Below are positions 1 through 64,000 of a stretch of DNA of 64,000 nt, piece by piece; position 1 is the stretch's first letter; each line of letters opens with the position of its first letter. The stretch is from Candidatus Altimarinota bacterium (GTDB taxonomy: Bacteria > Patescibacteriota > Minisyncoccia > Phycocordibacterales > UBA5272), in assembly GCA_021734745.1 (NCBI GenBank), contig JAIPIK010000002.1, positions 1 to 64,000 of the forward strand. Reading direction: 5' to 3'. The notes under the pieces were generated by a model. The model was not told where the DNA came from, searched no databases, and saw only the letters and a program-made list of their open reading frames with translations. Position numbers and translations under genes: made by a program.

Positions 1-9
1 ATTATCGCC

Positions 10-126
10 CCTTAATCTTTCAGATTAAGGTTTCAAACAGCTTTGCTGTTTGCTCACACCTAAGGTGTGAGTGGCGCGTTCATCCCACAGGCTTACGCCA
101 TGGGGCATTCCTGCGTCCACGCAGGA
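10..126. repeat. Array of consecutive perfect hairpins
   Basis: Inverted repeats follow each other almost without spacing. 10-30 has a 9-bp stem with loop TTC, 34-52 an 8-bp stem with loop TTT, 53-71 an 8-bp stem with loop TAA, 84-104 an imperfect stem (CCCA/TGGG with GGC/GCC inside), and 109-126 an 8-bp stem closing on CC. The three-base loops and tight packing look designed rather than random. The array lies where the 5' half of a SanA-like gene should be, so it may be an inserted palindromic element. No terminal repeats, target duplication or transposase are visible, and the left edge is cut by the window. Confidence 0.7.
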
Positions 127-490
127 CACGCGAGTAAATCCCGCGAGAGATTATTTACTGACACAAGGAGTTCGCGATGCTGATATCTTTTTGGATCATG
201 CAGGTTTCGATACTTATAGCAGTATGTATCGAGCTCATGAAATTTTTCGTGTCGAATCAGCCATTATAGTGACACAATCTTTTCATTTGCCACGATCAGT
301 ATTCATTGCACGGAGACTTGGTATTAATGCGTATGGAACACCAGCTGATCAAAATCCGTATGGTTTTAAAAATAATATAAGAGAAGTTTTTGCTAATGTA
401 AAAGCTTATTTAGATATTCTATACGGCCGGATACCAAAATACCTTGGTGAAGAAATCCCTATCACTGGAAATGGGTATGAATCTATATAA
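71..490 (+). pseudogene. SanA/YdcF-like (DUF218) protein, C-terminal remnant
   Basis: The open frame begins at a GTG inside the third hairpin of the preceding array. Only the part from about base 145 resembles a protein family. The segment DHAGFDTYSSMYRAHEIF, followed by IIVTQSFHLPRSVFIA, matches the C-terminal half of SanA/YdcF-type DUF218 envelope proteins (T-Q-x-F-H then R-x-x-F-I-A). The N-terminal half of the fold is missing, and the first 25 residues are translated palindromes. I read this as a gene broken by, or fused to, the hairpin array. The missing half could lie upstream of the window in another frame. SanA-type proteins are membrane-associated and linked to envelope barrier function, but their reaction is poorly known. 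Confidence 0.6.
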
Positions 491-557
491 CTAACAAAAC
501 TCTAAATTCACCAATAATCAAATCCATTAACCATTTAAATAAATAAGGGTTACACAT

Positions 558-575
558 ATAGCATATCAATGCTAT
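558..575. promoter_or_regulatory. Inverted repeat overlapping the -10 box of the winged-helix gene
   Basis: ATAGCAT-ATCA-ATGCTAT is a perfect 7-bp inverted repeat. Its right arm overlaps the likely -10 box TATTAT (573-578), which lies 6 nt before the ATG at 585. Its position and symmetry suit an operator, possibly bound by the winged-helix protein encoded immediately downstream. The autoregulation is inference. Confidence 0.4.
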
Positions 576-584
576 TATGAATAT

Positions 585-860
585 ATGACTATTCCACTTT
601 ATAAAAATCTGACTACTACTGTTCTTCGAGCATTAAAAATTCTTGGTGGATCTGCTTCTATTAAGGATATTGAGCGTGTATCTGCTGAGTTACTTAACTT
701 AACAGAAGAAGATAGGAATATTATTCATAAAGGTAAACAAACGAAATTGCACAATAGACTCACTTGGGCACGTTATTATTTAAAAATGAAAGGATACATT
801 GAAAATTCAGATAAAAGTAATTACGTTTTAACAGAAAAAGGAAAGGCTCGTATTAAATAA
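585..860 (+). CDS. Stand-alone Mrr N-terminal winged-helix protein
   Basis: This 91-residue protein resembles the N-terminal DNA-recognition domain of Mrr-type restriction enzymes (Mrr_N). It shows a helical start (TVLRALKILGGSASIKDIE), the typical RLTWARYYLKMKGYIE recognition-helix region, and a wing ending YVLTEKGKARIK. The Mrr nuclease domain (D-x-n-Q/E-x-K) is absent and the gene stops cleanly. It is therefore more likely a small DNA-binding regulator than a restriction enzyme. The start is the ATG 6 nt after a -10 box (TATTAT, 573-578), with no Shine-Dalgarno sequence, as in many genes here. A palindrome over that -10 box suggests self-repression. It could also be the left-over specificity half of a lost restriction gene. 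Confidence 0.7.
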   Translation: MTIPLYKNLTTTVLRALKILGGSASIKDIERVSAELLNLTEEDRNIIHKGKQTKLHNRLTWARYYLKMKGYIENSDKSNYVLTEKGKARIK

Positions 861-873
861 TTTAAAAAATAAA

Positions 874-913
874 AAACCGTGCACAATACCCCTGGTGGAT
901 ATGTTCACGGTTT
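874..913 (-). terminator. Intrinsic terminator of the small minus-strand gene
   Basis: The 8-bp stem AAACCGTG/CACGGTTT is followed on the minus strand by a T-rich run. It sits just past the stop of the frameshifted gene at 924-1174 and between convergent genes. Confidence 0.65.
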
Positions 914-923
914 CATTTGTAAA

Positions 924-1174
924 TCAAATAGAAGTCACTCCATTTTCGTTTATTCTGATGTTGGGAGGAATTTTAAATTTCCTTCTTACTTCTCTTAAAA
1001 GATCTGTTGCTGTACCCCTGGTAAGAATAACTGGCTCTTCACCACTTTGTGTAATGGTTGCCTTCTTACCAGTGCTCCCCTTACGCCCCCCACCAACTGC
1101 ACCATTCCCGTGTTTTCGGTGGGTGGAATTTTAATCGTAAGCCCCAGTTTTTGTGGTTCAGTTTTGTAAACCAT
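924..1174 (-). pseudogene. Small hypothetical protein gene with a -1 frameshift in a G tract
   Basis: The gene starts at the ATG at 1174, 5 nt behind a strong AGGGGG ribosome binding site (1180-1185). It reads MVYKTEPQKLGLTIKIPP and continues to a run of six G on the coding strand (1086-1091). After the run its own frame becomes implausible, but the next frame gives RKGSTGKKATITQSGEEP and later LLREVRRKFKIPPNIR, ending at TGA (924-926). One extra G (seven in all) would give a single 83-residue product. A TTGACA-N17-TAGTAT promoter and a terminator flank it, so the expression unit is intact. I recognise no family. Either the tract is phase-variable or the sequence lacks one base. Confidence 0.6.
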
Positions 1175-1214
1175 TAATTCCCCCTGTTTTGAACAGAAAA
1201 GTACAACAAGTAAA

Positions 1215-1243
1215 ATACTATACTTATAAGAATATACTGTCAA
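1215..1243 (-). promoter_or_regulatory. Promoter of the frameshifted small gene
   Basis: On the minus strand TTGACA (1238-1243) and TAGTAT (1215-1220) are separated by exactly 17 bases, a near-consensus housekeeping promoter. Confidence 0.65.
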
Positions 1244-1293
1244 CAATTTTAAATTATATTACTATATACTTAGTTCTCTATAAGTTATGCAAT

Positions 1294-1322
1294 TTGACAT
1301 AAGCAAAATCATATGTCATAGT
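1294..1322 (+). promoter_or_regulatory. Promoter of the acetyltransferase gene
   Basis: TTGACA (1294-1299) and CATAGT (1317-1322) are 17 bases apart. The -35 box continues as TTGACATAAG, the same ten bases found at two other promoters in this window (1982 and 56095). Confidence 0.55.
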
Positions 1323-1366
1323 TAAATATGGAAGCTCAAATAAAATAAATTTTGAAAGGAAAAACT

Positions 1367-1900
1367 ATGAAACTAAACCTAAAAGACCAGAGAATTGAGT
1401 CACGGCGATTACTTATGATGCCAATATCACTTGACTATGCTGAAGAAATTTTCGGAGTTTTTGATGATAAGGTAACAAAATACATGTTTCCATCCACACC
1501 AAAGGAAGTTGAGGACACAAGAATTTTCATCCGGAGCACAATGGATAAACTTTCAAAAGGCGAGGAGCTGGTTGTTGTAATTCTGGATAAAGACACGATG
1601 GAATTCCTCGGGAATACAGGCCTACATCGTATTAATACAAGCACGCCCGAACTCGGAATTTGGATAAAGACTGCTGCTCATGGTCACGGTTACGGAAGAG
1701 AAGCAGTAACGGCTATGAAAGAATGGGCTGACAGAAACGTTAAATACGAACACCTCGTCTACCCTGTTGCTGAAGAAAATATTCCAAGTAGAAAAATCCC
1801 GGAGTCACTCGGTGGGATACTAGTATCGAATGAACCAAAATCAAACCAAGCTGGTGTAATTTATCAAGCTGTGACATATCATATCTACCCACCAAAATAG
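1367..1900 (+). CDS. GNAT-family N-acetyltransferase (RimJ/RimL-like)
   Basis: This 177-residue protein probably transfers acetyl from acetyl-CoA to an amine. The opening LNLKDQRIESRRLLMMPIS matches the 'ripTeRLllR' start of RimJ/RimL-type acetyltransferases. ELGIWIKTAAHGHGYGREA carries the acetyl-CoA pyrophosphate loop (x-G-x-G-Y-G-x-E-A). The C-terminal strand holds a variant 'N-x-x-S-x-x-x-x-e-x-L-G' motif (EENIPSRKIPESLG). I place the start at the ATG at 1367, not the in-frame TTG at 1352, because GAAAGGA (1354-1360) is a good ribosome binding site 6 nt ahead. The gene has its own TTGACA promoter and a GAAA-loop terminator. The substrate cannot be told; protein N-termini, antibiotics or small amines are all possible. 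Confidence 0.85.
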   Translation: MKLNLKDQRIESRRLLMMPISLDYAEEIFGVFDDKVTKYMFPSTPKEVEDTRIFIRSTMDKLSKGEELVVVILDKDTMEFLGNTGLHRINTSTPELGIWIKTAAHGHGYGREAVTAMKEWADRNVKYEHLVYPVAEENIPSRKIPESLGGILVSNEPKSNQAGVIYQAVTYHIYPPK

Positions 1901-1915
1901 TCATTCGTTTACTCA

Positions 1916-1941
1916 AAAGCAATTCCGAAAGGAATTGCTTT
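1916..1941 (+). terminator. Intrinsic terminator after the acetyltransferase gene
   Basis: An 11-bp perfect stem AAAGCAATTCC/GGAATTGCTTT closed by a GAAA tetraloop and followed by T6. Confidence 0.85.
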
Positions 1942-1981
1942 TTTATATATTTATACCTATATTTAACACATGTAATTTAAC

Positions 1982-2009
1982 TTGACATAAGCTAAATATC
2001 CGTTAGTAT
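1982..2009 (+). promoter_or_regulatory. Promoter of the secreted-protein/lipoprotein operon
   Basis: TTGACA (1982-1987) followed after 16 bases by TAGTAT (2004-2009). The -35 region again reads TTGACATAAG. Confidence 0.5.
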
Positions 2010-2120
2010 TAACTTTAGGTACCTGTGTTCTTTGTACTAAAGTATTAAATAATAAGGTTTTAATTAGCTGATATCCGATTTACATTTTGTTTTATCCAAC
2101 ATCACCTAAGGAGAGTAATC

Positions 2121-2594
2121 ATGTCTACATTAAAAAAACACGCCATTTTCATTGTCTTGATGGCGACCATTTCAACTCATGTTTTTTCTGCAACAATAGG
2201 TTCAGGTTCAAAAAAATCACCAGAACCAAAAACCTCATCAAAAGTTGAAGCTAAGGTAAATGGTGAATGGTTTAAAAGAAGAGTCAAGCCAAATGGTGAT
2301 ACTCACTTGAACTATGGAAAAATTGGTGGTGACAACAACCTCCGCAACCATGCAGTATTTGACAAAGATCGCAAACTAAAATACCTGCGAGAAAATGGAC
2401 GGGTAATCGCTGATGATTCTATTAAACATGGCAAGAATATCGTCAGTAAAGCAAAACCATTCGTTGACTCTGCGTTAAAAAATGGTCGCAATTTTAAGCC
2501 CGGCCCACCAATGGTTATTCCTGTTGTACCTCAGTTATTTAACAACAATAGAATGGCTCCGTATTCTCCATACAGGAGTAACCAGCAATACTAG
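2121..2594 (+). CDS. Small secreted protein of unknown function
   Basis: I do not recognise this 157-residue protein. It begins with a clear signal peptide: basic MSTLKKH, a hydrophobic stretch to about residue 23, and a VFSA-type cleavage site. The mature part is basic and polar (KVNGEWFKRRVKPNGDTHLN), with no transmembrane helix and no cysteine. It ends in a Pro/Asn/Tyr-rich tail with two PYSPYR-like turns. The AAGGAGAG ribosome binding site (2108-2115) fixes the start. The next gene, a lipoprotein, follows after 42 bases with no terminator between them, so the two probably form an operon and may act together at the cell surface. By eye both are more GC-rich than the core genes. Confidence 0.7.
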   Translation: MSTLKKHAIFIVLMATISTHVFSATIGSGSKKSPEPKTSSKVEAKVNGEWFKRRVKPNGDTHLNYGKIGGDNNLRNHAVFDKDRKLKYLRENGRVIADDSIKHGKNIVSKAKPFVDSALKNGRNFKPGPPMVIPVVPQLFNNNRMAPYSPYRSNQQY

Positions 2595-2636
2595 CATAAC
2601 AATTTTCTTTCCAATCATCCATGACGGAGGTGCAAA

Positions 2637-3125
2637 ATGAAATCACTAGCCTTTGCTTTTATGTTGACGTTTTCACTTGCTGGTTGTGGAGCTATGGACC
2701 TTATGAATGCATCCAATTTAGGGAATGCGACACACGGTGTTATTTCAGTTTTGAATTATTTTGATAGTACGTCTGAAACTAGACAGAAAATTAAGAATGC
2801 GGAAATTGAAAACATGTGTGTATATCAGCTTGTTGGATCAGTTGAGGAGTGGCCAGCAATTTGTCCCTCTACTCTGTCAAAAATGGATGCCTGTGGCCGC
2901 ATAGATTTTGTCTCAGCTTTATGCAACAAAGAACGGGCTATATTTGAAGTAAAATATAGTCCAGAAACAAAACAACGAGGGCAACTGCAGGAGGTTCAGA
3001 CAACCACTGATAACACTCCAGTTAAAAAAGTTACGAGATCGAAAAAGAAGTCTACAAAATTAGCAAGTAAAAAGAAAAGTAAAAAATCAGCTGGGAAAGT
3101 TATGCCAGCAAAATTAAAACTTTAG
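2637..3125 (+). CDS. Small lipoprotein with Lys-rich tail
   Basis: This 162-residue protein starts with a lipoprotein signal, MKSLAFAFMLTFSLAGC, whose LAGC lipobox puts the lipidated cysteine at residue 17. The following 90 residues contain five cysteines (ENMCVYQLV, AICPS, DACGR, ALCNK), compatible with disulfides outside the cell. The last 35 residues are a Lys/Ser-rich tail that could bind an anionic wall polymer or nucleic acid. No known family. GGAGG (2626-2630) is the ribosome binding site. It is the second gene of the operon that begins at 2121 and is followed by a GC-rich terminator. Confidence 0.7.
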   Translation: MKSLAFAFMLTFSLAGCGAMDLMNASNLGNATHGVISVLNYFDSTSETRQKIKNAEIENMCVYQLVGSVEEWPAICPSTLSKMDACGRIDFVSALCNKERAIFEVKYSPETKQRGQLQEVQTTTDNTPVKKVTRSKKKSTKLASKKKSKKSAGKVMPAKLKL

Positions 3126-3162
3126 CACATTAAAGTAAATAATCCACAATATTATTTACTTA

Positions 3163-3184
3163 AGACCGCCACCTGTGGCGGTCT
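3163..3184 (+). terminator. Intrinsic terminator after the lipoprotein gene
   Basis: A 10-bp GC-rich stem AGACCGCCAC/GTGGCGGTCT followed by ATTTTATT. Confidence 0.8.
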
Positions 3185-3245
3185 ATTTTATTCTATTTAA
3201 AAATAAGTAATATATAAGACCCATGGCTAATGTTATACTTACATA

Positions 3246-4184
3246 ATGATAGAAAATCATCTTAGCCCTGTAAAAGTTTTTTTGAGATTACTTCCATTTG
3301 GACTTACTTTTTTTGTATTCGGTGGAGGTATTATTTACGCGTTTTTACAAATCAATAAATTAGAAAAAGACCTCAATATATTAACAATTGAGTTCGCTTC
3401 AACTACAAACAGTTTCTCTGTTAACTCAAACAAGCTTTCAGAAAATTACACAAATCTAAGTAAACAGACTAAAGGAATTTCTAATACATTAAATGATGCC
3501 CAGCAGAATATTAATGCTGTAAAAACACAGGTAGGAGGTGTAGAGCAAACTGTTGGTTCTATTTCTGGAACTGTTGGCGACCTACAGAAACTTTCAAAAG
3601 TTGACACACAACTTCTTAAGAAGTATTCAAAGGTCTACTTCATGAACGAAAACTACACCCCCGCTCATCTAACAGTTGTACCCGAAGAATACTTGTACAG
3701 CGCCACACGTCAGGAACAATTCTTGTCTGAATCATGGCCATATTTACAAAACTTACTCAACTCTGCAAAATCAAGCGGGGTTACAATTTATATTAAATCT
3801 GGATACAGATCATTCGCGGAACAAAAATCTCTCAAGTCTTCATACTCTGTAATGTATGGTGCTGGTACTGCTAATGCATTTTCTGCAGACCAAGGATATT
3901 CTGAACATCAGTTAGGAACTACCCTTGATTTCATTACTACTGGTTTAAATGGTAATTTAACTGGTTTCGATAAAACTGATTCATATCAATGGCTAGTAGA
4001 TAATGCCTTTCGCTTCGGGTTCGTACTTTCATATCCAAAAGGTAATCAATATTATGTCTATGAACCATGGCATTGGCGATATGTTGGAGTAAAGCTTGCT
4101 ACATATCTTCATGATAATAATCTTAATTTTTACGACATGGACCAGAGAGAAATTGACAAGTATCTTATAAACATGTTCGATTAG
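3246..4184 (+). CDS. VanY-like D-alanyl-D-alanine carboxypeptidase (peptidase M15B)
   Basis: This 312-residue membrane-anchored protein should remove the terminal D-Ala from peptidoglycan stem peptides. Residues 1-35 form a membrane anchor. Residues 37-120 are a coiled coil. The C-terminal M15B domain shows SGYRS (about 185), the zinc motif SEHQLGTTLD (H221, D228) and EPWHWRYVG (H276 as third ligand), so the catalytic set is complete. TATACT at 3234-3239 ends 6 nt before the ATG and there is no ribosome binding site, so the message is probably leaderless. Two M14-type peptidase genes follow, making a block of three wall-peptidase-like genes. The long coiled coil is unusual for VanY and may set a distance from the membrane or mediate oligomerisation. 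Confidence 0.88.
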   Translation: MIENHLSPVKVFLRLLPFGLTFFVFGGGIIYAFLQINKLEKDLNILTIEFASTTNSFSVNSNKLSENYTNLSKQTKGISNTLNDAQQNINAVKTQVGGVEQTVGSISGTVGDLQKLSKVDTQLLKKYSKVYFMNENYTPAHLTVVPEEYLYSATRQEQFLSESWPYLQNLLNSAKSSGVTIYIKSGYRSFAEQKSLKSSYSVMYGAGTANAFSADQGYSEHQLGTTLDFITTGLNGNLTGFDKTDSYQWLVDNAFRFGFVLSYPKGNQYYVYEPWHWRYVGVKLATYLHDNNLNFYDMDQREIDKYLINMFD

Positions 4185-4237
4185 AGCTGAAATATTATAA
4201 AAACACTAACAACTGAAAGTGCTATACTGTGTATATT

Positions 4238-5152
4238 ATGAAAAATATCCCAATTGTATTATTTACTTTAATTATTATTATAAGTGCTTATGTTTATATA
4301 AATAACAAACCATCTGATGTGTATGTGAATACTGATGGCACTGCACAGGTAAAAGATACTGTAAGTAATGAGCAAAAAATAGCAGATGAAACTACTTCAT
4401 TAATAGATAAAAGCAAAACTATTGTCGGTTCTTCTGTTGAAAAAAATAACATTGTTGCATATCACTATGGTAATGGAGCTGAAGAAGTTCTCTTTGTAGG
4501 AGGTATACACGGTGGCTATGAGTGGAATACTGTACTTGTTGCATATCAGCTTATGGATTATCTAAAAGCAAATCCAAATATTATTCCAAGTAATCTTAAA
4601 GTAACAGTTATTCCTGTAATGAATCCTGATGGCTTAAAGAAGGTTGTAGGAACCACTGAAAGATTTTCGAGTTCTGATGTTTCATCGTCTGAAGAAACTG
4701 TTACCAGTGGTAGATTTAACGCAAATAATGTAGACCTTAGTAGAAACTTTGACTGCGACTGGAAATCAAAAGGAACTTGGCAAAACAAAACAGTTAGCGG
4801 TGGTACTAAAGTGTTTTCTGAGCCAGAATCTCTAGCAATAAAAAGTTATGTTGAAAATAATAAAATAACTGCAGCTGTTGTTTGGTATAGTGCTGCTGGT
4901 GGAGTATTCGCATCTAGTTGTCATAATGGCGTATCAGATGAGACTAGTGCCCTAACAAAAAAATTCGCTTCAGCTTCAAAATATCCAGCGTATGATAGTT
5001 TTGATTTTTATGCGACTACCGGTGATATGGTAAATTGGCTTGCAAAGAAAAATATCCCAGCTATCAGTGTACTTTTAACAAATCATGAAGATACGGAGTG
5101 GTCAAAAAATAAAGCTGGCGTTGATGCTTTACTAAAGTACTACGCTAAATAA
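4238..5152 (+). CDS. M14-like zinc carboxypeptidase homologue, probably catalytically inactive
   Basis: A 304-residue protein with an N-terminal membrane helix (residues 3-21) and an M14-type domain. It keeps the first metal motif (GGIHGGYEWN, H91 and E95), the NPDG loop and the substrate arginine in NVDLSRNFDC (R169). Where the adjacent paralogue has the third zinc ligand in FWHSQ, this protein has VWYSA (Y217). Where the paralogue has the catalytic glutamate in ITVEL, this one has ISVLL (L279). Two essential residues are therefore replaced and I infer a pseudoenzyme, perhaps a peptidoglycan-binding or regulatory partner. TATACT (4223-4228) lies 9 nt before the ATG at 4238. The alternative GTG at 4229 abuts the -10 box and is unlikely. 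The stop overlaps the next ATG by one base. Confidence 0.8.
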   Translation: MKNIPIVLFTLIIIISAYVYINNKPSDVYVNTDGTAQVKDTVSNEQKIADETTSLIDKSKTIVGSSVEKNNIVAYHYGNGAEEVLFVGGIHGGYEWNTVLVAYQLMDYLKANPNIIPSNLKVTVIPVMNPDGLKKVVGTTERFSSSDVSSSEETVTSGRFNANNVDLSRNFDCDWKSKGTWQNKTVSGGTKVFSEPESLAIKSYVENNKITAAVVWYSAAGGVFASSCHNGVSDETSALTKKFASASKYPAYDSFDFYATTGDMVNWLAKKNIPAISVLLTNHEDTEWSKNKAGVDALLKYYAK

Positions 5153-6066
5153 TGTCACAGTTTTTTACGAAGCAAGTTGTAACTGTAATTATTGTTCTTA
5201 TAATACTTAGTACTGGTACATTTATAGTTATAAAAGAAAATTTTACTCCAGCCCTCCCTACAAAAGTAGAAGAGAAAGAAGTTCCTAAAATTGTTAAGTC
5301 CAAAATTAGTATAATCGGCAAATCCACAGAAGGAAGACTGCTCGAAAATCACTCTTTCGGAAATGGACCTACGAGCATTGTGTTTGTAGGTGGTATTCAT
5401 GGTGGATATGAATGGAATAGTGTTTTTCTTGCATATAAATTTATTGATTACTTAGATTCACATTCAGAAATTATTCCTGACAATCTCACAGTATCAATAA
5501 TTCCATCAGCAAATCCAGACGGATTATATAAAGTAACAGGAAAAGATGGGCGCTTCACTCTTTCTGATGTATCAATAGATAAAAAAATTCTTGAGTCTGG
5601 TCGTTTTAATGCAAACGATGTAGATATCAATCGTAATTTCGATTGCAAATGGAAACCTAGTAGTACTTGGCGTTCAAAAACTGTTAGCGCCGGAACTGAG
5701 CCATTTTCTGAACCGGAATCAAAAGCAATTCGTAATTTTATGATAAAGAATAGTCCATCTGCTGTTGTATTTTGGCACAGTCAATCGAACAATGTGTTCG
5801 CCTCTCAGTGTGAAAATGGAATTCTTCAAGAGACACTTAATATAATGAATATATATTCAAAAGCATCAGAGTATCAAGCTGTTAAAACTTTTGACGCTTA
5901 TGAAGTAACTGGGGCTGTAGAAGACTGGCTAGCTTCAGTAAATATTCCAGCAATTACAGTGGAATTAAAAACACACGAAACAATTGAATGGGAACAAAAT
6001 CTTTCTGGAGTTAAAGCACTTATCGTATATTTTACTAAAAATAACCAACCTGTACTAAATAGATGA
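5152..6066 (+). CDS. M14-family zinc carboxypeptidase, membrane anchored
   Basis: This 304-residue paralogue of the preceding protein has a full active site: H83 and E87 in GGIHGGYEWN, the NPDG loop, R161 in DINRNFDC, the third ligand H209 in FWHSQ and the general base E271 in ITVEL. A single N-terminal helix (residues 8-27) anchors it, with the catalytic domain outside. M14 relatives in bacteria often cut amide bonds in peptidoglycan stem peptides, such as gamma-D-glutamyl-diaminopimelate. That substrate is inferred here from the VanY-like neighbour. The start codon overlaps the previous stop (TAATG), implying translational coupling. The last residues NR are followed by TGA, one of the clear uses of TGA as a stop. 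Confidence 0.85.
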   Translation: MSQFFTKQVVTVIIVLIILSTGTFIVIKENFTPALPTKVEEKEVPKIVKSKISIIGKSTEGRLLENHSFGNGPTSIVFVGGIHGGYEWNSVFLAYKFIDYLDSHSEIIPDNLTVSIIPSANPDGLYKVTGKDGRFTLSDVSIDKKILESGRFNANDVDINRNFDCKWKPSSTWRSKTVSAGTEPFSEPESKAIRNFMIKNSPSAVVFWHSQSNNVFASQCENGILQETLNIMNIYSKASEYQAVKTFDAYEVTGAVEDWLASVNIPAITVELKTHETIEWEQNLSGVKALIVYFTKNNQPVLNR

Positions 6067-6112
6067 TTTAATATGCTTACTAAATGAGGTTCAAAGTGTT
6101 ACACTTTAATAT

Positions 6113-6355
6113 ATGAATAACTTAAATTTAAATAGCATATTAAATGGAGAAATGCCTGGCTTAAGCTTAGGAATATTATTTTTACTTATGTGGAGTTTGT
6201 TTTGGAAAGGATTAGCACTTTGGCATTCAGCTAGACGTGGTCAACCTTGGTGGTTCTTAGCATTTCTAGTTGTTAATACAGTTGGTATCTTAGAAATCGC
6301 CTATTTATTCTTAGTTATCAAACTCAAGATTGAGAATCTTTTCAAAAAGCACTAG
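6113..6355 (+). CDS. DUF5652-family small membrane protein
   Basis: An 80-residue protein with two hydrophobic segments (about 17-32 and 45-68). Between them is the family signature: WKGLALWHSARRGQPWWF, then NTVGILEIAYL. This is the DUF5652 pattern, common in Patescibacteria and some archaea; the function is unknown. TACACT (6100-6105) lies 7 nt before the ATG with no ribosome binding site, so its own leaderless transcript is likely. It is not obviously linked to the peptidase genes upstream. Confidence 0.75.
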   Translation: MNNLNLNSILNGEMPGLSLGILFLLMWSLFWKGLALWHSARRGQPWWFLAFLVVNTVGILEIAYLFLVIKLKIENLFKKH

Positions 6356-6559
6356 ATATTAAAATTAGCAAGAAATTGTGTAATTGTAATGTGTTAAAAG
6401 AAACTCATATTTTATGATATCTTCCAAAATTGCTTATATTTTAAGCATTTTATCGATATTATACTTATAACAAAGTTGCATTATTGTCAATTTTAGTGTA
6501 TAATGATATTTAATTACATCTAAAAATTAATTTGAACAAATTAGTTTGTTTTTTATTTT

Positions 6560-7771
6560 ATGCGCATACTTACCAACGAATACTACACAAGCTTGCCTGG
6601 CTCAGAGAAAAAGGCTCATGGTGGCCCTGGAACATTCGCTGTAGATTTTTCTCAGTATGTTTGTAAAAGCGGCCACACATGGATAGGCTTACTTGCTACA
6701 AAAAAGGATTTTGGAAGTGATTATCGTAAAAAAGCATCGAGAAAGCATGCTGAATACATAGAAATATTATCAAATGATAAAACTTCTATAGAGGGCTTAC
6801 GAGAACTTACGTCACCAATTACACCTACTGAGTATCTAAAAGATGAAATTTTATACGTTTCGGAAATAATGAGAAAATTACAGCCAGATATAATGTTTCT
6901 AAATGGATTTTCTGCATACTCATGGTTATTATATGCAGCAGCAAAAAAATGTAACCTACCTATTGTTTTTCAACATGCAGGCATAATGAAACGTGAGGTT
7001 GAACAATACGAAGAATTGTTTTCTGAAATTGGACGAAATATGTGCTATGAAATGGAACTCGACGCAACATTAGGAGTTGATGTAAATATATTTTTAAACG
7101 AATACTGCGAAAAAGAATTAGCTCATTGTTATAACCTTGACTCAGTGCCGCAATCAATAATAATTCCATTGCCTCATGCGGGGTGGATATTCGACCCAAT
7201 TAAGAAAGTTCCTTCGGGTTCAAATATAACAATTGGTGTCGTAGCCCGTTGGGATAGAATTAAAAATCATCCTGCTATACTAGCTCTTGCAGAAGAAATA
7301 AATAAACAGTCACTTCCATGGAAAATTGAAGTGGTTACAACTATTCCAAAAACTAACAAGTTCAAGGAAATGAAAAGTAGATATCGTGAGCTCATAGAAG
7401 TTGTCCCTCCTATGGGCAGAACGGAGTTACGTGAATTCTATTCTAAAATTGACATAGCTCTTCTTCCTTCGAATTTTGATGCTGCGGGTGCGGTTGTAAT
7501 GGAGGCACTAGCGACAGGTATTCCAACATTAATATCTCCTTCTGTTGGTTGGGTCAGTGAGTATGATGAAAATAACATGAACGAGTGGATTGTTTCCTTT
7601 GATAATCCTTCTGATGTTGTTACCAGAATACAAAATCAACTAAGAAGAGATAGTTGGCCAGAAGTGTCTTCTCTTTCAAATTATATTAAAACAATTCATG
7701 CACCAGATAATGTATATAATGCTTATCTAAATGTTTTTGAAAAAACTTTTAGTAGCAATATCTCAAAATAA
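6560..7771 (+). CDS. GT-B glycosyltransferase (GT4-like)
   Basis: A 403-residue cytosolic glycosyltransferase with the two-domain GT-B layout. The N-terminal acceptor domain opens MRILTNEYY and has a GGPGTFAVDF loop near residue 23. The C-terminal nucleotide-sugar domain carries IGVVARWDRIKNHPAI (around residue 225) and the end motif DAAGAVVMEALATGIPTLIS, equivalent to the E-x7-E region of GT4 enzymes. Donor and acceptor cannot be read from sequence. The next gene, another GT4 enzyme, starts 7 nt after this stop, so both probably act in one surface-glycan or glycolipid pathway. A TATAAT at 6499-6504 lies about 55 nt upstream, so this gene has a real leader but still no ribosome binding site. 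Confidence 0.8.
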   Translation: MRILTNEYYTSLPGSEKKAHGGPGTFAVDFSQYVCKSGHTWIGLLATKKDFGSDYRKKASRKHAEYIEILSNDKTSIEGLRELTSPITPTEYLKDEILYVSEIMRKLQPDIMFLNGFSAYSWLLYAAAKKCNLPIVFQHAGIMKREVEQYEELFSEIGRNMCYEMELDATLGVDVNIFLNEYCEKELAHCYNLDSVPQSIIIPLPHAGWIFDPIKKVPSGSNITIGVVARWDRIKNHPAILALAEEINKQSLPWKIEVVTTIPKTNKFKEMKSRYRELIEVVPPMGRTELREFYSKIDIALLPSNFDAAGAVVMEALATGIPTLISPSVGWVSEYDENNMNEWIVSFDNPSDVVTRIQNQLRRDSWPEVSSLSNYIKTIHAPDNVYNAYLNVFEKTFSSNISK

Positions 7772-7778
7772 TAAAACT

Positions 7779-8864
7779 ATGAAAATTTCTCAGCTTTTAT
7801 CTACCTTGCACCCAACCTATCCAAAGAGTCAGCATGCGATTAACTCCCATGTTTCGTGGCTGTCCGATGGATTAGTGGGTCGTGGTCATAATGTTCACCT
7901 CTTTGCTTCCAATGAATCAGAAACAAATGCTGAGTTGCACTCAACAACGCCAGCACTTTCTACTTTAAGTCTTTCGGATTCATTCATTAGACATTACTTG
8001 ATGACTCACATAACAAACTGCTACGAATTTTCTCAAAAAAATGTTGATGTCGTCCATTCTCACTTTAATTTATTATCATCCTTTGTAGGTAGAATAGCTT
8101 CAATTCCTACCGTTACCTCTATTCACTCACCCCTTTCTGATGAAATAAAACCACTTCTAGAGAAATTTAGGAATGAGAGATATATTTCATTTTCTCTTGC
8201 ACAGAGAAAGCAACTTCCTAGTCTAAACTGGTATGCAAACATCTATCATGGTGTAGACACAACTTTGTTTGCTTATAACGAAAAGCCAGAAGATTACTTT
8301 CTGTATATTGGTCGAATAACTGAAGATAAAGGAGTTCATCTCGCTATTGAAGCTGCGAAGGCTGCTGGGGTAAAGTTACGCATAGCTGGAGCAAGTTACC
8401 CTGCCGAAGGATACTGGCATAAACATATCGAACCGCATATAAATGGTGATACTGTCAGATTTTTTGGTAGCGCTACATTTGATGATAAAATATCTTTAAT
8501 TCAAAACGCTAAAGCATTATTATTTCCAACTCAGGTTCAAGAAATATTTGGATACGTCATGATTGAAGCCATGTCATGTGGCACACCAGTTATTGGATGG
8601 AACAATGGTTCAGTAGATGAAATAGTACAACATGATGTCACTGGATATGTAGTAGATACGGTAGAAGGCATGACTGACGCAATAAAAAAAATTGACCAAA
8701 TTGATAGACTGAAGGTAAGACAAAGAGCCGAGAGATACTTCAGTGTTGAAAAAATGGTTTCTGGATACGAAAAAGTGTATAAACGTGTTCTTGATGACGA
8801 ATCATTCAAAAATCATAAAAAGAGTTTGAAAACTGGTAATACAGTGTTTCCGAGTGTATTTTAG
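7779..8864 (+). CDS. GT4-family glycosyltransferase
   Basis: This 361-residue enzyme resembles GT4 glycosyltransferases. The N-terminal MKISQLLSTLHPTYPKSQHA region is followed by a typical LSDGLVGRGHNVHLFAS helix-strand unit. The donor domain has YFLYIGRITEDKGVHLAI and the signature EIFGYVMIEAMSCGTPVIG. I place the start at the ATG at 7779, 7 nt after the upstream stop. The longer frame from 7731 would overlap the previous gene by 41 bases and begins with sequence unlike the family. Translational coupling with the upstream glycosyltransferase is likely. Confidence 0.82.
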   Translation: MKISQLLSTLHPTYPKSQHAINSHVSWLSDGLVGRGHNVHLFASNESETNAELHSTTPALSTLSLSDSFIRHYLMTHITNCYEFSQKNVDVVHSHFNLLSSFVGRIASIPTVTSIHSPLSDEIKPLLEKFRNERYISFSLAQRKQLPSLNWYANIYHGVDTTLFAYNEKPEDYFLYIGRITEDKGVHLAIEAAKAAGVKLRIAGASYPAEGYWHKHIEPHINGDTVRFFGSATFDDKISLIQNAKALLFPTQVQEIFGYVMIEAMSCGTPVIGWNNGSVDEIVQHDVTGYVVDTVEGMTDAIKKIDQIDRLKVRQRAERYFSVEKMVSGYEKVYKRVLDDESFKNHKKSLKTGNTVFPSVF

Positions 8865-8893
8865 ATAACGTCTTAAGGTATAATTAATTTAAT

Positions 8894-9817
8894 ATGAAAA
8901 AAAATCCATCAGCTATTTTGACAACAATTACTGCTGCTATAATTTGTATTATTATTGCAGGATTATATAGATTTAACTCTACCAATAAAATTGATAGCCC
9001 TGCACTCTCTGTTTCAGTAGATGTAAAAAATAGTAGTTATATTATTGACGGTGAAACTTTTACACTTGCAGATGGAAAGAGTGAGAAAGAAATTACACCC
9101 GGATCAGCCACAAAACACATAGTGTCAATTTTTGGTGAACCAGTATATGGAGACCTTAATAATGACGGTATAGACGACGCTGCTATTATGCTTGTAAGTA
9201 ATCCTGGTGGAAGCGGAACATTTTATTATGCTGTTCTTGCTATTGCAACTGGAAGTACTTATACAACCACTAATACACTTTTACTCGGTGATAGAATTGC
9301 CCCTCAAACAGTTGAAATACACGATGGTCGTGCAGTGTTTAATTATGTGGAAAGACTGGCAAATGAGCCGATGACAACTAAACCGTCAGTTGGTAAAAGT
9401 TTATGGATTCACTATGATATAAAAGATGGAAACATAGGAGAGTTCGTAAAAGATTTTGAGGGTGAAGCTGACCCCAATAGAATGACTCTTGATATGAAGA
9501 AGTGGGTATGGGTAAAAACACAAATGAATGATGGAAAAGTTATAACTCCAAAGATGGATGGCAAATTTACCCTTACATTCAATAAAGATGGTAGTGTTAA
9601 CATGGGAACAGATTGTAATTCGATGGGAGGTAAATATACATTAAATGGTAAGACCCTCACCTTCGGTCAAATGATGTCAACTATGATGTATTGTGAGGGT
9701 TCACAAGAGCAAGAATTCGGAAGTGCTTTAAATGAGGTAAGTAGTTATCAGTTCACAAGTAAAGGTGAGCTTATTCTTGAAATAAAAATGGATTCTGGGG
9801 CAATTATATTTAGATAG
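8894..9817 (+). CDS. Membrane-anchored META-domain protein
   Basis: A 307-residue extracytoplasmic protein with an N-terminal helix (about 8-27). A middle domain contains a calcium-type loop, GDLNNDGIDDAAIM (near residue 97). The C-terminal META domain (about 205-305) shows the pattern FTLTFNKDGSVNMGTDCNSMGGKY and LTFGQMMSTMMYC known from HslJ-like proteins. In other bacteria META proteins are linked to stress or drug tolerance and are often lipoproteins; here the anchor is a helix. TATAAT (8879-8884) precedes the ATG by 9 nt, so the transcript is probably leaderless. Confidence 0.8.
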   Translation: MKKNPSAILTTITAAIICIIIAGLYRFNSTNKIDSPALSVSVDVKNSSYIIDGETFTLADGKSEKEITPGSATKHIVSIFGEPVYGDLNNDGIDDAAIMLVSNPGGSGTFYYAVLAIATGSTYTTTNTLLLGDRIAPQTVEIHDGRAVFNYVERLANEPMTTKPSVGKSLWIHYDIKDGNIGEFVKDFEGEADPNRMTLDMKKWVWVKTQMNDGKVITPKMDGKFTLTFNKDGSVNMGTDCNSMGGKYTLNGKTLTFGQMMSTMMYCEGSQEQEFGSALNEVSSYQFTSKGELILEIKMDSGAIIFR

Positions 9818-9842
9818 TTATCTACTGATATAATTAATTATT

Positions 9843-10079
9843 ATGAATGAGCATTCTAACGACCCGTTGTATGGGAAAACACTTCAATCGATACTCGAAT
9901 TCCTGGTAAAAGAATATGGATTTGAGGAACTTGGTACTAATATAAAAATAAAGTGCTTCACAACTGATCCAAGTATTTCTTCATCACTTAAATTCCTGAG
10001 AAAAACACCGTGGGCAAGGGTAAAAATTGAGGAATTATATATTTCAACAATAAATTCGCAGTTGAAGAGACGTCTATAA
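9843..10079 (+). CDS. VF530-family (DUF2132) DNA-binding protein
   Basis: This 78-residue protein matches the VF530 family along its whole length. It has the opening DPLYGKTLQSILEFLVKEYG, then GFEELGTNIKIKCFTTDPS, and the hallmark SSLKFLRKTPWARVKIEELY. Members are small helical proteins proposed to bind DNA, without a known target. TATAAT (9829-9834) lies 8 nt before the ATG and there is no ribosome binding site. Confidence 0.88.
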   Translation: MNEHSNDPLYGKTLQSILEFLVKEYGFEELGTNIKIKCFTTDPSISSSLKFLRKTPWARVKIEELYISTINSQLKRRL

Positions 10080-10144
10080 TTTATTTTTACTATAGCTGTG
10101 TATACCTTTAAGTAATAGAGGTATATTTGTAGTAAAATATAAGC

Positions 10145-10666
10145 ATGAGAATAAAAATACAACAATCACGATTAGCAGACTTTGCCTTTGGAGATACTTC
10201 TATGTCCTACTTATGGACTATAATTAGACTATACGTTGGTTATGTGTGGTTAATGGCTGGATGGAGTAAGATATGGTCACCTGTTTGGGTTGGCCCGCAA
10301 GCAGGAACTGCATTAAATGGGTTTCTAAACGGAGCTCTCTCAAAAACTTCTGGACTTCACCCTGAAGTCACTTCATGGTATGCATATTTTATAGAGCATT
10401 TTGCCCTTAATCACACTGTTTTATTGTCATACTTGGTCGCGTATGGAGAAGTTGCTGTTGGTGTTGCTCTTATTGTAGGGTTACTTGTTGGTGTTTCATC
10501 GTTCTTTGGAATATTCATGAACTTCAATTTTCTTCTTGCTGGAACTGCGAGTATAAATCCTCAACTTGTAATTCTACAATTTCTTTTAATACTCGCATGG
10601 AGAACCGCTGGATATATTGGTGCTGATAGATTCGTATTGCCAAGACTATTTAGAAAGAAGAAGTAA
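10145..10666 (+). CDS. DoxX-family membrane protein
   Basis: A 173-residue protein with four predicted helices (about 24-42, 95-120, 125-142, 145-162). DoxX-type features are RLYVGYVWLMAGWSKI in the first helix and YGEVAVGVALIVGLLVG in the next. The family is related to the small subunit of archaeal thiosulfate:quinone oxidoreductase and is often found with redox or oxygen-stress genes. Its reaction here is unknown. TAAAAT (10133-10138) ends 6 nt before the ATG. A small DUF2061 gene follows 40 nt downstream. Confidence 0.82.
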   Translation: MRIKIQQSRLADFAFGDTSMSYLWTIIRLYVGYVWLMAGWSKIWSPVWVGPQAGTALNGFLNGALSKTSGLHPEVTSWYAYFIEHFALNHTVLLSYLVAYGEVAVGVALIVGLLVGVSSFFGIFMNFNFLLAGTASINPQLVILQFLLILAWRTAGYIGADRFVLPRLFRKKK

Positions 10667-10706
10667 ATTTGAATTATTATATTACTATCAATTATCTCAT
10701 AAAAAA

Positions 10707-10925
10707 ATGGTATCACTAGAAAAAAGCCAAAGGTCTATTGTTAAGTCTGTTACTTATCGTCTACTAAGTATTGCCGCTGATATGATAGCAGCATATTTTT
10801 TTACTCAAAGCGCTGTAGCTAGTATCGGTATTGCTGCAGTTATAAATAGTTACAGTATAGTACTTTACTATCTTCATGAACGCGTATGGGCGCACATACA
10901 TCTAGGTAGACGTAAAATAGTTTAA
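10707..10925 (+). CDS. DUF2061-family small membrane protein
   Basis: This 72-residue protein carries the DUF2061 pattern SQRSIVKSVTYRLLSIAADM followed by two hydrophobic segments and YYLHERVWAHIHLG. The longer frame from 10617 overlaps the DoxX gene and adds unrelated residues, so I use the ATG at 10707. The stop overlaps the stop of the opposite-strand L,D-transpeptidase by 4 bases (convergent genes with shared ends). Function unknown. Confidence 0.8.
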   Translation: MVSLEKSQRSIVKSVTYRLLSIAADMIAAYFFTQSAVASIGIAAVINSYSIVLYYLHERVWAHIHLGRRKIV

Positions 10926-11764
10926 TCTCTTACTAAAACTTCAGTTCCTAAATCAGCCCACACATATAGTTTTTTTGCATTTTCTGGTGTCAGGTTTACA
11001 CAACCACTTGACCACTGTTGCCCGAACTTATCGTGCCAATATGCTCCGTGTATTACAGCCCCCTCCTTTGTAAAATATAAATTCCAAGGAACTCCTGGTA
11101 AATCATACTCCTTCTCACTTATATCTGGTATTGGCCCCTGCATATATCTACTAGGTGTTTTTTTATATATATGAAAAATCCCTCGCGGCGTTGGTGATAC
11201 ATCAAGTCCAGTTGAGACACTTGTTTCAAAAAAAAGGCTTTCGCCGTCATAGGCGTATAATTTTTGATCAGACCTATCTACAATAATATGTTTTGTACTT
11301 GTGCTAACAAAATCATCTAATAGTTCAATTGGTCCCTCGTCTTGAAATGATTTTACATAGTCAACAGACACATACCAGTCATCTGATACACGTTCCTGAT
11401 ATCTAAGCCACTCATCTTTAAATGTTACTCTATACCATGCTTCACCATTGACCTCCGATTTTTCACTGACCTTAAGTACAATACCATTACGAAGTCTTGT
11501 TACCACCCCTGAATTAACATTAGGTTCCTTTCTCACATTTACACACCCTCCTTCAAAAGATGGACCACATCCATCTACTATTTCCACATATCCAAATAAC
11601 TCCTTTTCTTGAGAATATACCTTTTCTCCTGCCAAAGATTCAAGTATTTTAGAAACAACCTTCTTCTCACTCTCATTTTGAGGAAGGTTTACTATTGAAA
11701 TAACAAGCACTGTAATAAGCAATAGAAACACTATAAATGCTTGTTTATTTTGATTTTCTGTCAT
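10922..11764 (-). CDS. SH3-domain L,D-transpeptidase (YkuD family)
   Basis: A 280-residue envelope enzyme that should form 3-3 crosslinks in peptidoglycan or attach proteins to it. Residues 9-27 form a membrane anchor. An SH3b-like domain (about 58-125) has VNVRKEPNVNSGVVTRLRNG and WYRVTF. The YkuD domain (about 155-280) has VDRSDQKLYAY, TPRGIFHIYKK, the catalytic HGAYW and SSGCVNL with the nucleophilic cysteine. I place the start at the ATG at 11764 because TAGAAT (11772-11777, minus) lies 7 nt ahead; the in-frame ATG at 11773 overlaps that box. No ribosome binding site is present. Confidence 0.88.
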   Translation of the reverse strand: MTENQNKQAFIVFLLLITVLVISIVNLPQNESEKKVVSKILESLAGEKVYSQEKELFGYVEIVDGCGPSFEGGCVNVRKEPNVNSGVVTRLRNGIVLKVSEKSEVNGEAWYRVTFKDEWLRYQERVSDDWYVSVDYVKSFQDEGPIELLDDFVSTSTKHIIVDRSDQKLYAYDGESLFFETSVSTGLDVSPTPRGIFHIYKKTPSRYMQGPIPDISEKEYDLPGVPWNLYFTKEGAVIHGAYWHDKFGQQWSSGCVNLTPENAKKLYVWADLGTEVLVRD

Positions 11765-11915
11765 TATGTTCATTCTAAAGGATTTTTTGAAATATACAAC
11801 CTAAATTGATTACTCTAACAACTTGTAGGACACTTAAAGTATTTATTTTGAAAATTTAATCAGTGACCAATTACCGTCTTTAATTTATATACTTTTAGAG
11901 GTACAATGGACATAC

Positions 11916-12119
11916 ATGGACCCAGAAATAAAAAATAAAATTGAAGAACAGTCAATAAAAATTAATGCAATTTATTTATCAGTAGAAAAAACAAGAAAGT
12001 ACTTTCTTGTTACAATGTGGGTAACTATTATTGCTATCGTATTGCCAATAATTGGTTTAGGGTTAATGGTTCCAACATTTCTTAGCTCCTATTCTGAAAT
12101 TTTAAATGTCTCACAGTAA
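11916..12119 (+). CDS. One-helix membrane protein of CPR type
   Basis: A 67-residue protein: a charged N-terminal helix (PEIKNKIEEQSIKINAIYLS), the segment VEKTRKYFLVT, one long hydrophobic helix (about 30-55) and a short tail. Short proteins of this layout are frequent in Patescibacteria, without known function. The N-terminal helix could form a coiled coil. TACAAT (11902-11907) is 8 nt before the ATG, giving a leaderless transcript. The matrixin-like gene starts 33 nt downstream. Confidence 0.65.
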   Translation: MDPEIKNKIEEQSIKINAIYLSVEKTRKYFLVTMWVTIIAIVLPIIGLGLMVPTFLSSYSEILNVSQ

Positions 12120-12152
12120 GCAACTAATATAAAAATCTACTAGATAACTATT

Positions 12153-13313
12153 ATGTCAAATGTATTACTAAAAATTTATGGATTTCTCATAATAATCACC
12201 CTTCTTTTTTCTAGTATTTTTATTTATACAAAAAACTATAAAACTAATAAAGTAGATTTACCAATAGACTACGTCTCTACTGGTGCGGAAGCCGATGAGA
12301 TTGGCATTATTCTTCCTGCCTCAGTATTGGTGAGTAATATTTCAACCTCAACAACAAAAGATAGTATCGAATTCAAAAAAATAACAGAATCTATACAACC
12401 TGAAAAAGTAATTGAATCTTCTGGACCAGTCTCTGATAATTCAAAAGCAACAGTAATAGATATACTAGAAACTGATACTAGAGCTATATCATTGATACCT
12501 AATCCATGCGCTAGTCCAATTATTTATACATTAGGAGAATTTGACACTAGGTTCAACATATCTAAAAGTTATTTTTTGAGTAAATTGAATGAAGCGGCAT
12601 CACTTTGGAATGAAGCTTCTGGGAGAAAACTTTTTGAATATAGCCCGGATAATAATCCCAACTATCTTGTTATTGACTTAGTATATGACGAAAGACAGCA
12701 AAAAACTGACCAAAACAAACTACTCGGCGCTGAAATTGATAACTCAAAAAATGCTGCCATATTGATACAAAAAGAGTACGAGGAGCAAAAAATAATCTTC
12801 TTGAGATTAAAGGAGGAATATACGAAAGCAGTTGAGGATTTTAATATTAGACACGAAACATACAACAACAATATTATATATTGGAACGAAAAAGGTGGGG
12901 CTCCACGTAACGAGTACGATGCTCTTATGTTAGAGAAAGAACAATTACAAAAAGAAAGTGAGATGCTTACATATAAACAGAATATACTTAACTTACTACT
13001 TGCAGAAATAAATGCCAAAATTACAAAATATAACGAGCTTGTTGCCTTCTCTAATGAAAGAGTAGATATAAGTAATATTACTGCTAATAAGAAATTTACT
13101 GAAGGAAACTACAGTCCTAATACAAATAAAATTACTATATATCAATTTTCAGATGAAATAAAACTAAAAAGAGTTCTGACTCATGAATTGGGGCATACCC
13201 TTGGCATAGATCATGTTGAGAATAGTAAATCAATTATGTACGCGATTAATAATGATACAACAACTGTACTAAGCACCGAAGATAAGAGTGAGCTAGAAAA
13301 AGTATGTCCTTAA
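12153..13313 (+). CDS. Matrixin-like zinc metalloprotease, membrane anchored
   Basis: A 386-residue protein with an N-terminal helix (about 7-27). A region resembling the start of the protease fold (IYTLGEFDTRFNISKSYFL, then LNEAASLWNEASG) is followed by a long charged coiled coil (about 185-295). The zinc site VLTHELGHTLGIDH is near residue 350 and a 'Met-turn' candidate SIMYAI follows about 10 residues later. This spacing is typical of metzincins of the matrixin type (M10A). The coiled coil lies between the N-terminal fold and the zinc helix, an unusual insertion that might restrict access. It should act outside the cell. The next gene starts 6 nt after the stop. Confidence 0.8.
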   Translation: MSNVLLKIYGFLIIITLLFSSIFIYTKNYKTNKVDLPIDYVSTGAEADEIGIILPASVLVSNISTSTTKDSIEFKKITESIQPEKVIESSGPVSDNSKATVIDILETDTRAISLIPNPCASPIIYTLGEFDTRFNISKSYFLSKLNEAASLWNEASGRKLFEYSPDNNPNYLVIDLVYDERQQKTDQNKLLGAEIDNSKNAAILIQKEYEEQKIIFLRLKEEYTKAVEDFNIRHETYNNNIIYWNEKGGAPRNEYDALMLEKEQLQKESEMLTYKQNILNLLLAEINAKITKYNELVAFSNERVDISNITANKKFTEGNYSPNTNKITIYQFSDEIKLKRVLTHELGHTLGIDHVENSKSIMYAINNDTTTVLSTEDKSELEKVCP

Positions 13314-13319
13314 ACTAAT

Positions 13320-13931
13320 ATGAAAAAATTGCTTAACGAGGATGAAACAGCAATTCTAAATGGTCTAAATACCCCATTGAAAATACAGGATTTTTTGGAT
13401 ACTCTTTCATTTAATAAAGAAAAGAGTGGAGAAACTTGCCTATCACCTAGAATGGTTATTAATAAGAAAAAAGCTCACTGTATTGAAGGAGCTCTACTTG
13501 CTGGAGTTGCGCTTTGGTTTCATAACAGAGCTCCTTTGATTATTAATTTAAAAGTTAGGAAAGATGATTTTGACCATATAATAACCGTATACAGAGAAAA
13601 TGGTTACTACGGGGCAATAAGCAAAACCAATCACAATGTTTTACGTTTTCGTGACCCTGTTTACAAAACTATTCGTGAACTGGTGATGTCATACTTCCAT
13701 GAGTACTTTCTTGTTGAAAATGGTGAGAAAACACTTCTCGGGTATACAAAACCAATTAATTTAAAAAAATTCGGAATTAGATGGATAACGAGTGATGCTG
13801 ATTTATGGGATATTGCTGAAAAAATTTATGACACTCCTATTATAGAAATAGTTCCAATGGAAAATAAAAAATTATTAAGAAATGCCAGCAAGATTGAAAC
13901 TACTAGCTCAAATATACAAGAGTGGAAATAA
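13320..13931 (+). CDS. Transglutaminase-like cysteine-fold protein
   Basis: This 203-residue protein appears to belong to a papain/transglutaminase-like family. KAHCIEGALLAGVALWF supplies the cysteine (about residue 54) on a buried helix, DDFDHIITVYRENGYYGAI the histidine, and the following SKTNH the third polar residue. The stretch LRFRDPVYKTIRELVMSYFHEYF looks conserved in bacterial members. Such proteins may cleave or transfer peptide amides; no substrate is known. It has no signal peptide and lies 6 nt after the protease gene, so it probably belongs to that operon. Confidence 0.6.
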   Translation: MKKLLNEDETAILNGLNTPLKIQDFLDTLSFNKEKSGETCLSPRMVINKKKAHCIEGALLAGVALWFHNRAPLIINLKVRKDDFDHIITVYRENGYYGAISKTNHNVLRFRDPVYKTIRELVMSYFHEYFLVENGEKTLLGYTKPINLKKFGIRWITSDADLWDIAEKIYDTPIIEIVPMENKKLLRNASKIETTSSNIQEWK

Positions 13932-13946
13932 TTTTAAAATACTAAT

Positions 13947-15035
13947 TTACAACACCACCTCCTGTAACTCCACCTTCCCTTTAAACTTCACTAAAAACTT
14001 TACCCTTCCAACTATTCGATTACTATCTACCTTAACATTTACTCGCCACAACCCTTCTGGAATGTTTTCTTTCACTGAGTAGGCTCTGTACCCGTTATCT
14101 CTTCCACCTTCTAATGTAAATGAAACTGTGGTTCTTGGTATCCACTTCTTTGTTGCTTCATCATACTGCTCCCATACATGAGTAATTGGTGCTGTAAGTT
14201 CTGCCGGTGCACCGACAGCGCTAAAAAAATATACCCCTGTGTCATACGGTGTCATATAATATACAGGTGTAGCAAAGTATGAAAATTTATTGAAAAATGA
14301 TGGCGATATTTTTTCCTCTTGTGCAATAAATTCTCCATTATTACTACGTACAATATTGTGATATATACCTGAATGCTTAAGTGATAGTGGAACTGCAGGA
14401 ATAACATTTAAAATATATAACATACCTACAAACATTGGTATGCCTATAGCAAGGGCATAGGTTCTACTTGCTTCGTTTTTTGCTGACTCTGAAGTAAATT
14501 GTAGTAGAAACAAGTATAAAAGTGATATACAAATTGCTATTACAATACTCAGTAAAAATGTATTATCATTTTGTGTTTTTACTAATACTGGAACATTAAA
14601 AATTGTGAAGAAAAGTGTTGCGGTTAAAAGCACCCCAACATCCAAAGTAAATCGGAAAGCGTGACTAGAAACTAATTCATTCGCAACTATACAAATCAGT
14701 AAGATTAAAAATAAAGGCCACGACACAGACAAGGCCGCACTTCGAATTGCATAAATAAGAATAAAAGACAGAGCTGCACCAGATGAAAGTGCTATACCAA
14801 AGCTTGAAAATGAATATACCTTTTGTTCAAAACTACTCGCTGTATTACGAGATACCATCCATTCGCGAAACATAATCAGGAAAGCAACTGTACACAAGTG
14901 AGCCAAACCAATATATCTAGTTATTGGATGGTCAATATCTGGTAATATAATCATGTCAAATATAAAACCAGCAATAAAAATTATAGTTGTTGTATGTGCT
15001 GAGTATTTATCCAGAGTAGAGAGTCTGCGCGTCAT
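13947..15035 (-). CDS. Polytopic membrane protein with C-terminal DUF2914 domain
   Basis: A 362-residue protein with about eight to nine hydrophobic helices (to about residue 225), then an extracytoplasmic part. The C-terminal 85 residues fit DUF2914: THVWEQYDEATKKWIPRTTV, GGRDNGYRAYSVKENIPEG and LWRVNVKVDSNRIVGRVKF. DUF2914 domains are probably beta-sandwich sensors or binders of unknown target. I set the start at the ATG at 15035 (MTRRLSTLDKY): TACACT (15044-15049, minus) lies 8 nt ahead. The longer frame starts with TTG. Confidence 0.78.
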   Translation of the reverse strand: MTRRLSTLDKYSAHTTTIIFIAGFIFDMIILPDIDHPITRYIGLAHLCTVAFLIMFREWMVSRNTASSFEQKVYSFSSFGIALSSGAALSFILIYAIRSAALSVSWPLFLILLICIVANELVSSHAFRFTLDVGVLLTATLFFTIFNVPVLVKTQNDNTFLLSIVIAICISLLYLFLLQFTSESAKNEASRTYALAIGIPMFVGMLYILNVIPAVPLSLKHSGIYHNIVRSNNGEFIAQEEKISPSFFNKFSYFATPVYYMTPYDTGVYFFSAVGAPAELTAPITHVWEQYDEATKKWIPRTTVSFTLEGGRDNGYRAYSVKENIPEGLWRVNVKVDSNRIVGRVKFLVKFKGKVELQEVVL

Positions 15036-15084
15036 TTGTATCAAGTGTACTAAGGAATTATAAAAAATGATATACTATTTATAC

Positions 15085-15492
15085 ATGAAAAAATTTATAC
15101 TTATTATTTTAGGAATTATTGCCGTTGTGGGTATAGTGGGTGCGAGTTGGTATTATATTAATTTTCAAAAATACGCACCTGATGTATACGTAACTGATAC
15201 TCCTTCTGGACAAATAACAACAGACACTGTTAATGAGACTGTGAGCACTACTACACCAACATATTCTATGGTTGATGTTGCGACACACAAAGATGCTACA
15301 AGTTGTTATTCTATTATCAGTGATTCAGTATATGACTTAACAATGTGGGTTAACTTACACCCAGGAGGAAAGGATAAAATACTTTCAATTTGTGGAATAG
15401 ATGGAACAGAAAGATTTATGAAGAAACATAAAGGTGGTGAGAAGTTTATGGATATTCTTACCCGTTATAAAATCGGAGAACTTTCACAATAA
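15085..15492 (+). CDS. Membrane-anchored cytochrome b5-like heme protein
   Basis: A 135-residue protein with an N-terminal helix (about 2-22), a Thr-rich linker and a cytochrome b5 fold (about 62-135). YSMVDVATHKDATSCYSIIS and VYDLTMWVNLHPGG contain the first axial histidine in the HPGG motif. The second is probably the histidine of RFMKKHKGGEKF. It should carry one b-type heme outside or at the membrane and shuttle electrons. The ATG at 15085 follows a TATACT box (15071-15076) by 8 nt; the longer reading frame from 15067 would begin before that box and cannot be right. The next gene, a membrane protein, follows after 11 bases. Confidence 0.83.
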   Translation: MKKFILIILGIIAVVGIVGASWYYINFQKYAPDVYVTDTPSGQITTDTVNETVSTTTPTYSMVDVATHKDATSCYSIISDSVYDLTMWVNLHPGGKDKILSICGIDGTERFMKKHKGGEKFMDILTRYKIGELSQ

Positions 15493-15503
15493 TTTATTAA
15501 AAT

Positions 15504-15938
15504 ATGGAAATAGCATCTATAGCACTTCCATTACATTTAATTTCACTTGTTTATGTTGCTTGGAATGTAGTTCGCGCCGATCACATGGGGTTCAATTGGA
15601 TACGTGGAAAAATAGGAATACTTGATGAAAATATAGTAAATAAATATCATCGCGGTTCATGGCTAGGTTTAGGTATGATGATAGTCACGGGTTCTCTGCT
15701 ATTTTGGCCGATGAGGGAGTTTCTTTTATCTAGACCTCAGTTTTATGTAAAGATGGGTTTTGTCACTGCTCTATTAATAAATGGACTTGTAATTGGCCAT
15801 CTGTCAAAACTTTCAACAACTAAAACTTTTTCTTCACTATCGCTAAGAGAGAAAATTCCACTATTTATTAGTGGTGCAGTATCTACAGTTTCATGGATTG
15901 GGGCAGCCTTGGGTGGGCTTTTTCTTATACCTGAATAG
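15504..15938 (+). CDS. Four-helix membrane protein next to cytochrome b5
   Basis: I do not recognise a named family. The 144-residue protein has four hydrophobic segments (about 3-22, 50-70, 80-100, 117-141). Histidines lie in or near three of them (LPLHLISL, NKYHRGSWLG, VIGHLSKL), as in small integral b-type cytochromes or quinone-reactive membrane proteins. It is 11 bases downstream of the cytochrome b5 gene and likely in the same transcript. I infer a membrane redox partner for it; equally it may only be a scaffold. Confidence 0.55.
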   Translation: MEIASIALPLHLISLVYVAWNVVRADHMGFNWIRGKIGILDENIVNKYHRGSWLGLGMMIVTGSLLFWPMREFLLSRPQFYVKMGFVTALLINGLVIGHLSKLSTTKTFSSLSLREKIPLFISGAVSTVSWIGAALGGLFLIPE

Positions 15939-15967
15939 TAAGTTTATACCTATAGTCCTCATAGGTC

Positions 15968-16207
15968 CTACACAAATATTTTTCTCATCAAAATGTCTAA
16001 TTTTAGATACCACTTATTAATGAAGTCGTTTTTACTTACTGCTGATTGTAGATGTTTGTGAATGTACTTGTTTTCAAAAGATAATAGAATAAGACCCAAT
16101 AATAAAAACAATATACCGTTTAAAATTGGAAGAAATACCCCGAGTATCCCAACAAGGATAAATACAGCTCCCAATATAACTCTCAATACGTGTTTTGTTG
16201 TTTTCAT
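15968..16207 (-). CDS. Small two-helix membrane protein (PGPGW/DUF454-like)
   Basis: A 79-residue protein with the pattern RVILGAVFILVGILGVFLPI then LFLLLGLILLSFE and a basic amphipathic tail. This resembles the small PGPGW/DUF454 transmembrane families, though the PGPG turn is replaced by PILNG. Function unknown. It lies 9 nt downstream of dnaX on the same strand. Confidence 0.6.
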   Translation of the reverse strand: MKTTKHVLRVILGAVFILVGILGVFLPILNGILFLLLGLILLSFENKYIHKHLQSAVSKNDFINKWYLKLDILMRKIFV

Positions 16208-16216
16208 ATATAATAC

Positions 16217-17224
16217 TTATTTCTCAATTGATGATAACAAAATTGCGACAAAAGCGGTCCAAGAGTGGGCTTCTGATACTAGAAGCAAATGTCTCTTCTC
16301 AAGTAATTCTAAAATAAATTTTGACCCTATTGTGTAGGGATACTCCTTTGCAATTCTTTCTAACTCCCCTTTTTCTTTACCTTCACCAACACGAATAAGT
16401 AAACCTTGTCTAACTAGTTCAATAAAATCATCATATGTGCGAATTGCTACTCCTTTTTTTGATACTAGTAACTCAACAGTGTCTAATATTTCTTTGCTAT
16501 TTTTTGTACAGACTGATTCTAAAAGTTTAAGAAGTAATTCTTTATCTGGGGTTCCTAGTAAGGTAATTACATCAACATGTAAGACGTCTTTTTTAGACAC
16601 CGCTAACACTTGCTCAAGAATACCTAATGCATCTCTATAAGACCCCTTACCATGTCTTGCTAATAATTCAGAGCTTTCGTCAGTAATCTTCTTCCCCTCT
16701 TTATTCGCAACATGAACAAGCCTGTCCGCAAGTGTTTTTATATCTGGTTGTTTAAAAATAATTTTCTGACAACGAGAAACAATTGTTTGAGGAAGTTTAT
16801 CTGGGTCAGTTGTTGCAAGAATAAAAATCACATGAGAAGGTGGTTCTTCGAGAGTTTTAAGTAGTGCATTCGCAGCTTCTTTTGTGAGCATGTGCGCCTC
16901 ATCAACAATGTAGACTTTATAAGGAGATGAAAAAGGTGAAGTGCGAACGGCTTCACGAAGTTCACGTATCTCATCTATTCCACGATTGGAAGCTGCATCT
17001 ATTTCAATAATATCTTCTGGATTACATCCAATATCACGAGCAAAGATACGTGCAACAGTAGTCTTACCTGTTCCACGACTACCACAAAAAAGATATGCGT
17101 GTGATATCTTTTTTTGATTAATAGAACTTGTTAGTAATGTAACTAACTGTTCCTGTCCAACAACATCATCAAATGTTTCTGGGCGGTATTTTCGATAGAG
17201 TGCAAGGTGTTGTTCTTTTGACAT
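16217..17224 (-). CDS. dnaX: DNA polymerase III clamp-loader subunit DnaX (gamma-like, short)
   Basis: This ATPase loads the sliding clamp onto primed DNA. Seen are RKYRPETFDDVVGQEQ, Walker A GSRGTGKTT, the sensor segment EIDAASNRGIDEIRELRE, Walker B VYIVDEAHML, then ALLKTLEEPP, and sensor 1 ILATTDPDKLP, followed by SRC. At 335 residues it holds only the AAA+ and collar regions and lacks the tau-specific tail. Between ARIFARDIGC and EIDAAS the usual zinc module with four cysteines (about 30 residues) is missing. TATAAT (17231-17236, minus) is 6 nt before the ATG, so its message is leaderless. The region downstream of the AAA+ domain (RTYDDFIELVRQGLL) is intact. Confidence 0.95.
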   Translation of the reverse strand: MSKEQHLALYRKYRPETFDDVVGQEQLVTLLTSSINQKKISHAYLFCGSRGTGKTTVARIFARDIGCNPEDIIEIDAASNRGIDEIRELREAVRTSPFSSPYKVYIVDEAHMLTKEAANALLKTLEEPPSHVIFILATTDPDKLPQTIVSRCQKIIFKQPDIKTLADRLVHVANKEGKKITDESSELLARHGKGSYRDALGILEQVLAVSKKDVLHVDVITLLGTPDKELLLKLLESVCTKNSKEILDTVELLVSKKGVAIRTYDDFIELVRQGLLIRVGEGKEKGELERIAKEYPYTIGSKFILELLEKRHLLLVSEAHSWTAFVAILLSSIEK

Positions 17225-17247
17225 AGATAAATTATACCACAGCTAAA

Positions 17248-18276
17248 TTATACTTTATTTAAAAACTTTCTAGTGATTTCCTCTATTTCTCCAGAATTTT
17301 CACATTCCATTAACTCTACTCTAAGCTCTTTTGCGCCATCGAATCCGTGTACGTAGGCTTTATAATGCTTCTTCATTATTGCAAAGTTCTTTATGTCACC
17401 TAGTTTCTCTTCGAAAAGTTTTGTGTGTTCTATAAGCATTTTTAGACGTTCCTCGGTGGTCTTCCCGTTCTTATATGACTCTTGGTCAAAGAACCATGGT
17501 GTTCCGAATATCCCACGACCTATCATTACTCCATCACAACCACTTGCTTTTGCTTTCTCATTGCCATCTTCCAGTGAAACAACATCTCCATTACCAATTA
17601 CAATAGTCCCCCCATCTTTTATTTCACCAGTTACATCACGCACAAGTTTTACTATTTCTGGCATCAATTCCCAATGTGCAGAAACTTTTGACATTTCTTT
17701 ACGCGTACGAAGATGAACAGTAAGAACAGGAATATTGCATTCAAGAATCTTTGGTAACCATTCTTTCCACTCTACTTTATTAAAACCAATACGTGTCTTT
17801 ACAGATACTGGAATATCTACCGCTCCTTCTTGTGCGGCACGTATTACTTTCTGTGCATTTCGCCAATCCTTCATCATCGCGGCGCCTGCATTTTGCTTTT
17901 CTATACTCTTATCAGGACAACCCATATTAATATCAATACCATCAAATCCTAGCTCACGACACAACTTCGCAGCTTCACGCATTTTATCTGGCTCCGCTGT
18001 GAACAATTGAGCAACAATAGGTCGTTCAATATCACTAAATTCAAGGTCACGCTTAAGCACTTCACGGCCTGGACTACAAAGTCCGTTTGCAGAAACGAAT
18101 TCTGTCCACATCACGTCTGGCCCACCTCCAACTTGTCCCATTCTAGAATATTTAGCAATCATGGTTCTAAAGGCAATATCAGTAACATCAGCCATTGGTG
18201 CAACCACATACAAGGTCGCACCTTGTACAAGTTTTTCATCAATAAGTTTCTGCCAAAAACCACGCACTGGGTTCAT
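17248..18276 (-). CDS. dus: tRNA-dihydrouridine synthase
   Basis: This flavoenzyme reduces uridines in tRNA D-loops. Motifs are VVAPMADVTDIAFR at the barrel start, DGIDINMGCPDKSIEKQNAG with the conserved cysteine, VSVKTRIGF, HLRTRKEMSKVSAHW and the FMN phosphate site NGDVVSLED followed by VMIGRGIFGTPWFF. The ATG at 18276 (MNPVRGFWQKL) gives 342 residues, the normal size. The longer frame to 18339 overlaps the FtsQ-like gene and adds unrelated residues. It sits 26 nt downstream of the FtsQ-like gene, in the block serS - ftsQ-like - dus - dnaX. Confidence 0.93.
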   Translation of the reverse strand: MNPVRGFWQKLIDEKLVQGATLYVVAPMADVTDIAFRTMIAKYSRMGQVGGGPDVMWTEFVSANGLCSPGREVLKRDLEFSDIERPIVAQLFTAEPDKMREAAKLCRELGFDGIDINMGCPDKSIEKQNAGAAMMKDWRNAQKVIRAAQEGAVDIPVSVKTRIGFNKVEWKEWLPKILECNIPVLTVHLRTRKEMSKVSAHWELMPEIVKLVRDVTGEIKDGGTIVIGNGDVVSLEDGNEKAKASGCDGVMIGRGIFGTPWFFDQESYKNGKTTEERLKMLIEHTKLFEEKLGDIKNFAIMKKHYKAYVHGFDGAKELRVELMECENSGEIEEITRKFLNKV

Positions 18277-18301
18277 TTGTACCTTTTTGTGTAGTGTCTT
18301 T

Positions 18302-19162
18302 TTATTGCGAAATAGATGTAGTAGCCGTTGTAGTAGCATGACTTTGGATTATAGCTGTCTTATCACCTTTTGTAAACTTAAAAAAAACTTTATTACCAAA
18401 TCTAGCGTCTAAGTATTCTAAACTATCTTTTTCATTCATTAACTTTGATTTTAGTGGGTCAGTATCGATTGCACTTACTAGATTAGACCAAACTTTTTCA
18501 GTATTTGCTTTTCCACTAAAAATAATTTTACTAATACCTCTTTCATCAAAAAATGAAATATCGCCGGACGCATCAATATCAATTTTGCGAACTATAAAAA
18601 TAACAGTATCTATTTTATTAATTAGTTTTGTAATATTGCTAAGTGTTTCAGTATCTAACTCCTCTATTTGAGTAGAATGAATACCATCTCTATCGATTTC
18701 TTTCCTAGTTGAAGATGCTATAGATATAGTTGATAATTTACTCATATCTTTAAATTCAGTATATATAACACCATCTTTGGTTATGCCATGAACTTCGTCG
18801 ATTTTAAAAAGTGGTTCATATGGAGTTACTCTAACTCGGAGTGTGTGTAACCCTATCGGCACAATATCTATTTTTTCTGAATTAGGCAGAACTTCTGAAA
18901 TAGATAATTTCATTAGTTTACTAGGATACATCATAATTCTATTACTTGGAAAAACTTTATAGCGAGTTTGTGATGTTAATGTTCTAAGATTAGAATCAAT
19001 TCTATCTTTATACATTTCTTGCACACCAACAAATTCATACGAAGTTACTGTAAATACTGGTGTTTTAAAGTACACATAAAACACACCCATCACTAAAGCA
19101 GTCACCAAGAAAAATACTAGTCTTTTTTTCCAAAGGACTAAAGTACTTCTTTTTATTTTCAT
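18302..19162 (-). CDS. FtsQ/DivIB-like division protein (POTRA)
   Basis: A bitopic membrane protein of 286 residues: a basic cytosolic N-terminus, one helix (about 13-32) and an extracytoplasmic region. VFTVTSYEFVGVQEMYKDRI looks like the first strand and helix of a POTRA domain. Then come YPSKLMKLSISEVLPNSEKI and LRVRVTPYEPLFKI, equivalent to the 'l.v.v.ErpP' strand, and GITKDGVIYTEF, the 'D.dGv.f' turn of FtsQ/DivIB. In other bacteria FtsQ links early and late divisome proteins. Identity rests on layout and these weak motifs only. It begins 3 nt after the serS stop. Confidence 0.55.
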   Translation of the reverse strand: MKIKRSTLVLWKKRLVFFLVTALVMGVFYVYFKTPVFTVTSYEFVGVQEMYKDRIDSNLRTLTSQTRYKVFPSNRIMMYPSKLMKLSISEVLPNSEKIDIVPIGLHTLRVRVTPYEPLFKIDEVHGITKDGVIYTEFKDMSKLSTISIASSTRKEIDRDGIHSTQIEELDTETLSNITKLINKIDTVIFIVRKIDIDASGDISFFDERGISKIIFSGKANTEKVWSNLVSAIDTDPLKSKLMNEKDSLEYLDARFGNKVFFKFTKGDKTAIIQSHATTTATTSISQ

Positions 19163-19165
19163 AAA

Positions 19166-20440
19166 TTATTTGAGAAATGCTTTACCTATTGTACTTACTC
19201 CACCCATAAATGGTACGAGTACATCTGGTACTTTAATAGTTCCGTCAGCTTGTTGATAGTTCTCGATAATTGCCGTTACAAGTCGCGGTGTTGCAGCCGC
19301 AGTATTATTTAGTGAGTGGACATATCTCATTTTCCCTTCCCCGTCTTTATAACGAATATTTAAACGGCGTGTTTGAAAATCATGAAAGTAACTTGCAGAA
19401 TGTGTCTCGCGATATTTTTCTTGTGAAGGCATCCAGGCTTCTATGTCGTATTTTTTAACTTGACCTAACCCTAAATCCCCACCGCAGTTAACAACTGTAT
19501 GATATGGGATACCTAACTCTTCCATCATTTCTTCAGCGTGCAATCTAATTTCCTCATGATACTTAACCGAAGTTTCGTGAGATGCCTCACAAAGTATCAC
19601 TTGCTCACATTTATAAAATTCATGAACTCGGACCAGTCCTTTTACATCTTTACCATGACTTCCTGCTTCTTTTCGAAAACAAGGACTCCACACAATATAT
19701 TTCTTAGGTAATTCTTTTTCATCTAATACTTCATCTGAATGATAAAACATCGTCGCCACCTCTCCTGTTCCTGCAAGGTAATCATTTCCATCTTTATACA
19801 AATCATCTTCACCTTGTGGTAGATACCCAGAACCAAGAAGTGTCTCTCTCTTCACTAGTGATGGAACGAGCATCGGAGTAAAACCTTTCTTATGCCATCT
19901 TTGCATCACATATTGCCATACAGCCATTTCAAGAATTGCTCCATCATTTTTCAAAAAATATCCTCTGAATCCAGACGTCTTTGTTCCACGCTCAAAATCC
20001 ACCATATCACTTCCCTCCATGAGCTCTATGTGATCAAGTGGCTTAAATGTAAAAGCTGGAATACTTCCCCATTTTTTAACTTCTTGATTATCTGCATCAT
20101 CTTTCCCCTCCGGAACTGACATATCAGGGATATTTGGTACAGCAAGCATCAAAGCTCTCCAGTTCTTCATTATTTCATCCATTTCCTCTTCTTTTTTCTT
20201 CAAATCATCCTTAACGCTACGCATTGACTCAATCAAATCAGCCCGCTCCATAGCAGAAGCTTTGGTAATTGAATCGCTCGCAACGTTTTGTTGTGCGCGT
20301 AAATCCTCGATAACTTTTAGGGTTTCAAGGCGTTTTGTGTCTGCTACAATTAATTCTTCAACATTAAAAGATAAGTTCTTTTTAACTGCTGAAGCTTTAA
20401 TAAGATCGCTATTTTCCCGAATGAATTTGATATCTAACAT
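19166..20440 (-). CDS. serS: Seryl-tRNA synthetase
   Basis: A 424-residue class II synthetase that charges tRNA-Ser. It opens MLDIKFIRENSDLIKASA, followed by the long N-terminal coiled-coil arm (about 28-110). Motif 2 reads CFRKEAGSHGKDVKGLVRVH and motif 3 lies in ATPRLVTAIIENYQQADG, ending VPDVLVPFMGG. The usual LNGSG before motif 3 is LNNTA here. TAAAAT (20448-20453, minus) is 7 nt before the ATG and there is no ribosome binding site, so the operon serS - ftsQ-like - dus probably starts with a leaderless message. Confidence 0.95.
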   Translation of the reverse strand: MLDIKFIRENSDLIKASAVKKNLSFNVEELIVADTKRLETLKVIEDLRAQQNVASDSITKASAMERADLIESMRSVKDDLKKKEEEMDEIMKNWRALMLAVPNIPDMSVPEGKDDADNQEVKKWGSIPAFTFKPLDHIELMEGSDMVDFERGTKTSGFRGYFLKNDGAILEMAVWQYVMQRWHKKGFTPMLVPSLVKRETLLGSGYLPQGEDDLYKDGNDYLAGTGEVATMFYHSDEVLDEKELPKKYIVWSPCFRKEAGSHGKDVKGLVRVHEFYKCEQVILCEASHETSVKYHEEIRLHAEEMMEELGIPYHTVVNCGGDLGLGQVKKYDIEAWMPSQEKYRETHSASYFHDFQTRRLNIRYKDGEGKMRYVHSLNNTAAATPRLVTAIIENYQQADGTIKVPDVLVPFMGGVSTIGKAFLK

Positions 20441-20510
20441 AATTGGTATTTTACCATGATTGCTATATTAATTAAAAGTTTTTGAGTTTTAGGCTATACT
20501 ATATTACATT

Positions 20511-21200
20511 ATGAATACAAACGAAAATGATGAAAAAATGTTTGAAGATTTAAAAAATGTTTCACCTCACATCACAGCACACTCTGAACATTACAGTTTT
20601 AAACCAAAAGACTTTAGAAGTAAAATAGCTAAAATTATTGTTCATATTTCTGCACAATCTGCTGATTTTGTTTTTAAAGAGCGCTATGGTCATAGAGCTA
20701 TTGTTCTTGAAACTATCGCAGCAATTCCAGGAGTTGTAGGTGCATTATTCCAGCATCTTAAATCTCTTCGTCTAATAAAAGATGATCGAGGATGGATACA
20801 GACTCTACTTGATGAAGCTGAAAATGAACGTATGCACTTGCTTGTATACAGCACTCTTGCACAACCAACAAAAATGGAAAGATTCTTAATTATTTTTGTA
20901 CAATTTTTCTTTTTTATATTTTATTTTTTCTTGTATCTTTTTTCTCCTCGTACCGCACATCGAGTTGTGGGATACTTCGAGGAAGAAGCTGTTAATAGTT
21001 ATGAACATTTTCTTAGACTTGTAGAAGATGGAACGCACGAGAATGTAGAAGCACCAGAAATTGCAATGTCATACTGGAATCTTAAAGAAGGAGCTAGACT
21101 TACTGATGTAATAAAAGCAACAATTAGAGACGAAATGATACATCGTGACGTTAATCACAAATTCGCAGATGATGGAATAGGTGTCAGTGCGTGGAAGTAA
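20511..21200 (+). CDS. aox: Alternative oxidase (di-iron quinol oxidase)
   Basis: This 229-residue protein matches alternative oxidases, which oxidise quinol and reduce O2 to water without pumping protons. All di-iron ligand motifs are present: LETIAAIPG (E67), EAENERMH (E106, H109), FEEEAVNSYEHF (E158/E159) and RDEMIHRDVNH (E208, H211). Between them is the hydrophobic segment about 124-145 that dips into the membrane. The size is shorter than plant enzymes but normal for bacterial ones. TATACT (20495-20500) is 10 nt before the ATG. No other oxidase or quinone gene is in the window, so the quinol source is unknown. The gene stands alone between the divergent serS operon and the cyclase operon. 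Confidence 0.92.
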   Translation: MNTNENDEKMFEDLKNVSPHITAHSEHYSFKPKDFRSKIAKIIVHISAQSADFVFKERYGHRAIVLETIAAIPGVVGALFQHLKSLRLIKDDRGWIQTLLDEAENERMHLLVYSTLAQPTKMERFLIIFVQFFFFIFYFFLYLFSPRTAHRVVGYFEEEAVNSYEHFLRLVEDGTHENVEAPEIAMSYWNLKEGARLTDVIKATIRDEMIHRDVNHKFADDGIGVSAWK

Positions 21201-21340
21201 ATAACGCCGTTATTCGTTTGTAGTTATTCGTTCTTCGTTTAAAAATTCAAGTACGTGACTAAATGAGTCATGTATGTTTCCTAACTTCCAAATAAGCAAA
21301 TTTGTGGCTAGGCCCTAACAACCAACCCCTAACGATGTTT
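21200..21340. other. Short intergenic region with small palindromes
   Basis: AATAAC-GCC-GTTATT (21200-21214) is a 6-bp hairpin overlapping the oxidase stop. GTTATTCGTT-like units repeat at about 21209-21240. TGACT-AAATG-AGTCA is a further 5-bp hairpin. It separates convergent genes and may end both transcripts; I see no gene in it. Confidence 0.4.
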
Positions 21341-23242
21341 CTACTTATCATCAAAATGCCATATTCCATCCCAATTATCAACTTCTTTCATTTCTGAGAT
21401 TCGCTCGTACATTTTTTTTGATGGGATATCACCCCTATCACCTAATGCTTTAAATAAAATTTTTGCTTCTTCAAAATCTCCACTTTGATATTCAAGGAAG
21501 GCTATTTCATAATCTTTTACAATTTCAATTCTATTTTTCTCTGTTATCATTGCCTCATACAACACAGTTGGTTCACTCTTTCCTTTAACAGTAATTACAT
21601 CTAATTTTCTAAACAAAATACCTTTATCATCAACTTTATTTTTCACTTCTTCAGTTACTAATATTTCTACTCCATATTTTTTCGTTAAACTTTCTACTCG
21701 TGAAGCAAGATTAACAGTATCTCCTAATACTGTATAGTTCACTCTTTCTTGTGAACCAACATTACCAACAACGGCGCTTCCGGAATGTATACCAATACCA
21801 ACTGCCAGTGATGAATTATTTTCTTTGTTAAATTTAAGCAAAGCTTCTTGCATACGAAGAGCAGAAAGCACGGCATGCATTTCATGATCCTCTACATCAA
21901 GTGGTGCATTCCAGAATGCCATAATTGCATCACCTATATATTTATCAATTGTCCCATGCTCCTCCAAAATTGCTGGTGTCATAGCACTGAAATAGCCATT
22001 TAAAATTTTTGTTAAATCTTCAGGTGAGAGTGACTCTGATAATGTAGTAAAACCTCGTAAATCAGAAAAAAGTACTGTCAAATAACGCTTTTCTCCAGTA
22101 AGATTAAGACTCTCTGGCGACTTCATCAATTCACGTAGCACATCTTTGTGAACATATTTTGAAAATAGTGTTGAGATGTGTTCACTCTTTTTTCTTTCTT
22201 TTATATATCGAATAATTGTACTAAATCCACCGGACAATATAACTGAAAGTATTAGCACTACAACAGGTATAATAATATGATTTAAAAATAATACATATGC
22301 AATTAATACAATTGAAATTATTGTAAACACAATTACAACAGTCTGTCCGAACAGTGATTTTATAAAGTGAAATAGTAGCAAAGTTGTAACAATAAATAAA
22401 ATTATTAACAAGGCAGTCTCTGCATCACCCAGAACTCTGTCTCCTTCCTTATTAAGTAGTGAAGTTAAAATACTAGCATGTACTTGTACTCCTGGTATTT
22501 TTTCACCAGACATACCCACAAAGTGATCTTCCAAATCTAGTGATGTTGAGCCAATAAGAACAACCTTGTTTTTTAACTTTTGAGAGTTGATTTTTCCATT
22601 AATAATGTCTACTAACGAATATGTAGTTATTGATACTGGATATCTAAAATAACCATATTCTTTTTCAACACATCCCCCCTTCTTTGCAAAAGTAATAACT
22701 CTAAATGACTGCTCACCAAGACCATAAAGACATGCTTCGTTTTCTACTACGGGCAATGGATACTTTCTAACTTTACCATCTACATCTGGGTATACATTTG
22801 ATAATGCAGAAATAATATTAGGGTTAGGAATTTGTGTGAAAAAGCTTTGTAAATAAGAATTTTTTTCTATTTTTGAAGCTAGAATAACGGGTGTTTGTAT
22901 TTTTGACAACGCGTTTTTAAAATCATTGTCCCCTTCACGTGGTTCTAAAAATAATACATCATATATCACAGCTCTTGCTTCATACTCATTTAGTTTTTTT
23001 GTTAATTCACTAAAAATATTTCTTTTCCAAGGCCACGCCCCAATCTCTTGTAAACTTTTATCATCTATTCCAACAATAATTATATCTTCTCTTGTACTAG
23101 TCGTTCTTACTCCATCAAAAAATTGCTGAGTAAAATGCTCACCTCGAGTAGATACTGCAAAAAGAAATAATACAAAAGCAATTAAAAGTAGGCCGAATAC
23201 TTCAGCAGTATGTCGCTTTACATAAATAATATACTTTCTCAT
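21341..23242 (-). CDS. CHASE2-domain adenylate/guanylate cyclase
   Basis: A 633-residue class III nucleotide cyclase. An N-terminal helix is followed by an extracytoplasmic CHASE2 sensor (about 35-270) with IIIVGIDDKSLQEIGAWPWKR and VVLIGSTSLDLEDHF. Three helices follow (about 275-345), then a cytosolic cyclase domain (about 385-560). LTVLFSDLRGFTTLSE supplies the first metal aspartate, GTIDKYIGDAIMAFWNAP the second with the substrate-type lysine, and VNYTVLGDTVNLASRVE the transition-state region. The active site looks complete; the lysine favours ATP. The FecR-domain gene lies 9 nt upstream in the same operon, a pairing also seen in other bacteria. It probably converts an envelope signal into cAMP; no cAMP receptor is in the window. 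Confidence 0.92.
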   Translation of the reverse strand: MRKYIIYVKRHTAEVFGLLLIAFVLFLFAVSTRGEHFTQQFFDGVRTTSTREDIIIVGIDDKSLQEIGAWPWKRNIFSELTKKLNEYEARAVIYDVLFLEPREGDNDFKNALSKIQTPVILASKIEKNSYLQSFFTQIPNPNIISALSNVYPDVDGKVRKYPLPVVENEACLYGLGEQSFRVITFAKKGGCVEKEYGYFRYPVSITTYSLVDIINGKINSQKLKNKVVLIGSTSLDLEDHFVGMSGEKIPGVQVHASILTSLLNKEGDRVLGDAETALLIILFIVTTLLLFHFIKSLFGQTVVIVFTIISIVLIAYVLFLNHIIIPVVVLILSVILSGGFSTIIRYIKERKKSEHISTLFSKYVHKDVLRELMKSPESLNLTGEKRYLTVLFSDLRGFTTLSESLSPEDLTKILNGYFSAMTPAILEEHGTIDKYIGDAIMAFWNAPLDVEDHEMHAVLSALRMQEALLKFNKENNSSLAVGIGIHSGSAVVGNVGSQERVNYTVLGDTVNLASRVESLTKKYGVEILVTEEVKNKVDDKGILFRKLDVITVKGKSEPTVLYEAMITEKNRIEIVKDYEIAFLEYQSGDFEEAKILFKALGDRGDIPSKKMYERISEMKEVDNWDGIWHFDDK

Positions 23243-23251
23243 ATTTACTAC

Positions 23252-24544
23252 TTAGAATGGGTACTCGACGTTAAAACGGCTTTGTAATTTTACTTTAGTA
23301 TCTGGATCTTTACGTGCACAATATGCATCTATTGCTTGCGCAAAAGATAGCAATGTTGTTTTTGTAAATGGGTATCCTTTAGATTGTGCATAAGAGGTAA
23401 CTATTCTAACACTCTCTTCAGGTGTGACTTTTGTAGTACATGGAGTATCAATGTCATCAACATAAAAATGCTTTATGAATAAGGGTTCAAATGCATTAAA
23501 GAATTCTTCTTCACCAACTTTAGTTACAACTGACGGCTCTGTAACTATTGTACTAACAGTATTATTTGATGTTGTGTCAGTAATTGTTGGTGGTGTTGGT
23601 GTAGGTGTAGGTATTACTTCTCTTTCTACAATTGTTGTCTCCTCAACTGAGGGTTTTATTACTGTAGTTGGTTTTATTTCTACAGTTTTGTTAACAACAG
23701 GAGGTTCGTTAACTGATGCTTCTTCTTTATCTGATTTAACTTCCCCTCTATCTTTAAAAATAACACGCTTCATTTCTTTTCTCATTTCATTTCTATTTGG
23801 TGTTTCTTTCTTGATTTTCTCTAACTTTATGTCAACATTCTTTTGTTCACTAACAAAAACCCTCATCTCAGCATCGTTAACTGTGTCCATTACTTTCATA
23901 GAACTAAATCTTTGTGGTGCTATTTTTACAACTTCAACTACACTAACCGTCTTACCTTCTTCAAGCATCATACTCTCTTCTGATGGTGGGACAGTTGTTC
24001 CTTCTGTTTTTGATATAGTAGAAACTTCAACTTTATTTTCAGTTACTGCAATTTTTGTTTTTTTATTCTTATTGTCATACTTTACTGCAAATTTTGTACC
24101 ACGAACCGCCGCAAGCGTACCTGCTGTTTGCACCTGATATGTTTTACCTGACACTAACGCTTCTACTCTGTGATATGTCTCTCCAAGAGTTTGATAAACC
24201 GAAATACTCTCTTTGGTATAGTTAACTGTAATTTCAGTATTATCACTTAAAGAAATACTTGAATTGTCAGGTAACAATACTGAAGCTTTTCCAATATTTG
24301 TTCGAACGATAGACTGATTCGCTATAACTGTTGGCGAATTAGTTGCTTTCATGAATTCATCATTAGGAGTATATTTGAATAACACTTCTCCACTTTCTGG
24401 GTACAATAAAATAGATTCTTCAACTACTTCTGATAATACGTCATTAGACACTGTCTGTTGATTAGATTTATTTGATTGATAATACCAAACAAAAATAGAT
24501 ACAACGGCTATAAGCAATATAGCAATAGGAATAATTCTTTTCAT
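23252..24544 (-). CDS. FecR-domain membrane protein
   Basis: A 430-residue bitopic protein: a helix at about 3-21, then a FecR-like domain (about 75-215). It shows KASVLLPDNSSISLSDNTEI, the turn LGETYHRVEALVSGKTYQV and AVRGTKFAVKYDNKN. A Pro/Thr/Val-rich linker (about 290-350) leads to a small C-terminal domain (EEFFNAFEPLFIKHFYVDD, then ARKDPDTKVKLQSRF). FecR domains act as extracytoplasmic signalling modules. Here the partner is not a sigma factor but the CHASE2 cyclase encoded 9 nt downstream, so I infer sensing together with it. TATACT (24553-24558, minus) is 8 nt before the ATG; the operon message is probably leaderless. Confidence 0.82.
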   Translation of the reverse strand: MKRIIPIAILLIAVVSIFVWYYQSNKSNQQTVSNDVLSEVVEESILLYPESGEVLFKYTPNDEFMKATNSPTVIANQSIVRTNIGKASVLLPDNSSISLSDNTEITVNYTKESISVYQTLGETYHRVEALVSGKTYQVQTAGTLAAVRGTKFAVKYDNKNKKTKIAVTENKVEVSTISKTEGTTVPPSEESMMLEEGKTVSVVEVVKIAPQRFSSMKVMDTVNDAEMRVFVSEQKNVDIKLEKIKKETPNRNEMRKEMKRVIFKDRGEVKSDKEEASVNEPPVVNKTVEIKPTTVIKPSVEETTIVEREVIPTPTPTPPTITDTTSNNTVSTIVTEPSVVTKVGEEEFFNAFEPLFIKHFYVDDIDTPCTTKVTPEESVRIVTSYAQSKGYPFTKTTLLSFAQAIDAYCARKDPDTKVKLQSRFNVEYPF

Positions 24545-24582
24545 ATATCTATAGTATATTCTAAATGTAGAAAACTGGAAAT

Positions 24583-24608
24583 GAAAAACCCCGCCGTGTG
24601 AGGGCGGG
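24583..24608 (-). terminator. Intrinsic terminator of the 55-residue protein gene
   Basis: CCCGCC/GGCGGG (24590-24595 with 24603-24608), followed on the minus strand by GTTTTTC. It lies 7 nt past the stop of the small gene at 24615-24782. Confidence 0.8.
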
Positions 24609-24614
24609 ATGATA

Positions 24615-24782
24615 CTAAAGTATGTAGAGAGTAACTAACACGTCCAATGTTGTAGCGGCGATATAAGCCACCATATACATCTTAAAACTTGCTATGGGTC
24701 GGTTATTCTTTTTATCAAAAAAAATTACCATCGCCAACCCAAGTGCATTTAGTGCACCAAAAACCAGCACCATTTTCTCCAT
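24615..24782 (-). CDS. 55-residue two-helix membrane protein
   Basis: A short reading frame with complete expression signals: TTGACA-N17-TATACT promoter, CGGAG ribosome binding site (24790-24794) 7 nt before the ATG, and a GC-rich terminator after the TAG. The product begins MEKMVLVFGALNALGLAMVI, has a charged turn FFDKKNNRPIASFK and a second hydrophobic segment MYMVAYIAATTLDVLVTLYI. It should be a helical hairpin in the membrane with the basic loop in the cytosol. No family recognised. Its Shine-Dalgarno-type start contrasts with the leaderless FecR gene next door. A small envelope regulator or a toxin-like peptide are both possible. Confidence 0.72.
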   Translation of the reverse strand: MEKMVLVFGALNALGLAMVIFFDKKNNRPIASFKMYMVAYIAATTLDVLVTLYIL

Positions 24783-24818
24783 AAAATATCTCCGAAATTA
24801 GTGGAAAATAACATATAT

Positions 24819-24847
24819 AGTATAACATTATATGCTCTATGTGTCAA
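24819..24847 (-). promoter_or_regulatory. Consensus promoter of the 55-residue protein gene
   Basis: On the minus strand TTGACA (24842-24847) and TATACT (24819-24824) are exactly 17 bases apart, one of the strongest promoter matches in the window. Confidence 0.8.
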
Positions 24848-24854
24848 TAGTTAC

Positions 24855-25062
24855 ATTAGCCCTTAGGAGAATCGATCACCTCGTCTCGTTATATTTATTT
24901 TCGCCCAAGGCGTGTGCCCAGACACGAACTTACTAGTTCGTCTGCTGATTCAAAAACAGGAGACTCATATTGTTCCAGGAACCGAACTTGCAGCTTAGCA
25001 AAGTTGTCCTGGGGGCTAGTTCGCCTATTCAATTCTCCCAAAAGTGACGTAGGCCACTTTCT
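24855..25062. ncRNA. Structured intergenic region, candidate RNA gene
   Basis: About 200 bases without a plausible gene hold several nested hairpins. CGCC-CAA-GGCG is at 24902-24912. CAGAC(AC)GAAC pairs with GTTCGTCTG at 24919-24944. A long arm at 24975-25012 pairs CCAGGA/TCCTGG outside and AACTTGC/GCAAAGTT inside. AAAGTG/CACTTT is at 25041-25060. GGAGAAT (24866-24872) is complementary to ATTCTCC (25032-25038), closing the whole, and TAGCCC (24858-24863) can pair with GGGCTA (25013-25018) as a pseudoknot. On the plus strand the 24975-25012 arm would encode E-L-A-A-stop with the stop codon in the loop, as in tmRNA, but no T-arm or CCA end is visible. Strand and class are open. Confidence 0.45.
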
Positions 25063-25070
25063 TTACTTGC

Positions 25071-25125
25071 CCACAAAATTAAAAAATACTCTTCAGTAAA
25101 CTGAGAGTATTTTTTAATTTTGTGG
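25071..25125. terminator. Long AT-rich palindrome at the 3' end of tRNA-Ala
   Basis: A 21-bp perfect stem (25071-25091 with 25105-25125) is extended by TcCAG/CTGA pairing towards a short loop. Its last two bases overlap the 3' end of tRNA-Ala. Read on the minus strand it ends in a T-rich arm and could terminate and help process the tRNA transcript. Confidence 0.7.
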
Positions 25126-25195
25126 ACCCTAGCGGAATCGAACCGCTCACCTCCGGAGTGCAAAACCGGCGCTCTACCATATGAGCTAAGGGCCC
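25124..25195 (-). tRNA. tRNA-Ala (anticodon TGC)
   Basis: The minus strand folds into a standard 72-nt cloverleaf: acceptor GGGCCCT/AGGGTCC, D-arm GCTC...GAGC, anticodon loop TTTGCAC and T-loop TTCGATT. Pair 3-70 is G-T, the alanine identity element, which confirms the assignment together with the TGC anticodon. The anticodon stem has a mismatch at its top pair (T-T). CCA is not encoded. A 20-base copy of the 5' end occurs again at 25298-25317. Confidence 0.95.
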
Positions 25196-25250
25196 TTATT
25201 TTATTTTTCTAACTATAAACAATTATTAGGTTACTTATCTTATATCGCGC

Positions 25251-25317
25251 CGGTTTTAAAACCGTCGGCATTATTCAATCTCGGCTTTCGCCTCGTGCCA
25301 TATGAGCTAAGGGCCCT
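25251..25317 (-). pseudogene. Partial tRNA-Ala copy with an inserted hairpin
   Basis: The 20 bases at 25298-25317 are identical to 25177-25196, the 5' end and D-arm of tRNA-Ala. Reading on along the minus strand, D-arm similarity stops at the ATATGG position. An unrelated GGC-TTTC-GCC hairpin (25283-25292) follows, then GGTTTTAAAACCG, reminiscent of the anticodon-arm bases of the tRNA. Nothing resembling a T-arm or 3' acceptor strand follows, so it cannot be a working tRNA. It looks like a tandem duplication of the gene's front half later altered by palindrome insertion, or one border of an element that used the tRNA as its target. Confidence 0.65.
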
Positions 25318-25599
25318 ATTATTTTTTTGTAACCTCTTTTCTACTTTTATACACAAGCAGTGCAGACTATTCTACCATTTATACGTAACTTAGCAAACAA
25401 AATTATATTTAATAGCAGATAATTTAGGTGGATTTTATACACAAATTACTTGTATAAAAATATACACTCCAACTATTAATTATACCATATTTTTTTCTTA
25501 CGATAAAGATCTATCCTAAAGTTTGGTCAATTTACTAAAAAACTGCATTATGCCCACAAAATAAGGGGATAACTCGAAAAAATTTTATCGTTTTTATAA
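25318..25599. other. Intergenic region upstream of the glucan operon
   Basis: About 280 AT-rich bases with no plausible reading frame or strong hairpin. The only signals are at the right edge, TATAAT (25595-25600) and TATACT (25600-25605), which serve the operon at 25613. Confidence 0.5.
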
Positions 25600-25612
25600 T
25601 ATACTATTAACA

Positions 25613-26881
25613 ATGCCTGCTAAGAAAGTTCTCATGTTTGGATGGGAATACCCACCACATCATAGTGGTGGTTTAGGTGTTGCCTGTAAAGGACTAGCAC
25701 ATGCCTTAATTGATAATGAAGTCCACGTTTGTTTTGTATTACCAAAAACAGTCAGTCTAACAGACGAAAAAAGAGTTAACATTAAGTTCGCAGATGCTTA
25801 TTCTAAACTCCCTATTGAAAATATTAGTGTCCACTTAGAAGAATTATCTCGAGAACTACAAAATCCATACATAACCTCTGTTGAATATGAAAGGAAGCTT
25901 GCTACATTTATTAAATACGGTGGAAAAATAATTCCAAGAACGTTATTTGAACAAGTCGACCATTACGGAACAATGACAAAAGAAATGTTCGCTAATGGTA
26001 TGGAAGATTTTGATGTTATTCATGCTCACGACTGGTTATGTTACTCTGCTGGAATCGCAGCAAAAGAAATATCAGGAAAGCCATTAATTGTTCATGTCCA
26101 CGCAACAGAATTCGACAGATGTGGAGGTAATTCAGTAAATCAACAAGTATATGACCGAGAACGTCGTGGTATGCATGTAGCAGATCATGTTATTGCTGTT
26201 AGTGAGTTAACTAGAAAAATTATTATCGATAAATATGGTGTTGATCCAACAAAAGTAACCGTAGTTCATAATGGTAACTCCGATGCAGATAAAAACCCAA
26301 AATCAAGATTCAAAGACTTGTATAAATTAAGAGAAGCTGGAAAGAAAGTCGTCCTCTTTGCTGGGCGCATCACTATTCAAAAAGGAGTTGACTACTTTGT
26401 GCAAGCTGCTAAAAAAGTTCTTGAGTATGAGAAAAACGTTCAATTCATTGTTGCGGGGTCTGGTGATATGGAGGAGCAGGTAAAAGGATTAGCCTCTCAT
26501 CTTGGTATACGTGATAATTTTTTGTTCACAGGATATTACAAACTAGATGAGCAATCCGATTTATTTGCTGCTGCTGATGTCGTTGTAATGCCGTCAGTGT
26601 CTGAACCTTTTGGCATTATCCCTTTAGAATCTATGAGTAATGGTACTCCGGTTATTATGTCCAAACAATCTGGAGTTTCAGAAGTCGTAACACATGCATT
26701 AAAAATTGACTTCTGGGATACGGATGAAATGGCAAATAAAATACTAGCAATTATTCATCACCCAGTCCTCAAACAAACACTTAGCCAGGAAGGACTCCGG
26801 CAAGTAAAAGATATTACTTGGGATAAGGCGGCTAAAAAAACTTCATCTATATATACAAATTTTTATTCAAAAACTAAATAA
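25613..26881 (+). CDS. glgA: Glycogen/starch synthase-like glycosyltransferase
   Basis: A 422-residue GT-B enzyme expected to extend an alpha-1,4-glucan from a nucleotide-glucose donor. The N-terminal MFGWEYPPHHSGGLGVACKG is the glucan-synthase type ('E..P....GGLg') loop. HAHDWLCYSAGIAAK follows, and the C-terminal domain has LFAGRITIQKGVDYFVQAA and the signature MPSVSEPFGIIPLESMSNGTP. It is shorter than classical GlgA and closer to archaeal-type or GT4-like synthases, so the donor (ADP- or UDP-glucose) is open. It is the first gene of a tight operon with GH57, GH15, a sugar isomerase and a ROK kinase. TATACT (25600-25605) is 7 nt before the ATG: leaderless start. Confidence 0.8.
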   Translation: MPAKKVLMFGWEYPPHHSGGLGVACKGLAHALIDNEVHVCFVLPKTVSLTDEKRVNIKFADAYSKLPIENISVHLEELSRELQNPYITSVEYERKLATFIKYGGKIIPRTLFEQVDHYGTMTKEMFANGMEDFDVIHAHDWLCYSAGIAAKEISGKPLIVHVHATEFDRCGGNSVNQQVYDRERRGMHVADHVIAVSELTRKIIIDKYGVDPTKVTVVHNGNSDADKNPKSRFKDLYKLREAGKKVVLFAGRITIQKGVDYFVQAAKKVLEYEKNVQFIVAGSGDMEEQVKGLASHLGIRDNFLFTGYYKLDEQSDLFAAADVVVMPSVSEPFGIIPLESMSNGTPVIMSKQSGVSEVVTHALKIDFWDTDEMANKILAIIHHPVLKQTLSQEGLRQVKDITWDKAAKKTSSIYTNFYSKTK

Positions 26882-26888
26882 CAAAACC

Positions 26889-28085
26889 ATGCCAACAATT
26901 GCTCTATACTTAAAAACACATCAACCATTTCGAATCAAACACTACCGTGCTTTTGATGTCGGACATGATCATGAATACTTCAATGATAAAGGTGAAGGGA
27001 AAACAAATAACGTAAAAATTTTAAAGAAGATTTGTGAAAAGTCTTATAAACCAACAAATAAAGTTCTACTAGAACTTCTCAAAAAACACCCTGAATTCAC
27101 GTTTAGCATTTCATTATCTGGAGTACTTCTAGAACAACTTGAAGAACATGCTCCAGCAACACTTGAAACATTTAAAAAGCTGGTAGCAACTGGCCGTGTA
27201 GAAGTTTTAGGTGAAACATATTATCACTCTCTTGCTTTTTATTATTCAATTTCTGAGTTCGAGGCACAGGTAAAGATGCAAAATAAAACACTTAAAAGAA
27301 TATTCGGCATTACTCCAAAAGTATTTTCGAACACCGAACTCGCCTATCGTAATGATTTGGCTTTATGGGCAGAGAATAATGGTTATAAGGGAATTATTGC
27401 GGAAGGATGGGACCCAATACTCGGATGGAGAACGTCTAATTTCGTCTATGAACCAACCGGTACAAAAAAAATAAAGCTACTTCTTAAGAACTACAGACTG
27501 TCAGATGATATTGCCTTTCGCTTTAGTAACAAAAGTTGGAGTGAATGGCCATTAACTGCTGATAAATTCGCTAGCTGGGTACATGATGTTAATGGAAATG
27601 GTGAGACAGTGAACCTTTTCATGGATTATGAAACATTTGGGGAACATCAGTGGGAAGATACAGGAATATTTGATTTCTTGCGTCATATGCCAAAAGAAAT
27701 TCTTAAGAATAAGGATAACGGTTTCAAAACATTATCAGAGACTTGCAAGGCATATGATGCTAAGGATGTTGTAGATATGCCACACATCGTTACTTGGGCA
27801 GATAGTGAACGAGATTTATCGGCATGGACTGGTAACAGTATGCAGCAGTCATCATTATCTGAACTATATCGAATTGAGTCAAAAGTTATAGCTACAAAAG
27901 ATGCAAAGCTTATTGATGACTGGAGAAAACTTCAAACATCTGATCATGTTTATTATATGTGCACTAAGTGGTTTTCTGATGGCGATGTACATAAGTATTT
28001 TTCTCCATATGAATCCCCTTATGATGCCTTCATTGCCTTTACTAATGCATTAAGTGATATTAAACATAGGGCAAAAATAGATTAA
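26889..28085 (+). CDS. GH57 alpha-amylase/glucanotransferase
   Basis: A 398-residue GH57 protein acting on alpha-glucans in the cytosol (no signal peptide). Its motifs are the start MPTIALYLKTHQPF (family region 1 'H.HQP'), GETYYHSLA, the nucleophile motif PKVFSNTELAYRND, LFMDYETFGEHQWE with the acid/base aspartate, and WADSERDLSAW as region 5. The family includes alpha-amylases, 4-alpha-glucanotransferases and branching enzymes. The length and motif set fit the alpha-amylase group, but branching activity cannot be ruled out; in an operon with a synthase it would be useful. It begins 7 nt after the synthase stop, without a ribosome binding site. Confidence 0.85.
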   Translation: MPTIALYLKTHQPFRIKHYRAFDVGHDHEYFNDKGEGKTNNVKILKKICEKSYKPTNKVLLELLKKHPEFTFSISLSGVLLEQLEEHAPATLETFKKLVATGRVEVLGETYYHSLAFYYSISEFEAQVKMQNKTLKRIFGITPKVFSNTELAYRNDLALWAENNGYKGIIAEGWDPILGWRTSNFVYEPTGTKKIKLLLKNYRLSDDIAFRFSNKSWSEWPLTADKFASWVHDVNGNGETVNLFMDYETFGEHQWEDTGIFDFLRHMPKEILKNKDNGFKTLSETCKAYDAKDVVDMPHIVTWADSERDLSAWTGNSMQQSSLSELYRIESKVIATKDAKLIDDWRKLQTSDHVYYMCTKWFSDGDVHKYFSPYESPYDAFIAFTNALSDIKHRAKID

Positions 28086-28099
28086 TCAACTACTAGTCA

Positions 28100-30082
28100 A
28101 TGGCAAAATCACTTATATTAGCTAATGGAAATATACAAGTAGGACTAAATCAAAATGGTTTAGTTAGTGATTTCTTTTTCCCGTATGTTGGATCAAAGAA
28201 CCATGTAAGAGGATTAACTCATAAGATAGGTGTCTGGCAAGATGGTTCATTGTCGTGGCTTGATAGTGGAGATTGGAATATTGAAATTAATCTTTGTAAA
28301 GATACATTCGTTGGTATTATGAAGTGTTTTCACAAAAAAACTAATCTGGAACTCATCTTTAAGAATATTGTATACAATGAGAAAAATATATTTCTTCGCC
28401 AAGTAGAGGTAATTAATCATACGGATAATATTATTGATGTAAAAATATTTTTCCACCAAACTTTTTCTGTATACGATATGCCTCAAGTTGGTACCGCATA
28501 TTATGACCCAATTAGAAATACCCTAATCCATTACGAAGGTAAAACTGTTTTTGTTGTATGTGCAGAATCAAGTGCTATTCCTTTTGATGAATATAGTATT
28601 GGATTGTTCGGAGTAGAAGGATGGGAAGGTTCATATAAAGATGCAGAAGACGGTCATCTTTCAAAAAACCCAATAGAGCACGGTAGAGTTGATTCCACAT
28701 TATCTGTTTCAGTTAATCTTCATAAAAAAGAGCACAAGTTCGTTTATTATTGGGTAACTGTGGGAGAAACAAAGAATGAGGCTTTTGAACTACATGACTA
28801 TGTTAAATACAGAACACCTGCACCTTTTATTGAAAGTACTTCAAAGTTTTGGAAAGCTTGGCTTACTCGTCAAGACTATCTTCAATGTTCTATTACTGAA
28901 GATAGTCAGATGACTTTATTTAAGAAGTCCCTTTTTTACATAAGAGGAAATATCGACAACCGCGGTGCAATTATAGCCTCTGGTGATTCTGATATGTTAC
29001 AACATGGAAGAGATACCTATAGCTACATGTGGCCAAGAGATGGAGCGTTAACTGTTATGGCATTACTTATGGTTGGTGAAGAAAATATATCAAAGCATTT
29101 CTTTAAGTTTTGTAACGATGTAATAGAGCCGGATGGATATCTTATGCACAAATACCGATCGGATAGAGCACTAGGTAGCTCCTGGCATCCTTTTATTAAG
29201 GATGGAAAGCCAATATTACCTATACAAGAAGATGAGACTGCTCTTGTTTTGGTATCTCTTTGGGAATACTACCAAAAAACTAAGGACATCGAATTCATTG
29301 AAGCTCATTACAACGATGTAGTTAAAAAAATGGCAACATTTATGGTAAATTTTATAGACAAATCAACTGGATTACCATTGCCGTCATATGACTTATGGGA
29401 GGAAAAGCATGGAACTTCAACATTTACATCTGCCGCTGTTTACGCCGGGTTAATTGCTGCAAGTAAGTTTGCAAAACTACTTGGAAAAGATGGCGATGAA
29501 GAACTTTTTATCAGTACTGCAAATAGTATAAAAGAGTCTATTCTAAAATACCTATACAACGATGAAATTAAAATGTTTGTAAAAAATATTAATACAGCAA
29601 ACGGGGAAATTATTTATGACAATACAATAGATATGTCTAGTATCTATGCAATATATAATTATGGAATTCTGCCAATTGATGATAAGCGTATTATTGACTC
29701 AATAAAAACAATAGAAGAAAAGTTGCGTCTTAATACAGGTATTGACGGTGTCCCTAGATATGTAAATGACAATTATTTTAGAAGTGTAGAAGACGTGCCT
29801 AATCCGTGGTATATAACAACATTATGGCTAGCTCAATATTATATTCACGCAGCAACAAAGGCAGAGGACTTGGACGTTGTAAAATATTGGCTGAATTGGA
29901 CCGTAACACATTCTCCATTATCTGGAGTACTTTCTGAACAATTACACCCATACACCGGGGAACAGCTATCTGCTAACCCACTTACCTGGAGTCACGCGGA
30001 GTATGTTCGTACTGTTATGTTATATCACTACAGACTTGAGTCATTTGGTATTTGTGAAGTGTATAATAATACTAAAAATTAA
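28100..30082 (+). CDS. GH15 glucoamylase-like glucan hydrolase
   Basis: A 660-residue GH15 enzyme releasing glucose from alpha-glucan ends. An N-terminal beta-sandwich (about 1-260, NGNIQVGLNQNGLVSDFFFPY) precedes the alpha/alpha barrel. Barrel motifs are YMWPRDGALTVMALLM, SYDLWEEKHGTSTFTSAAVY with the general acid, WYITTLWLAQYYIH, and LSEQLHPYTGEQLSANPLTW with the general base. This two-domain layout is that of prokaryotic glucoamylases and glucodextranases. There is no signal peptide, so it acts on internal glucan. It starts 14 nt after the GH57 stop in the same operon. Confidence 0.9.
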   Translation: MAKSLILANGNIQVGLNQNGLVSDFFFPYVGSKNHVRGLTHKIGVWQDGSLSWLDSGDWNIEINLCKDTFVGIMKCFHKKTNLELIFKNIVYNEKNIFLRQVEVINHTDNIIDVKIFFHQTFSVYDMPQVGTAYYDPIRNTLIHYEGKTVFVVCAESSAIPFDEYSIGLFGVEGWEGSYKDAEDGHLSKNPIEHGRVDSTLSVSVNLHKKEHKFVYYWVTVGETKNEAFELHDYVKYRTPAPFIESTSKFWKAWLTRQDYLQCSITEDSQMTLFKKSLFYIRGNIDNRGAIIASGDSDMLQHGRDTYSYMWPRDGALTVMALLMVGEENISKHFFKFCNDVIEPDGYLMHKYRSDRALGSSWHPFIKDGKPILPIQEDETALVLVSLWEYYQKTKDIEFIEAHYNDVVKKMATFMVNFIDKSTGLPLPSYDLWEEKHGTSTFTSAAVYAGLIAASKFAKLLGKDGDEELFISTANSIKESILKYLYNDEIKMFVKNINTANGEIIYDNTIDMSSIYAIYNYGILPIDDKRIIDSIKTIEEKLRLNTGIDGVPRYVNDNYFRSVEDVPNPWYITTLWLAQYYIHAATKAEDLDVVKYWLNWTVTHSPLSGVLSEQLHPYTGEQLSANPLTWSHAEYVRTVMLYHYRLESFGICEVYNNTKN

Positions 30083-30093
30083 TTTAAACCAAT

Positions 30094-31056
30094 ATGGACG
30101 ATATTTTCTACCCACTACACTCATTCAAAGATCAGTTTTTGCTAGAACCTGAAATTATTAATAAAGGTAACTTGATTAAGAAAAATAATATTATTATTTG
30201 TGGAATGGGAGGCTCTGCAATTAGTGTTTCTTTACTTAAAATATTATTCCCTGAACTTCCTATTGCACTACATAATGGCTACGGAGCACCAGATATAATT
30301 GATAAAGATAACACTCTAATTATCCTTAATTCATACTCTGGTAATACAGAAGAAATATTAGACGTTTTAAATGAAGTTTCATCTAGTGGTGTACCAATTG
30401 CTGCAATTTCATGTGGTGGTGAGTTGATTAGGCAGGCTTCCTTATTAAGTGTCCCCCATATAGTACTACCAAGTATTGGCGTAGAGCCGCGATTTGCTAT
30501 TGGACATCAAATACTTTCACTACTAGCATTACTAGATGAAAATGAGAAAATTGATTCACTTAAAAAAGATATTGAATTATGTGACATAACAAACTCTGAA
30601 AAAAATGGAAAGCAGTTAGCGTCTAATTTTACGGGTAAATATCCAATACTTTATGCATCAAAAAATCTTTATCCAGTTGCTTATCTGATAAAAGCAGCAA
30701 TTAATGAAGGTAGTAAAATGCCATGTTTTGTAAATACAATACCAGAAGCAAATCACAATGAAATACAGGCATTTATTTCAAATGAGACCAAAAAAGAATC
30801 TGGTGCATTCATGTTTACTATGTTTATATCTCCAAATGATCATCCTCGTGTCTTAAAAAGGTTTAAAATAATGTCAGAGTTGTACTCTGGTGAAGGTTTT
30901 GATGTAGCTACACTAAGCACTGACCACACTAACCGTACACATGTTTTTGAACTCATACTTATTGGGTATTTTGCGGCAACATATTTTGCCATAGCTCGTA
31001 ATGTTGATAGTTATAAGACACCTTTTATAAAAGAATTTAAGGAGAGAATGCTATAA
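30094..31056 (+). CDS. Bifunctional phosphoglucose/phosphomannose isomerase (SIS family)
   Basis: A 320-residue SIS-domain isomerase interconverting glucose-6-phosphate or mannose-6-phosphate with fructose-6-phosphate. It shows ICGMGGSAISVSLLK at the start of the first SIS domain and LNSYSGNTEEILDVLNE for phosphate binding. AISCGGEL and GVEPRFAIGHQILSLLAL follow, and NTIPEANHNEIQAF holds the catalytic glutamate/histidine of the Pgi/Pmi subfamily. In this operon it would turn the glucose-6-phosphate made by the next gene's kinase into fructose-6-phosphate for glycolysis. It is 11 nt after the GH15 stop. Confidence 0.88.
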   Translation: MDDIFYPLHSFKDQFLLEPEIINKGNLIKKNNIIICGMGGSAISVSLLKILFPELPIALHNGYGAPDIIDKDNTLIILNSYSGNTEEILDVLNEVSSSGVPIAAISCGGELIRQASLLSVPHIVLPSIGVEPRFAIGHQILSLLALLDENEKIDSLKKDIELCDITNSEKNGKQLASNFTGKYPILYASKNLYPVAYLIKAAINEGSKMPCFVNTIPEANHNEIQAFISNETKKESGAFMFTMFISPNDHPRVLKRFKIMSELYSGEGFDVATLSTDHTNRTHVFELILIGYFAATYFAIARNVDSYKTPFIKEFKERML

Positions 31057-31075
31057 TTAATTAATAACAAATTAT

Positions 31076-31873
31076 ATGTATATACTAATAGATATAGGTG
31101 GTACAAATACTAGGGTTGCCAGAACAGATGATAAAGAATCATTTGGTGAACCAGTAATATTTGATACTCCTCAAAACTTCGAAGAGTGGTTTTCAATTAT
31201 AATAAAACACATTGATACTCTTCGTAACGGAGAACAAGTTGAGACTATTGTTGCTGGTATGGCTGGAACTTTTACAACAAATGGAACAATACATAAATCC
31301 CCCCATCTTCCAGAGTGGAAGGATATTAATCTTAAAGAAAAACTTGGAGGATGGTTTAATTGTGAAGCAATACTAGAGAATGATGCTGCGTTAGTTGGGT
31401 TAGGAGAAGCGGTATTCGGTAGTGGAAGTGGGTATGATATTGCAGTCTATATTACAATTAGTACTGGTGTCGGGGGTATTCGTGTAGTCGATGGTAAGAT
31501 AGACAGAAATAAATTTGGTTTTGAAATGGGTCACCAAATCATTAACGCTGATGGTAAAGAGCTTGAATATTATCTTGCTGGAAGTTCTCATGAAAAACGA
31601 TTCAATAAACCATCGAAGGAAATAAAACTCAAGAAATTTTGGAAAGAGGTTAACTACTACGGGGGAATTATGGTCGCAAACACAACTATGTATTGGTCTC
31701 CTGCTATTATTATTCTAGGCGGTCCCGTTGTTAATGACATGGACTTGGATGAAATAACTTCTCACGCTAAAGCATTTACTCCAATGTATGAAACTTTGCC
31801 AATAATTACAAAAAGTTCCCTAAAGTCATTAGGTGGATTATACGGTGGTATGGCATATCTTAAAGGTCTATAG
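31076..31873 (+). CDS. ROK-family sugar kinase (probable glucokinase)
   Basis: A 265-residue kinase. The ATP loop LIDIGGTNTRVARTD opens the protein. GMAGTF, the catalytic aspartate region AILENDAALVGLGEAVFG and the second phosphate loop ITISTGVGGIRVV follow. GHQII gives the sugar-contacting histidine, and IIILGGPVVND the adenosine region. The C-x-C-x2-C zinc motif of many ROK glucokinases is absent, so it belongs to the zinc-free group. It most likely phosphorylates the glucose released by GH15. It is the last gene of the operon, followed by a bidirectional terminator at 31923-31948. Confidence 0.85.
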   Translation: MYILIDIGGTNTRVARTDDKESFGEPVIFDTPQNFEEWFSIIIKHIDTLRNGEQVETIVAGMAGTFTTNGTIHKSPHLPEWKDINLKEKLGGWFNCEAILENDAALVGLGEAVFGSGSGYDIAVYITISTGVGGIRVVDGKIDRNKFGFEMGHQIINADGKELEYYLAGSSHEKRFNKPSKEIKLKKFWKEVNYYGGIMVANTTMYWSPAIIILGGPVVNDMDLDEITSHAKAFTPMYETLPIITKSSLKSLGGLYGGMAYLKGL

Positions 31874-31922
31874 AATTTTAAGAGCTATAAAATCTTAAAA
31901 TACTAAAATCTTTGCATAATTA

Positions 31923-31948
31923 AAAAATAACCCTTTAGGGTTATTTTT
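31923..31948. terminator. Bidirectional terminator
   Basis: AAAAATAACCC/GGGTTATTTTT with loop TTTA, flanked by A-rich and T-rich sequence on both sides. It serves the glucan operon (plus) and the flavoprotein gene (minus). Confidence 0.85.
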
Positions 31949-31960
31949 AAACTGATACTA

Positions 31961-33721
31961 CTATGCTGCCCCACTTGGTAGGACTTCTAGAACTGCTTCT
32001 TTAGATTTTTCTACTATTACCACCCGTGGCTCTGGCTTTTTATATTCAACTTTAACTTCCATGTCCACATGACTCCACGCGAAGTCCTTATCTGCAAATA
32101 CCTTTTTACCTGGATTAAGAACATGTAATGGGTCAAATATATTTTTTGTCTTTTCAAATAAAGTAATTATATCCCCAGAAAACATTTTTGGTAAATATGA
32201 GCTTCTGAGAAGCCCGTCATTATGCTCACCAGACATAGATCCTTTATATTCGAAAACTAGAGTATATACTTCATCCATTAATCTGTGTAATACGTCAACA
32301 ATCCCCTCTTTATGAATATCTACTAGAGGAATAATATGAAAATTAGCATCCCCCATATGTCCTGCTACAGTATACGTAAGGTCTTTATAAATATCTTTTG
32401 TAAAAATATAATCTAATTTAGGAAGAAACTCTGGTAGGTCAGTTGGATGAACAGTAATATCATCAATTGTTGGGGCTGTTCTATAGCCCTGCAATTTTTG
32501 TCTTAATAAATTAAAACTTTCTCTTCTAAACGTCCAATATTTCTTTGACTCCCATTCCATACTTGTCTTTTTAATAGGAAGCTTGAAAGACTTCATATCA
32601 TCATAAGCCGCCTTTACTTGCTTGTCTACATCTTCTTTTGAGTCACCAGCAAATTCAGCCATAAGAATAATCTTTGGGACTCCACCAGTTAAAACCATCC
32701 AGAATTCTGGTAAAAACTGTAAGCCTAAAGTAAGCATATTTCCATTCATCCTTTTTGCAATATCCTTAAAAAATTTTATAGCGATTTTAAATGTATGATC
32801 GTCATACGATTCAAGTGATTCTGGTTTATGTTCAAGCATCTTAACAACTATTTCACCAAGATGGACAGCGGATGGGACAAACATAACTATCATACGAGAG
32901 TGTGCTTTCGGTTTTACCCCTGTGAGTGTTGCTGATGCAACTGCTGCGAGTGTCCCTTGACTTCCAACAACCAATTTACTCAAATCAAATATACCTGTCT
33001 CTTTGTTGTATACATTCCAGAGATAATACCCAGATGAATTCTTTGAGACTGTTGGCTTTGCATTCATAATCCTATCGTAATTTTCAGAAATAAGTGCATA
33101 CATTTCTCTATGTATACGCCCACCTTCAGTTTGCTCATTCATTTTTTGATCCAATTCTTCTTTAGTAAAAGCTCGCAATAAATCACGTTCACCGTTAGCG
33201 TAAACAACATCCAGTGATTGTACATAATTCTCAGTTTTACCATAAACAAGTGTTTTTTCTCCTCCTGAATTATTAGAAATAATACCCCCTATTGCGGCTA
33301 TTTCTCTTGAAGCAGGGTAACTTGGCATTATCCATCCTTTTTCTAGAGTTTTTTTCTCAAAGTTACGATAATAGACCCCGGGTTCTGCTGTAGCAGATAA
33401 TTCTGTAACATCATACATACGGTTCATATGTCTGGTCGTATCAGCGATAATTGACTGTGTAAGAGATCCACCAGTCATACAAGTCCCCGCTGAACGGAAG
33501 GATACAGTCACATCTATGTCATGTTTTCTAGCCTCTGACACATAAGAAAGTAGATTAGAAATATCATTTCTTGTTCTTGGATATACAACTATCTCTGGCT
33601 TAACATAGAATAAACTAGTATCTCTTGCTAATTTATCTCTATCCTCTTCTAATGTAGTAATGTCTCCAACAACAGCGAGTTGTAAATCGCTAAGTATATC
33701 CTTGTAATTAGGTTGATTCAT
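31961..33721 (-). CDS. FAD-linked oxidase, GlcD/D-lactate dehydrogenase type
   Basis: A 586-residue flavoprotein of the VAO/PCMH family. The FAD domain (about 45-275) has VVYPRTRNDISNLLSYV, the FAD loop SFRSAGTCMTGGSL, and YPASREIAAIGGIISNNSGG. The C-terminal FAD-oxidase domain has AGHMGDANFHIIPLVD, GSMSGEHNDGLLRS, and FDPLHVLNPGKK. This set is that of D-lactate/glycolate dehydrogenases (GlcD, Dld), so a 2-hydroxyacid is the likely substrate. The electron acceptor is unknown; there is no iron-sulfur subunit nearby. The start is the ATG at 33721, 8 nt after TATACT (33730-33735, minus); the longer frame starts upstream of that box. Confidence 0.87.
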   Translation of the reverse strand: MNQPNYKDILSDLQLAVVGDITTLEEDRDKLARDTSLFYVKPEIVVYPRTRNDISNLLSYVSEARKHDIDVTVSFRSAGTCMTGGSLTQSIIADTTRHMNRMYDVTELSATAEPGVYYRNFEKKTLEKGWIMPSYPASREIAAIGGIISNNSGGEKTLVYGKTENYVQSLDVVYANGERDLLRAFTKEELDQKMNEQTEGGRIHREMYALISENYDRIMNAKPTVSKNSSGYYLWNVYNKETGIFDLSKLVVGSQGTLAAVASATLTGVKPKAHSRMIVMFVPSAVHLGEIVVKMLEHKPESLESYDDHTFKIAIKFFKDIAKRMNGNMLTLGLQFLPEFWMVLTGGVPKIILMAEFAGDSKEDVDKQVKAAYDDMKSFKLPIKKTSMEWESKKYWTFRRESFNLLRQKLQGYRTAPTIDDITVHPTDLPEFLPKLDYIFTKDIYKDLTYTVAGHMGDANFHIIPLVDIHKEGIVDVLHRLMDEVYTLVFEYKGSMSGEHNDGLLRSSYLPKMFSGDIITLFEKTKNIFDPLHVLNPGKKVFADKDFAWSHVDMEVKVEYKKPEPRVVIVEKSKEAVLEVLPSGAA

Positions 33722-33784
33722 ATAGGGAAAGTATACCATTAGTTAGTAAAAAGTCTTAAGGTGAAGAGTTGAAAACAATTATAA

Positions 33785-33817
33785 AATACAAAAATAACCA
33801 TGCGGTATTTTTGTATT
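33785..33817 (-). terminator. Terminator of the cohesin/dockerin operon
   Basis: AATACAAAAATA/TATTTTTGTATT, a 12-bp perfect stem around CCGCATGGT, with a T-rich downstream arm on the minus strand. It is located between the last surface gene and the flavoprotein start. Confidence 0.7.
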
Positions 33818-33848
33818 CACTTTCAACTTTATGGACTTTTTACTATTT

Positions 33849-35594
33849 TTACCCTATTTGATCTAATTTTTTATCAATTTCCTTCTCAGTTATTTCAAGG
33901 CGTTTTTTAAATTTCTTTAGAATTGTTTGTTCTTCTTTTGTTAACTCTCTTTTCTTTTCAGCTTTTACAAGAAGAGTGTGGAATTCCTCTGTATCTCTTT
34001 TTAGCGCAGCTACGTTTGTTTTTAAGGTACTCTCCACTTCAGTTATTGTTCGTCGAACCTTTCTTCTAAATCGTGAGAACTGTACAAGAGAATACCAGAA
34101 CGTTCCCACAATTGTAATACTAACTAATATTAATATGAGTATGACTGAAAGCCAATTCATTACAAAAATACCAAGACGAACTAATGCTACGTGATCTACT
34201 ACTACAATTTTACTGTTAGTAAAGTCACTCACCGCACCTTTAGCATCTATTGCTCTTGCTCTTATTTCATACACCCCAGTGTCTATCTTTTTTGACCAAG
34301 TTAATCGAAATACACCTGTCTCATTTGAGACTACAGTTTCTGAAGTGCTGTCGCCGTTTCTATCTATCAACAAAACTTCAACGACAGCTTGTGGGTAAGT
34401 TGTACCAGAAACTTTAAGCTGATTTTCGAAGTCTACATTTTTTGTATACTCTGTAATAATTGGAACTGCTATTGCTTGTATTGTATATTCAAGTGTTACA
34501 GTACTAATATTACCCGCCATATCCACTGAGCTTATCTTTACTGAATGTTTACCAGATGCCTGTTTTGGTAAATGATAGATATTTGATGGTTCTATTTGAT
34601 ATTTCGTTTCTTCCCCACTATCAATACTCATTATGATATGACTTAATCCTGAAAGTTTATCTTCAGCTAAGATAAGAACTGATGGTGTTTGATTAGTCGT
34701 AACCACTCCATCTGGGAATGAAGCACTCAAGGACTCTGGAGCTCCTGTGTCAATTTGAAACTTATAATGTGCGACATCTCCCCAAGTACTGCCGTTCTTA
34801 AACTGAACGTGCATATACATTATTCCATCTTCATCTGTTGTAAAAGAGCGATTTGTTACAGGAGGATCATACACCTTTGAAGGTATTGATGTCTCTTTAC
34901 TGCTGTATAGGGTGCGCACCGCAGACACATTTGATGGTACAGCCCATTCAAATGAAATATCGCGAGATGAATACCATTTTGTGCTATCAGGGTGTGTTGA
35001 TGACGTTATAACTGGCAAAGATCCATTAGTTGGCTTAACTATGGCTTCAACTACTGGTGTAGGAGTCGCCACTGCTTCATCAATAACAACAAAAGCTCCT
35101 GCGGTTGTCCCAAGTACATTAGTTGCATTACCATCATTTGCTAATACTGATCCTGATTTTACAAGAATATTCACATTACCAGCCTGTTTTGCTTTAAAAG
35201 TAATAGTGACGACTTTTCCTGTTGCACCACTAAAACCAGGGTTAAGTGTTACCCCCTCAAATGAAGCAGTTCCATTAGAATTTGAAAAGAATGGCTCCTC
35301 TGCCCATAGATTAATAAATGATCCTGCTTTTGAAATTGAGGACACTGATAAAACATCAGCTGGAAAACTAACTAATGAAGAAACTGCATTAATAGGGTCT
35401 TTATTCCCACTAACCAAAACATCAACAGTGAACGTTTTACCAACTTTTGTAGAAATATTTAATGGTGACAGTATAATATTCGCAGCAAAAATTGTATTTA
35501 TTCCTGCAAGAAAAACAAGTACAAAAATACTTGTACGAACATTACTTAAGTTTCGTGCGGCGTTTCGAGAAAATGTACAAAAGGTTTTTACCAT
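33849..35594 (-). CDS. Cohesin-domain membrane protein with Ig-like domains
   Basis: A 581-residue surface protein. Signal peptide to about residue 37; cohesin-like domain about 38-172 (ILSPLNISTKVGKTFTVDVL, FPADVLSVSSISKAGSF, GTASFEGVTLNPGFSG, KVVTITFKAKQAGNVNI). After a Pro-rich linker come domains about 190-285, 290-375 and 380-470 of Ig-like type. A C-terminal helix (about 478-503) and a charged coiled coil of about 75 residues on the other side of the membrane follow. Cohesin modules bind dockerins, and the dockerin protein is encoded two genes upstream in the same operon. The cytosolic coiled coil could report or organise binding. It overlaps the previous gene by 53 bases. Confidence 0.8.
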   Translation of the reverse strand: MVKTFCTFSRNAARNLSNVRTSIFVLVFLAGINTIFAANIILSPLNISTKVGKTFTVDVLVSGNKDPINAVSSLVSFPADVLSVSSISKAGSFINLWAEEPFFSNSNGTASFEGVTLNPGFSGATGKVVTITFKAKQAGNVNILVKSGSVLANDGNATNVLGTTAGAFVVIDEAVATPTPVVEAIVKPTNGSLPVITSSTHPDSTKWYSSRDISFEWAVPSNVSAVRTLYSSKETSIPSKVYDPPVTNRSFTTDEDGIMYMHVQFKNGSTWGDVAHYKFQIDTGAPESLSASFPDGVVTTNQTPSVLILAEDKLSGLSHIIMSIDSGEETKYQIEPSNIYHLPKQASGKHSVKISSVDMAGNISTVTLEYTIQAIAVPIITEYTKNVDFENQLKVSGTTYPQAVVEVLLIDRNGDSTSETVVSNETGVFRLTWSKKIDTGVYEIRARAIDAKGAVSDFTNSKIVVVDHVALVRLGIFVMNWLSVILILILVSITIVGTFWYSLVQFSRFRRKVRRTITEVESTLKTNVAALKRDTEEFHTLLVKAEKKRELTKEEQTILKKFKKRLEITEKEIDKKLDQIG

Positions 35595-36507
35595 AAAAAT
35601 ATAACAAGGAAATTGCTACAAGTATATATACTAGTATACGTGATTGTCGCAAGAATGGTTGAGAGTTTTCAACAGGTTGTATAGTTATGAATGTATACGT
35701 GTTATTCGTATACACAATTTTTGCGTGAACGTATTTTGTGCGCGCAGTATGTGTAAGCATTTGTGGGTTTAAAGCTTTACGCCACACAAATGACGAAATA
35801 TAGCTAGGGTTGTATTCTCCACTTTCTGCAATTTCTATATAATCAATAGTTCGCGAAGGGTCCTCATCGTGTATATACACGTAAGGAGCTCCATCATTAA
35901 CGAGTTCATTACTACTAATAGTCATGCTCACTGTTTTGTTGTCTGTGATTCTTAACTCAGAACTCCTTATTACCTCTTTTCCAGTTAAGGATGGAACATG
36001 TATAGAACTTTTACTATCCTTGCTTGGTAATAGTGTTCCTACGCTATCATATGCGTGCAACTCAATATTATTAAGTATAAAATCCCCAACTCCTTCTCCT
36101 TTTGGAATAAGGACAACTGTAAACACAATTCCTGGAAAGACTCCTTTGTAATACGGATTATGAACCCCACTATATCCACCAGGAATTATTCCTTCAAAAA
36201 TAATGTGCGTTCTTTGATCAAATGACTTTTCTTCTGAAATTTTTGGTTGCATTATCCATAATGGAACAATACCATTTTGTGTTGAAATGATTTTTACATC
36301 AAATAGTTCAGATGGGAAAGAAAAATCTCCAGCTAATCCACTTATCCTATCTGACTCATTGTCTAGAAAAATACTAAGAGCTAAAGGTTCTCTATTAGAC
36401 GAAGCACTGTGCGGGGCACTAATATACATATATGCTGCGTTTGCATGTACTAATGTTAGTACTGAGACAAATAAGGCTATATAGATTTTTTTTGTAAAAG
36501 TTTTCAT
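35542..36507 (-). CDS. Second cohesin-like membrane protein
   Basis: A 321-residue protein with a signal peptide (MKTFTKKIYIALFVSVLTLV). A cohesin-like beta domain lies about 25-150: APHSASSNREPLALSIFLDN, GDFSFPSELFDVKIISTQNG, IIFEGIIPGGYSG, GIVFTVVLIPKG. It parallels the downstream cohesin protein strand for strand (VPLWIMQPK here against INLWAEEPF there). A second beta domain and one C-terminal helix (about 294-310) with a short basic tail follow. The start is the ATG at 36507, 4 nt after the dockerin gene stop; the longer frame overlaps that gene. It should display one cohesin on the cell surface. Confidence 0.7.
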   Translation of the reverse strand: MKTFTKKIYIALFVSVLTLVHANAAYMYISAPHSASSNREPLALSIFLDNESDRISGLAGDFSFPSELFDVKIISTQNGIVPLWIMQPKISEEKSFDQRTHIIFEGIIPGGYSGVHNPYYKGVFPGIVFTVVLIPKGEGVGDFILNNIELHAYDSVGTLLPSKDSKSSIHVPSLTGKEVIRSSELRITDNKTVSMTISSNELVNDGAPYVYIHDEDPSRTIDYIEIAESGEYNPSYISSFVWRKALNPQMLTHTARTKYVHAKIVYTNNTYTFITIQPVENSQPFLRQSRILVYILVAISLLYFYGKNLLYIFSKRRTKLK

Positions 36508-36511
36508 ATAA

Positions 36512-37438
36512 TTATCCAGTCCAACAATAAGCAAGAATACTTAAATCTGTAAGATTAATTCTTCCATCACTGTTTAAATCAACTCTAATCGGAAAACCTA
36601 ATCTCTTATACCAAAATGCCATAATACTAAAATCAAGTAAGTTAACTCTTCCATCATTATTCAAATCACAACGAGCATTAACAAGTGTTCCTCCACTCTT
36701 ACGAATTTTATTACTTGTCCCAACAGTGAACGAAATTGGTTCAGAATACAAAGTAAACTCAACCCCTACCTTTGCTCTGGATTTTGCAGTATATTCAGCA
36801 TAATCTAGAGATTGTGTATTGTAAATATAGGACCATGAGCCAGACGCATCTGCGGTTACTATTCTACTTATTCCAGTTTTTGCAAATATGGTTAAATAAA
36901 CATCTGATCCTGGTATCGATTTACCTGAAAATACAATATTATCTCCTAGTTTTACCTCAACTTTATCTGTTGTTATTGTTGGAGGCATAATAATACCCTT
37001 TACTTCTGTTACAGCACCAGAAATTACAACTATTGTATACGTTAATTGAGATGACTTTAATCCACTACCATCCTTTGCTACAAGTGTAAAAGTGTACGTT
37101 CCTGGTCTAATATTTCGCACAGGAACTTCAAATGTACCGTCAATATTTACAGGTAACTCATTTAAAACTAATCCATTTTTAAGAATTGATATTGTACTCC
37201 CTGGATAAGATTTACCAAAGAAAACTGCACTATCTGTACCTGCCTCTATGGTTAATGGCACTCCATTATTAGTAATAATACTTGGTGCTGGCGGTGGTGT
37301 TGCTGGAGATACAGTATTACTAATAACTATAGCGTTAACATTTAAAGTCTCTGGGATACTAACTGTAATAGCATACACAAACTGATTTGAAACTAATACA
37401 AGGAGTACAAAGAATAATACAACCCTTGATAAATTCAT
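36512..37438 (-). CDS. Secreted dockerin protein with two Ig-like domains
   Basis: A 308-residue protein with a signal peptide (cleavage near VYAIT). Two Ig/FN3-like beta domains follow (about 50-135 with VFFGKSYPGSTISILKNG and 150-240 with IVFSGKSIPGSDVYLTIFAK). The C-terminus is a dockerin: two calcium loops DLNNDGRVNLLD and DLNSDGRINLTD, each followed by SIMAFWYK or SILAYCW. There is no membrane helix, so it needs a partner to stay on the cell. Two cohesin-like proteins are encoded immediately downstream. No catalytic module is present, so unlike cellulosomal dockerin proteins this one seems structural or adhesive. Confidence 0.85.
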   Translation of the reverse strand: MNLSRVVLFFVLLVLVSNQFVYAITVSIPETLNVNAIVISNTVSPATPPPAPSIITNNGVPLTIEAGTDSAVFFGKSYPGSTISILKNGLVLNELPVNIDGTFEVPVRNIRPGTYTFTLVAKDGSGLKSSQLTYTIVVISGAVTEVKGIIMPPTITTDKVEVKLGDNIVFSGKSIPGSDVYLTIFAKTGISRIVTADASGSWSYIYNTQSLDYAEYTAKSRAKVGVEFTLYSEPISFTVGTSNKIRKSGGTLVNARCDLNNDGRVNLLDFSIMAFWYKRLGFPIRVDLNSDGRINLTDLSILAYCWTG

Positions 37439-37446
37439 AGCGAAAT

Positions 37447-38427
37447 TTACTTCGCGTTAGCAAGTCTTGCTTGTGCGATAATAAACTTATTATAACGCTT
37501 GAATGCTGAACGAAGGCCGATGAATATAATTCCTGCAATAGCAATAAGAATAATGAGTAGATGCCAAGGAAGTACTACAAACCAAATTGTGTTACTTGAT
37601 GATTTAGTACCAAAATTAAGATCTAGATTAGCAAAATAAAGACCCATGGCGAAGTTTCGCATTTCGTATTTTACATGAGAAAAATATGACGCTGATGCTG
37701 GTAGAGGTTCCTCATCTCCCCAAGTTAATTCAAATCTTCTGATACTATTTGGTAGAACATTTCCTTCAGTCTTGTTCGCATTTATTTCTTTTGTTGTAAT
37801 CCAAAACATGTTCTTGATTGTTGTTGTACCTGATGGCTTTACACGATCATTCCCGTCATTGTTAAAACGGTATACAAAATCAATTGGAAGCTTTGTAACA
37901 AAACGACCGTTATCTTTTAAGAAAAATGACAACACTCCCCCTTCTTCTTTTATATCACCACTTACCTTAAGTAGCATTAGCATTCCTACTTTTGCACCAA
38001 CAGAAACCTCTCCGCCTTTGGTTGCTGGTGGAATAGTGCTTAAGAATATAGCAGCAAAATGACCTCCTGCGTCTGCATCTTGTGGAATAGTAACAGTAAA
38101 TGGTATTTTAATTTTTTCACCACTTTTAACTGTTACCTTCTCAGCAACTTGCACCCATGAAGCAAAACCTTCTTTTGTGTTAGAAAAATTAGGGGTTCCT
38201 GATTCTCCTTGAGCCTCAAAATTCTCAACAGACGTATAGTATGTTTGCTCAGAACTTTGTTCATTTATGATTGTAAACTCATTTGTTGCGGTTGCTCCTG
38301 GGTCAGCAGATAACTCCAATCTAGCTGGAGAAATAGTAAGTGCATTAGCAACAAATAGAGTTGAGGCTAACATACAGGCTAGAGAAACTCTCTTTATATA
38401 TGTCATTTCTGTGATGGTTTTTTTCAT
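37447..38427 (-). CDS. DUF916-like surface protein with C-terminal membrane helix
   Basis: A 326-residue protein: signal peptide to about residue 30, then LTISPARLELSADPGATATN and FTIINEQSSEQTYYTSVE. GEKIKIPFTVTIPQDADAGG followed by AAIFLSTIPP comes next, and a helix (about 288-308) with a basic tail ends the protein. The 'i.P...el.v.pG.t.....i.N' opening and 'i.vP.dA.pG.h.a.i' middle are those of DUF916-type proteins, which in Gram-positives pair with WxL wall proteins. It heads the operon with dockerin and cohesin genes, so it may anchor or dock the complex. GTTATA on the plus strand (38437-38442; TATAAC on the minus) is a weak -10 box 9 nt before the ATG. Confidence 0.72.
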   Translation of the reverse strand: MKKTITEMTYIKRVSLACMLASTLFVANALTISPARLELSADPGATATNEFTIINEQSSEQTYYTSVENFEAQGESGTPNFSNTKEGFASWVQVAEKVTVKSGEKIKIPFTVTIPQDADAGGHFAAIFLSTIPPATKGGEVSVGAKVGMLMLLKVSGDIKEEGGVLSFFLKDNGRFVTKLPIDFVYRFNNDGNDRVKPSGTTTIKNMFWITTKEINANKTEGNVLPNSIRRFELTWGDEEPLPASASYFSHVKYEMRNFAMGLYFANLDLNFGTKSSSNTIWFVVLPWHLLIILIAIAGIIFIGLRSAFKRYNKFIIAQARLANAK

Positions 38428-38480
38428 GTAGGTCTTGTTATATTTTTATAATATCACAATAAACTTCTAGTTCAAATACT

Positions 38481-39548
38481 CTAGAAGTTAGCTGTGCCAA
38501 CATAAATTAGGTTAGCGCTATATGTTCCAGCTTCTGTTAACCCTGCGATATTAGCAATGTAATGGAGAGAATATGTCTCTGCGTTCGTAGATGATGAACC
38601 AGATGCAAATGTCGCAGATGTAGTAGCAGTAGCATCATATCCAAATGAAGATGCAGTAGCATAAGGTGTAGCAATTGTTCCATTTATACCACCTGCTTTT
38701 GTTGCATAAATACCAAACTGCTCAGTTCCCGCAGAAGAGGTAGCAGGTGTGCCACCAATAGCTGAAATTGTATCTGCTGGATTCTGCTGTGAGGTGAGAG
38801 TTTGACCTTTAACTGTAATTGCATACCCTGATGGTGCATTTGTTGATACATCAAGTGTGTGAGCTACTGTATCTACTGTGTCACCCAATGTGTTTGTACT
38901 AGACGCATATTTTGGAGCACCTGAACCTAAGTTACCGAAGTTAATTGAGTTTGAAGAGATAGAAAATGTAAGAGATTGAGGCACTATAGCGTTTACTTGT
39001 ACAGTGTCATCATTTAGAATTGTAACCGTTGTGGTTCCATTATCTGTCATTGTTCCACCAACAGCTACTGTTTTACTACCTGATGTTGTAGTGTTCCTTA
39101 TAGCATTTACACCAGTTGATTGGAAAATAGCATTTGTACCAATTCTAATATAGACAGTATCTCCTGGATTAATAATTGTAGAAGAAGCTGAAGTAATTGT
39201 AAGAGTTGTAGATGAGGTTCTTACCACTCCAAGCTCAGTTGCACTAGGTGCTGCTGCAAGTGTTGTGGAACCTACATATGGACCACCTACGTTAATGTCC
39301 ACATCAGTAAACGTAAGTCCAATCTCCATCTCGAAATCAGACTCGAACTCAATAACTGTAGTAGAACCATTACCAAGGCCAGTTGGTGTAGTAAAAACTA
39401 TTGTATGATTAGAAACAGTTGAAATCTTAGCTGTAGAAAGTGTATCTGACATACCAGATAGCGATGCAGCAAAAACAGTTGTGAAGCCGAGCGATGACAT
39501 AAGCGCTCCTGCCACAACCTTAAGAAACAATGAATTTTTATTTATCAT
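38481..39548 (-). CDS. Secreted two-domain surface protein, paralogue A
   Basis: One of three tandem paralogues (355 residues). Signal peptide to about residue 28. An N-terminal beta domain (about 30-180) carries HTIVFTTPTGLGNGSTTVIE and TFTDVDINVGGPYVGS. A C-terminal module (about 185-355) starts VNAIVPQSLTFSISSNSINF, then KYASSTNTLGDTVDTVAHTL, GYAITVKGQTLTSQQNPADT, GTEQFGIYATK, and ends TEAGTYSANLIYVGTANF. The same C-terminal module ends three other proteins here. No membrane helix or LPXTG is present, so it may bind the surface non-covalently. The layout resembles WxL proteins, but the W-x-L motif itself is absent. Confidence 0.7.
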   Translation of the reverse strand: MINKNSLFLKVVAGALMSSLGFTTVFAASLSGMSDTLSTAKISTVSNHTIVFTTPTGLGNGSTTVIEFESDFEMEIGLTFTDVDINVGGPYVGSTTLAAAPSATELGVVRTSSTTLTITSASSTIINPGDTVYIRIGTNAIFQSTGVNAIRNTTTSGSKTVAVGGTMTDNGTTTVTILNDDTVQVNAIVPQSLTFSISSNSINFGNLGSGAPKYASSTNTLGDTVDTVAHTLDVSTNAPSGYAITVKGQTLTSQQNPADTISAIGGTPATSSAGTEQFGIYATKAGGINGTIATPYATASSFGYDATATTSATFASGSSSTNAETYSLHYIANIAGLTEAGTYSANLIYVGTANF

Positions 39549-39739
39549 AAATTAGTAGTTATTTTTATATAAACTATCTCTCCAAATAGTATTACTATAC
39601 AGTATAGAAGAATTTTTTTAACAATGTAAGTAGATTACTAAGAAACATGGGGATAAATAAGCATTTTTGTTTTATGCGGGATTTATATACTTAAAATAAA
39701 CTTAATGCACATTCGACATATAAATCACTTTTAACTGGT

Positions 39740-40807
39740 TTAAAAGTTAGCAGTACCGACATATACCAAATTCGCACTATATGTTCCCGCCTCTGTTAAT
39801 ATTGCAATGTTTGCTAAATAGTGAAGTGAGTACGTTTCTGTGTTAGTAGGAGTTGATCCAGATGCAAACAAAGCAGATGTAGTAGCTGTTCCATTATATC
39901 CAAATGATGAAGCTGTCACATAAGGTGCTGTAATTGTTCCATTTACACCACCTGATTTCGTTGCATAAATACCAAATTGCTCAGTTCCTGCAGAAGAAGT
40001 AGCTGGGATGGCTCCAATTGCAGAAATAGTATCATTTGCATTTTGTTGTGAAGTTAGAGTTTGACCTTGAACTGTAATAGAATACCCCGCAGTAGCATTT
40101 GTAGATACACTAAGTGTATGCGCCACAGTATCCACGGTATCTCCTGATTCATTTGTACTGGACGCGTATTTTGCAGAACCAGAATCTAGATTACCAAATG
40201 CGATAGCATTTGAGGAAATTGAAAAGGTTAAAGCTTGCAAAACAACAGCTGAAATTTGAACTGTATCATTATTAATTATATTAACTGTTGTTGTGCCGTT
40301 ATCAGACATATTTCCCGCAATTCCAATTGATTTACTCCCTGTTGTAGTAGCGTTTATTACCTGAAATGAGCCAGTTGACTGAGAGATAGCATTTGTTCCT
40401 AATCTAATATAGACAGTACTTGCTGGAGCAACAGCACCTGAACCATTTGTAATAGTAAGTGTCGTACTTGAAGTTCTTGCAACCCCCCAAGTCGCACCAG
40501 ATGGTGCGGCGGCAAGTGTGGCTGATGCATTATATGGACCTCCAACGTTAATATCCACATCCGCAAAAGTAAATCCTGTTGGAATTTCAAATTCAGAAGG
40601 AAAAGCAATAATTGTGGTTGATCCTGCACCTATTCCAGTTGGTGTTGTGAACTGAAATGAGTGATTTGAAGCAGTGCTCACCTTTGCAGAAGACATAGTA
40701 TCTGACATACCCGTAAGTGCGGCTGAAAATGCTATTTCAACACCTAAAACAGAGATAAGTACTCCTGCAATAATTTTACTAATTATTTTATACTTACTAT
40801 TTACCAT
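39740..40807 (-). CDS. Secreted two-domain surface protein, paralogue B
   Basis: The second of three paralogues (355 residues), very similar to its neighbours in both domains: signal peptide to about 30, HSFQFTTPTGIGAGSTTIIA, FTFADVDINVGGPYN, then the C-terminal module with VLQALTFSISSNAIAFGNLD and the end TEAGTYSANLVYVGTANF. I place the start at the ATG at 40807; the longer frame begins with a TTG. Two spacers of 190 and 157 bases separate it from paralogues A and C. Neither contains a clear terminator, so co-transcription is possible. Function unknown; an abundant structural or adhesive coat protein is one option. Confidence 0.7.
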   Translation of the reverse strand: MVNSKYKIISKIIAGVLISVLGVEIAFSAALTGMSDTMSSAKVSTASNHSFQFTTPTGIGAGSTTIIAFPSEFEIPTGFTFADVDINVGGPYNASATLAAAPSGATWGVARTSSTTLTITNGSGAVAPASTVYIRLGTNAISQSTGSFQVINATTTGSKSIGIAGNMSDNGTTTVNIINNDTVQISAVVLQALTFSISSNAIAFGNLDSGSAKYASSTNESGDTVDTVAHTLSVSTNATAGYSITVQGQTLTSQQNANDTISAIGAIPATSSAGTEQFGIYATKSGGVNGTITAPYVTASSFGYNGTATTSALFASGSTPTNTETYSLHYLANIAILTEAGTYSANLVYVGTANF

Positions 40808-40964
40808 AAATGTCAATTGGTTAGTCCCAGAGTTATGTCCATAATATTAAGTATATGATACATACATCAAATTGGTAACCAATAACTGTTAATAACAACA
40901 AAAAATTACTAAATATAACTCCTGAATGCAGCCATTCTGTATACCAAACTATTTAAATTAGACT

Positions 40965-42029
40965 CTAAAAATTAGCAGTACCTACGTAAATTAACCCAGC
41001 AGAATAACTGCCTGCTTCTGTAAGTGAAGAAATGTTTGCTAGATAATGAAGTGAGTATACTGTTGTATCACTAGATGTTGAGCCAGAGGCAAATAATGAT
41101 GATGTTGTGGCTGTCGATTCAAAACCAAACGATGAAGCTGTAGCATATGGTGCTGCAATTATTCCATTTAATCCACCTGATTTTGTAGCGTAAATTCCAA
41201 ACTGCTCTGTACCTGTCGCTGAAACTGCTGGAGATGATCCTATTGCTGAAATCGTATCAACTGCATTTTGTTGTGAAGTTAAAGTTTGTCCACGTAAAGT
41301 AATTGCATAACCAGAAGAAGAGTTAGAAGATACTGTCAGTGTGTGAGCAGTGGTATCTAAATTATCCCCTTGAACATTTGTACTGGACGCATATTTTGCT
41401 GTAAGAGAAGAAAGATTACCGAAATCAATACTATTTGTTGAAATAGAAAATGTAAAAGACTGCGGCACAATTGCATTAACTTGAACATTGTCATCTGATA
41501 ATAAATTAACTGTTGTTGTTCCTGTATCTCCAAATGACCCCGTAATACCAATACCTCCATTACCTATAGACGAATCGTTTGTGACTTGAAATGTTCCCAC
41601 AGCGTCATGTATTGCATTTGTACCTATTCTAATATAAAGTGCACTACTACTTGCAACCACTGAGTTTCCATTTGTAATAGTCAAAACATTTGCTGATGTC
41701 CTAACAACTCCCCAAGTTGCCCCAGATGGTGCTGCAGCAAGTGTAGATGACCCTACATATGGACCTCCAACATTTATATCAACATCAGCGAAAGTTAGTC
41801 CAGCTGGTATTGAAAAAGCACCAGGAAATGTAATGACAATATCTGTTCCGGATGCGACTCCAGAAGGAGTTACAAAAGAAAAACTATGATTTGATAGAGC
41901 ATTTATTTTAACAGACGACATTGAGTCAGAAAGAGACGACAACACCCCTGCGGAAACTGTTGCAATAGATAGAGAAGACATTAGTGCTACAACTGCAACT
42001 TTAAATGCAATATTTTTTATTTTTTTCAT
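40965..42029 (-). CDS. Secreted two-domain surface protein, paralogue C
   Basis: The third paralogue (354 residues). Signal peptide (MKKIKNIAFKVAVVALMSSL) with a cleavage site near residue 27; N-terminal domain with HSFSFVTPSGVASGTDIVIT and LTFADVDINVGGPYVGS; C-terminal module with TAKYASSTNVQGDNLDTTAH and the end TEAGSYSAGLIYVGTANF. It is the most divergent of the three at the very C-terminus. Upstream, TATAAT (42057-42062, minus) lies about 30 nt before the ATG, so unlike many genes here it has a short leader, still without a ribosome binding site. Confidence 0.7.
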   Translation of the reverse strand: MKKIKNIAFKVAVVALMSSLSIATVSAGVLSSLSDSMSSVKINALSNHSFSFVTPSGVASGTDIVITFPGAFSIPAGLTFADVDINVGGPYVGSSTLAAAPSGATWGVVRTSANVLTITNGNSVVASSSALYIRIGTNAIHDAVGTFQVTNDSSIGNGGIGITGSFGDTGTTTVNLLSDDNVQVNAIVPQSFTFSISTNSIDFGNLSSLTAKYASSTNVQGDNLDTTAHTLTVSSNSSSGYAITLRGQTLTSQQNAVDTISAIGSSPAVSATGTEQFGIYATKSGGLNGIIAAPYATASSFGFESTATTSSLFASGSTSSDTTVYSLHYLANISSLTEAGSYSAGLIYVGTANF

Positions 42030-42174
42030 AATTAAAAAAGTACAGGAATTACTTGTATTATAAGTATATTGCTTACACGCAAAAAATACAGCCTTAAAAG
42101 TGGATAACTAAGGTTTTTTTATAAATTACTATTGACGTCTTTTTTAACCGCACTGTAGTTTAAACACTTTCTAG

Positions 42175-45100
42175 TTAAAAATTGGCAGTTGCAATATAAA
42201 CCAAATTTGCGGAATATTCTCCCGGTAAGGTTAAATCTGTTATATTTGCAACATATCTTACTGAATAATCAGTTTGTTCATCGTCTCCAAGTGTTGCATA
42301 TGCAACCTGGGTTGATGTAGTGGCTGTTGATGAATAAGCAAATCCACTACCTGTATATGGCGCAGCAACTATTCCGACTCCCCCTGTTGCAACCGCTCTT
42401 AACCCGAACTGTTTTGTCCCGACAGCTGAAGCGGTATTCGATCCTCCGATTGCATCTATAACATTTCCACCAGAATTAAGAGTGTTACCTTGCACACTTA
42501 CTGTATAACCCATAAGAGCATTTGTGGTGACAGAAATTGTATGCGCCACTGTTTCGACGGTGTCACCCTCTGGATTTGTGCTGGAGGCATATTTTGTACT
42601 TATTGCTGACAGCTCTCCAAGATATATTGAATTTGAGGAAATATCAAATGAAATATATTGAGGAGGGTCTAGATTGTCCTCTTCTCTCCACCCAACAAGA
42701 AATCTATACTCAACATTTGTATCACCTGTTGCGTTTTGCTGATAAAAAGCAATCCCTTCTCCAGGTTTTAACACAAGTTCATCTCCAACGATAATTTCTC
42801 TTTCTGCTTCTCCAAAAATTTGACCAGGCGCACCTGGAATAGTAACATCCAAAAATTGCGCATCCACACCACCGATGAACGATACAGATGGACCAGCAGT
42901 TCTTAACTCCACACTAGAATCTAGCGTGTCTTGATGTTTTTTGGGAATATTAGATGCCGTCATCAGTGTTCCACCTGAGGCTGAAGATATTTTTCTTATT
43001 GTAGCTGTTGTATAATCAGGAGCTGAAGCACTCCCAGTTCTTTCTGCGCGTATCGCAATTCTTTTTATTAAATATCTTTTTCCAGTTGGGCCCGGTGTAG
43101 TGTTATTAAAAAATGAAGAATACACATACCCAGCTGTTGTTGATTGTGTTATTGGTCCAATTCCAATAATATGCTCCTGTTGAGATGCTGGTGTACTGGC
43201 TGTTGCGACCTCTTCCCATTCAACAAGTAACTTTACTCTTAAATCCACATCTCCTGCTGATGTATCATGATAAAGTCCTATTCCTTCCCCTTCTTTTAAG
43301 ATAACTTTTTCATTATTCTCAAAATTAATTTCATAGTACCCCACATTTCCTGAATCTCTTGCAGCAGTTTCTGCTGGAGTTATTACTGACATAAGTTTAG
43401 AATCAGTCCCACCGACATATGTTGCCGCTACACCTGTGCGCCGTATCTGCATAACACTGTTTGATGTGCTTGTGTTTTTCTTAGGAATATTTGCAGCTGC
43501 AATCAAAGTCCCTCCGGAAGCTGCCGTAAGTCGTCTTAATTGCATTGGTATATAAGAAGCTGTGTTAATTGTGTCGACTCTAATACTTAATCTTTTTATC
43601 ACAGCAGCTTTACCTGACCCTGTTGGATTCAAAAAGGTGGCATAATTATAACTAGTTGCAGTGCTACCGTTTACAGGACCAATATCAATAAGATATTCAC
43701 CTGCTGCTGCTGGAGCACTTGTTTCCTCATCCCATTCTATTAATATTTTTACATATGCATCAACATCTGCAGTTAAAACATCATTATAAAATCCAATTCC
43801 TTCTCCCTCTTTCAAAATAATTTTCTCTGCACTACCAAAAACAATCTCTCTTATCCCAGTCAAATTACCAACTACTCCAGGAGCATTCACTGTCATAAGT
43901 CTTGAATCTGCTGTACCTATATATGTTGCAGAAACTGTTGTTGCACATGTTGCGCCACACCATCTAGTTTGCATAACACTATTGGATGTCCCTGTATGTT
44001 TTTTGGGTAAATCTGATGCTGTAACTAACAACCCACCAGAGGCTGCTGATAGTCTTCTAAAATTCCATGCTGGGTAATTAGCATTAGCATCAGCATTGAT
44101 TCTTATCGCTAAACGTTTTATCACTGCAACTTTACCAGAACCAGATGGATTATAAAATGTGTATCTTGTCGTATTTGCTGCTGATGCTCTTGTAGTTGTT
44201 TGTGATGCCCAAATATACTCACCCTGAGATGCGGGTGTACTCGCGGTATTAATCTCTTGCCACTCTATAGCCATTCTAACCAGTTGATCCACGTCACCTC
44301 CTCCACCTGATATAAGTGCTATACCTTCATTATTCTGCAAAATTATTTTTTCATCATTATTGTGTAAGTTTATTTCTTGCAAACCACCAGGTTGGGCAAT
44401 TGACCCACAAGGTGTCACATGACCCAGACGTGCATCTGATCCACCAACTTCAGTAACTGACACATTCGTATGTCTAAAGTCCATAACACTAGTTGCTCCA
44501 CCAGTATTCTTTTTGGGTATATCACTAGCTGCAATTGCAGTGCCACCTGAGGCTGCTGATATTCTTTTTATATATATATCGTTTGAATAAGAAGCGTTAC
44601 CGTCACATGTTTCAGTACCGAACCATATACGCTTAATAACAGCGGTCTTACCTGATGCAGACGGATTAAAAAAAGAATTATAAACATAATTAGCCCCAGC
44701 TGTAGTCTCTATTCTTGGAAAAGTGAACAGGAATTCATTTTGAATAGTTGGAGCCTTCGCCATTTCTTGCCAAGCAACATACACTCTATTTCTTGCATCC
44801 TGATCCCCTGCATCCTCTTGATACACAGCCAACCCCTCGCCTGGGGCAATCACGAACTGCTCATCATTTATTCCAAATGTAATTTCTCTGAAACTATAAT
44901 ATGAACCAACTGCTCCAGGATTCGGTTGACCCAAAACTCTGGAATCAACAGACCCTGCAAATGTAACAGCTGGCCCGACTTGTCTCACTTCAACAATAGA
45001 ATCAACAGTTCCATTATTTTTCTTAGGTATATCTGTCGTTGCAATTAAATTACCACCTGAAGCTGCGGTTATCCTTCTTAAAGTTAAGTTTCCATACTTT

Positions 45101-45477
45101 GCTCCAGTGTTGTTACCAGTTACAGGACGAACAGTAAAGTTCTTCATAACTATATCTCTACCTGATCCTACTGGATTGAAAAACGACATATAAACATAAT
45201 TCGCGGCTGTTGAGCCAATTGTTGGACCAATATGTATCATATATTCACGTTCAATTGGATTAACAGCCGCTTCGGCCCTTCTTATTCCTCCCAAAAAATT
45301 ATCGACTACATTTTTATTTTGTTTTGCAAGATAGATTTTATCAACAATTATTTTACCTTCACTGTAACTTACCACGTCCTTTAAAAAATAAAATAACTCG
45401 CTCGGATTAAACCCAGAAAAAAATATTACCATTATAAGAATCAAAGATGATGTTTTTTTAATTAGATTGTGCAACAT
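42175..45477 (-). CDS. Large repeat surface protein ending in the shared C-terminal module
   Basis: A 1100-residue secreted protein. A hydrophobic signal segment (LIKKTSSLILIMVIFFSG) leads to five repeats of about 155 residues. Each opens like EYMIHIGPTIGSTAANYVYM, runs through SGKAAVIKRLSIR, then ASGGTLIAAANIPKK, and closes with LKEGEGIGLYHDTSAGDVD followed by LLVEWEE. The last 170 residues are the same module as in paralogues A to C (ISFDISSNSIYLGELSAIST ... LPGEYSANLVYIATANF). So the module is a mobile C-terminal domain placed behind different stalks, as expected of a surface-attachment domain. The start at 45477 (MLHNLIKK) overlaps the hydrolase gene by 20 bases. Confidence 0.75.
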   Translation of the reverse strand: MLHNLIKKTSSLILIMVIFFSGFNPSELFYFLKDVVSYSEGKIIVDKIYLAKQNKNVVDNFLGGIRRAEAAVNPIEREYMIHIGPTIGSTAANYVYMSFFNPVGSGRDIVMKNFTVRPVTGNNTGAKYGNLTLRRITAASGGNLIATTDIPKKNNGTVDSIVEVRQVGPAVTFAGSVDSRVLGQPNPGAVGSYYSFREITFGINDEQFVIAPGEGLAVYQEDAGDQDARNRVYVAWQEMAKAPTIQNEFLFTFPRIETTAGANYVYNSFFNPSASGKTAVIKRIWFGTETCDGNASYSNDIYIKRISAASGGTAIAASDIPKKNTGGATSVMDFRHTNVSVTEVGGSDARLGHVTPCGSIAQPGGLQEINLHNNDEKIILQNNEGIALISGGGGDVDQLVRMAIEWQEINTASTPASQGEYIWASQTTTRASAANTTRYTFYNPSGSGKVAVIKRLAIRINADANANYPAWNFRRLSAASGGLLVTASDLPKKHTGTSNSVMQTRWCGATCATTVSATYIGTADSRLMTVNAPGVVGNLTGIREIVFGSAEKIILKEGEGIGFYNDVLTADVDAYVKILIEWDEETSAPAAAGEYLIDIGPVNGSTATSYNYATFLNPTGSGKAAVIKRLSIRVDTINTASYIPMQLRRLTAASGGTLIAAANIPKKNTSTSNSVMQIRRTGVAATYVGGTDSKLMSVITPAETAARDSGNVGYYEINFENNEKVILKEGEGIGLYHDTSAGDVDLRVKLLVEWEEVATASTPASQQEHIIGIGPITQSTTAGYVYSSFFNNTTPGPTGKRYLIKRIAIRAERTGSASAPDYTTATIRKISSASGGTLMTASNIPKKHQDTLDSSVELRTAGPSVSFIGGVDAQFLDVTIPGAPGQIFGEAEREIIVGDELVLKPGEGIAFYQQNATGDTNVEYRFLVGWREEDNLDPPQYISFDISSNSIYLGELSAISTKYASSTNPEGDTVETVAHTISVTTNALMGYTVSVQGNTLNSGGNVIDAIGGSNTASAVGTKQFGLRAVATGGVGIVAAPYTGSGFAYSSTATTSTQVAYATLGDDEQTDYSVRYVANITDLTLPGEYSANLVYIATANF

Positions 45478-46474
45478 AGCTATATATTTCTCTAGAAATT
45501 TCTTCAAAGAGATTATCAATTTCTTCCTGATCAAAATTACCAACTTTACTTTGTTCTATCATAACTGTTATCAGATATGGACGGCCAGGCACATAGACTA
45601 TTCCAGAATCAGCCTTCACTCTCTCACTAATTCTAACACCAGTCTTGTGCACATAAGTAATACCAGATGGCAGACCTGTGCTAATTAATTCTTTTGGAGA
45701 TTCTGCTAAAATATTTAAAAACATTTGAGAATATTCAGGAGAAAGATATGTCGCATTATAGAGTGATCTAAAAAAAGTTGTATACTTTTTGGCTGTTATT
45801 CTATTGTCATCATACTGTCCATCGTTTGGAGACTGCTTAAGTTTATCTATTTCATCATCAAACCCTAGACGCGTATACACATCCTCAAGCTCGACGCTAT
45901 CTAGGTTACGCAACAACACAAAGTGTGCTGTATTATCTGAATTAATTAATGTCTCTTCTAATAATTTCTTAATAGAAAAAGTGGTTCCTGACGATTTTTT
46001 GTATAGTTCTCCAAATTCGCTATCTTTGTCATCGTCAAGTATGACTAACTCATTATTCAATTTCCACTTTCTCTCTTCAATTTTTTTAAAAGCAGCCATG
46101 GCAATTGGTATTTTGATTAAACTCGCTGGCCACATTTTTACATCTTTGTTAATAGAAATATTAGACCCTGTAGGAATGTATTCAAAATATATAGAAATTA
46201 AATAATCATCATTTTTTTCATATTTTTGTACAAGAGAATTTCTTAATTCCTGAAAATTAATGAGTCTGTTATTTTTTTCTATTGATGATACTGTTGGGCT
46301 TAGCAAAAAATACTCTTTATTAGTAACGACATTATTCGTCTTAGATAAAAATAAAAAAATAATAACTAGTAATAAAATAACACATATCACTTGGTATTTC
46401 ATCTTCAAAACACCATCTATTATTTTAGGTTTAGTATTTCTGTTATTCCTTTTATCTAATGAATTATACTTCAT
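45458..46474 (-). CDS. Class A beta-lactamase-like serine hydrolase
   Basis: A 338-residue membrane-anchored protein with a helix near residues 25-45 and a complete class A serine active site: WPASLIKIPIAMAAF (S-x-x-K), INSDNTAHFVLL (S-D-N) and VHKTGVR (K-T-G). It fits the beta-lactamase2/serine-hydrolase family, whose members hydrolyse beta-lactams or act as D,D-carboxypeptidase-like or unknown hydrolases. The usual omega-loop E-x-x-L-N cannot be located with confidence, so lactamase activity is doubtful. It lies between two giant surface-protein genes, 3 nt from one stop and overlapping the next start, so a role in surface assembly is possible. The start could also be the internal ATG about 24 codons later. 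Confidence 0.8.
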   Translation of the reverse strand: MKYNSLDKRNNRNTKPKIIDGVLKMKYQVICVILLLVIIFLFLSKTNNVVTNKEYFLLSPTVSSIEKNNRLINFQELRNSLVQKYEKNDDYLISIYFEYIPTGSNISINKDVKMWPASLIKIPIAMAAFKKIEERKWKLNNELVILDDDKDSEFGELYKKSSGTTFSIKKLLEETLINSDNTAHFVLLRNLDSVELEDVYTRLGFDDEIDKLKQSPNDGQYDDNRITAKKYTTFFRSLYNATYLSPEYSQMFLNILAESPKELISTGLPSGITYVHKTGVRISERVKADSGIVYVPGRPYLITVMIEQSKVGNFDQEEIDNLFEEISREIYSYVAQSN

Positions 46475-46477
46475 AAA

Positions 46478-49384
46478 TTACTGAGTGATTGCACTACTAG
46501 TTGTTGATGTCTCTAATACCTCCTCTTTCTCTTCTAATATGTAATTTAACTCACTTAATTTTTCATCACTTAAGAATGCATCCAAATTAAGTTTTTTACG
46601 CAATGCGTCTAATGCATCAGAGTCCCCATCAGAAAAAACCTCCCCTGTTTCTGTACTATAAAATGTAAAACCTCTCGCACCAATAAGCACAGTCCACTGT
46701 GTACCCAAAAACTTCACTCTAGCTTTTTCTCCTTTTGAGATATCAAAAGGTGGAACAGGCATTTGATCAAGTGATTTATTTTTGAAATTGTACGCATAAA
46801 TAATCAAACCATCCTTTGCTAACCAAAATAAATGTTCACCCTTAATACCGAGCATAGAGCCTACAGACAAGGTAGTAGAAGCTGGTCCAATATTTATTTT
46901 TTCTTGCGTATTACTCTCTGTATCATATAACCAAAGTTCATCTTGGCCGTCCTTTTCTACTTGCATGACAACTTCACTCAAAAATACTCCTTTTATTTTT
47001 TTGATAATATACAAAGCAAAATCTGGAAGTTTCTTTTCTTCTTTTTCAACTTCTAAAACATCTTCTTCTAACACTTTATTAACTTTTTTTATTTCTTCAA
47101 CCAAAGTCGCTATTGATGTATTATCTTCACTCCACTCCACTTGAAGTTGAATCCATTTATTTTTTGGTAACACTACATTTGTTATTTTTTCACTGGTTGT
47201 TGCATTAAGTGTGGTGGTGGCAGTAGAAGTGCTATTAGTGGTAGATGCATTGCTCGAAGTACCTACAGTAATACTTATGTCTTTCACCAAGGTACTAGTG
47301 CTAATATTTACACTCTTTGTTGTCGTACTAATTTCTGTTGTAGTAGCAGTGACCAATGTTGTCGTACTAATTTCTGTACTTGTTCCAAGCTCCAAAGTAG
47401 ACGTTGAACTAGTTAAATCCGTCGATGAAGCAACCACGTCTGGAATAATTTCCTCGATATACATATACCAAACCTCTTTTTGGTTATTATCATTATTAAT
47501 TATTGTAACAATTCTAATATTATCCACTGTTTCATCGCTTATAATTGTATCCCTTTCAAAATCTGGGTGCTCGTGTGTAACAGTTGTTTCATAAAGCACT
47601 TCGGCTTTTATTCCGTCGAGATACACCGCTGGTGTTGGGTCTATTCTATCAACTGGCTGTACTTTTATTTGAAGTTGATTCATATCACTCCATGAAGTAG
47701 AAGCAACTACAGGTATTTCAAAAGTTCTATACTTCATTGAACTTTCGTCTACTTTACCTAAGCTGTTCCAAACCACTCCGTCGAATGTATACAAGACTTC
47801 GAGGAAGTCACCTTGTGATTCTTTTTCTTTATCAGCTCCTGTAATAATATCTAAAGCAGTATCTAATAATGTCTTTGTACTAGTCCCTTCAGTTGTTGAA
47901 GCGAACTCAGGATTTTCATCAATAGTTGAAGTAGAAACATTAGCGGAGCCTTCAGTTGACGATGATGTTAAGGCTGACGTCGACGACACCGCTGACGTTG
48001 TTGATGTTGAAACTGAATCTTTGCTTCGGGTTTCTGTAATATTTGTTTTGATAACTGTCTCTATAACCTTCTCATTGCTATTTTCAGTGACAACAATTTC
48101 CTCTTTAACGTCTATAACTTCTTGGACAACTTTTTCTTGTGTGACCATTGGTGTAGTTGTTGTTGTAATTAAAACTTCTTCTATTTTCACCTCTTGTGGA
48201 ACTACTACCTCGCTTTCTAATGCAGTGCCTGTAGCGCTAACCACTGTAGGAGTAGAAGATGCCCCATCTTCTGCGAAAACTTTTTGAATGAAATATGATG
48301 AGAGCTTTTCTAAAACTGAATCAAAAAAAGATACTGGGGCACTTTCAGGTTCTATCGGAGTAGTCTCAGCTGGAGGAGTCTGAGGTTCTTCTGTTGGAGG
48401 AGTAACAGTTGGTTCTGCTTGAGGTGGAGCTACTGGTTCAACCACTGGTTTGACAGTGGGTTCGATTGCAGTGTCCACCGATGTTGATGCTGACCCACCA
48501 ACAACTTCATCTGTTTCTGGTTTTTCTGTATCAGTTGCAGGAGAATTACTTTGTTGTGTTGTTGTAGAAACAACTGGAACACTTTCTCCTTTACCAAGGA
48601 TCTTTTCAAGAGCTCCACCAACAGCATCTATGACTTTACCGAACATAGAAGATTCTTTGGTTGTAGTTGCACCTGCTGTTGTAGATTCTTTTACAATAAC
48701 TTCTGACGATGTCGATGAGGAAGTCGACGTAGAGACAGTTGTAGATGCTGAAACTGATGTTGAAGTTGAAGAAGAAGCACTAACAAAAGATGATGCATTG
48801 ATTATGTCGGTACTACTAGCTAATGTGAATGACACTTCTTCGGTTGATGTGCTATCTAATATTTCTCCTGAAGACGAAGCAAAAGAATCACTAATAATTT
48901 CTTGCCCCAAAACAACATCTTCTCCTTTACTCCAAGCTAATGAAATAAGTATCTTTGTTGGTTTAGTGTTTTGTTCAATTTCACCAACAAAACCTCCACA
49001 ATAAATATCTGCATGTGTTCCACTTGGGAGTACGGCTGAGTTATCTTTTGTAAATTCACTTTCAGAACTGTTTGATTTTGTTTGTGGCTCACCTTCTGCA
49101 TTACGAGGATTATTCCAACCACCAAGACAGGCTGTTGGATAAAATGTTACTACCTCTGCACTTCCTTTTGGTGAAAGGATGGACCCGATTACCATGAGAA
49201 AAAGTGTTAAGATAACCACAACCTTTATTCTCTTCTTCATGAGTATAATCCCTGACTCTCTTTCATTAGAAAAAATGAGGTTCTCTAGTGAATTTCTTAC
49301 ATTATCAATATGCGAACCAACGTTTAATTTTGGGCTATAAATTGATGACTTGAAGAATTTTTTTCTAGGTAAGATTTTGCCCAT
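46478..49384 (-). CDS. Large Ser/Thr-rich surface protein
   Basis: A 968-residue protein of unknown family. A long N-terminal segment precedes a helix (about 50-70, KKRIKVVVILTLFLMVIGSI). A small Cys-containing domain follows (PTACLGGWNNPRN, DIYCGGFVGE; about 80-155). Long Ser/Thr/Val and Pro/Glu linkers come next (about 160-520), then a beta domain with LEVLYTFDGVVWNSLGK and YLDGIKAEVLYE. A further Thr-rich linker ends in a propeller-like part (about 790-930, LWLYDTESNTQEKI, LFWLAKDGLIIYAY). The C-terminal GEVFSDGDSDALDALRKKL may bind calcium. The linkers look made for O-glycosylation and extension. The start may instead be the ATG at 49240, directly before the helix. TATACT lies 12 nt upstream of 49384. 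Confidence 0.7.
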   Translation of the reverse strand: MGKILPRKKFFKSSIYSPKLNVGSHIDNVRNSLENLIFSNERESGIILMKKRIKVVVILTLFLMVIGSILSPKGSAEVVTFYPTACLGGWNNPRNAEGEPQTKSNSSESEFTKDNSAVLPSGTHADIYCGGFVGEIEQNTKPTKILISLAWSKGEDVVLGQEIISDSFASSSGEILDSTSTEEVSFTLASSTDIINASSFVSASSSTSTSVSASTTVSTSTSSSTSSEVIVKESTTAGATTTKESSMFGKVIDAVGGALEKILGKGESVPVVSTTTQQSNSPATDTEKPETDEVVGGSASTSVDTAIEPTVKPVVEPVAPPQAEPTVTPPTEEPQTPPAETTPIEPESAPVSFFDSVLEKLSSYFIQKVFAEDGASSTPTVVSATGTALESEVVVPQEVKIEEVLITTTTTPMVTQEKVVQEVIDVKEEIVVTENSNEKVIETVIKTNITETRSKDSVSTSTTSAVSSTSALTSSSTEGSANVSTSTIDENPEFASTTEGTSTKTLLDTALDIITGADKEKESQGDFLEVLYTFDGVVWNSLGKVDESSMKYRTFEIPVVASTSWSDMNQLQIKVQPVDRIDPTPAVYLDGIKAEVLYETTVTHEHPDFERDTIISDETVDNIRIVTIINNDNNQKEVWYMYIEEIIPDVVASSTDLTSSTSTLELGTSTEISTTTLVTATTTEISTTTKSVNISTSTLVKDISITVGTSSNASTTNSTSTATTTLNATTSEKITNVVLPKNKWIQLQVEWSEDNTSIATLVEEIKKVNKVLEEDVLEVEKEEKKLPDFALYIIKKIKGVFLSEVVMQVEKDGQDELWLYDTESNTQEKINIGPASTTLSVGSMLGIKGEHLFWLAKDGLIIYAYNFKNKSLDQMPVPPFDISKGEKARVKFLGTQWTVLIGARGFTFYSTETGEVFSDGDSDALDALRKKLNLDAFLSDEKLSELNYILEEKEEVLETSTTSSAITQ

Positions 49385-49446
49385 AATATACTAGTAAGTA
49401 TAGCAACCATATAGATGTAATTCGTCTAGCAATCCACATGAGTCCA

Positions 49447-49605
49447 GATTTTAGATTTTGGATTTTAGGTTTTAGATTAATTTAAAAACACACTTAATTT
49501 GTCATGGAAAAAAGAGTAATAATGTGGTAGTATTTTGATTAGTTTGTAGATATGTTTTAAAGTTTAGAATCTAACATCTAAATTCTAATATCTATAATCT
49601 ATCTT
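49447..49605. repeat. Low-complexity TTTTAGATT / AATCTAACATCTAAA region before tRNA-Gln
   Basis: 49447-49480 repeats GATTTTAGATTTTGGATTTT-like units of about ten bases. 49556-49603 carries the complementary sense (GAATCTAACATCTAAATTCT). The two blocks could pair across 75 bases. The space between them, and from 49385, holds no gene. Confidence 0.5.
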
Positions 49606-49676
49606 TGGGGAATCGTCTAATGGTAGGACAGCAGATTCTGGATCTGTTAATTGGGGTTCGAGTCCCTGTTCCCCAG
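49606..49676 (+). tRNA. tRNA-Gln (anticodon CTG)
   Basis: A standard cloverleaf: acceptor TGGGGAA/TTCCCCA, D-arm GTCT...GGAC, anticodon stem GCAGA/TCTGT with loop TTCTGGA, T-loop TTCGAGT and discriminator G. The U1-A72 first pair and CTG anticodon fit glutamine. The outer two T-stem pairs are wobble pairs. Only CC of CCA is encoded. A HEPN-like gene follows 125 bases downstream. Confidence 0.95.
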
Positions 49677-49800
49677 CCGATTTTTAAGCGTAAAAATCGC
49701 GTCGAAATTAGCAAATTTCGACGTAAATAAATTTGCGTGAATACACTTAAGTTAATTAATTCATCAACTTGAGCACGATTCTGACACTCATAGATCTTTA

Positions 49801-50454
49801 ATGATAAAATTTTATACACATATTAATGATGAGTGGTCTTTGGCCTCTAATCAGGCAAATGTAGCATTGAGGCTATTAAAAGAAGGTTGTACAGATGAAC
49901 TAAAATATCAGTTACTATATGCCAAAGTAAAAAATATTAAAAATGATAATCTTGAACATGGAAATTATGATTATACAGATAGTATTATAAAAATAGAAGC
50001 ATGTAAGAAAAATATGTTCGATTTTTATTCAGCTTCAGTTCTAGTGTTTCAATCAATGATGGAAGCATATATAAACCATATTATAAATAATTTAGTTAAA
50101 GAAACGTACAAAATAAAAATTATTCCTGATTTAAATAATGTAAAAATTGATACTTGGGTAAAACTATCAAAGAGCAAAGACTTTAAACTTAAATGGAATG
50201 TTGTACTTACTTCACTTAATTGTGAGACAAAAAATTTCTGTTCTTATTCATCCACAATTTATAAATTAAGGATAACTTTGACTCATCCTAAAAATGAAAA
50301 TATAGAAGAAATAAAAAATTTAAGAAATAACTACTTATACAAAGGGTATAAAAACGGCTGGGAATCTATAATTTCTTTATATAATGGCCTAGGGTTTGTT
50401 GGTGAAGATACTTGGGACAATAGAGTTAACTTGTATAAATTAAAGATAGTATAG
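49801..50454 (+). CDS. HEPN-like protein
   Basis: A 217-residue mostly helical protein. I do not recognise a named family, but it contains a likely HEPN motif, KLRITLTHPKNENIE, with R157 and H162 spaced as R-x4-H and followed by proline, the usual end of the catalytic helix. FQSMMEAYINHIIN (about residue 80) looks like the first HEPN helix. HEPN proteins are often RNA-cutting toxins or defence nucleases. No antitoxin (MNT or other) gene lies beside it. The region is poorer in GC than its neighbours. The position next to tRNA-Gln could reflect insertion at a tRNA gene. It could also be a non-catalytic HEPN-like protein. Confidence 0.5.
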   Translation: MIKFYTHINDEWSLASNQANVALRLLKEGCTDELKYQLLYAKVKNIKNDNLEHGNYDYTDSIIKIEACKKNMFDFYSASVLVFQSMMEAYINHIINNLVKETYKIKIIPDLNNVKIDTWVKLSKSKDFKLKWNVVLTSLNCETKNFCSYSSTIYKLRITLTHPKNENIEEIKNLRNNYLYKGYKNGWESIISLYNGLGFVGEDTWDNRVNLYKLKIV

Positions 50455-50572
50455 TTTTTCATTTAGCTCTCGGAGGGCGTCGAAATCATAATGTAAAAAT
50501 ATTAAAAAAGACTACACAGGTCTTGGCCATAATTTTTCTGAGCACGTGCGTCCCAGCAAATAAAAAAACAAA

Positions 50573-50601
50573 ACCACCTAAGCAGTTTTGCTTGGTGGTT
50601 A
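50573..50601 (-). terminator. Intrinsic terminator of the 103-residue membrane protein gene
   Basis: ACCACC(T)AAGCA-GTTT-TGCTTGGTGGT, an 11-bp stem with one bulge, followed on the minus strand by TTGTTTTTTT. Confidence 0.85.
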
Positions 50602-50605
50602 ATAA

Positions 50606-50917
50606 TCAACGTGCTGTAAAATACAACAGCGGGATAATGAAAACCATGACACTGGTCACATTACGACCACGTGTGTAGACCTCTGTGGCAGTAAGTCCGT
50701 TCTTGGTGCCGTGGTGAACAAAGTATGAAATGAAGAGTCCTTTTGTGCCATACCCTTTCCAAATAGCGCCTTGAAACATTCCACAAAGGACAACGCACAT
50801 AACCCACAAAACGAACATTGTCGCCATGAACCCTTTCAAAAGAACAGGGATGGCTGCAAGTGCTAAACAAACCAATAACACTCGCGCTACAACCAAATCT
50901 GATTTTGATAATTGCAT
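50606..50917 (-). CDS. Small membrane protein of unknown function
   Basis: A 103-residue protein with helices at about 8-28, 30-50 and 88-100. A polar middle, GAIWKGYGTKGLFISYFVHH followed by GTKNGLTATEVYTRGRN, lies between them. No family recognised. It is a self-contained unit: TTGACA-N18-TATAAT promoter (50955-50984), GAGGAG ribosome binding site (50923-50928), gene, terminator. By eye its GC content is near half, clearly above the adjacent genes, which suggests a different origin. Confidence 0.72.
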   Translation of the reverse strand: MQLSKSDLVVARVLLVCLALAAIPVLLKGFMATMFVLWVMCVVLCGMFQGAIWKGYGTKGLFISYFVHHGTKNGLTATEVYTRGRNVTSVMVFIIPLLYFTAR

Positions 50918-50954
50918 GACAACTCCTCAAAAAATTGATGTAGTGACAATATAT

Positions 50955-50984
50955 ATTATACCATGAATACTACACAAGTGTCAA
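50955..50984 (-). promoter_or_regulatory. Consensus promoter of the 103-residue protein gene
   Basis: Minus strand TTGACA (50979-50984) and TATAAT (50955-50960) with an 18-base spacer. Confidence 0.8.
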
Positions 50985-51077
50985 TAGTAGGTGACGGTAT
51001 CTAAATCGGATTTAAATAGCAATCTTTCGCCATAAACATTCGAATATCACGCACAATATAAGTGTATTGTAATCCCC

Positions 51078-51683
51078 CTACCTCCCTTTCCTCAACACCG
51101 GTAGTATTCTATCAACTATTTTTCTATACCCAGCATCATTCGGATGAACTGCATCACTCATAAACTCTCTATTTCCAATAAGACCACCCAAAACATTTGT
51201 CACGTGTAGTGTCCCTCGTTTTTTTACTATCTTTTCAAACTCAGTATCATAAGGATCAGTTAAAACTCCTCCTTGTATGCCAAGTAAAATAACAACAGCT
51301 CCACTCTTTTGTATTTCAACCACCATATTATCAATATTTTTAAAAGTATTAGCAAGTGGAATTTTATGTAAAAAATCATTACCACCAAATAAAATAAAAA
51401 CCACTTTTGGATTCTTTTCAATAACATCATTAATTCTTAATAATCCTTGCGCACTTGTTTCTCCAGGGACACCCATATTAATTACTGGTTCACCAATTTC
51501 ATTTGAAATTAATGTTGCCATATCATTGCCTGATGTAGAACCAACTCCGTAAATTAAACTATCTCCGAACATTACTATCGAATCCCCTTTTGATGGATAA
51601 TTAGTAATTTTTACAGGTTTAAAATACATAAATAGAAATATTCCAACAATTAATACTATGACTATTTCTATAATTTTTTTCAT
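51078..51683 (-). CDS. SGNH/GDSL-family hydrolase, membrane anchored (copy 1)
   Basis: A 201-residue protein with an N-terminal helix (about 3-20) and a complete SGNH hydrolase: block I VMFGDSLIYGVG with the serine, the glycine of block II in NMGVPGETSAQGL, block III FGGNDFL, and block V DAVHPNDAGY with the Asp-His pair. Such enzymes hydrolyse esters; TesA-like lipases and O-acetyl-glycan esterases are the nearest types. It acts outside the cytosol. A paralogue of equal length lies at 53744-54349, with the GIY-YIG gene and pyrG between. Confidence 0.85.
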   Translation of the reverse strand: MKKIIEIVIVLIVGIFLFMYFKPVKITNYPSKGDSIVMFGDSLIYGVGSTSGNDMATLISNEIGEPVINMGVPGETSAQGLLRINDVIEKNPKVVFILFGGNDFLHKIPLANTFKNIDNMVVEIQKSGAVVILLGIQGGVLTDPYDTEFEKIVKKRGTLHVTNVLGGLIGNREFMSDAVHPNDAGYRKIVDRILPVLRKGR

Positions 51684-51714
51684 ATAATTAGTTTAACATG
51701 GGATAATATACTAT

Positions 51715-51960
51715 ATGTTTTACGTATACATCCTAACTTGCAAAGATAATACTCTTTATGTTGGCTCAACTAATGATATGGAGAAGCGACTACATCAACA
51801 TAATAATTTAAAATCTGGTGCTCACTATACAAAAATCCGTCGTCCAGTAAAACTAAGTTATCAAGAAGACTGCAAAACATTTGAGGAAGCAAGGTCACGC
51901 GAAGCGGAACTAAAGCGATTAACACGTAAAGAAAAACTATCGCTAATTAACAAAAAATAA
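51715..51960 (+). CDS. GIY-YIG nuclease-domain protein (YhbQ/UPF0213 type)
   Basis: An 81-residue single-domain GIY-YIG protein: FYVYILTCKDNTLYVGST has the Y-V-Y and Y-V-G strands, DMEKRLHQHNN the catalytic arginine region, and ARSREAELKRLTRKEK the glutamate and basic tail. YhbQ-type proteins are small DNA-binding nucleases of uncertain role. A GATAAT box lies 7 nt before the ATG, so a leaderless message is possible. It is divergent from copy 1 of the SGNH hydrolase and convergent with pyrG. Confidence 0.88.
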   Translation: MFYVYILTCKDNTLYVGSTNDMEKRLHQHNNLKSGAHYTKIRRPVKLSYQEDCKTFEEARSREAELKRLTRKEKLSLINKK

Positions 51961-51977
51961 ATAATTCTGAACGATAT

Positions 51978-53672
51978 TTATTTCTTAGATGCAATTTGTA
52001 AAAACGCAGTGAAGAGAGGGTGTGGTGAGAGTGGTCTTGCTTTGAACTCTGGGTGAGCTTGTGTTGCAACGAAAAATGGATGAACTTTTTTTGGTAATTC
52101 AATAAATTCCATTAACTTACCATCTGGAGATGTTCCAGAAAAAACTAGTCCTGCATCCTCAATTTGTTTTATATAATTAGGATTAACTTCATATCTATGA
52201 CGATGACGTTCACTGATTGCAGTGTCAGAATATGCTTTTGCAACTAAACTACCTTCTTTAATAATCGCCGTATAAGCACCTAATCGCATACTTCCTCCGT
52301 AATTTTTATTTCCAACTTTTTCTTTTTGTGATTCCATAATAGTAATCACATCTTCTGTTGCTTTATCGTCCAACTCTTTTGAAGTAGCTCCTTTTATACC
52401 AACTACATTTCTAGCATATTCGATTACTGCAAGTTGCATGCCATAACAGAGTCCAAGATAAGGGATTTTATTTTCTCTAATATATTTTATTACCTCTAAC
52501 TTACCTGTAATCCCACGTGAACCAAACCCTCCAGGAATAATAATTCCATCAAATGTATCAAGTGACTTTAATTTTTTCTTGACATCACTTGCAGTTATTT
52601 TCCCAGCAACTTCATATTCTCCGGAATTAATCCAAGTAATGACTGGTTTTTTGTTTAATTTATAAGCTGAAAACTTAACTGCCTCTATTACCGATAAGTA
52701 TGCGTCACTCAAAACAAAATCTCCTGTATCAAAATATTTTCCTACAATAGCTATTTTAATTTCACTTGTTGCTGTGTGAGCTTTTTTTACAAAAGTATCC
52801 CAAGCTTTCTTGTTCTTATCCCCCTCTTCTTTTCTTTCTTTAGAAACTTTTTTATTTAAACTCAAAACTTCACTAATAATATCTCCAACATTTTCTTTCT
52901 CAAAATTAAAAGGAACATCATAAATACTACTTACATCAGGTGCTCCAATAATATTTTCTTGCTTTACATTACAAAAGAATGCTAATTTTTCTTTTCTTTT
53001 TTCATCAAGAGTAATTTTACTTCGTGCGATAATCATATCTGGCCAAACACCAGATGACTGTAATGTTCTAACAGCATGTTGTGTTGGTTTTGTTTTCATT
53101 TCACCGAGCGCGCCTGGAACTGGAAGATATGACACCATGACACAAGCAACGTCTTTTGGATTCTCAGTTTTCAACATACGAGCTGCCTCTAAGAATAAAA
53201 TATTTTCATACTCACCAATTGTTCCGCCAATTTCAATAATCACGCATTCAGCTCCTGACTTTTCTTGAGCTCGTTTTATACGACTAATAACTTCCATTGG
53301 TATATGTGGTACGACTTGCACACATTTACCTTTATAAAACATACTTCTTTCTTTTTCTATAACTCCTTGGTACACACGACCTGTTGTCATGTAATTATTG
53401 TTTGGAAGATTTATATTCAAAAAACGCTCATAATTTCCCATATCTTGATCTGTTTCATGTCCATCATCAAGAACGAAAACTTCACCGTGCTCAGTTGGGT
53501 TCATCGTACCAGCATCTACGTTTACATATGGGTCAATCTTTATAGAAGTAACAATGTGGCCCCTGTCTTGCAAAATTTTGGCAATAGAAGAGGCGGTGAC
53601 TCCTTTCCCAACTCCGGAGATAACACCGCCTACGACAAAAATATACTTTGGATTTTGCTTTTTCGTAGCCAT
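51978..53672 (-). CDS. pyrG: CTP synthase
   Basis: A 564-residue enzyme making CTP from UTP, ATP and glutamine. The synthetase domain begins KYIFVVGGVISGVGKGVTAS, with DPYVNVDAGTMNP and HGEVFVLDDGHETDQDMG, and runs to about residue 270. The glutaminase domain (about 300-560) has GGFGSRG, the nucleophile PYLGLCYGMQ, and the His/Glu pair ATQAHPEF. All catalytic parts are present and the length is normal. I use the ATG at 53672 (MATKKQNPKY); the frame can be extended three codons upstream but that adds nothing conserved. It is flanked by the two SGNH hydrolase genes. Confidence 0.96.
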   Translation of the reverse strand: MATKKQNPKYIFVVGGVISGVGKGVTASSIAKILQDRGHIVTSIKIDPYVNVDAGTMNPTEHGEVFVLDDGHETDQDMGNYERFLNINLPNNNYMTTGRVYQGVIEKERSMFYKGKCVQVVPHIPMEVISRIKRAQEKSGAECVIIEIGGTIGEYENILFLEAARMLKTENPKDVACVMVSYLPVPGALGEMKTKPTQHAVRTLQSSGVWPDMIIARSKITLDEKRKEKLAFFCNVKQENIIGAPDVSSIYDVPFNFEKENVGDIISEVLSLNKKVSKERKEEGDKNKKAWDTFVKKAHTATSEIKIAIVGKYFDTGDFVLSDAYLSVIEAVKFSAYKLNKKPVITWINSGEYEVAGKITASDVKKKLKSLDTFDGIIIPGGFGSRGITGKLEVIKYIRENKIPYLGLCYGMQLAVIEYARNVVGIKGATSKELDDKATEDVITIMESQKEKVGNKNYGGSMRLGAYTAIIKEGSLVAKAYSDTAISERHRHRYEVNPNYIKQIEDAGLVFSGTSPDGKLMEFIELPKKVHPFFVATQAHPEFKARPLSPHPLFTAFLQIASKK

Positions 53673-53743
53673 AATAATCAACTTAGTATCTCAAAATGAT
53701 TAAGAATAGTAAAGGAACAAAAAAATATACAAAAAACACAAAT

Positions 53744-54349
53744 CTAGAAAGCCTTTTTCAAAATTGGATAAATTTTGTCTGCAATAATTTTATACCCAAT
53801 ATCATTTGGATGTACTTCATCGAACATTAATTCATCTACACCAATTATTCCATCTAAAACATTTGGCACATAGAGAGCGCCTCTATTTTTTGCTATTAGT
53901 TTAAAATTACCAGAGTATGGATCTGTAATGATTCCACCTTGTATACCCAAAAGTATGACAACTGCGCCAGCTTCTTGTAATTTTTGTACTATGGTATCAA
54001 GATTTTTGAAAGTTTCTACTTCACTTACACCTTGTAAGAAATCATTACCCCCGAATAACACCATCACCACGTCAGGCTTTTTATTTATTACCTCATCAAT
54101 TCTCATTAGGCCTTGTGCAGTTGTCTCTCTTCTGACCCCCATGGCAGTAACAGGTTTTTTTATTTTCTTGGAAAGTAGTGAGGCAATATCATTACCCTCA
54201 GTTGAGCCAATACCGACCGTAAGACTATCACCAAACATAACAATATTATCTCCAAGTGCGGGGAAGTTAATAATTTTTCTTACTCTAAAAAAAATAACCA
54301 CTATGGTGGATGTCCCTATAAATATTACTGCTATCAGAACATTTTGCAT
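53744..54349 (-). CDS. SGNH/GDSL-family hydrolase, membrane anchored (copy 2)
   Basis: A paralogue of 51078-51683 with the same length and layout: helix (about 3-22), IVMFGDSLTVGIGSTEGND, FGGNDFLQGV, DEVHPNDIGYK. The serine, glycine, asparagine and Asp-x-x-His are all kept, so both copies should be active. TACAAT (54356-54361, minus) is 6 nt before the ATG: leaderless. Two closely related esterases 2 kb apart suggest duplication, perhaps with different glycan or lipid targets. Confidence 0.85.
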   Translation of the reverse strand: MQNVLIAVIFIGTSTIVVIFFRVRKIINFPALGDNIVMFGDSLTVGIGSTEGNDIASLLSKKIKKPVTAMGVRRETTAQGLMRIDEVINKKPDVVMVLFGGNDFLQGVSEVETFKNLDTIVQKLQEAGAVVILLGIQGGIITDPYSGNFKLIAKNRGALYVPNVLDGIIGVDELMFDEVHPNDIGYKIIADKIYPILKKAF

Positions 54350-54402
54350 TCACATATTGTAGCATAAAGAAAAACAGATACTCATATTGTATATGTATAA
54401 AT

Positions 54403-56064
54403 CTAAATATTTATTGAAGCCCTTACAATTCGTATATCTTGATAAGTATACTTACCTTTCAAATGTTCGAACACAGGTGTTAACTTACGAGTTTTTAATT
54501 CCTTAAAGGTTTTTGTGATTTTGGTAACATCTTTTTTCAGTGGAAGTGTGTGATTTAACTCTACTTTTTCTTTTAATTCTATTAGTTTTTCTATGTGACC
54601 AATAATTGTATCGACTGTTACATTACGTTTATCTGCAATTTCTTTTATTGTTAATTTTTCTTTTAGCATTTCTTGAGTCTTTGTATGTGAGGCTACTTTC
54701 TCCACTATTTCCTCATCTTCTATTTCATCCAACTCAGTTAAAGTTCCACCAGATTCAGTTATAAACTTTTCCTGTAGCTTCTCTAATTGAGTATCTGTAT
54801 ATTTTGATATTGCGTTTTCAGCTTGAACACTTTTAGAAACAAAAGTTAAATCTGCCTCTCTAACTTGTTCTGCAATCATCAATGCTTGAGGATTAAAACC
54901 CTTTAGATAAAGACCTTCTAATGACTTCAAACGTGAAAGTGCAACATATCCCTGCCCTGAAGCAAAAGCTCGACTAAGATCGATTTCTGCTTTATCTAAT
55001 GTCATTCCTTGTGATTTGTGCACAGTAATTGCCCACGCTAGTTTTACTGGAAGTTGTTGTAGCTCGGCTTTTACCTTTCCATCTTCTTCTATTTTCCAAG
55101 AATCAGCTTTTATTGTTATCTTCTTGCCGCTTACCAATTCAACAATTGGTGCACCTTCATTATCAAAATTAATAACTAATCCCATCGAACCATTAACATA
55201 ACTTCTATCTTGTGCATTTTTTATACATATAACTTTTGCACCGATTTTTAATTGTAAAATTTCATTTGCAAGACAATTATTTTTAAGTGCAGCAACAAGT
55301 TGTGCTTTACCTTTTGTAATCATATGATAAGCACGAATATCCCCTGGAATTGAATTAAAAGCTTTTAGATTTATTTGATCAACATTTTCATTGTGTGTAT
55401 ATAATTTTATATGATCATCACTGTGGGCATTCTTACTTGCCTCTTGCAACATTTCATAATGTTCTTCTTCTACTTCACATGACCTTATTGCATTTAAAAT
55501 TGATGAGAGTTTATCATCATCTTGTCTGAACTGTTCTGTTAAATAACACGTTACCGGTTTGGACTCTTTCCATGCTGTAGACATAAAAGCAAATACGTCT
55601 GTACTTTCATATTCATCACCATGACGAGTAACTGGTGGTAATTGAAAAAAATCTCCAGTGAAAACAACTTGCATTCCACCAAATGGCTTTTCATTTCGTC
55701 TCATATGTTTTCCTACCCTATCTAACATATCTACAAATGATGCGTGCAACATCGACACTTCATCAATAATTAATACTTGTGTTTCATTCCATCTTTTATA
55801 AAGATTTTGTTTTTCTTCGAGTGCGCCTAAGTCATAGCTATGTAACTTTTGTTTGATACCTATACCACTCCAAGCGTGTATAGTTGTTCCGTTAATATGA
55901 GTCGACGCAATACCTGTTGAAGCAGTAACCGCATACCTAACTCCATGTTTTCTAAGGTAAGTAATATATTCTCTTAAGACATGACTCTTACCTGAACCTG
56001 CTGCACCAGTTAGAAATGTCGTGTGTCCGAGTTTTAGAATTGAGAGTGCTGTCTTTTGTAACAT
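54403..56064 (-). CDS. PIF1-like helicase with C-terminal HTH
   Basis: A 553-residue superfamily 1B DNA helicase. Walker A TFLTGAAGSGKSHVL, VTASTGIASTHINGTTIHAW, Walker B VLIIDEVSMLHASFVD, GDFFQLPPV, AITVHKSQGMTLDKAEIDLS and YVALSRLKSLEGLYL are all in family order. A C-terminal region (about 450-515, EMLKEKLTIKEIADKRNVTV followed by TIIGHIEKL) resembles the HTH_40 domain found on some RecQ and PIF1 helicases. PIF1 enzymes unwind G-quadruplexes and stalled forks. TATACT (56071-56076, minus) is 6 nt before the ATG. Confidence 0.92.
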   Translation of the reverse strand: MLQKTALSILKLGHTTFLTGAAGSGKSHVLREYITYLRKHGVRYAVTASTGIASTHINGTTIHAWSGIGIKQKLHSYDLGALEEKQNLYKRWNETQVLIIDEVSMLHASFVDMLDRVGKHMRRNEKPFGGMQVVFTGDFFQLPPVTRHGDEYESTDVFAFMSTAWKESKPVTCYLTEQFRQDDDKLSSILNAIRSCEVEEEHYEMLQEASKNAHSDDHIKLYTHNENVDQINLKAFNSIPGDIRAYHMITKGKAQLVAALKNNCLANEILQLKIGAKVICIKNAQDRSYVNGSMGLVINFDNEGAPIVELVSGKKITIKADSWKIEEDGKVKAELQQLPVKLAWAITVHKSQGMTLDKAEIDLSRAFASGQGYVALSRLKSLEGLYLKGFNPQALMIAEQVREADLTFVSKSVQAENAISKYTDTQLEKLQEKFITESGGTLTELDEIEDEEIVEKVASHTKTQEMLKEKLTIKEIADKRNVTVDTIIGHIEKLIELKEKVELNHTLPLKKDVTKITKTFKELKTRKLTPVFEHLKGKYTYQDIRIVRASINI

Positions 56065-56094
56065 TGTTTTAGTATATCAGATTACAGGACAACA

Positions 56095-56123
56095 TTGACA
56101 TAAGTTGCAATTTGATGTAATAT
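56095..56123 (+). promoter_or_regulatory. Promoter of the half-size transporter gene
   Basis: TTGACA (56095-56100), 17 bases, TAATAT (56118-56123). The -35 box extends as TTGACATAAG, shared with the promoters at 1294 and 1982. Confidence 0.7.
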
Positions 56124-56181
56124 ATATATTAGACATAGGTTTCCCTCTACCAATTACAAAAGAGGTTTTTTGGGAGGTTGT

Positions 56182-56586
56182 ATGAATGATTCTACTTTGA
56201 AAATGGTGCTATCTGGAATACTGTTTGGGTTGTGGCCCCTGTTCATGAATAAAAGTAATTTGAATGGTGGGACATCTGTCACTTTTTTTGCAGTTATTGT
56301 ACTGCTGACTGTTTTACCATTTGGAATATACAACGGGATAAATATTTCTGGTACAAGGTGGTGGTTTGCTGTCCTTGCTGGGTGCACCGGAGCATTGGGA
56401 CTTATCGCATTCAACTCTGTACTTTCAAAAGTTAGCAAAGGAGAAGTTGGTCAACTGTTCATCTTAATGGTGGTTGTCCAAGTATCAATCCCAGCTATAT
56501 ATCATGTGTACACCAATGGTGGATTAACCTTAAAGACAGCTAGTGGATTTGTTGCAGCAATAATAGCAGCAATTCTGCTCGTTTGA
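56182..56586 (+). CDS. Half-size EamA/DMT-type membrane transporter
   Basis: A 134-residue protein with four to five helices (about 7-24, 32-48, 60-78, 88-108, 114-133). The order GILFGLWPLFMNKS, FNSVLSKVSKGEVGQL and VVVQVSIPAIYHV is that of one EamA half: a loop with N-x-x-L-x-x-x-x and a helix with P-x-x-x. Half-size members work as dimers and export or import small metabolites; the substrate is unknown. GGGAGG (56172-56177) fixes the ATG at 56182 over the in-frame TTG at 56170. A strong terminator follows. By eye it is richer in GC than its neighbours. Confidence 0.65.
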   Translation: MNDSTLKMVLSGILFGLWPLFMNKSNLNGGTSVTFFAVIVLLTVLPFGIYNGINISGTRWWFAVLAGCTGALGLIAFNSVLSKVSKGEVGQLFILMVVVQVSIPAIYHVYTNGGLTLKTASGFVAAIIAAILLV

Positions 56587-56602
56587 TAAATTTACTCCAC
56601 CA

Positions 56603-56636
56603 CGCCCCGCTTTGAAGCATGGTTTTCAAAGCGGGT
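56603..56636 (+). terminator. Intrinsic terminator after the transporter gene
   Basis: CCCGCTTTGAA/TTCAAAGCGGG around GCATGGTT, followed by T5. Confidence 0.88.
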
Positions 56637-56705
56637 TTTTGTTTAAAACAAAAATCATGTTAGTATTGTTATTAGAATTTTCACCTCAAGAAACGGAGTA
56701 GAGAA

Positions 56706-56993
56706 ATGATTAAGGAAATAATCAAGTGGGAAGCTTTCCCAAAAAAACTACCTAAGAATATGCTCGGAACCATTACAAAAGTAATGATTGACCGTGGTAA
56801 TGGTGTTGAGCTTGCAACTCTAGATAGCACGGTTCCGGATAGATTCAAGTTTTTTTTGGAATGCAAAGGTATACTCGGTGGAACTATTATTGAAGATATA
56901 AACGAAATACTGTACATTGCACACAATCCAATCGGCCCAATTGAACTAATAAAGAAAGAGGAAAAAAAGAAAAAAGAACAAAAAACCCCGTAA
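56706..56993 (+). CDS. Small hypothetical cytosolic protein
   Basis: A 95-residue protein, no family recognised. IIKWEAFPKKLPKNMLGTIT and KVMIDRGNGVELATLDST suggest a small beta-rich domain. The tail LIKKEEKKKKEQKTP is highly charged, and its last codons already form the left arm of the terminator. GGAG (56695-56698) lies 7 nt before the ATG. A weak promoter (TTGTTT 56639-56644, TAGTAT 56661-56666) starts right after the previous terminator, so this is another self-contained unit. Confidence 0.6.
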   Translation: MIKEIIKWEAFPKKLPKNMLGTITKVMIDRGNGVELATLDSTVPDRFKFFLECKGILGGTIIEDINEILYIAHNPIGPIELIKKEEKKKKEQKTP

Positions 56994-57016
56994 GTAGAAC
57001 ACTACTTGCGGGGTTT
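56983..57016. terminator. Bidirectional terminator
   Basis: AAACCCCGTAAGTAG/CTACTTGCGGGGTTT, a 15-bp stem with one mismatch, with A- and T-runs outside. It ends the 56706 gene (plus) and the RCC1-repeat gene (minus). Confidence 0.88.
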
Positions 57017-57057
57017 ACTTATTTAATTATTAAAAGAAAATTTAAATAATTAAACTT

Positions 57058-60000
57058 CTACCTCACCTGTTTAAACACCTTAAATGTATCCTCAAAGTTC
57101 TTGAAAATCACATCAACAACTGATTCATTATGCTGAGGTGTGATGATGGTACGCATAGGTAGTTTCTTTAAGTTTCCAGCTTCATCTTTTGAGGCTACTT
57201 GTATTCGGTAAATAGTTCCTGGTTTTAGTACTGGGACAATAACTGCATGATTGGTGGTATAGTTATTTGTTTCTTCTATTTTGTTAATAAGTTCTTTATC
57301 AGATGAACCACTACCTTCTTCATAACTAACAATAGATGTTGCTGGTTCGTCTGTGTTCCAAGAAATAACAGTTTGAGCTCTATCTGTTCTACCTGACACA
57401 AGAGCACTGTTAACCTTTATAGAAGCTACTTGTGGTGGAGTGTTATCAATACCCATAGTGATAATGAAGGGTTCGCGGGCTTCTATGGTATTTCCATTAG
57501 CTGTTGTACCTGATATTGATACTTCATAAGTAGTTCCTGGTGTAAGACCAGTTACTAATACATCGTGATGCTTAACTAATTCTTTAATAACTTTTCTATT
57601 TGATTCTCCTGTACGTACATTTCTGTAATCAACTATAGAGGAAGATAGGCTAGCTGATGTCCAAACAGTACGGAATGAGTCTGTTTTACGTTCTACTATA
57701 GAACCTTGTATATTTGGGGCTTTGGTTATGAATGTAAGGTCTTGACTCTTTCCAACTACTTGAGGGAATACGTGGGACTTTGCTTGTATATGATACTTTG
57801 TATTTGGTTTTAGATTAGCTAACTCTATAGTATGGGTTAATTGTTTATCTGGAGATGATGGTGCATTAAGAACATAACTTTGATTGTTTTCTTTGTATTC
57901 TTCATCACTAGCATAATCAAGGGAACTAATTGATTTAATATTTGTTTTCCAGATTACGGTTGCACTACTTTCTGTAACATCTACAACACTTGGTGTAGAC
58001 ACAGACGGTGGAGAAAGAGATGGTAATGCTGATTCAATTAATTCTTCTATCTTACCTTGTATGTCTGTTGCTTTGTCTAGGAAAGTAGAGTCGGTTAGCA
58101 TTTCGGAGATGAAGAGGGTTTTGAAGGTGGAGTCGGGGTAGACCGCGACATTTCCTGCGTTATCTACTACTGTGACACGATAATTGTAATCTGTACCGGT
58201 CTGCAATTTCTTTAATTTAATAATCTTAGATTTTGATAATTCTTTAGATCCTTCAGTTGAAGTAAAATCCTTCGTCTCCCCATAATCAATAAACACCCTC
58301 ACATCCTCATTCGTCACAACCTTCACTTCAGTACTAAACGCTCCGACATTACCAACGTCAACAGAAGTAATTACAGGAGCTGTTGTATCTAATGTAACAG
58401 AAGGAGAACCACCCCCACCTCCAACATATTGGGTGACAATAACTACTTCGCCGTCTTTTGTAGTTGAGAATGTTTGTTCGGATGAGGAAGAAGTATTGCC
58501 GGCAGCATCACTTGAGAATACTTTGAAGTAATATGGAGTTGAAGGTGTAAGTGTTTGAGCTTGGGAATTGGTGTCTATAGTATCTTTACTAAGAGAGACA
58601 ACATGGTAGTTAGACTTAGTAGAATCAAGTACTGTAGTACGAGTAAGTACTCCTGGTGATGTCCCCCATTCTACTTGAGATGTAGAAGGTTCATCTGTTT
58701 GCCATATGATAACTCCAGCATTAGATGAAATAACTGGGGTAGAGATGTTAGATATTTCTGGAGGATTAACATCCAGTGTTGTAGAGAAGGTGTAATAACT
58801 TCCACCATTAGTATCTATAGTTTCATTACCTTCACCATCAGTTGATTTTACGTAATAGTAATATCTAGTTCCTGGAGTAAGTCCAGATATATCTATTTTG
58901 TGTTGACATATACTTGTGGCACAGGCTACGTTTGTTGCACTCCATTCTGATATTGATGGAATTATGTTCTGATTGATTGAATAGTAAACATAGGAGTCGG
59001 ATGAGGTTGAGGTATTCCAGAATATAGTTACAGAATTATCTGTGAGATTAATAGCATTTACTCCGGTAATGATTGGGCCACCTACAGTAGAGAAGTCTGG
59101 GCCACTAATATATGAACTTACATTTCCAGAAACATCTTCTGCTCTTAAGCGAAGATTGTATGTTGTATTAGGAGATAGATTTTGTATATATATACTATGT
59201 GAAAGGACATAAGAGACGCTAGGAACTGATACCCAGGTACTACTTCCATTTGGACGATATTCGACTTCCCCTTTTGCTAATTCATCTGTAGTGAATGTTA
59301 CTTGTACTGAAGTATTTTTTAGATTAGCTCCTGGGAGAAGAATACTTGCTGGCTCTATTGTTGGTGGTGTGGTATCTGAACTTCCTTGACCGTTTGGTAC
59401 ATCAGACATGATTGTAGTGTAATCAGATATATCTCCATCTGTATCTTCAACTGCTAATTTGTAGAAATGAGTACTTGATGTTCCGGTACTAATAATATGA
59501 TGATAGTAGTTAATTGAGGGATTAGTAATATCAGTTAGAACACTATAATTAACTCCGTCTGTAGAATGATAGAGTTTGTAGGATGAGAAAGAAGATGATG
59601 TTGTTGCTTGGAATACTCCCCAGCTTAAGAATTCTCTATATGAGTTAATTAGAGTGTTGGATATATCTTTGAAATCGAAGTTAGATGGGAGTGCTGGAGC
59701 GACAATTGAGTGATATATATAGTTTCCTGCTATATCTTTTATCTCAATGTATACAGTTTCGTTACCATCTACATCTTTGCCTGGTAACCAAGGAATAGAA
59801 GAGGATGAGAAGTTACCGGATAAAGCTGACCAGACACAGGAATTACCTTCTGTATCGGATGATGGGAAAGTATTATCATTACAGAGACGATACTGGAATT
59901 GAGAATCATCAGCAGAAGACATGATAATATTGTTTTCTGATGAATCAAGAATGATAGTTGTATATGTTGGTGACTTGGTATCTAAGACAAAAGTAGCCGA

Positions 60001-63000
60001 TACTCCTGTTCCGTTGTTATTAGCAGCTTCATTATCATTTACTGTGACACGTAGTTGAGTGGTTGAAGAAAATACTCCAGCAATACTTGTTGTAGCTGAC
60101 CACACAGCTGTGTAAGTTGCATAGTTGTTATCATCAACAGCTTTGTTACTAGTGTCCCCTGCTGATAACGCTGATTGATCAATAGCTACCCAACCCCCTC
60201 CTATATTGTATTCAAATGATGGAGTTACATAACCTGGAGTAATTGTTCCTGTACTACCATCAGGGTCACGTATACGATATGAGATGGATACCTTGCCATA
60301 ATCACTATCTTGATCATCAGTGATTTGAATAGCAGTAACACCATTAGTTCCATAGGTAGCATCGAATTCTGGTGGAGCGTTTACTACATATTGAACATTC
60401 ACCTCACTTACTATTGGAGTAGCTGCTCCACCAGAAGATAACACAGTTTTGTATTGTAAATATCTATCATTAACACCGTCACGGAGTGGATGATTAACAT
60501 CTAGTGTTACTCCATTGTTTGAATAGAGGAAATAGTCATTACCATCACAGGTGTTAGATGGGCCACACCAGTTAGACCAAGTGATACCATCTCCTGATGA
60601 CCTTACTTGGAATTTAACTATTTCATTTGATGATGTAGCGGAGGCAGTCCAAGATATTCTTGAGATTAGGTTAGCATCTGAACTAGTGTCATATGGGGAA
60701 GATATTAGATTTCCTTCACTGTTATATTGATTGTAGTTAATAACTACAGAATCTAAGGTTGGAGTGACTGCTGTATCATTTGTAGAAAGTGTTGCTTGAT
60801 ATTGTATATATTGATGACCATCTGTTACACATCCACCCGTTGAAAGAGCATTACCTGATGTAATAGTAGAACAACCCTCCCATGCTGGCGCAGATGAGAA
60901 ATCAGAGGTTGCAGACGAACGAGCTTTTATGGTAATTGTTTGACTATTTAAAGTAGTAGAAAATGTTAGCGTAGAAAATGCTGAATCACCAGAAAGATTA
61001 ATTGTGGATGAGAGGAAAGTTCCAGATGAGGGGTAGGTGACGAGGTGTATAAAACCAACAGGAACTAAATATTCGTTGATTGAGACTGGGGTGTTCGAAT
61101 TTATATTAGTTCCATCACCTAAATTACCATTCCCATTATATCCCCAACAATACCCAATATTATTTGTACTTACTGCACAACTACCCCAATATGAAGATGA
61201 TATGTCCATAACATCTGTCAAAAAGCCACTATCTCCAACACCGTGAACTTGTACTGGGGTATTGCGTTGGGTTGTAGTGTTATCACCTAAACGACCATAA
61301 CCATTAAGCCCCCAACAATATGCTGTACCATCAGTTTTAAATGAACATGTATGTTCTTGCCCAGCTGATATTTGAGATATGTCTGTGAGAAAACCAACAT
61401 TACCAACACCCTTTACTTGTACTGGGGTGTTTCTTTGTGTGCTAGTATTGTCACCTAAATGACCGTTTCCATTATACCCCCAACAATATGCTGTACCATC
61501 AGTTTTGACAGCGCAAGTATGAAAACCACCAGTTGATATCTGAGACACATCAGTGAGAAAACCAACATTACCAACACCATGAACTTGTACTGGGGTGTTT
61601 CTGGTAGTTGCAGTATTATCGCCAAGTTGACCATTACTATTATATCCCCAACAGTATAGTGTATTATCAGTTTTTACAGCACAAGTATGGCTTTGTCCAG
61701 AAGATACTTTTGCTACATCTGTAAGATATCCAACATCTCCAACACCGTGAACTTGTACTGGGGTATTGCGTTGGGTTGTAGTGTTATCTCCTAATTGACC
61801 GGACGCATTATACCCCCAACAATAGACAGTGCCGTCATTTTTGGTTGCACAAGTCTTGGAAGACCCACTAGATATTTGTACTACATCTGTAAGGTAACCG
61901 ACATTCCCTACCCCATGAACTTGAACGGGAGTATTTCTTTGAGATGTGGTGTTGTCACCCAATTGACCGTAAATATTATTCCCCCAACAATAGACAGTGC
62001 CGTCATTTTTGAGTGCACAAACATAAAAACTACCTATAGATACCTGTGTAATACCAGTAAGGTATCCAACATTGCTTACACCGTGCACCTGTGTAGGTGT
62101 ATATTTTTTTACAGTAGTATTATCACCCAATTCACCATTATTATTTAGCCCCCAACAATATAACGTATTATCAGTTCTAATTAAACAGTTATGGTTTGTG
62201 GTAAGACCTGTTGCCATTCTTAGAACATTACTAAAATTATCTAACACACTAATACCAACAACCTGAATAGGTGTATTTCTTTGTGATGTAGTGTTGTCAC
62301 CCAATTGACCATAACCATTATACCCCCAACAATACACAGAACTATCATTTATAAGTACACATGTGTGACTTAGCCCTGTTGATATCTGAACCACACTAGT
62401 AAGAAGACCAACATTCCCAGCACCGTGAACTTGTACTGGGGTATTGCGTTGGGTTGTAGTGTTATCACCTAATTGACCATTACTATTAGCCCCCCAACAA
62501 TATACTGTACCGTCATTTTTTACAGCACAGACATAATCATTCCCAGTAGATATCTGTAGTACATCCGTAAGATAACCAACATTACCAACACCGTGAACTT
62601 GTACTGGGGTGTTTCTTTGTGTGCTAGTATTATCACCTAAACGACCGCTTCCATTTAGCCCCCAACAATATGCTGTACCGTCATTTTTGAGTGCACAAGT
62701 AAAACCATTATCTGTTATAACTTGTGTTACATCTGTAAGATATCCAACATCTCCAACACCATGCACCTGTACTGGAGTATTTCTTTGAGATGTAGTGTTG
62801 TCACCCAATTCACCGTAATTATTCCACCCCCAACAATATACTGTACCATCATTTTTGGTTGCACAAGTTTGAGATGTTCCACTAGATATTTGTGCTACAT
62901 CTGTAAGATACCCAACATCTCCAACACCATGAACTTGTACTGGGGTATTGCGTTGGGTTGTAGTGTTATCCCCAAGTTGACCATTCCAATTATACCCCCA

Positions 63001-63189
63001 ACAATATGCTGTACCGTCATTTTTGAGTGCACAAACATGACTAGACCCGACTGATATCTGTTCTATATCTGCAAGAAAACCAACATTACCAACACCATGC
63101 ACTTGAACCGGGACATAACTTTGAGATGTGGTGGTGTCACCCAATTGACCGTAAATATTACCCCCCCCAACAATATACTGTACCATCAT
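57058..63189 (-). CDS. Giant RCC1-repeat / fibronectin-III surface protein, main part (frameshifted)
   Basis: The open frame covers 2043 residues but lacks its proper start; the N-terminus is in the frame 63158-63994. Thirteen RCC1-like repeats of about 52 residues (DGTVYCWGYNASGQLGDNTT, TPVQVHGVGDVGYLTDV, QISSGQSHTCAVK) probably form beta-propellers. Each has two cysteines, placed as for disulfides. A middle part (about 760-1200) has beta-sandwich domains (WEGCSTITSGNALSTGGC; YFLYSNNGVTLDVNHP). At least six fibronectin-III/PapD-like modules follow, with the 'L.P.T.Y...v...D..GN' pattern (TPGTRYYYYVKSTDGEGNET). No C-terminal anchor is visible. An adhesin or scaffold is likely. Restoring the frame at the G8 tract (63161-63168) gives a 2311-residue protein. 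Confidence 0.82.
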   Translation of the reverse strand: MMVQYIVGGGNIYGQLGDTTTSQSYVPVQVHGVGNVGFLADIEQISVGSSHVCALKNDGTAYCWGYNWNGQLGDNTTTQRNTPVQVHGVGDVGYLTDVAQISSGTSQTCATKNDGTVYCWGWNNYGELGDNTTSQRNTPVQVHGVGDVGYLTDVTQVITDNGFTCALKNDGTAYCWGLNGSGRLGDNTSTQRNTPVQVHGVGNVGYLTDVLQISTGNDYVCAVKNDGTVYCWGANSNGQLGDNTTTQRNTPVQVHGAGNVGLLTSVVQISTGLSHTCVLINDSSVYCWGYNGYGQLGDNTTSQRNTPIQVVGISVLDNFSNVLRMATGLTTNHNCLIRTDNTLYCWGLNNNGELGDNTTVKKYTPTQVHGVSNVGYLTGITQVSIGSFYVCALKNDGTVYCWGNNIYGQLGDNTTSQRNTPVQVHGVGNVGYLTDVVQISSGSSKTCATKNDGTVYCWGYNASGQLGDNTTTQRNTPVQVHGVGDVGYLTDVAKVSSGQSHTCAVKTDNTLYCWGYNSNGQLGDNTATTRNTPVQVHGVGNVGFLTDVSQISTGGFHTCAVKTDGTAYCWGYNGNGHLGDNTSTQRNTPVQVKGVGNVGFLTDISQISAGQEHTCSFKTDGTAYCWGLNGYGRLGDNTTTQRNTPVQVHGVGDSGFLTDVMDISSSYWGSCAVSTNNIGYCWGYNGNGNLGDGTNINSNTPVSINEYLVPVGFIHLVTYPSSGTFLSSTINLSGDSAFSTLTFSTTLNSQTITIKARSSATSDFSSAPAWEGCSTITSGNALSTGGCVTDGHQYIQYQATLSTNDTAVTPTLDSVVINYNQYNSEGNLISSPYDTSSDANLISRISWTASATSSNEIVKFQVRSSGDGITWSNWCGPSNTCDGNDYFLYSNNGVTLDVNHPLRDGVNDRYLQYKTVLSSGGAATPIVSEVNVQYVVNAPPEFDATYGTNGVTAIQITDDQDSDYGKVSISYRIRDPDGSTGTITPGYVTPSFEYNIGGGWVAIDQSALSAGDTSNKAVDDNNYATYTAVWSATTSIAGVFSSTTQLRVTVNDNEAANNNGTGVSATFVLDTKSPTYTTIILDSSENNIIMSSADDSQFQYRLCNDNTFPSSDTEGNSCVWSALSGNFSSSSIPWLPGKDVDGNETVYIEIKDIAGNYIYHSIVAPALPSNFDFKDISNTLINSYREFLSWGVFQATTSSSFSSYKLYHSTDGVNYSVLTDITNPSINYYHHIISTGTSSTHFYKLAVEDTDGDISDYTTIMSDVPNGQGSSDTTPPTIEPASILLPGANLKNTSVQVTFTTDELAKGEVEYRPNGSSTWVSVPSVSYVLSHSIYIQNLSPNTTYNLRLRAEDVSGNVSSYISGPDFSTVGGPIITGVNAINLTDNSVTIFWNTSTSSDSYVYYSINQNIIPSISEWSATNVACATSICQHKIDISGLTPGTRYYYYVKSTDGEGNETIDTNGGSYYTFSTTLDVNPPEISNISTPVISSNAGVIIWQTDEPSTSQVEWGTSPGVLTRTTVLDSTKSNYHVVSLSKDTIDTNSQAQTLTPSTPYYFKVFSSDAAGNTSSSSEQTFSTTKDGEVVIVTQYVGGGGGSPSVTLDTTAPVITSVDVGNVGAFSTEVKVVTNEDVRVFIDYGETKDFTSTEGSKELSKSKIIKLKKLQTGTDYNYRVTVVDNAGNVAVYPDSTFKTLFISEMLTDSTFLDKATDIQGKIEELIESALPSLSPPSVSTPSVVDVTESSATVIWKTNIKSISSLDYASDEEYKENNQSYVLNAPSSPDKQLTHTIELANLKPNTKYHIQAKSHVFPQVVGKSQDLTFITKAPNIQGSIVERKTDSFRTVWTSASLSSSIVDYRNVRTGESNRKVIKELVKHHDVLVTGLTPGTTYEVSISGTTANGNTIEAREPFIITMGIDNTPPQVASIKVNSALVSGRTDRAQTVISWNTDEPATSIVSYEEGSGSSDKELINKIEETNNYTTNHAVIVPVLKPGTIYRIQVASKDEAGNLKKLPMRTIITPQHNESVVDVIFKNFEDTFKVFKQVR

Positions 63190-63400
63190 TTTTTACAGCA
63201 CAGGTAAAACCATTACCACCAGCAACCTGAATAATATTTGTTAGAAAACCAGAACCACTTACACCTCGTACCTGTACAGGAGCAGGTTTACTAGCCTCCG
63301 ACGTGCCGATACCTAACTGACCTTGACTATTATTACCCCAACAATATACTGTACTATCACTCTTTACAACACATGTATGCTGTGTATAAACACCTTCACC
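61060..63400 (-). repeat. Tandem repeats of about 156 bp encoding RCC1 units
   Basis: About fourteen repeats on the minus strand. Blocks such as CACCGTGAACTTGTACTGGG recur nearly unchanged (61241, 61580, 61750, 62421 and 62590 among others, within a few bases). Close DNA identity between repeats suggests recent expansion or gene conversion, and copy number may vary between strains. Confidence 0.85.
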
Positions 63401-63994
63401 AATTTGTGCTGCTCCACTTTCCAAAGCTATCGATGAACCTACCCCACTCCCCGTAACCGTCGTCGAAGCAAAAGTCCCATTTAAAAAACCACCCCCTGTT
63501 GTCGAAGCAGTTGGTGAGGTACTTGTGGCTCCATCATCAGTAAAAGCATAGGATGTTACAGGGAGACTCACTGTGGAATTAACTTCTAGACCTGTAGAAC
63601 TATAATACTTATTCCAATTAGTTTGATTGGAGGCATGAGTAGAGGTAGCGGTAGTATCTGCACCACCTGTCCATGAGGATTGCGTAAAAGAATATGTAGC
63701 AGAGTGTACAAAAGTAAGAACAATAAAGAATGTAGCAAGTGGTAACCCAAAGCCAACTACAACTCTTTTGTTAAATACTTTACTTCGTATTTCTAATTTT
63801 GAAATGAATCTAGTTGGTAATAAGTTAACAAAGTATTTTGTTAACTTTATGAATAGAGAACAAGTACTACTTATGACTTTTATTGAGATAAAGAACTGGA
63901 ATATTTTACTTAGAATTTTTGTACTAAAATTCATCATAAAACCTATACCTTTAAGATATAGAGAAGATGCTGAATAAACCCCTCTTTTAAACAA
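63158..63994 (-). CDS. N-terminal part of the giant RCC1 protein (frameshifted)
   Basis: A 278-residue frame that carries the missing front of the RCC1-repeat protein: a basic region (about 1-75), a membrane helix (about 76-98, RVVVGFGLPLATFFIVLTFV) followed by a small beta domain, then one full RCC1 repeat (VYCWGNNSQGQLGIGTSEAS) and the beginning of the next (GFTCAVKNDGTVYCWGG). It stops at TAA directly after a run of eight G, where seven would continue into GNIYGQLGD of the main part. The start is uncertain: the frame opens with a TTG at 63994, while ATG codons at 63937 and 63934 come before FSTKILSKIF. The gene may begin outside the window. Confidence 0.75.
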   Translation of the reverse strand: MFKRGVYSASSLYLKGIGFMMNFSTKILSKIFQFFISIKVISSTCSLFIKLTKYFVNLLPTRFISKLEIRSKVFNKRVVVGFGLPLATFFIVLTFVHSATYSFTQSSWTGGADTTATSTHASNQTNWNKYYSSTGLEVNSTVSLPVTSYAFTDDGATSTSPTASTTGGGFLNGTFASTTVTGSGVGSSIALESGAAQIGEGVYTQHTCVVKSDSTVYCWGNNSQGQLGIGTSEASKPAPVQVRGVSGSGFLTNIIQVAGGNGFTCAVKNDGTVYCWGG

Positions 63995-64000
63995 AGAAAG

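Follow-up and report, generated by a model that had tools for sequence, protein, structure and literature searches.

Locus organization and module proteins

The window, meaning the whole 64,000-nucleotide stretch that was analysed, is contig 12 of a 960-kb (0.96-Mb) genome that is 97% complete and places among the CPR/Patescibacteria. Four genes for proteins with a shared C-terminal module lie on its minus strand. The first encodes a large putative tip protein (42175-45477), whose reading frame stays open to a TTG at 45543; the ORF listing gives 1122 aa from this TTG, or 1100 aa with the ATG at 45477 as the start. It is followed by the genes for pilin-like protein 1 (40965-42029, 354 aa), pilin-like protein 2 (39740-40816, 358 aa; ATG start probably at 40807) and pilin-like protein 3 (38481-39548, 355 aa), which lies closest to a WxLIP-like gene. 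Each of the three small proteins consists of a signal peptide, an N-domain, a putative donor-strand segment and a pilin-type module. A preliminary description had proposed four surface proteins, three tandem paralogues and one five-repeat protein, ending in a common domain of ~170 residues; this was borne out by the ORFs, the repeats, the signal-like N-termini and a full-length alignment.

The modules occupy 38484-39008 in protein 3 (copy 1), 39743-40267 in protein 2, 40968-41492 in protein 1 (the latter two located by alignment and HMM match) and 42178-42684 in the large protein, all on the minus strand. Over the full ~170 residues, the modules of the paralogues are 74-80% identical to each other and 51-52% identical to that of the large protein, and the landmarks SLTFSISSNSI, KYASSTN, VAHTL, GTxQFGx and Y(V/I)xTANF are all present in the aligned copies. 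Module HMM E-values ranged from 1e-83 to 5e-96, and these four copies are the genome total.

The regions in front of the module had been described as differing, which held for the large protein with its five tandem repeats of ~170 aa (42676-45249, minus strand; residues 99-268, 269-440, 441-614, 615-788 and 789-956), repeats 2-5 being 34-43% identical to the first. It did not hold among the three paralogues, which have a homologous N-terminal domain of ~150 aa (39009-39464 in protein 3, minus strand). Pfam and PDB sequence searches gave neither a family nor a credible solved relative for this N-domain or for the five repeats. Chance matches only were obtained in a Pfam search of the module proteins and in a PDB sequence search with the module profile.

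Family membership and distribution

All four copies exceeded the curated 55-bit cut-off (64.0-77.4 bits; 70 bits for protein 3 and 72-77 bits for the large protein) of model NF058581 in NCBIfam release 20 (June 2026), named CPR_Pam_pilin_C, 'Pam pilus system pilin subunit'. The alignment covers the model up to position 148/148 and the protein up to its final residue. On these profile scores, the module is the C-terminal domain of an already-named CPR pilin family and the locus is a variant in make-up. As far as could be found, the name is itself a prediction, and a literature search returned no paper describing Pam pili.

The window shares with the CPR Pam pilus the C-terminal domain over the cut-off, tandem pilin genes and a WxLIP-like gene beside them. 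It differs in its first gene, which encodes a five-repeat protein of 1100 aa in place of a PamT of ~240 aa, and in having dockerin and cohesin-like proteins and no recognisable PamR. The PamT model (NF058579) gave 33-35 bits in the window operon against a cut-off of 240, and the PamR model (NF058578, RbmA-like) had no match among the scanned neighbouring proteins, a dockerin protein standing in its place. A saccharibacterial-type locus (L085) has the order PamT, pilin, pilin, WxLIP-like, PamR, and its WxLIP-like gene carries no NCBIfam name. NF058580 was considered as a further Pam gene and rejected as a lipase.

A profile built from 18 members was run against 380 Patescibacteria from across the phylum and detected the module in 79. 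With NF058581, matches at E<=0.001 were obtained in 103/380, of which 27 exceeded the cut-off of the model, and in 0/14 control genomes. Close relatives in named records came from Paceibacterota, Nomura-, Staskawicz-, Harrison-, Magasanik-, Peri-, Peregrini- and Saccharibacteria. The module reached the stop codon in fully read loci, with a few exceptions ending 1-6 residues short, and 105/108 module proteins had a signal-like N-terminus, the ORFs of the remaining three being possibly cut or mis-started. A predominance of matches at N-termini or in cytosolic proteins, which the preliminary description had named as evidence against a surface module, was therefore not seen. Its interpretation is supported in that the domain is C-terminal, belongs to exported proteins, is common across CPR and is accompanied by a WxLIP (DUF916) gene. 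CPR-type module loci were also found in two MAGs labelled Polynucleobacter and Bacteroidia (L097 and L111), which are probably mis-binned CPR contigs.

The WxLIP-like partner

The neighbouring gene (37447-38427, minus strand) encodes a WxLIP-like (DUF916/DUF3324-like) protein with a C-terminal membrane helix, proposed here as chaperone and membrane base. The DUF916 resemblance noted earlier proved real, with a PF06030 (WxLIP_PGBD) match of 20-21 bits (E 7e-4) that lies below the Pfam cut-off of 27.3. The structural model comprises a signal peptide, two Ig-like beta domains (strands 35-285) and a helix (288-325). Its top PDB matches were the E. faecium WxLIP entries 9i1y and 9i25 (Foldseek E 4e-11, Z 13.6), both released in 2026 and the latter a solved WxLIP-WxL complex; next came the fimbrial chaperones CfaA and CsuC (E 2e-9 to 5e-9) and RbmA. 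A PDB sequence search with the WxLIP-like profile found just two entries, both WxLIP (E 0.18). Profile comparison by hhalign gave E 2.5e-5 over 230 columns against Firmicute WxLIP and E 4e-20 against actinobacterial DUF916 proteins, which in turn matched WxLIP at 5e-9.

The WxLIP-like gene lies directly downstream of the last module gene in 27/27 loci from named records and beside module genes in 26 of the 27 genomes of a second set, the exception being a contig end; the two sets have 7 contigs in common. These data bear on a rival account, in which the module is an ordinary Ig-like domain that has spread through duplication and has no shared role in assembly. Three of the four copies are indeed recent tandem paralogues, and Ig-like folds are common on bacterial surfaces. 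Such an account sits so poorly with conservation to the last residues across the phylum, an invariably C-terminal position and the constant presence of one partner gene that we give it hardly any credence.

The WxLIP-like protein contains an alternating-hydrophobic hairpin strand, EVSVGAKVGMLMLLKVSG (37957-38010, minus strand), preceded by a loop of lower pLDDT (~72); the strand, EVSVGAKVGMLMLLKV, is conserved among relatives. PapD donates its G1 strand from the corresponding place. By analogy, the hairpin strand would sit at the position from which PapD donates and at which WxLIP inserts into WxL. The insertion of a WxLIP strand into WxL is an AlphaFold prediction (PMC10599100).

A putative donor strand and a proposed distinction of tip from pilin

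Ahead of the module, each small protein carries a putative donor strand on the minus strand: VQVNAIVP in protein 3 (38979-39002), unpaired in the AlphaFold model, VQISAVVL in protein 2 (40238-40261) and VQVNAIVP in protein 1 (41463-41486). The motif can be written V-x-[VIL]-x-[AGST]-x-V and is followed by the first module strand. The large protein lacks it and has EEDNLDPP in its place.

In operons with at least two module genes, the motif (chance rate 2.2% per 14-mer) was present in 28/28 later genes and in 1/22 first genes, that one being cut by a contig end. The Fisher value of p=3e-13 is descriptive only, since the pattern had been noticed by inspection of these alignments before it was counted on the same operons, and kinship among the operons limits their independence. 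Under a stricter motif, the strand was absent from all 12 module proteins of at least 450 aa. Inspection by eye of L085 showed that its PamT lacks the strand and that the neighbouring pilins have it. Two relatives of 191 and 193 aa, encoded at L102:4920-5495 and L102:5734-6315, consist of a signal peptide, the strand and the module and nothing more, which is the layout of classical pilins. The pattern is as would be expected, at the level of sequence, of pilins and a tip adhesin, and each operon opens with a single strandless protein, either long or with a different front part, which suggests a tip. No record was found of either this tip/pilin signature or the WxLIP link. Together with the variant make-up of the locus, the WxLIP/PapD-like partner and the signature are what is added here to the known family.

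Fold of the module

The AlphaFold model of module copy 1 had a pLDDT of 95.1 and a pTM of 0.88. The best Foldseek matches in the PDB were CfaB, the PapG pilin domain, CS17, FimF and Csu (probability up to 1.00), and nearly all of the first dozen were chaperone-usher pilins, with E-values of 1e-3 to 3e-2. VIA-align placed TLP-1 subunits on top (Z 8.7 and 8.4), followed by CfaE, Csu, FimG, FimH and PapA at Z 6-7, with TasA (Z 5.9) and archaeal pili at about 6. These matches are moderate, with no Foldseek E below 0.001, TM of ~0.4 and Z mostly 6-7, and Ig-like domains are often alike; the comparison draws its weight from how consistent the list is. A viral structure library yielded nothing under E 0.001.

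With chaperone-usher pili (CFA/I, P, type 1, Csu) the locus has in common the pilin-like fold of the module, the PapD-like fold of the partner and a strandless tip-type subunit. It differs from them in its membrane-anchored partner, in the absence of sequence similarity and in the position of the donor strand, between two domains in most subunits. An outer-membrane usher would not be anticipated where there is no outer membrane.

Among the best VIA matches are TLP-1, TasA and filaments of archaea. The module might alternatively build a strand-complemented fibre of a matrix or surface layer, which would form a sheath around the cell and would not be a tipped adhesive pilus. TasA-like filaments (TasA/TapA, TLP-1) also assemble by strand complementation, and TasA, too, is reported to use a strand-complementing chaperone (PMC10151520). 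In sequence, however, no match to these filaments was found, and the window differs in having a separate tip-like subunit, there being one first protein without the strand per operon, and a PapD/WxLIP-like partner with a membrane helix. A sheathing fibre of this kind is accordingly judged quite improbable.

Relationship to WxL domains

The genes resemble the WxL/WxLIP (csc) clusters of Lactobacillales, in which large and small proteins with the same C-terminal domain likewise accompany a partner made up of DUF916, DUF3324 and a membrane helix. Within the window, the module proteins have no W-x-L motif, no LP-x-TG sortase signal and no membrane helix after the module, as the preliminary description had stated. 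Further differences from those clusters are that no Pfam WxL match was obtained and no LPxTG protein was seen, that the small proteins have an extra N-domain, and that profile comparison of the domains gave no significant match.

The module might nevertheless be a divergent, W-less WxL domain that docks monomers on peptidoglycan and WxLIP without polymerising. The order of large protein, small proteins and WxLIP is that of WxL clusters (PMC10599100, PMC9772566), and the WxLIP partner is homologous. Module profiles were compared with WxL sets of four kinds (small, large, combined and actinobacterial); 16 CPR-locus families, one of them the module family, served as a yardstick. A low-confidence alignment of module and WxL was obtained in register from FG to the end, placing GYxI and LxY on the two W-x-L motifs with a spacing of 107 residues (about 106 in small WxL), and its score of 23.7 compares with at most 18.1 for the 15 unrelated families. 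The hhalign probability was nonetheless 1-6% and never significant, and PF13731 gave nothing at E<=10 in 16 genomes, this one included. That the WxL chain 9i25_A is missing from the 50 fold matches listed for the module carries no weight against a relationship. There are no tryptophans at the motif positions, position 62 being Tyr in 55/55 alignment rows and position 169 Tyr or Phe in 55/55. Docking of monomers also leaves unexplained why the strand is missing from the first operon product alone and why three near-identical copies stand in tandem, and we regard it as unlikely.

A common origin of module and WxL is a separate question. Actinobacterial proteins encoded next to DUF916 genes are related to WxL (92.5%, E 5e-7) and start, once past the signal peptide, with V-x-V-x-V-x-I. 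Since the alignment is in register, outranks the 15 other families and is accompanied by actinobacterial relatives that lack the second tryptophan, a common origin is plausible from the sequences. Those of ~210 aa in L035 (7245-7871), L036 (7061-7705) and L126 have kept the first tryptophan and lost the second, and PF13731 missed both L035 and L036. In canonical WxL clusters of Lactococcus (L034:14652-15368, Q-x-L) and Listeria innocua (L044:8650-11115, F-x-V) the first tryptophan is lost, so that the W-x-L motif is not absolute even there.

Assembly of the proposed pilus

The NF058581 name, the pilin-like fold and a strand that sorts pilins from tips together point to polymerisation by donor-strand exchange. 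We consider it probable that the module joins one subunit to the next in a donor-strand pilus of NCBIfam's CPR 'Pam' type. The locus is read as encoding a large tip protein with five repeats, three pilins and, bound to the membrane, a WxLIP/PapD-like protein that would act as chaperone or base. On the same evidence, the earlier view of the module as chiefly an anchoring or sorting tag was not sustained: if the module polymerises, attachment would be provided at the base of the fibre, by the WxLIP-like protein with its membrane anchor.

The pilus reading would entail strand exchange, a filament with a tip and a membrane base, and host binding. Tip and pilins would be exported via Sec, each as a separate protein, and the incomplete Ig-like fold of the module would first receive its missing strand from the WxLIP-like protein, which would work from its membrane anchor in the manner of PapD. 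The V-x-V-x-A-x-V strand of the next pilin would then displace the WxLIP-like strand, and the fibre would grow from the membrane. The five-repeat product of the first gene, having a groove and no donor strand, could be placed at the far end only, like FimH, and the last pilin would remain plugged into the WxLIP-like protein, anchoring the fibre to the cell. Against this scheme counts the position of the strand in the window pilins, which lies between two domains and not at a free N-terminus and is unusual for donor-strand exchange.

The pilus reading points to a specific fibre for CPR host attachment, whose tip, pilins and membrane base would probably all be encoded by one operon, and the presence or absence of the strand would serve as a sequence signature to tell tip from shaft in uncultured genomes. 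More tentatively, and with the chances somewhat against it, Pam pili, Firmicute WxL/WxLIP clusters and actinobacterial DUF916 loci may be one ancient system, a monoderm counterpart of chaperone-usher pili. Its PapD-like member, WxLIP, would be anchored in the membrane and would pass strand-complemented subunits on to a fibre. The WxL domain, on that view, would be a pilin domain able to polymerise, beyond its role as a peptidoglycan-binding tag. The comparison suggests that the WxLIP proteins of enterococci and lactobacilli are PapD-type chaperones.

Neighbouring genes

Downstream of the WxLIP-like gene, in the place of PamR, lies a gene for a secreted Ig-like protein with a C-terminal type I dockerin (36512-37438, minus strand; PF00404, E 9e-8), which is conserved in relatives. 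Two cohesin-like proteins follow on the same strand, both kept in the operon and both with a C-terminal membrane helix (35542-36534 and 33849-35594), the second with an additional Big_13 domain. Their four best PDB sequence matches were cohesins, at weak E-values of 0.02-0.18. In several relatives the genes for the dockerin protein and the two cohesin-like proteins stay together beside the pilin genes. This arrangement suggests that CPR cells have a small cohesin-dockerin tether on their surface, by which the cohesin-like proteins may hold accessory proteins to the cell.

Upstream of the gene for the large protein, and slightly overlapping it, lies a gene for a class A beta-lactamase-like serine hydrolase (45458-46474; PF13354, E 3e-41), which is kept in two relatives (L025 and L026) and could have peptidoglycan as its target. 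The adjoining 46478-49384 encodes a Ser/Thr-rich protein of 968 aa with no recognised family, kept beside the operon in one relative of the same genus (L025).
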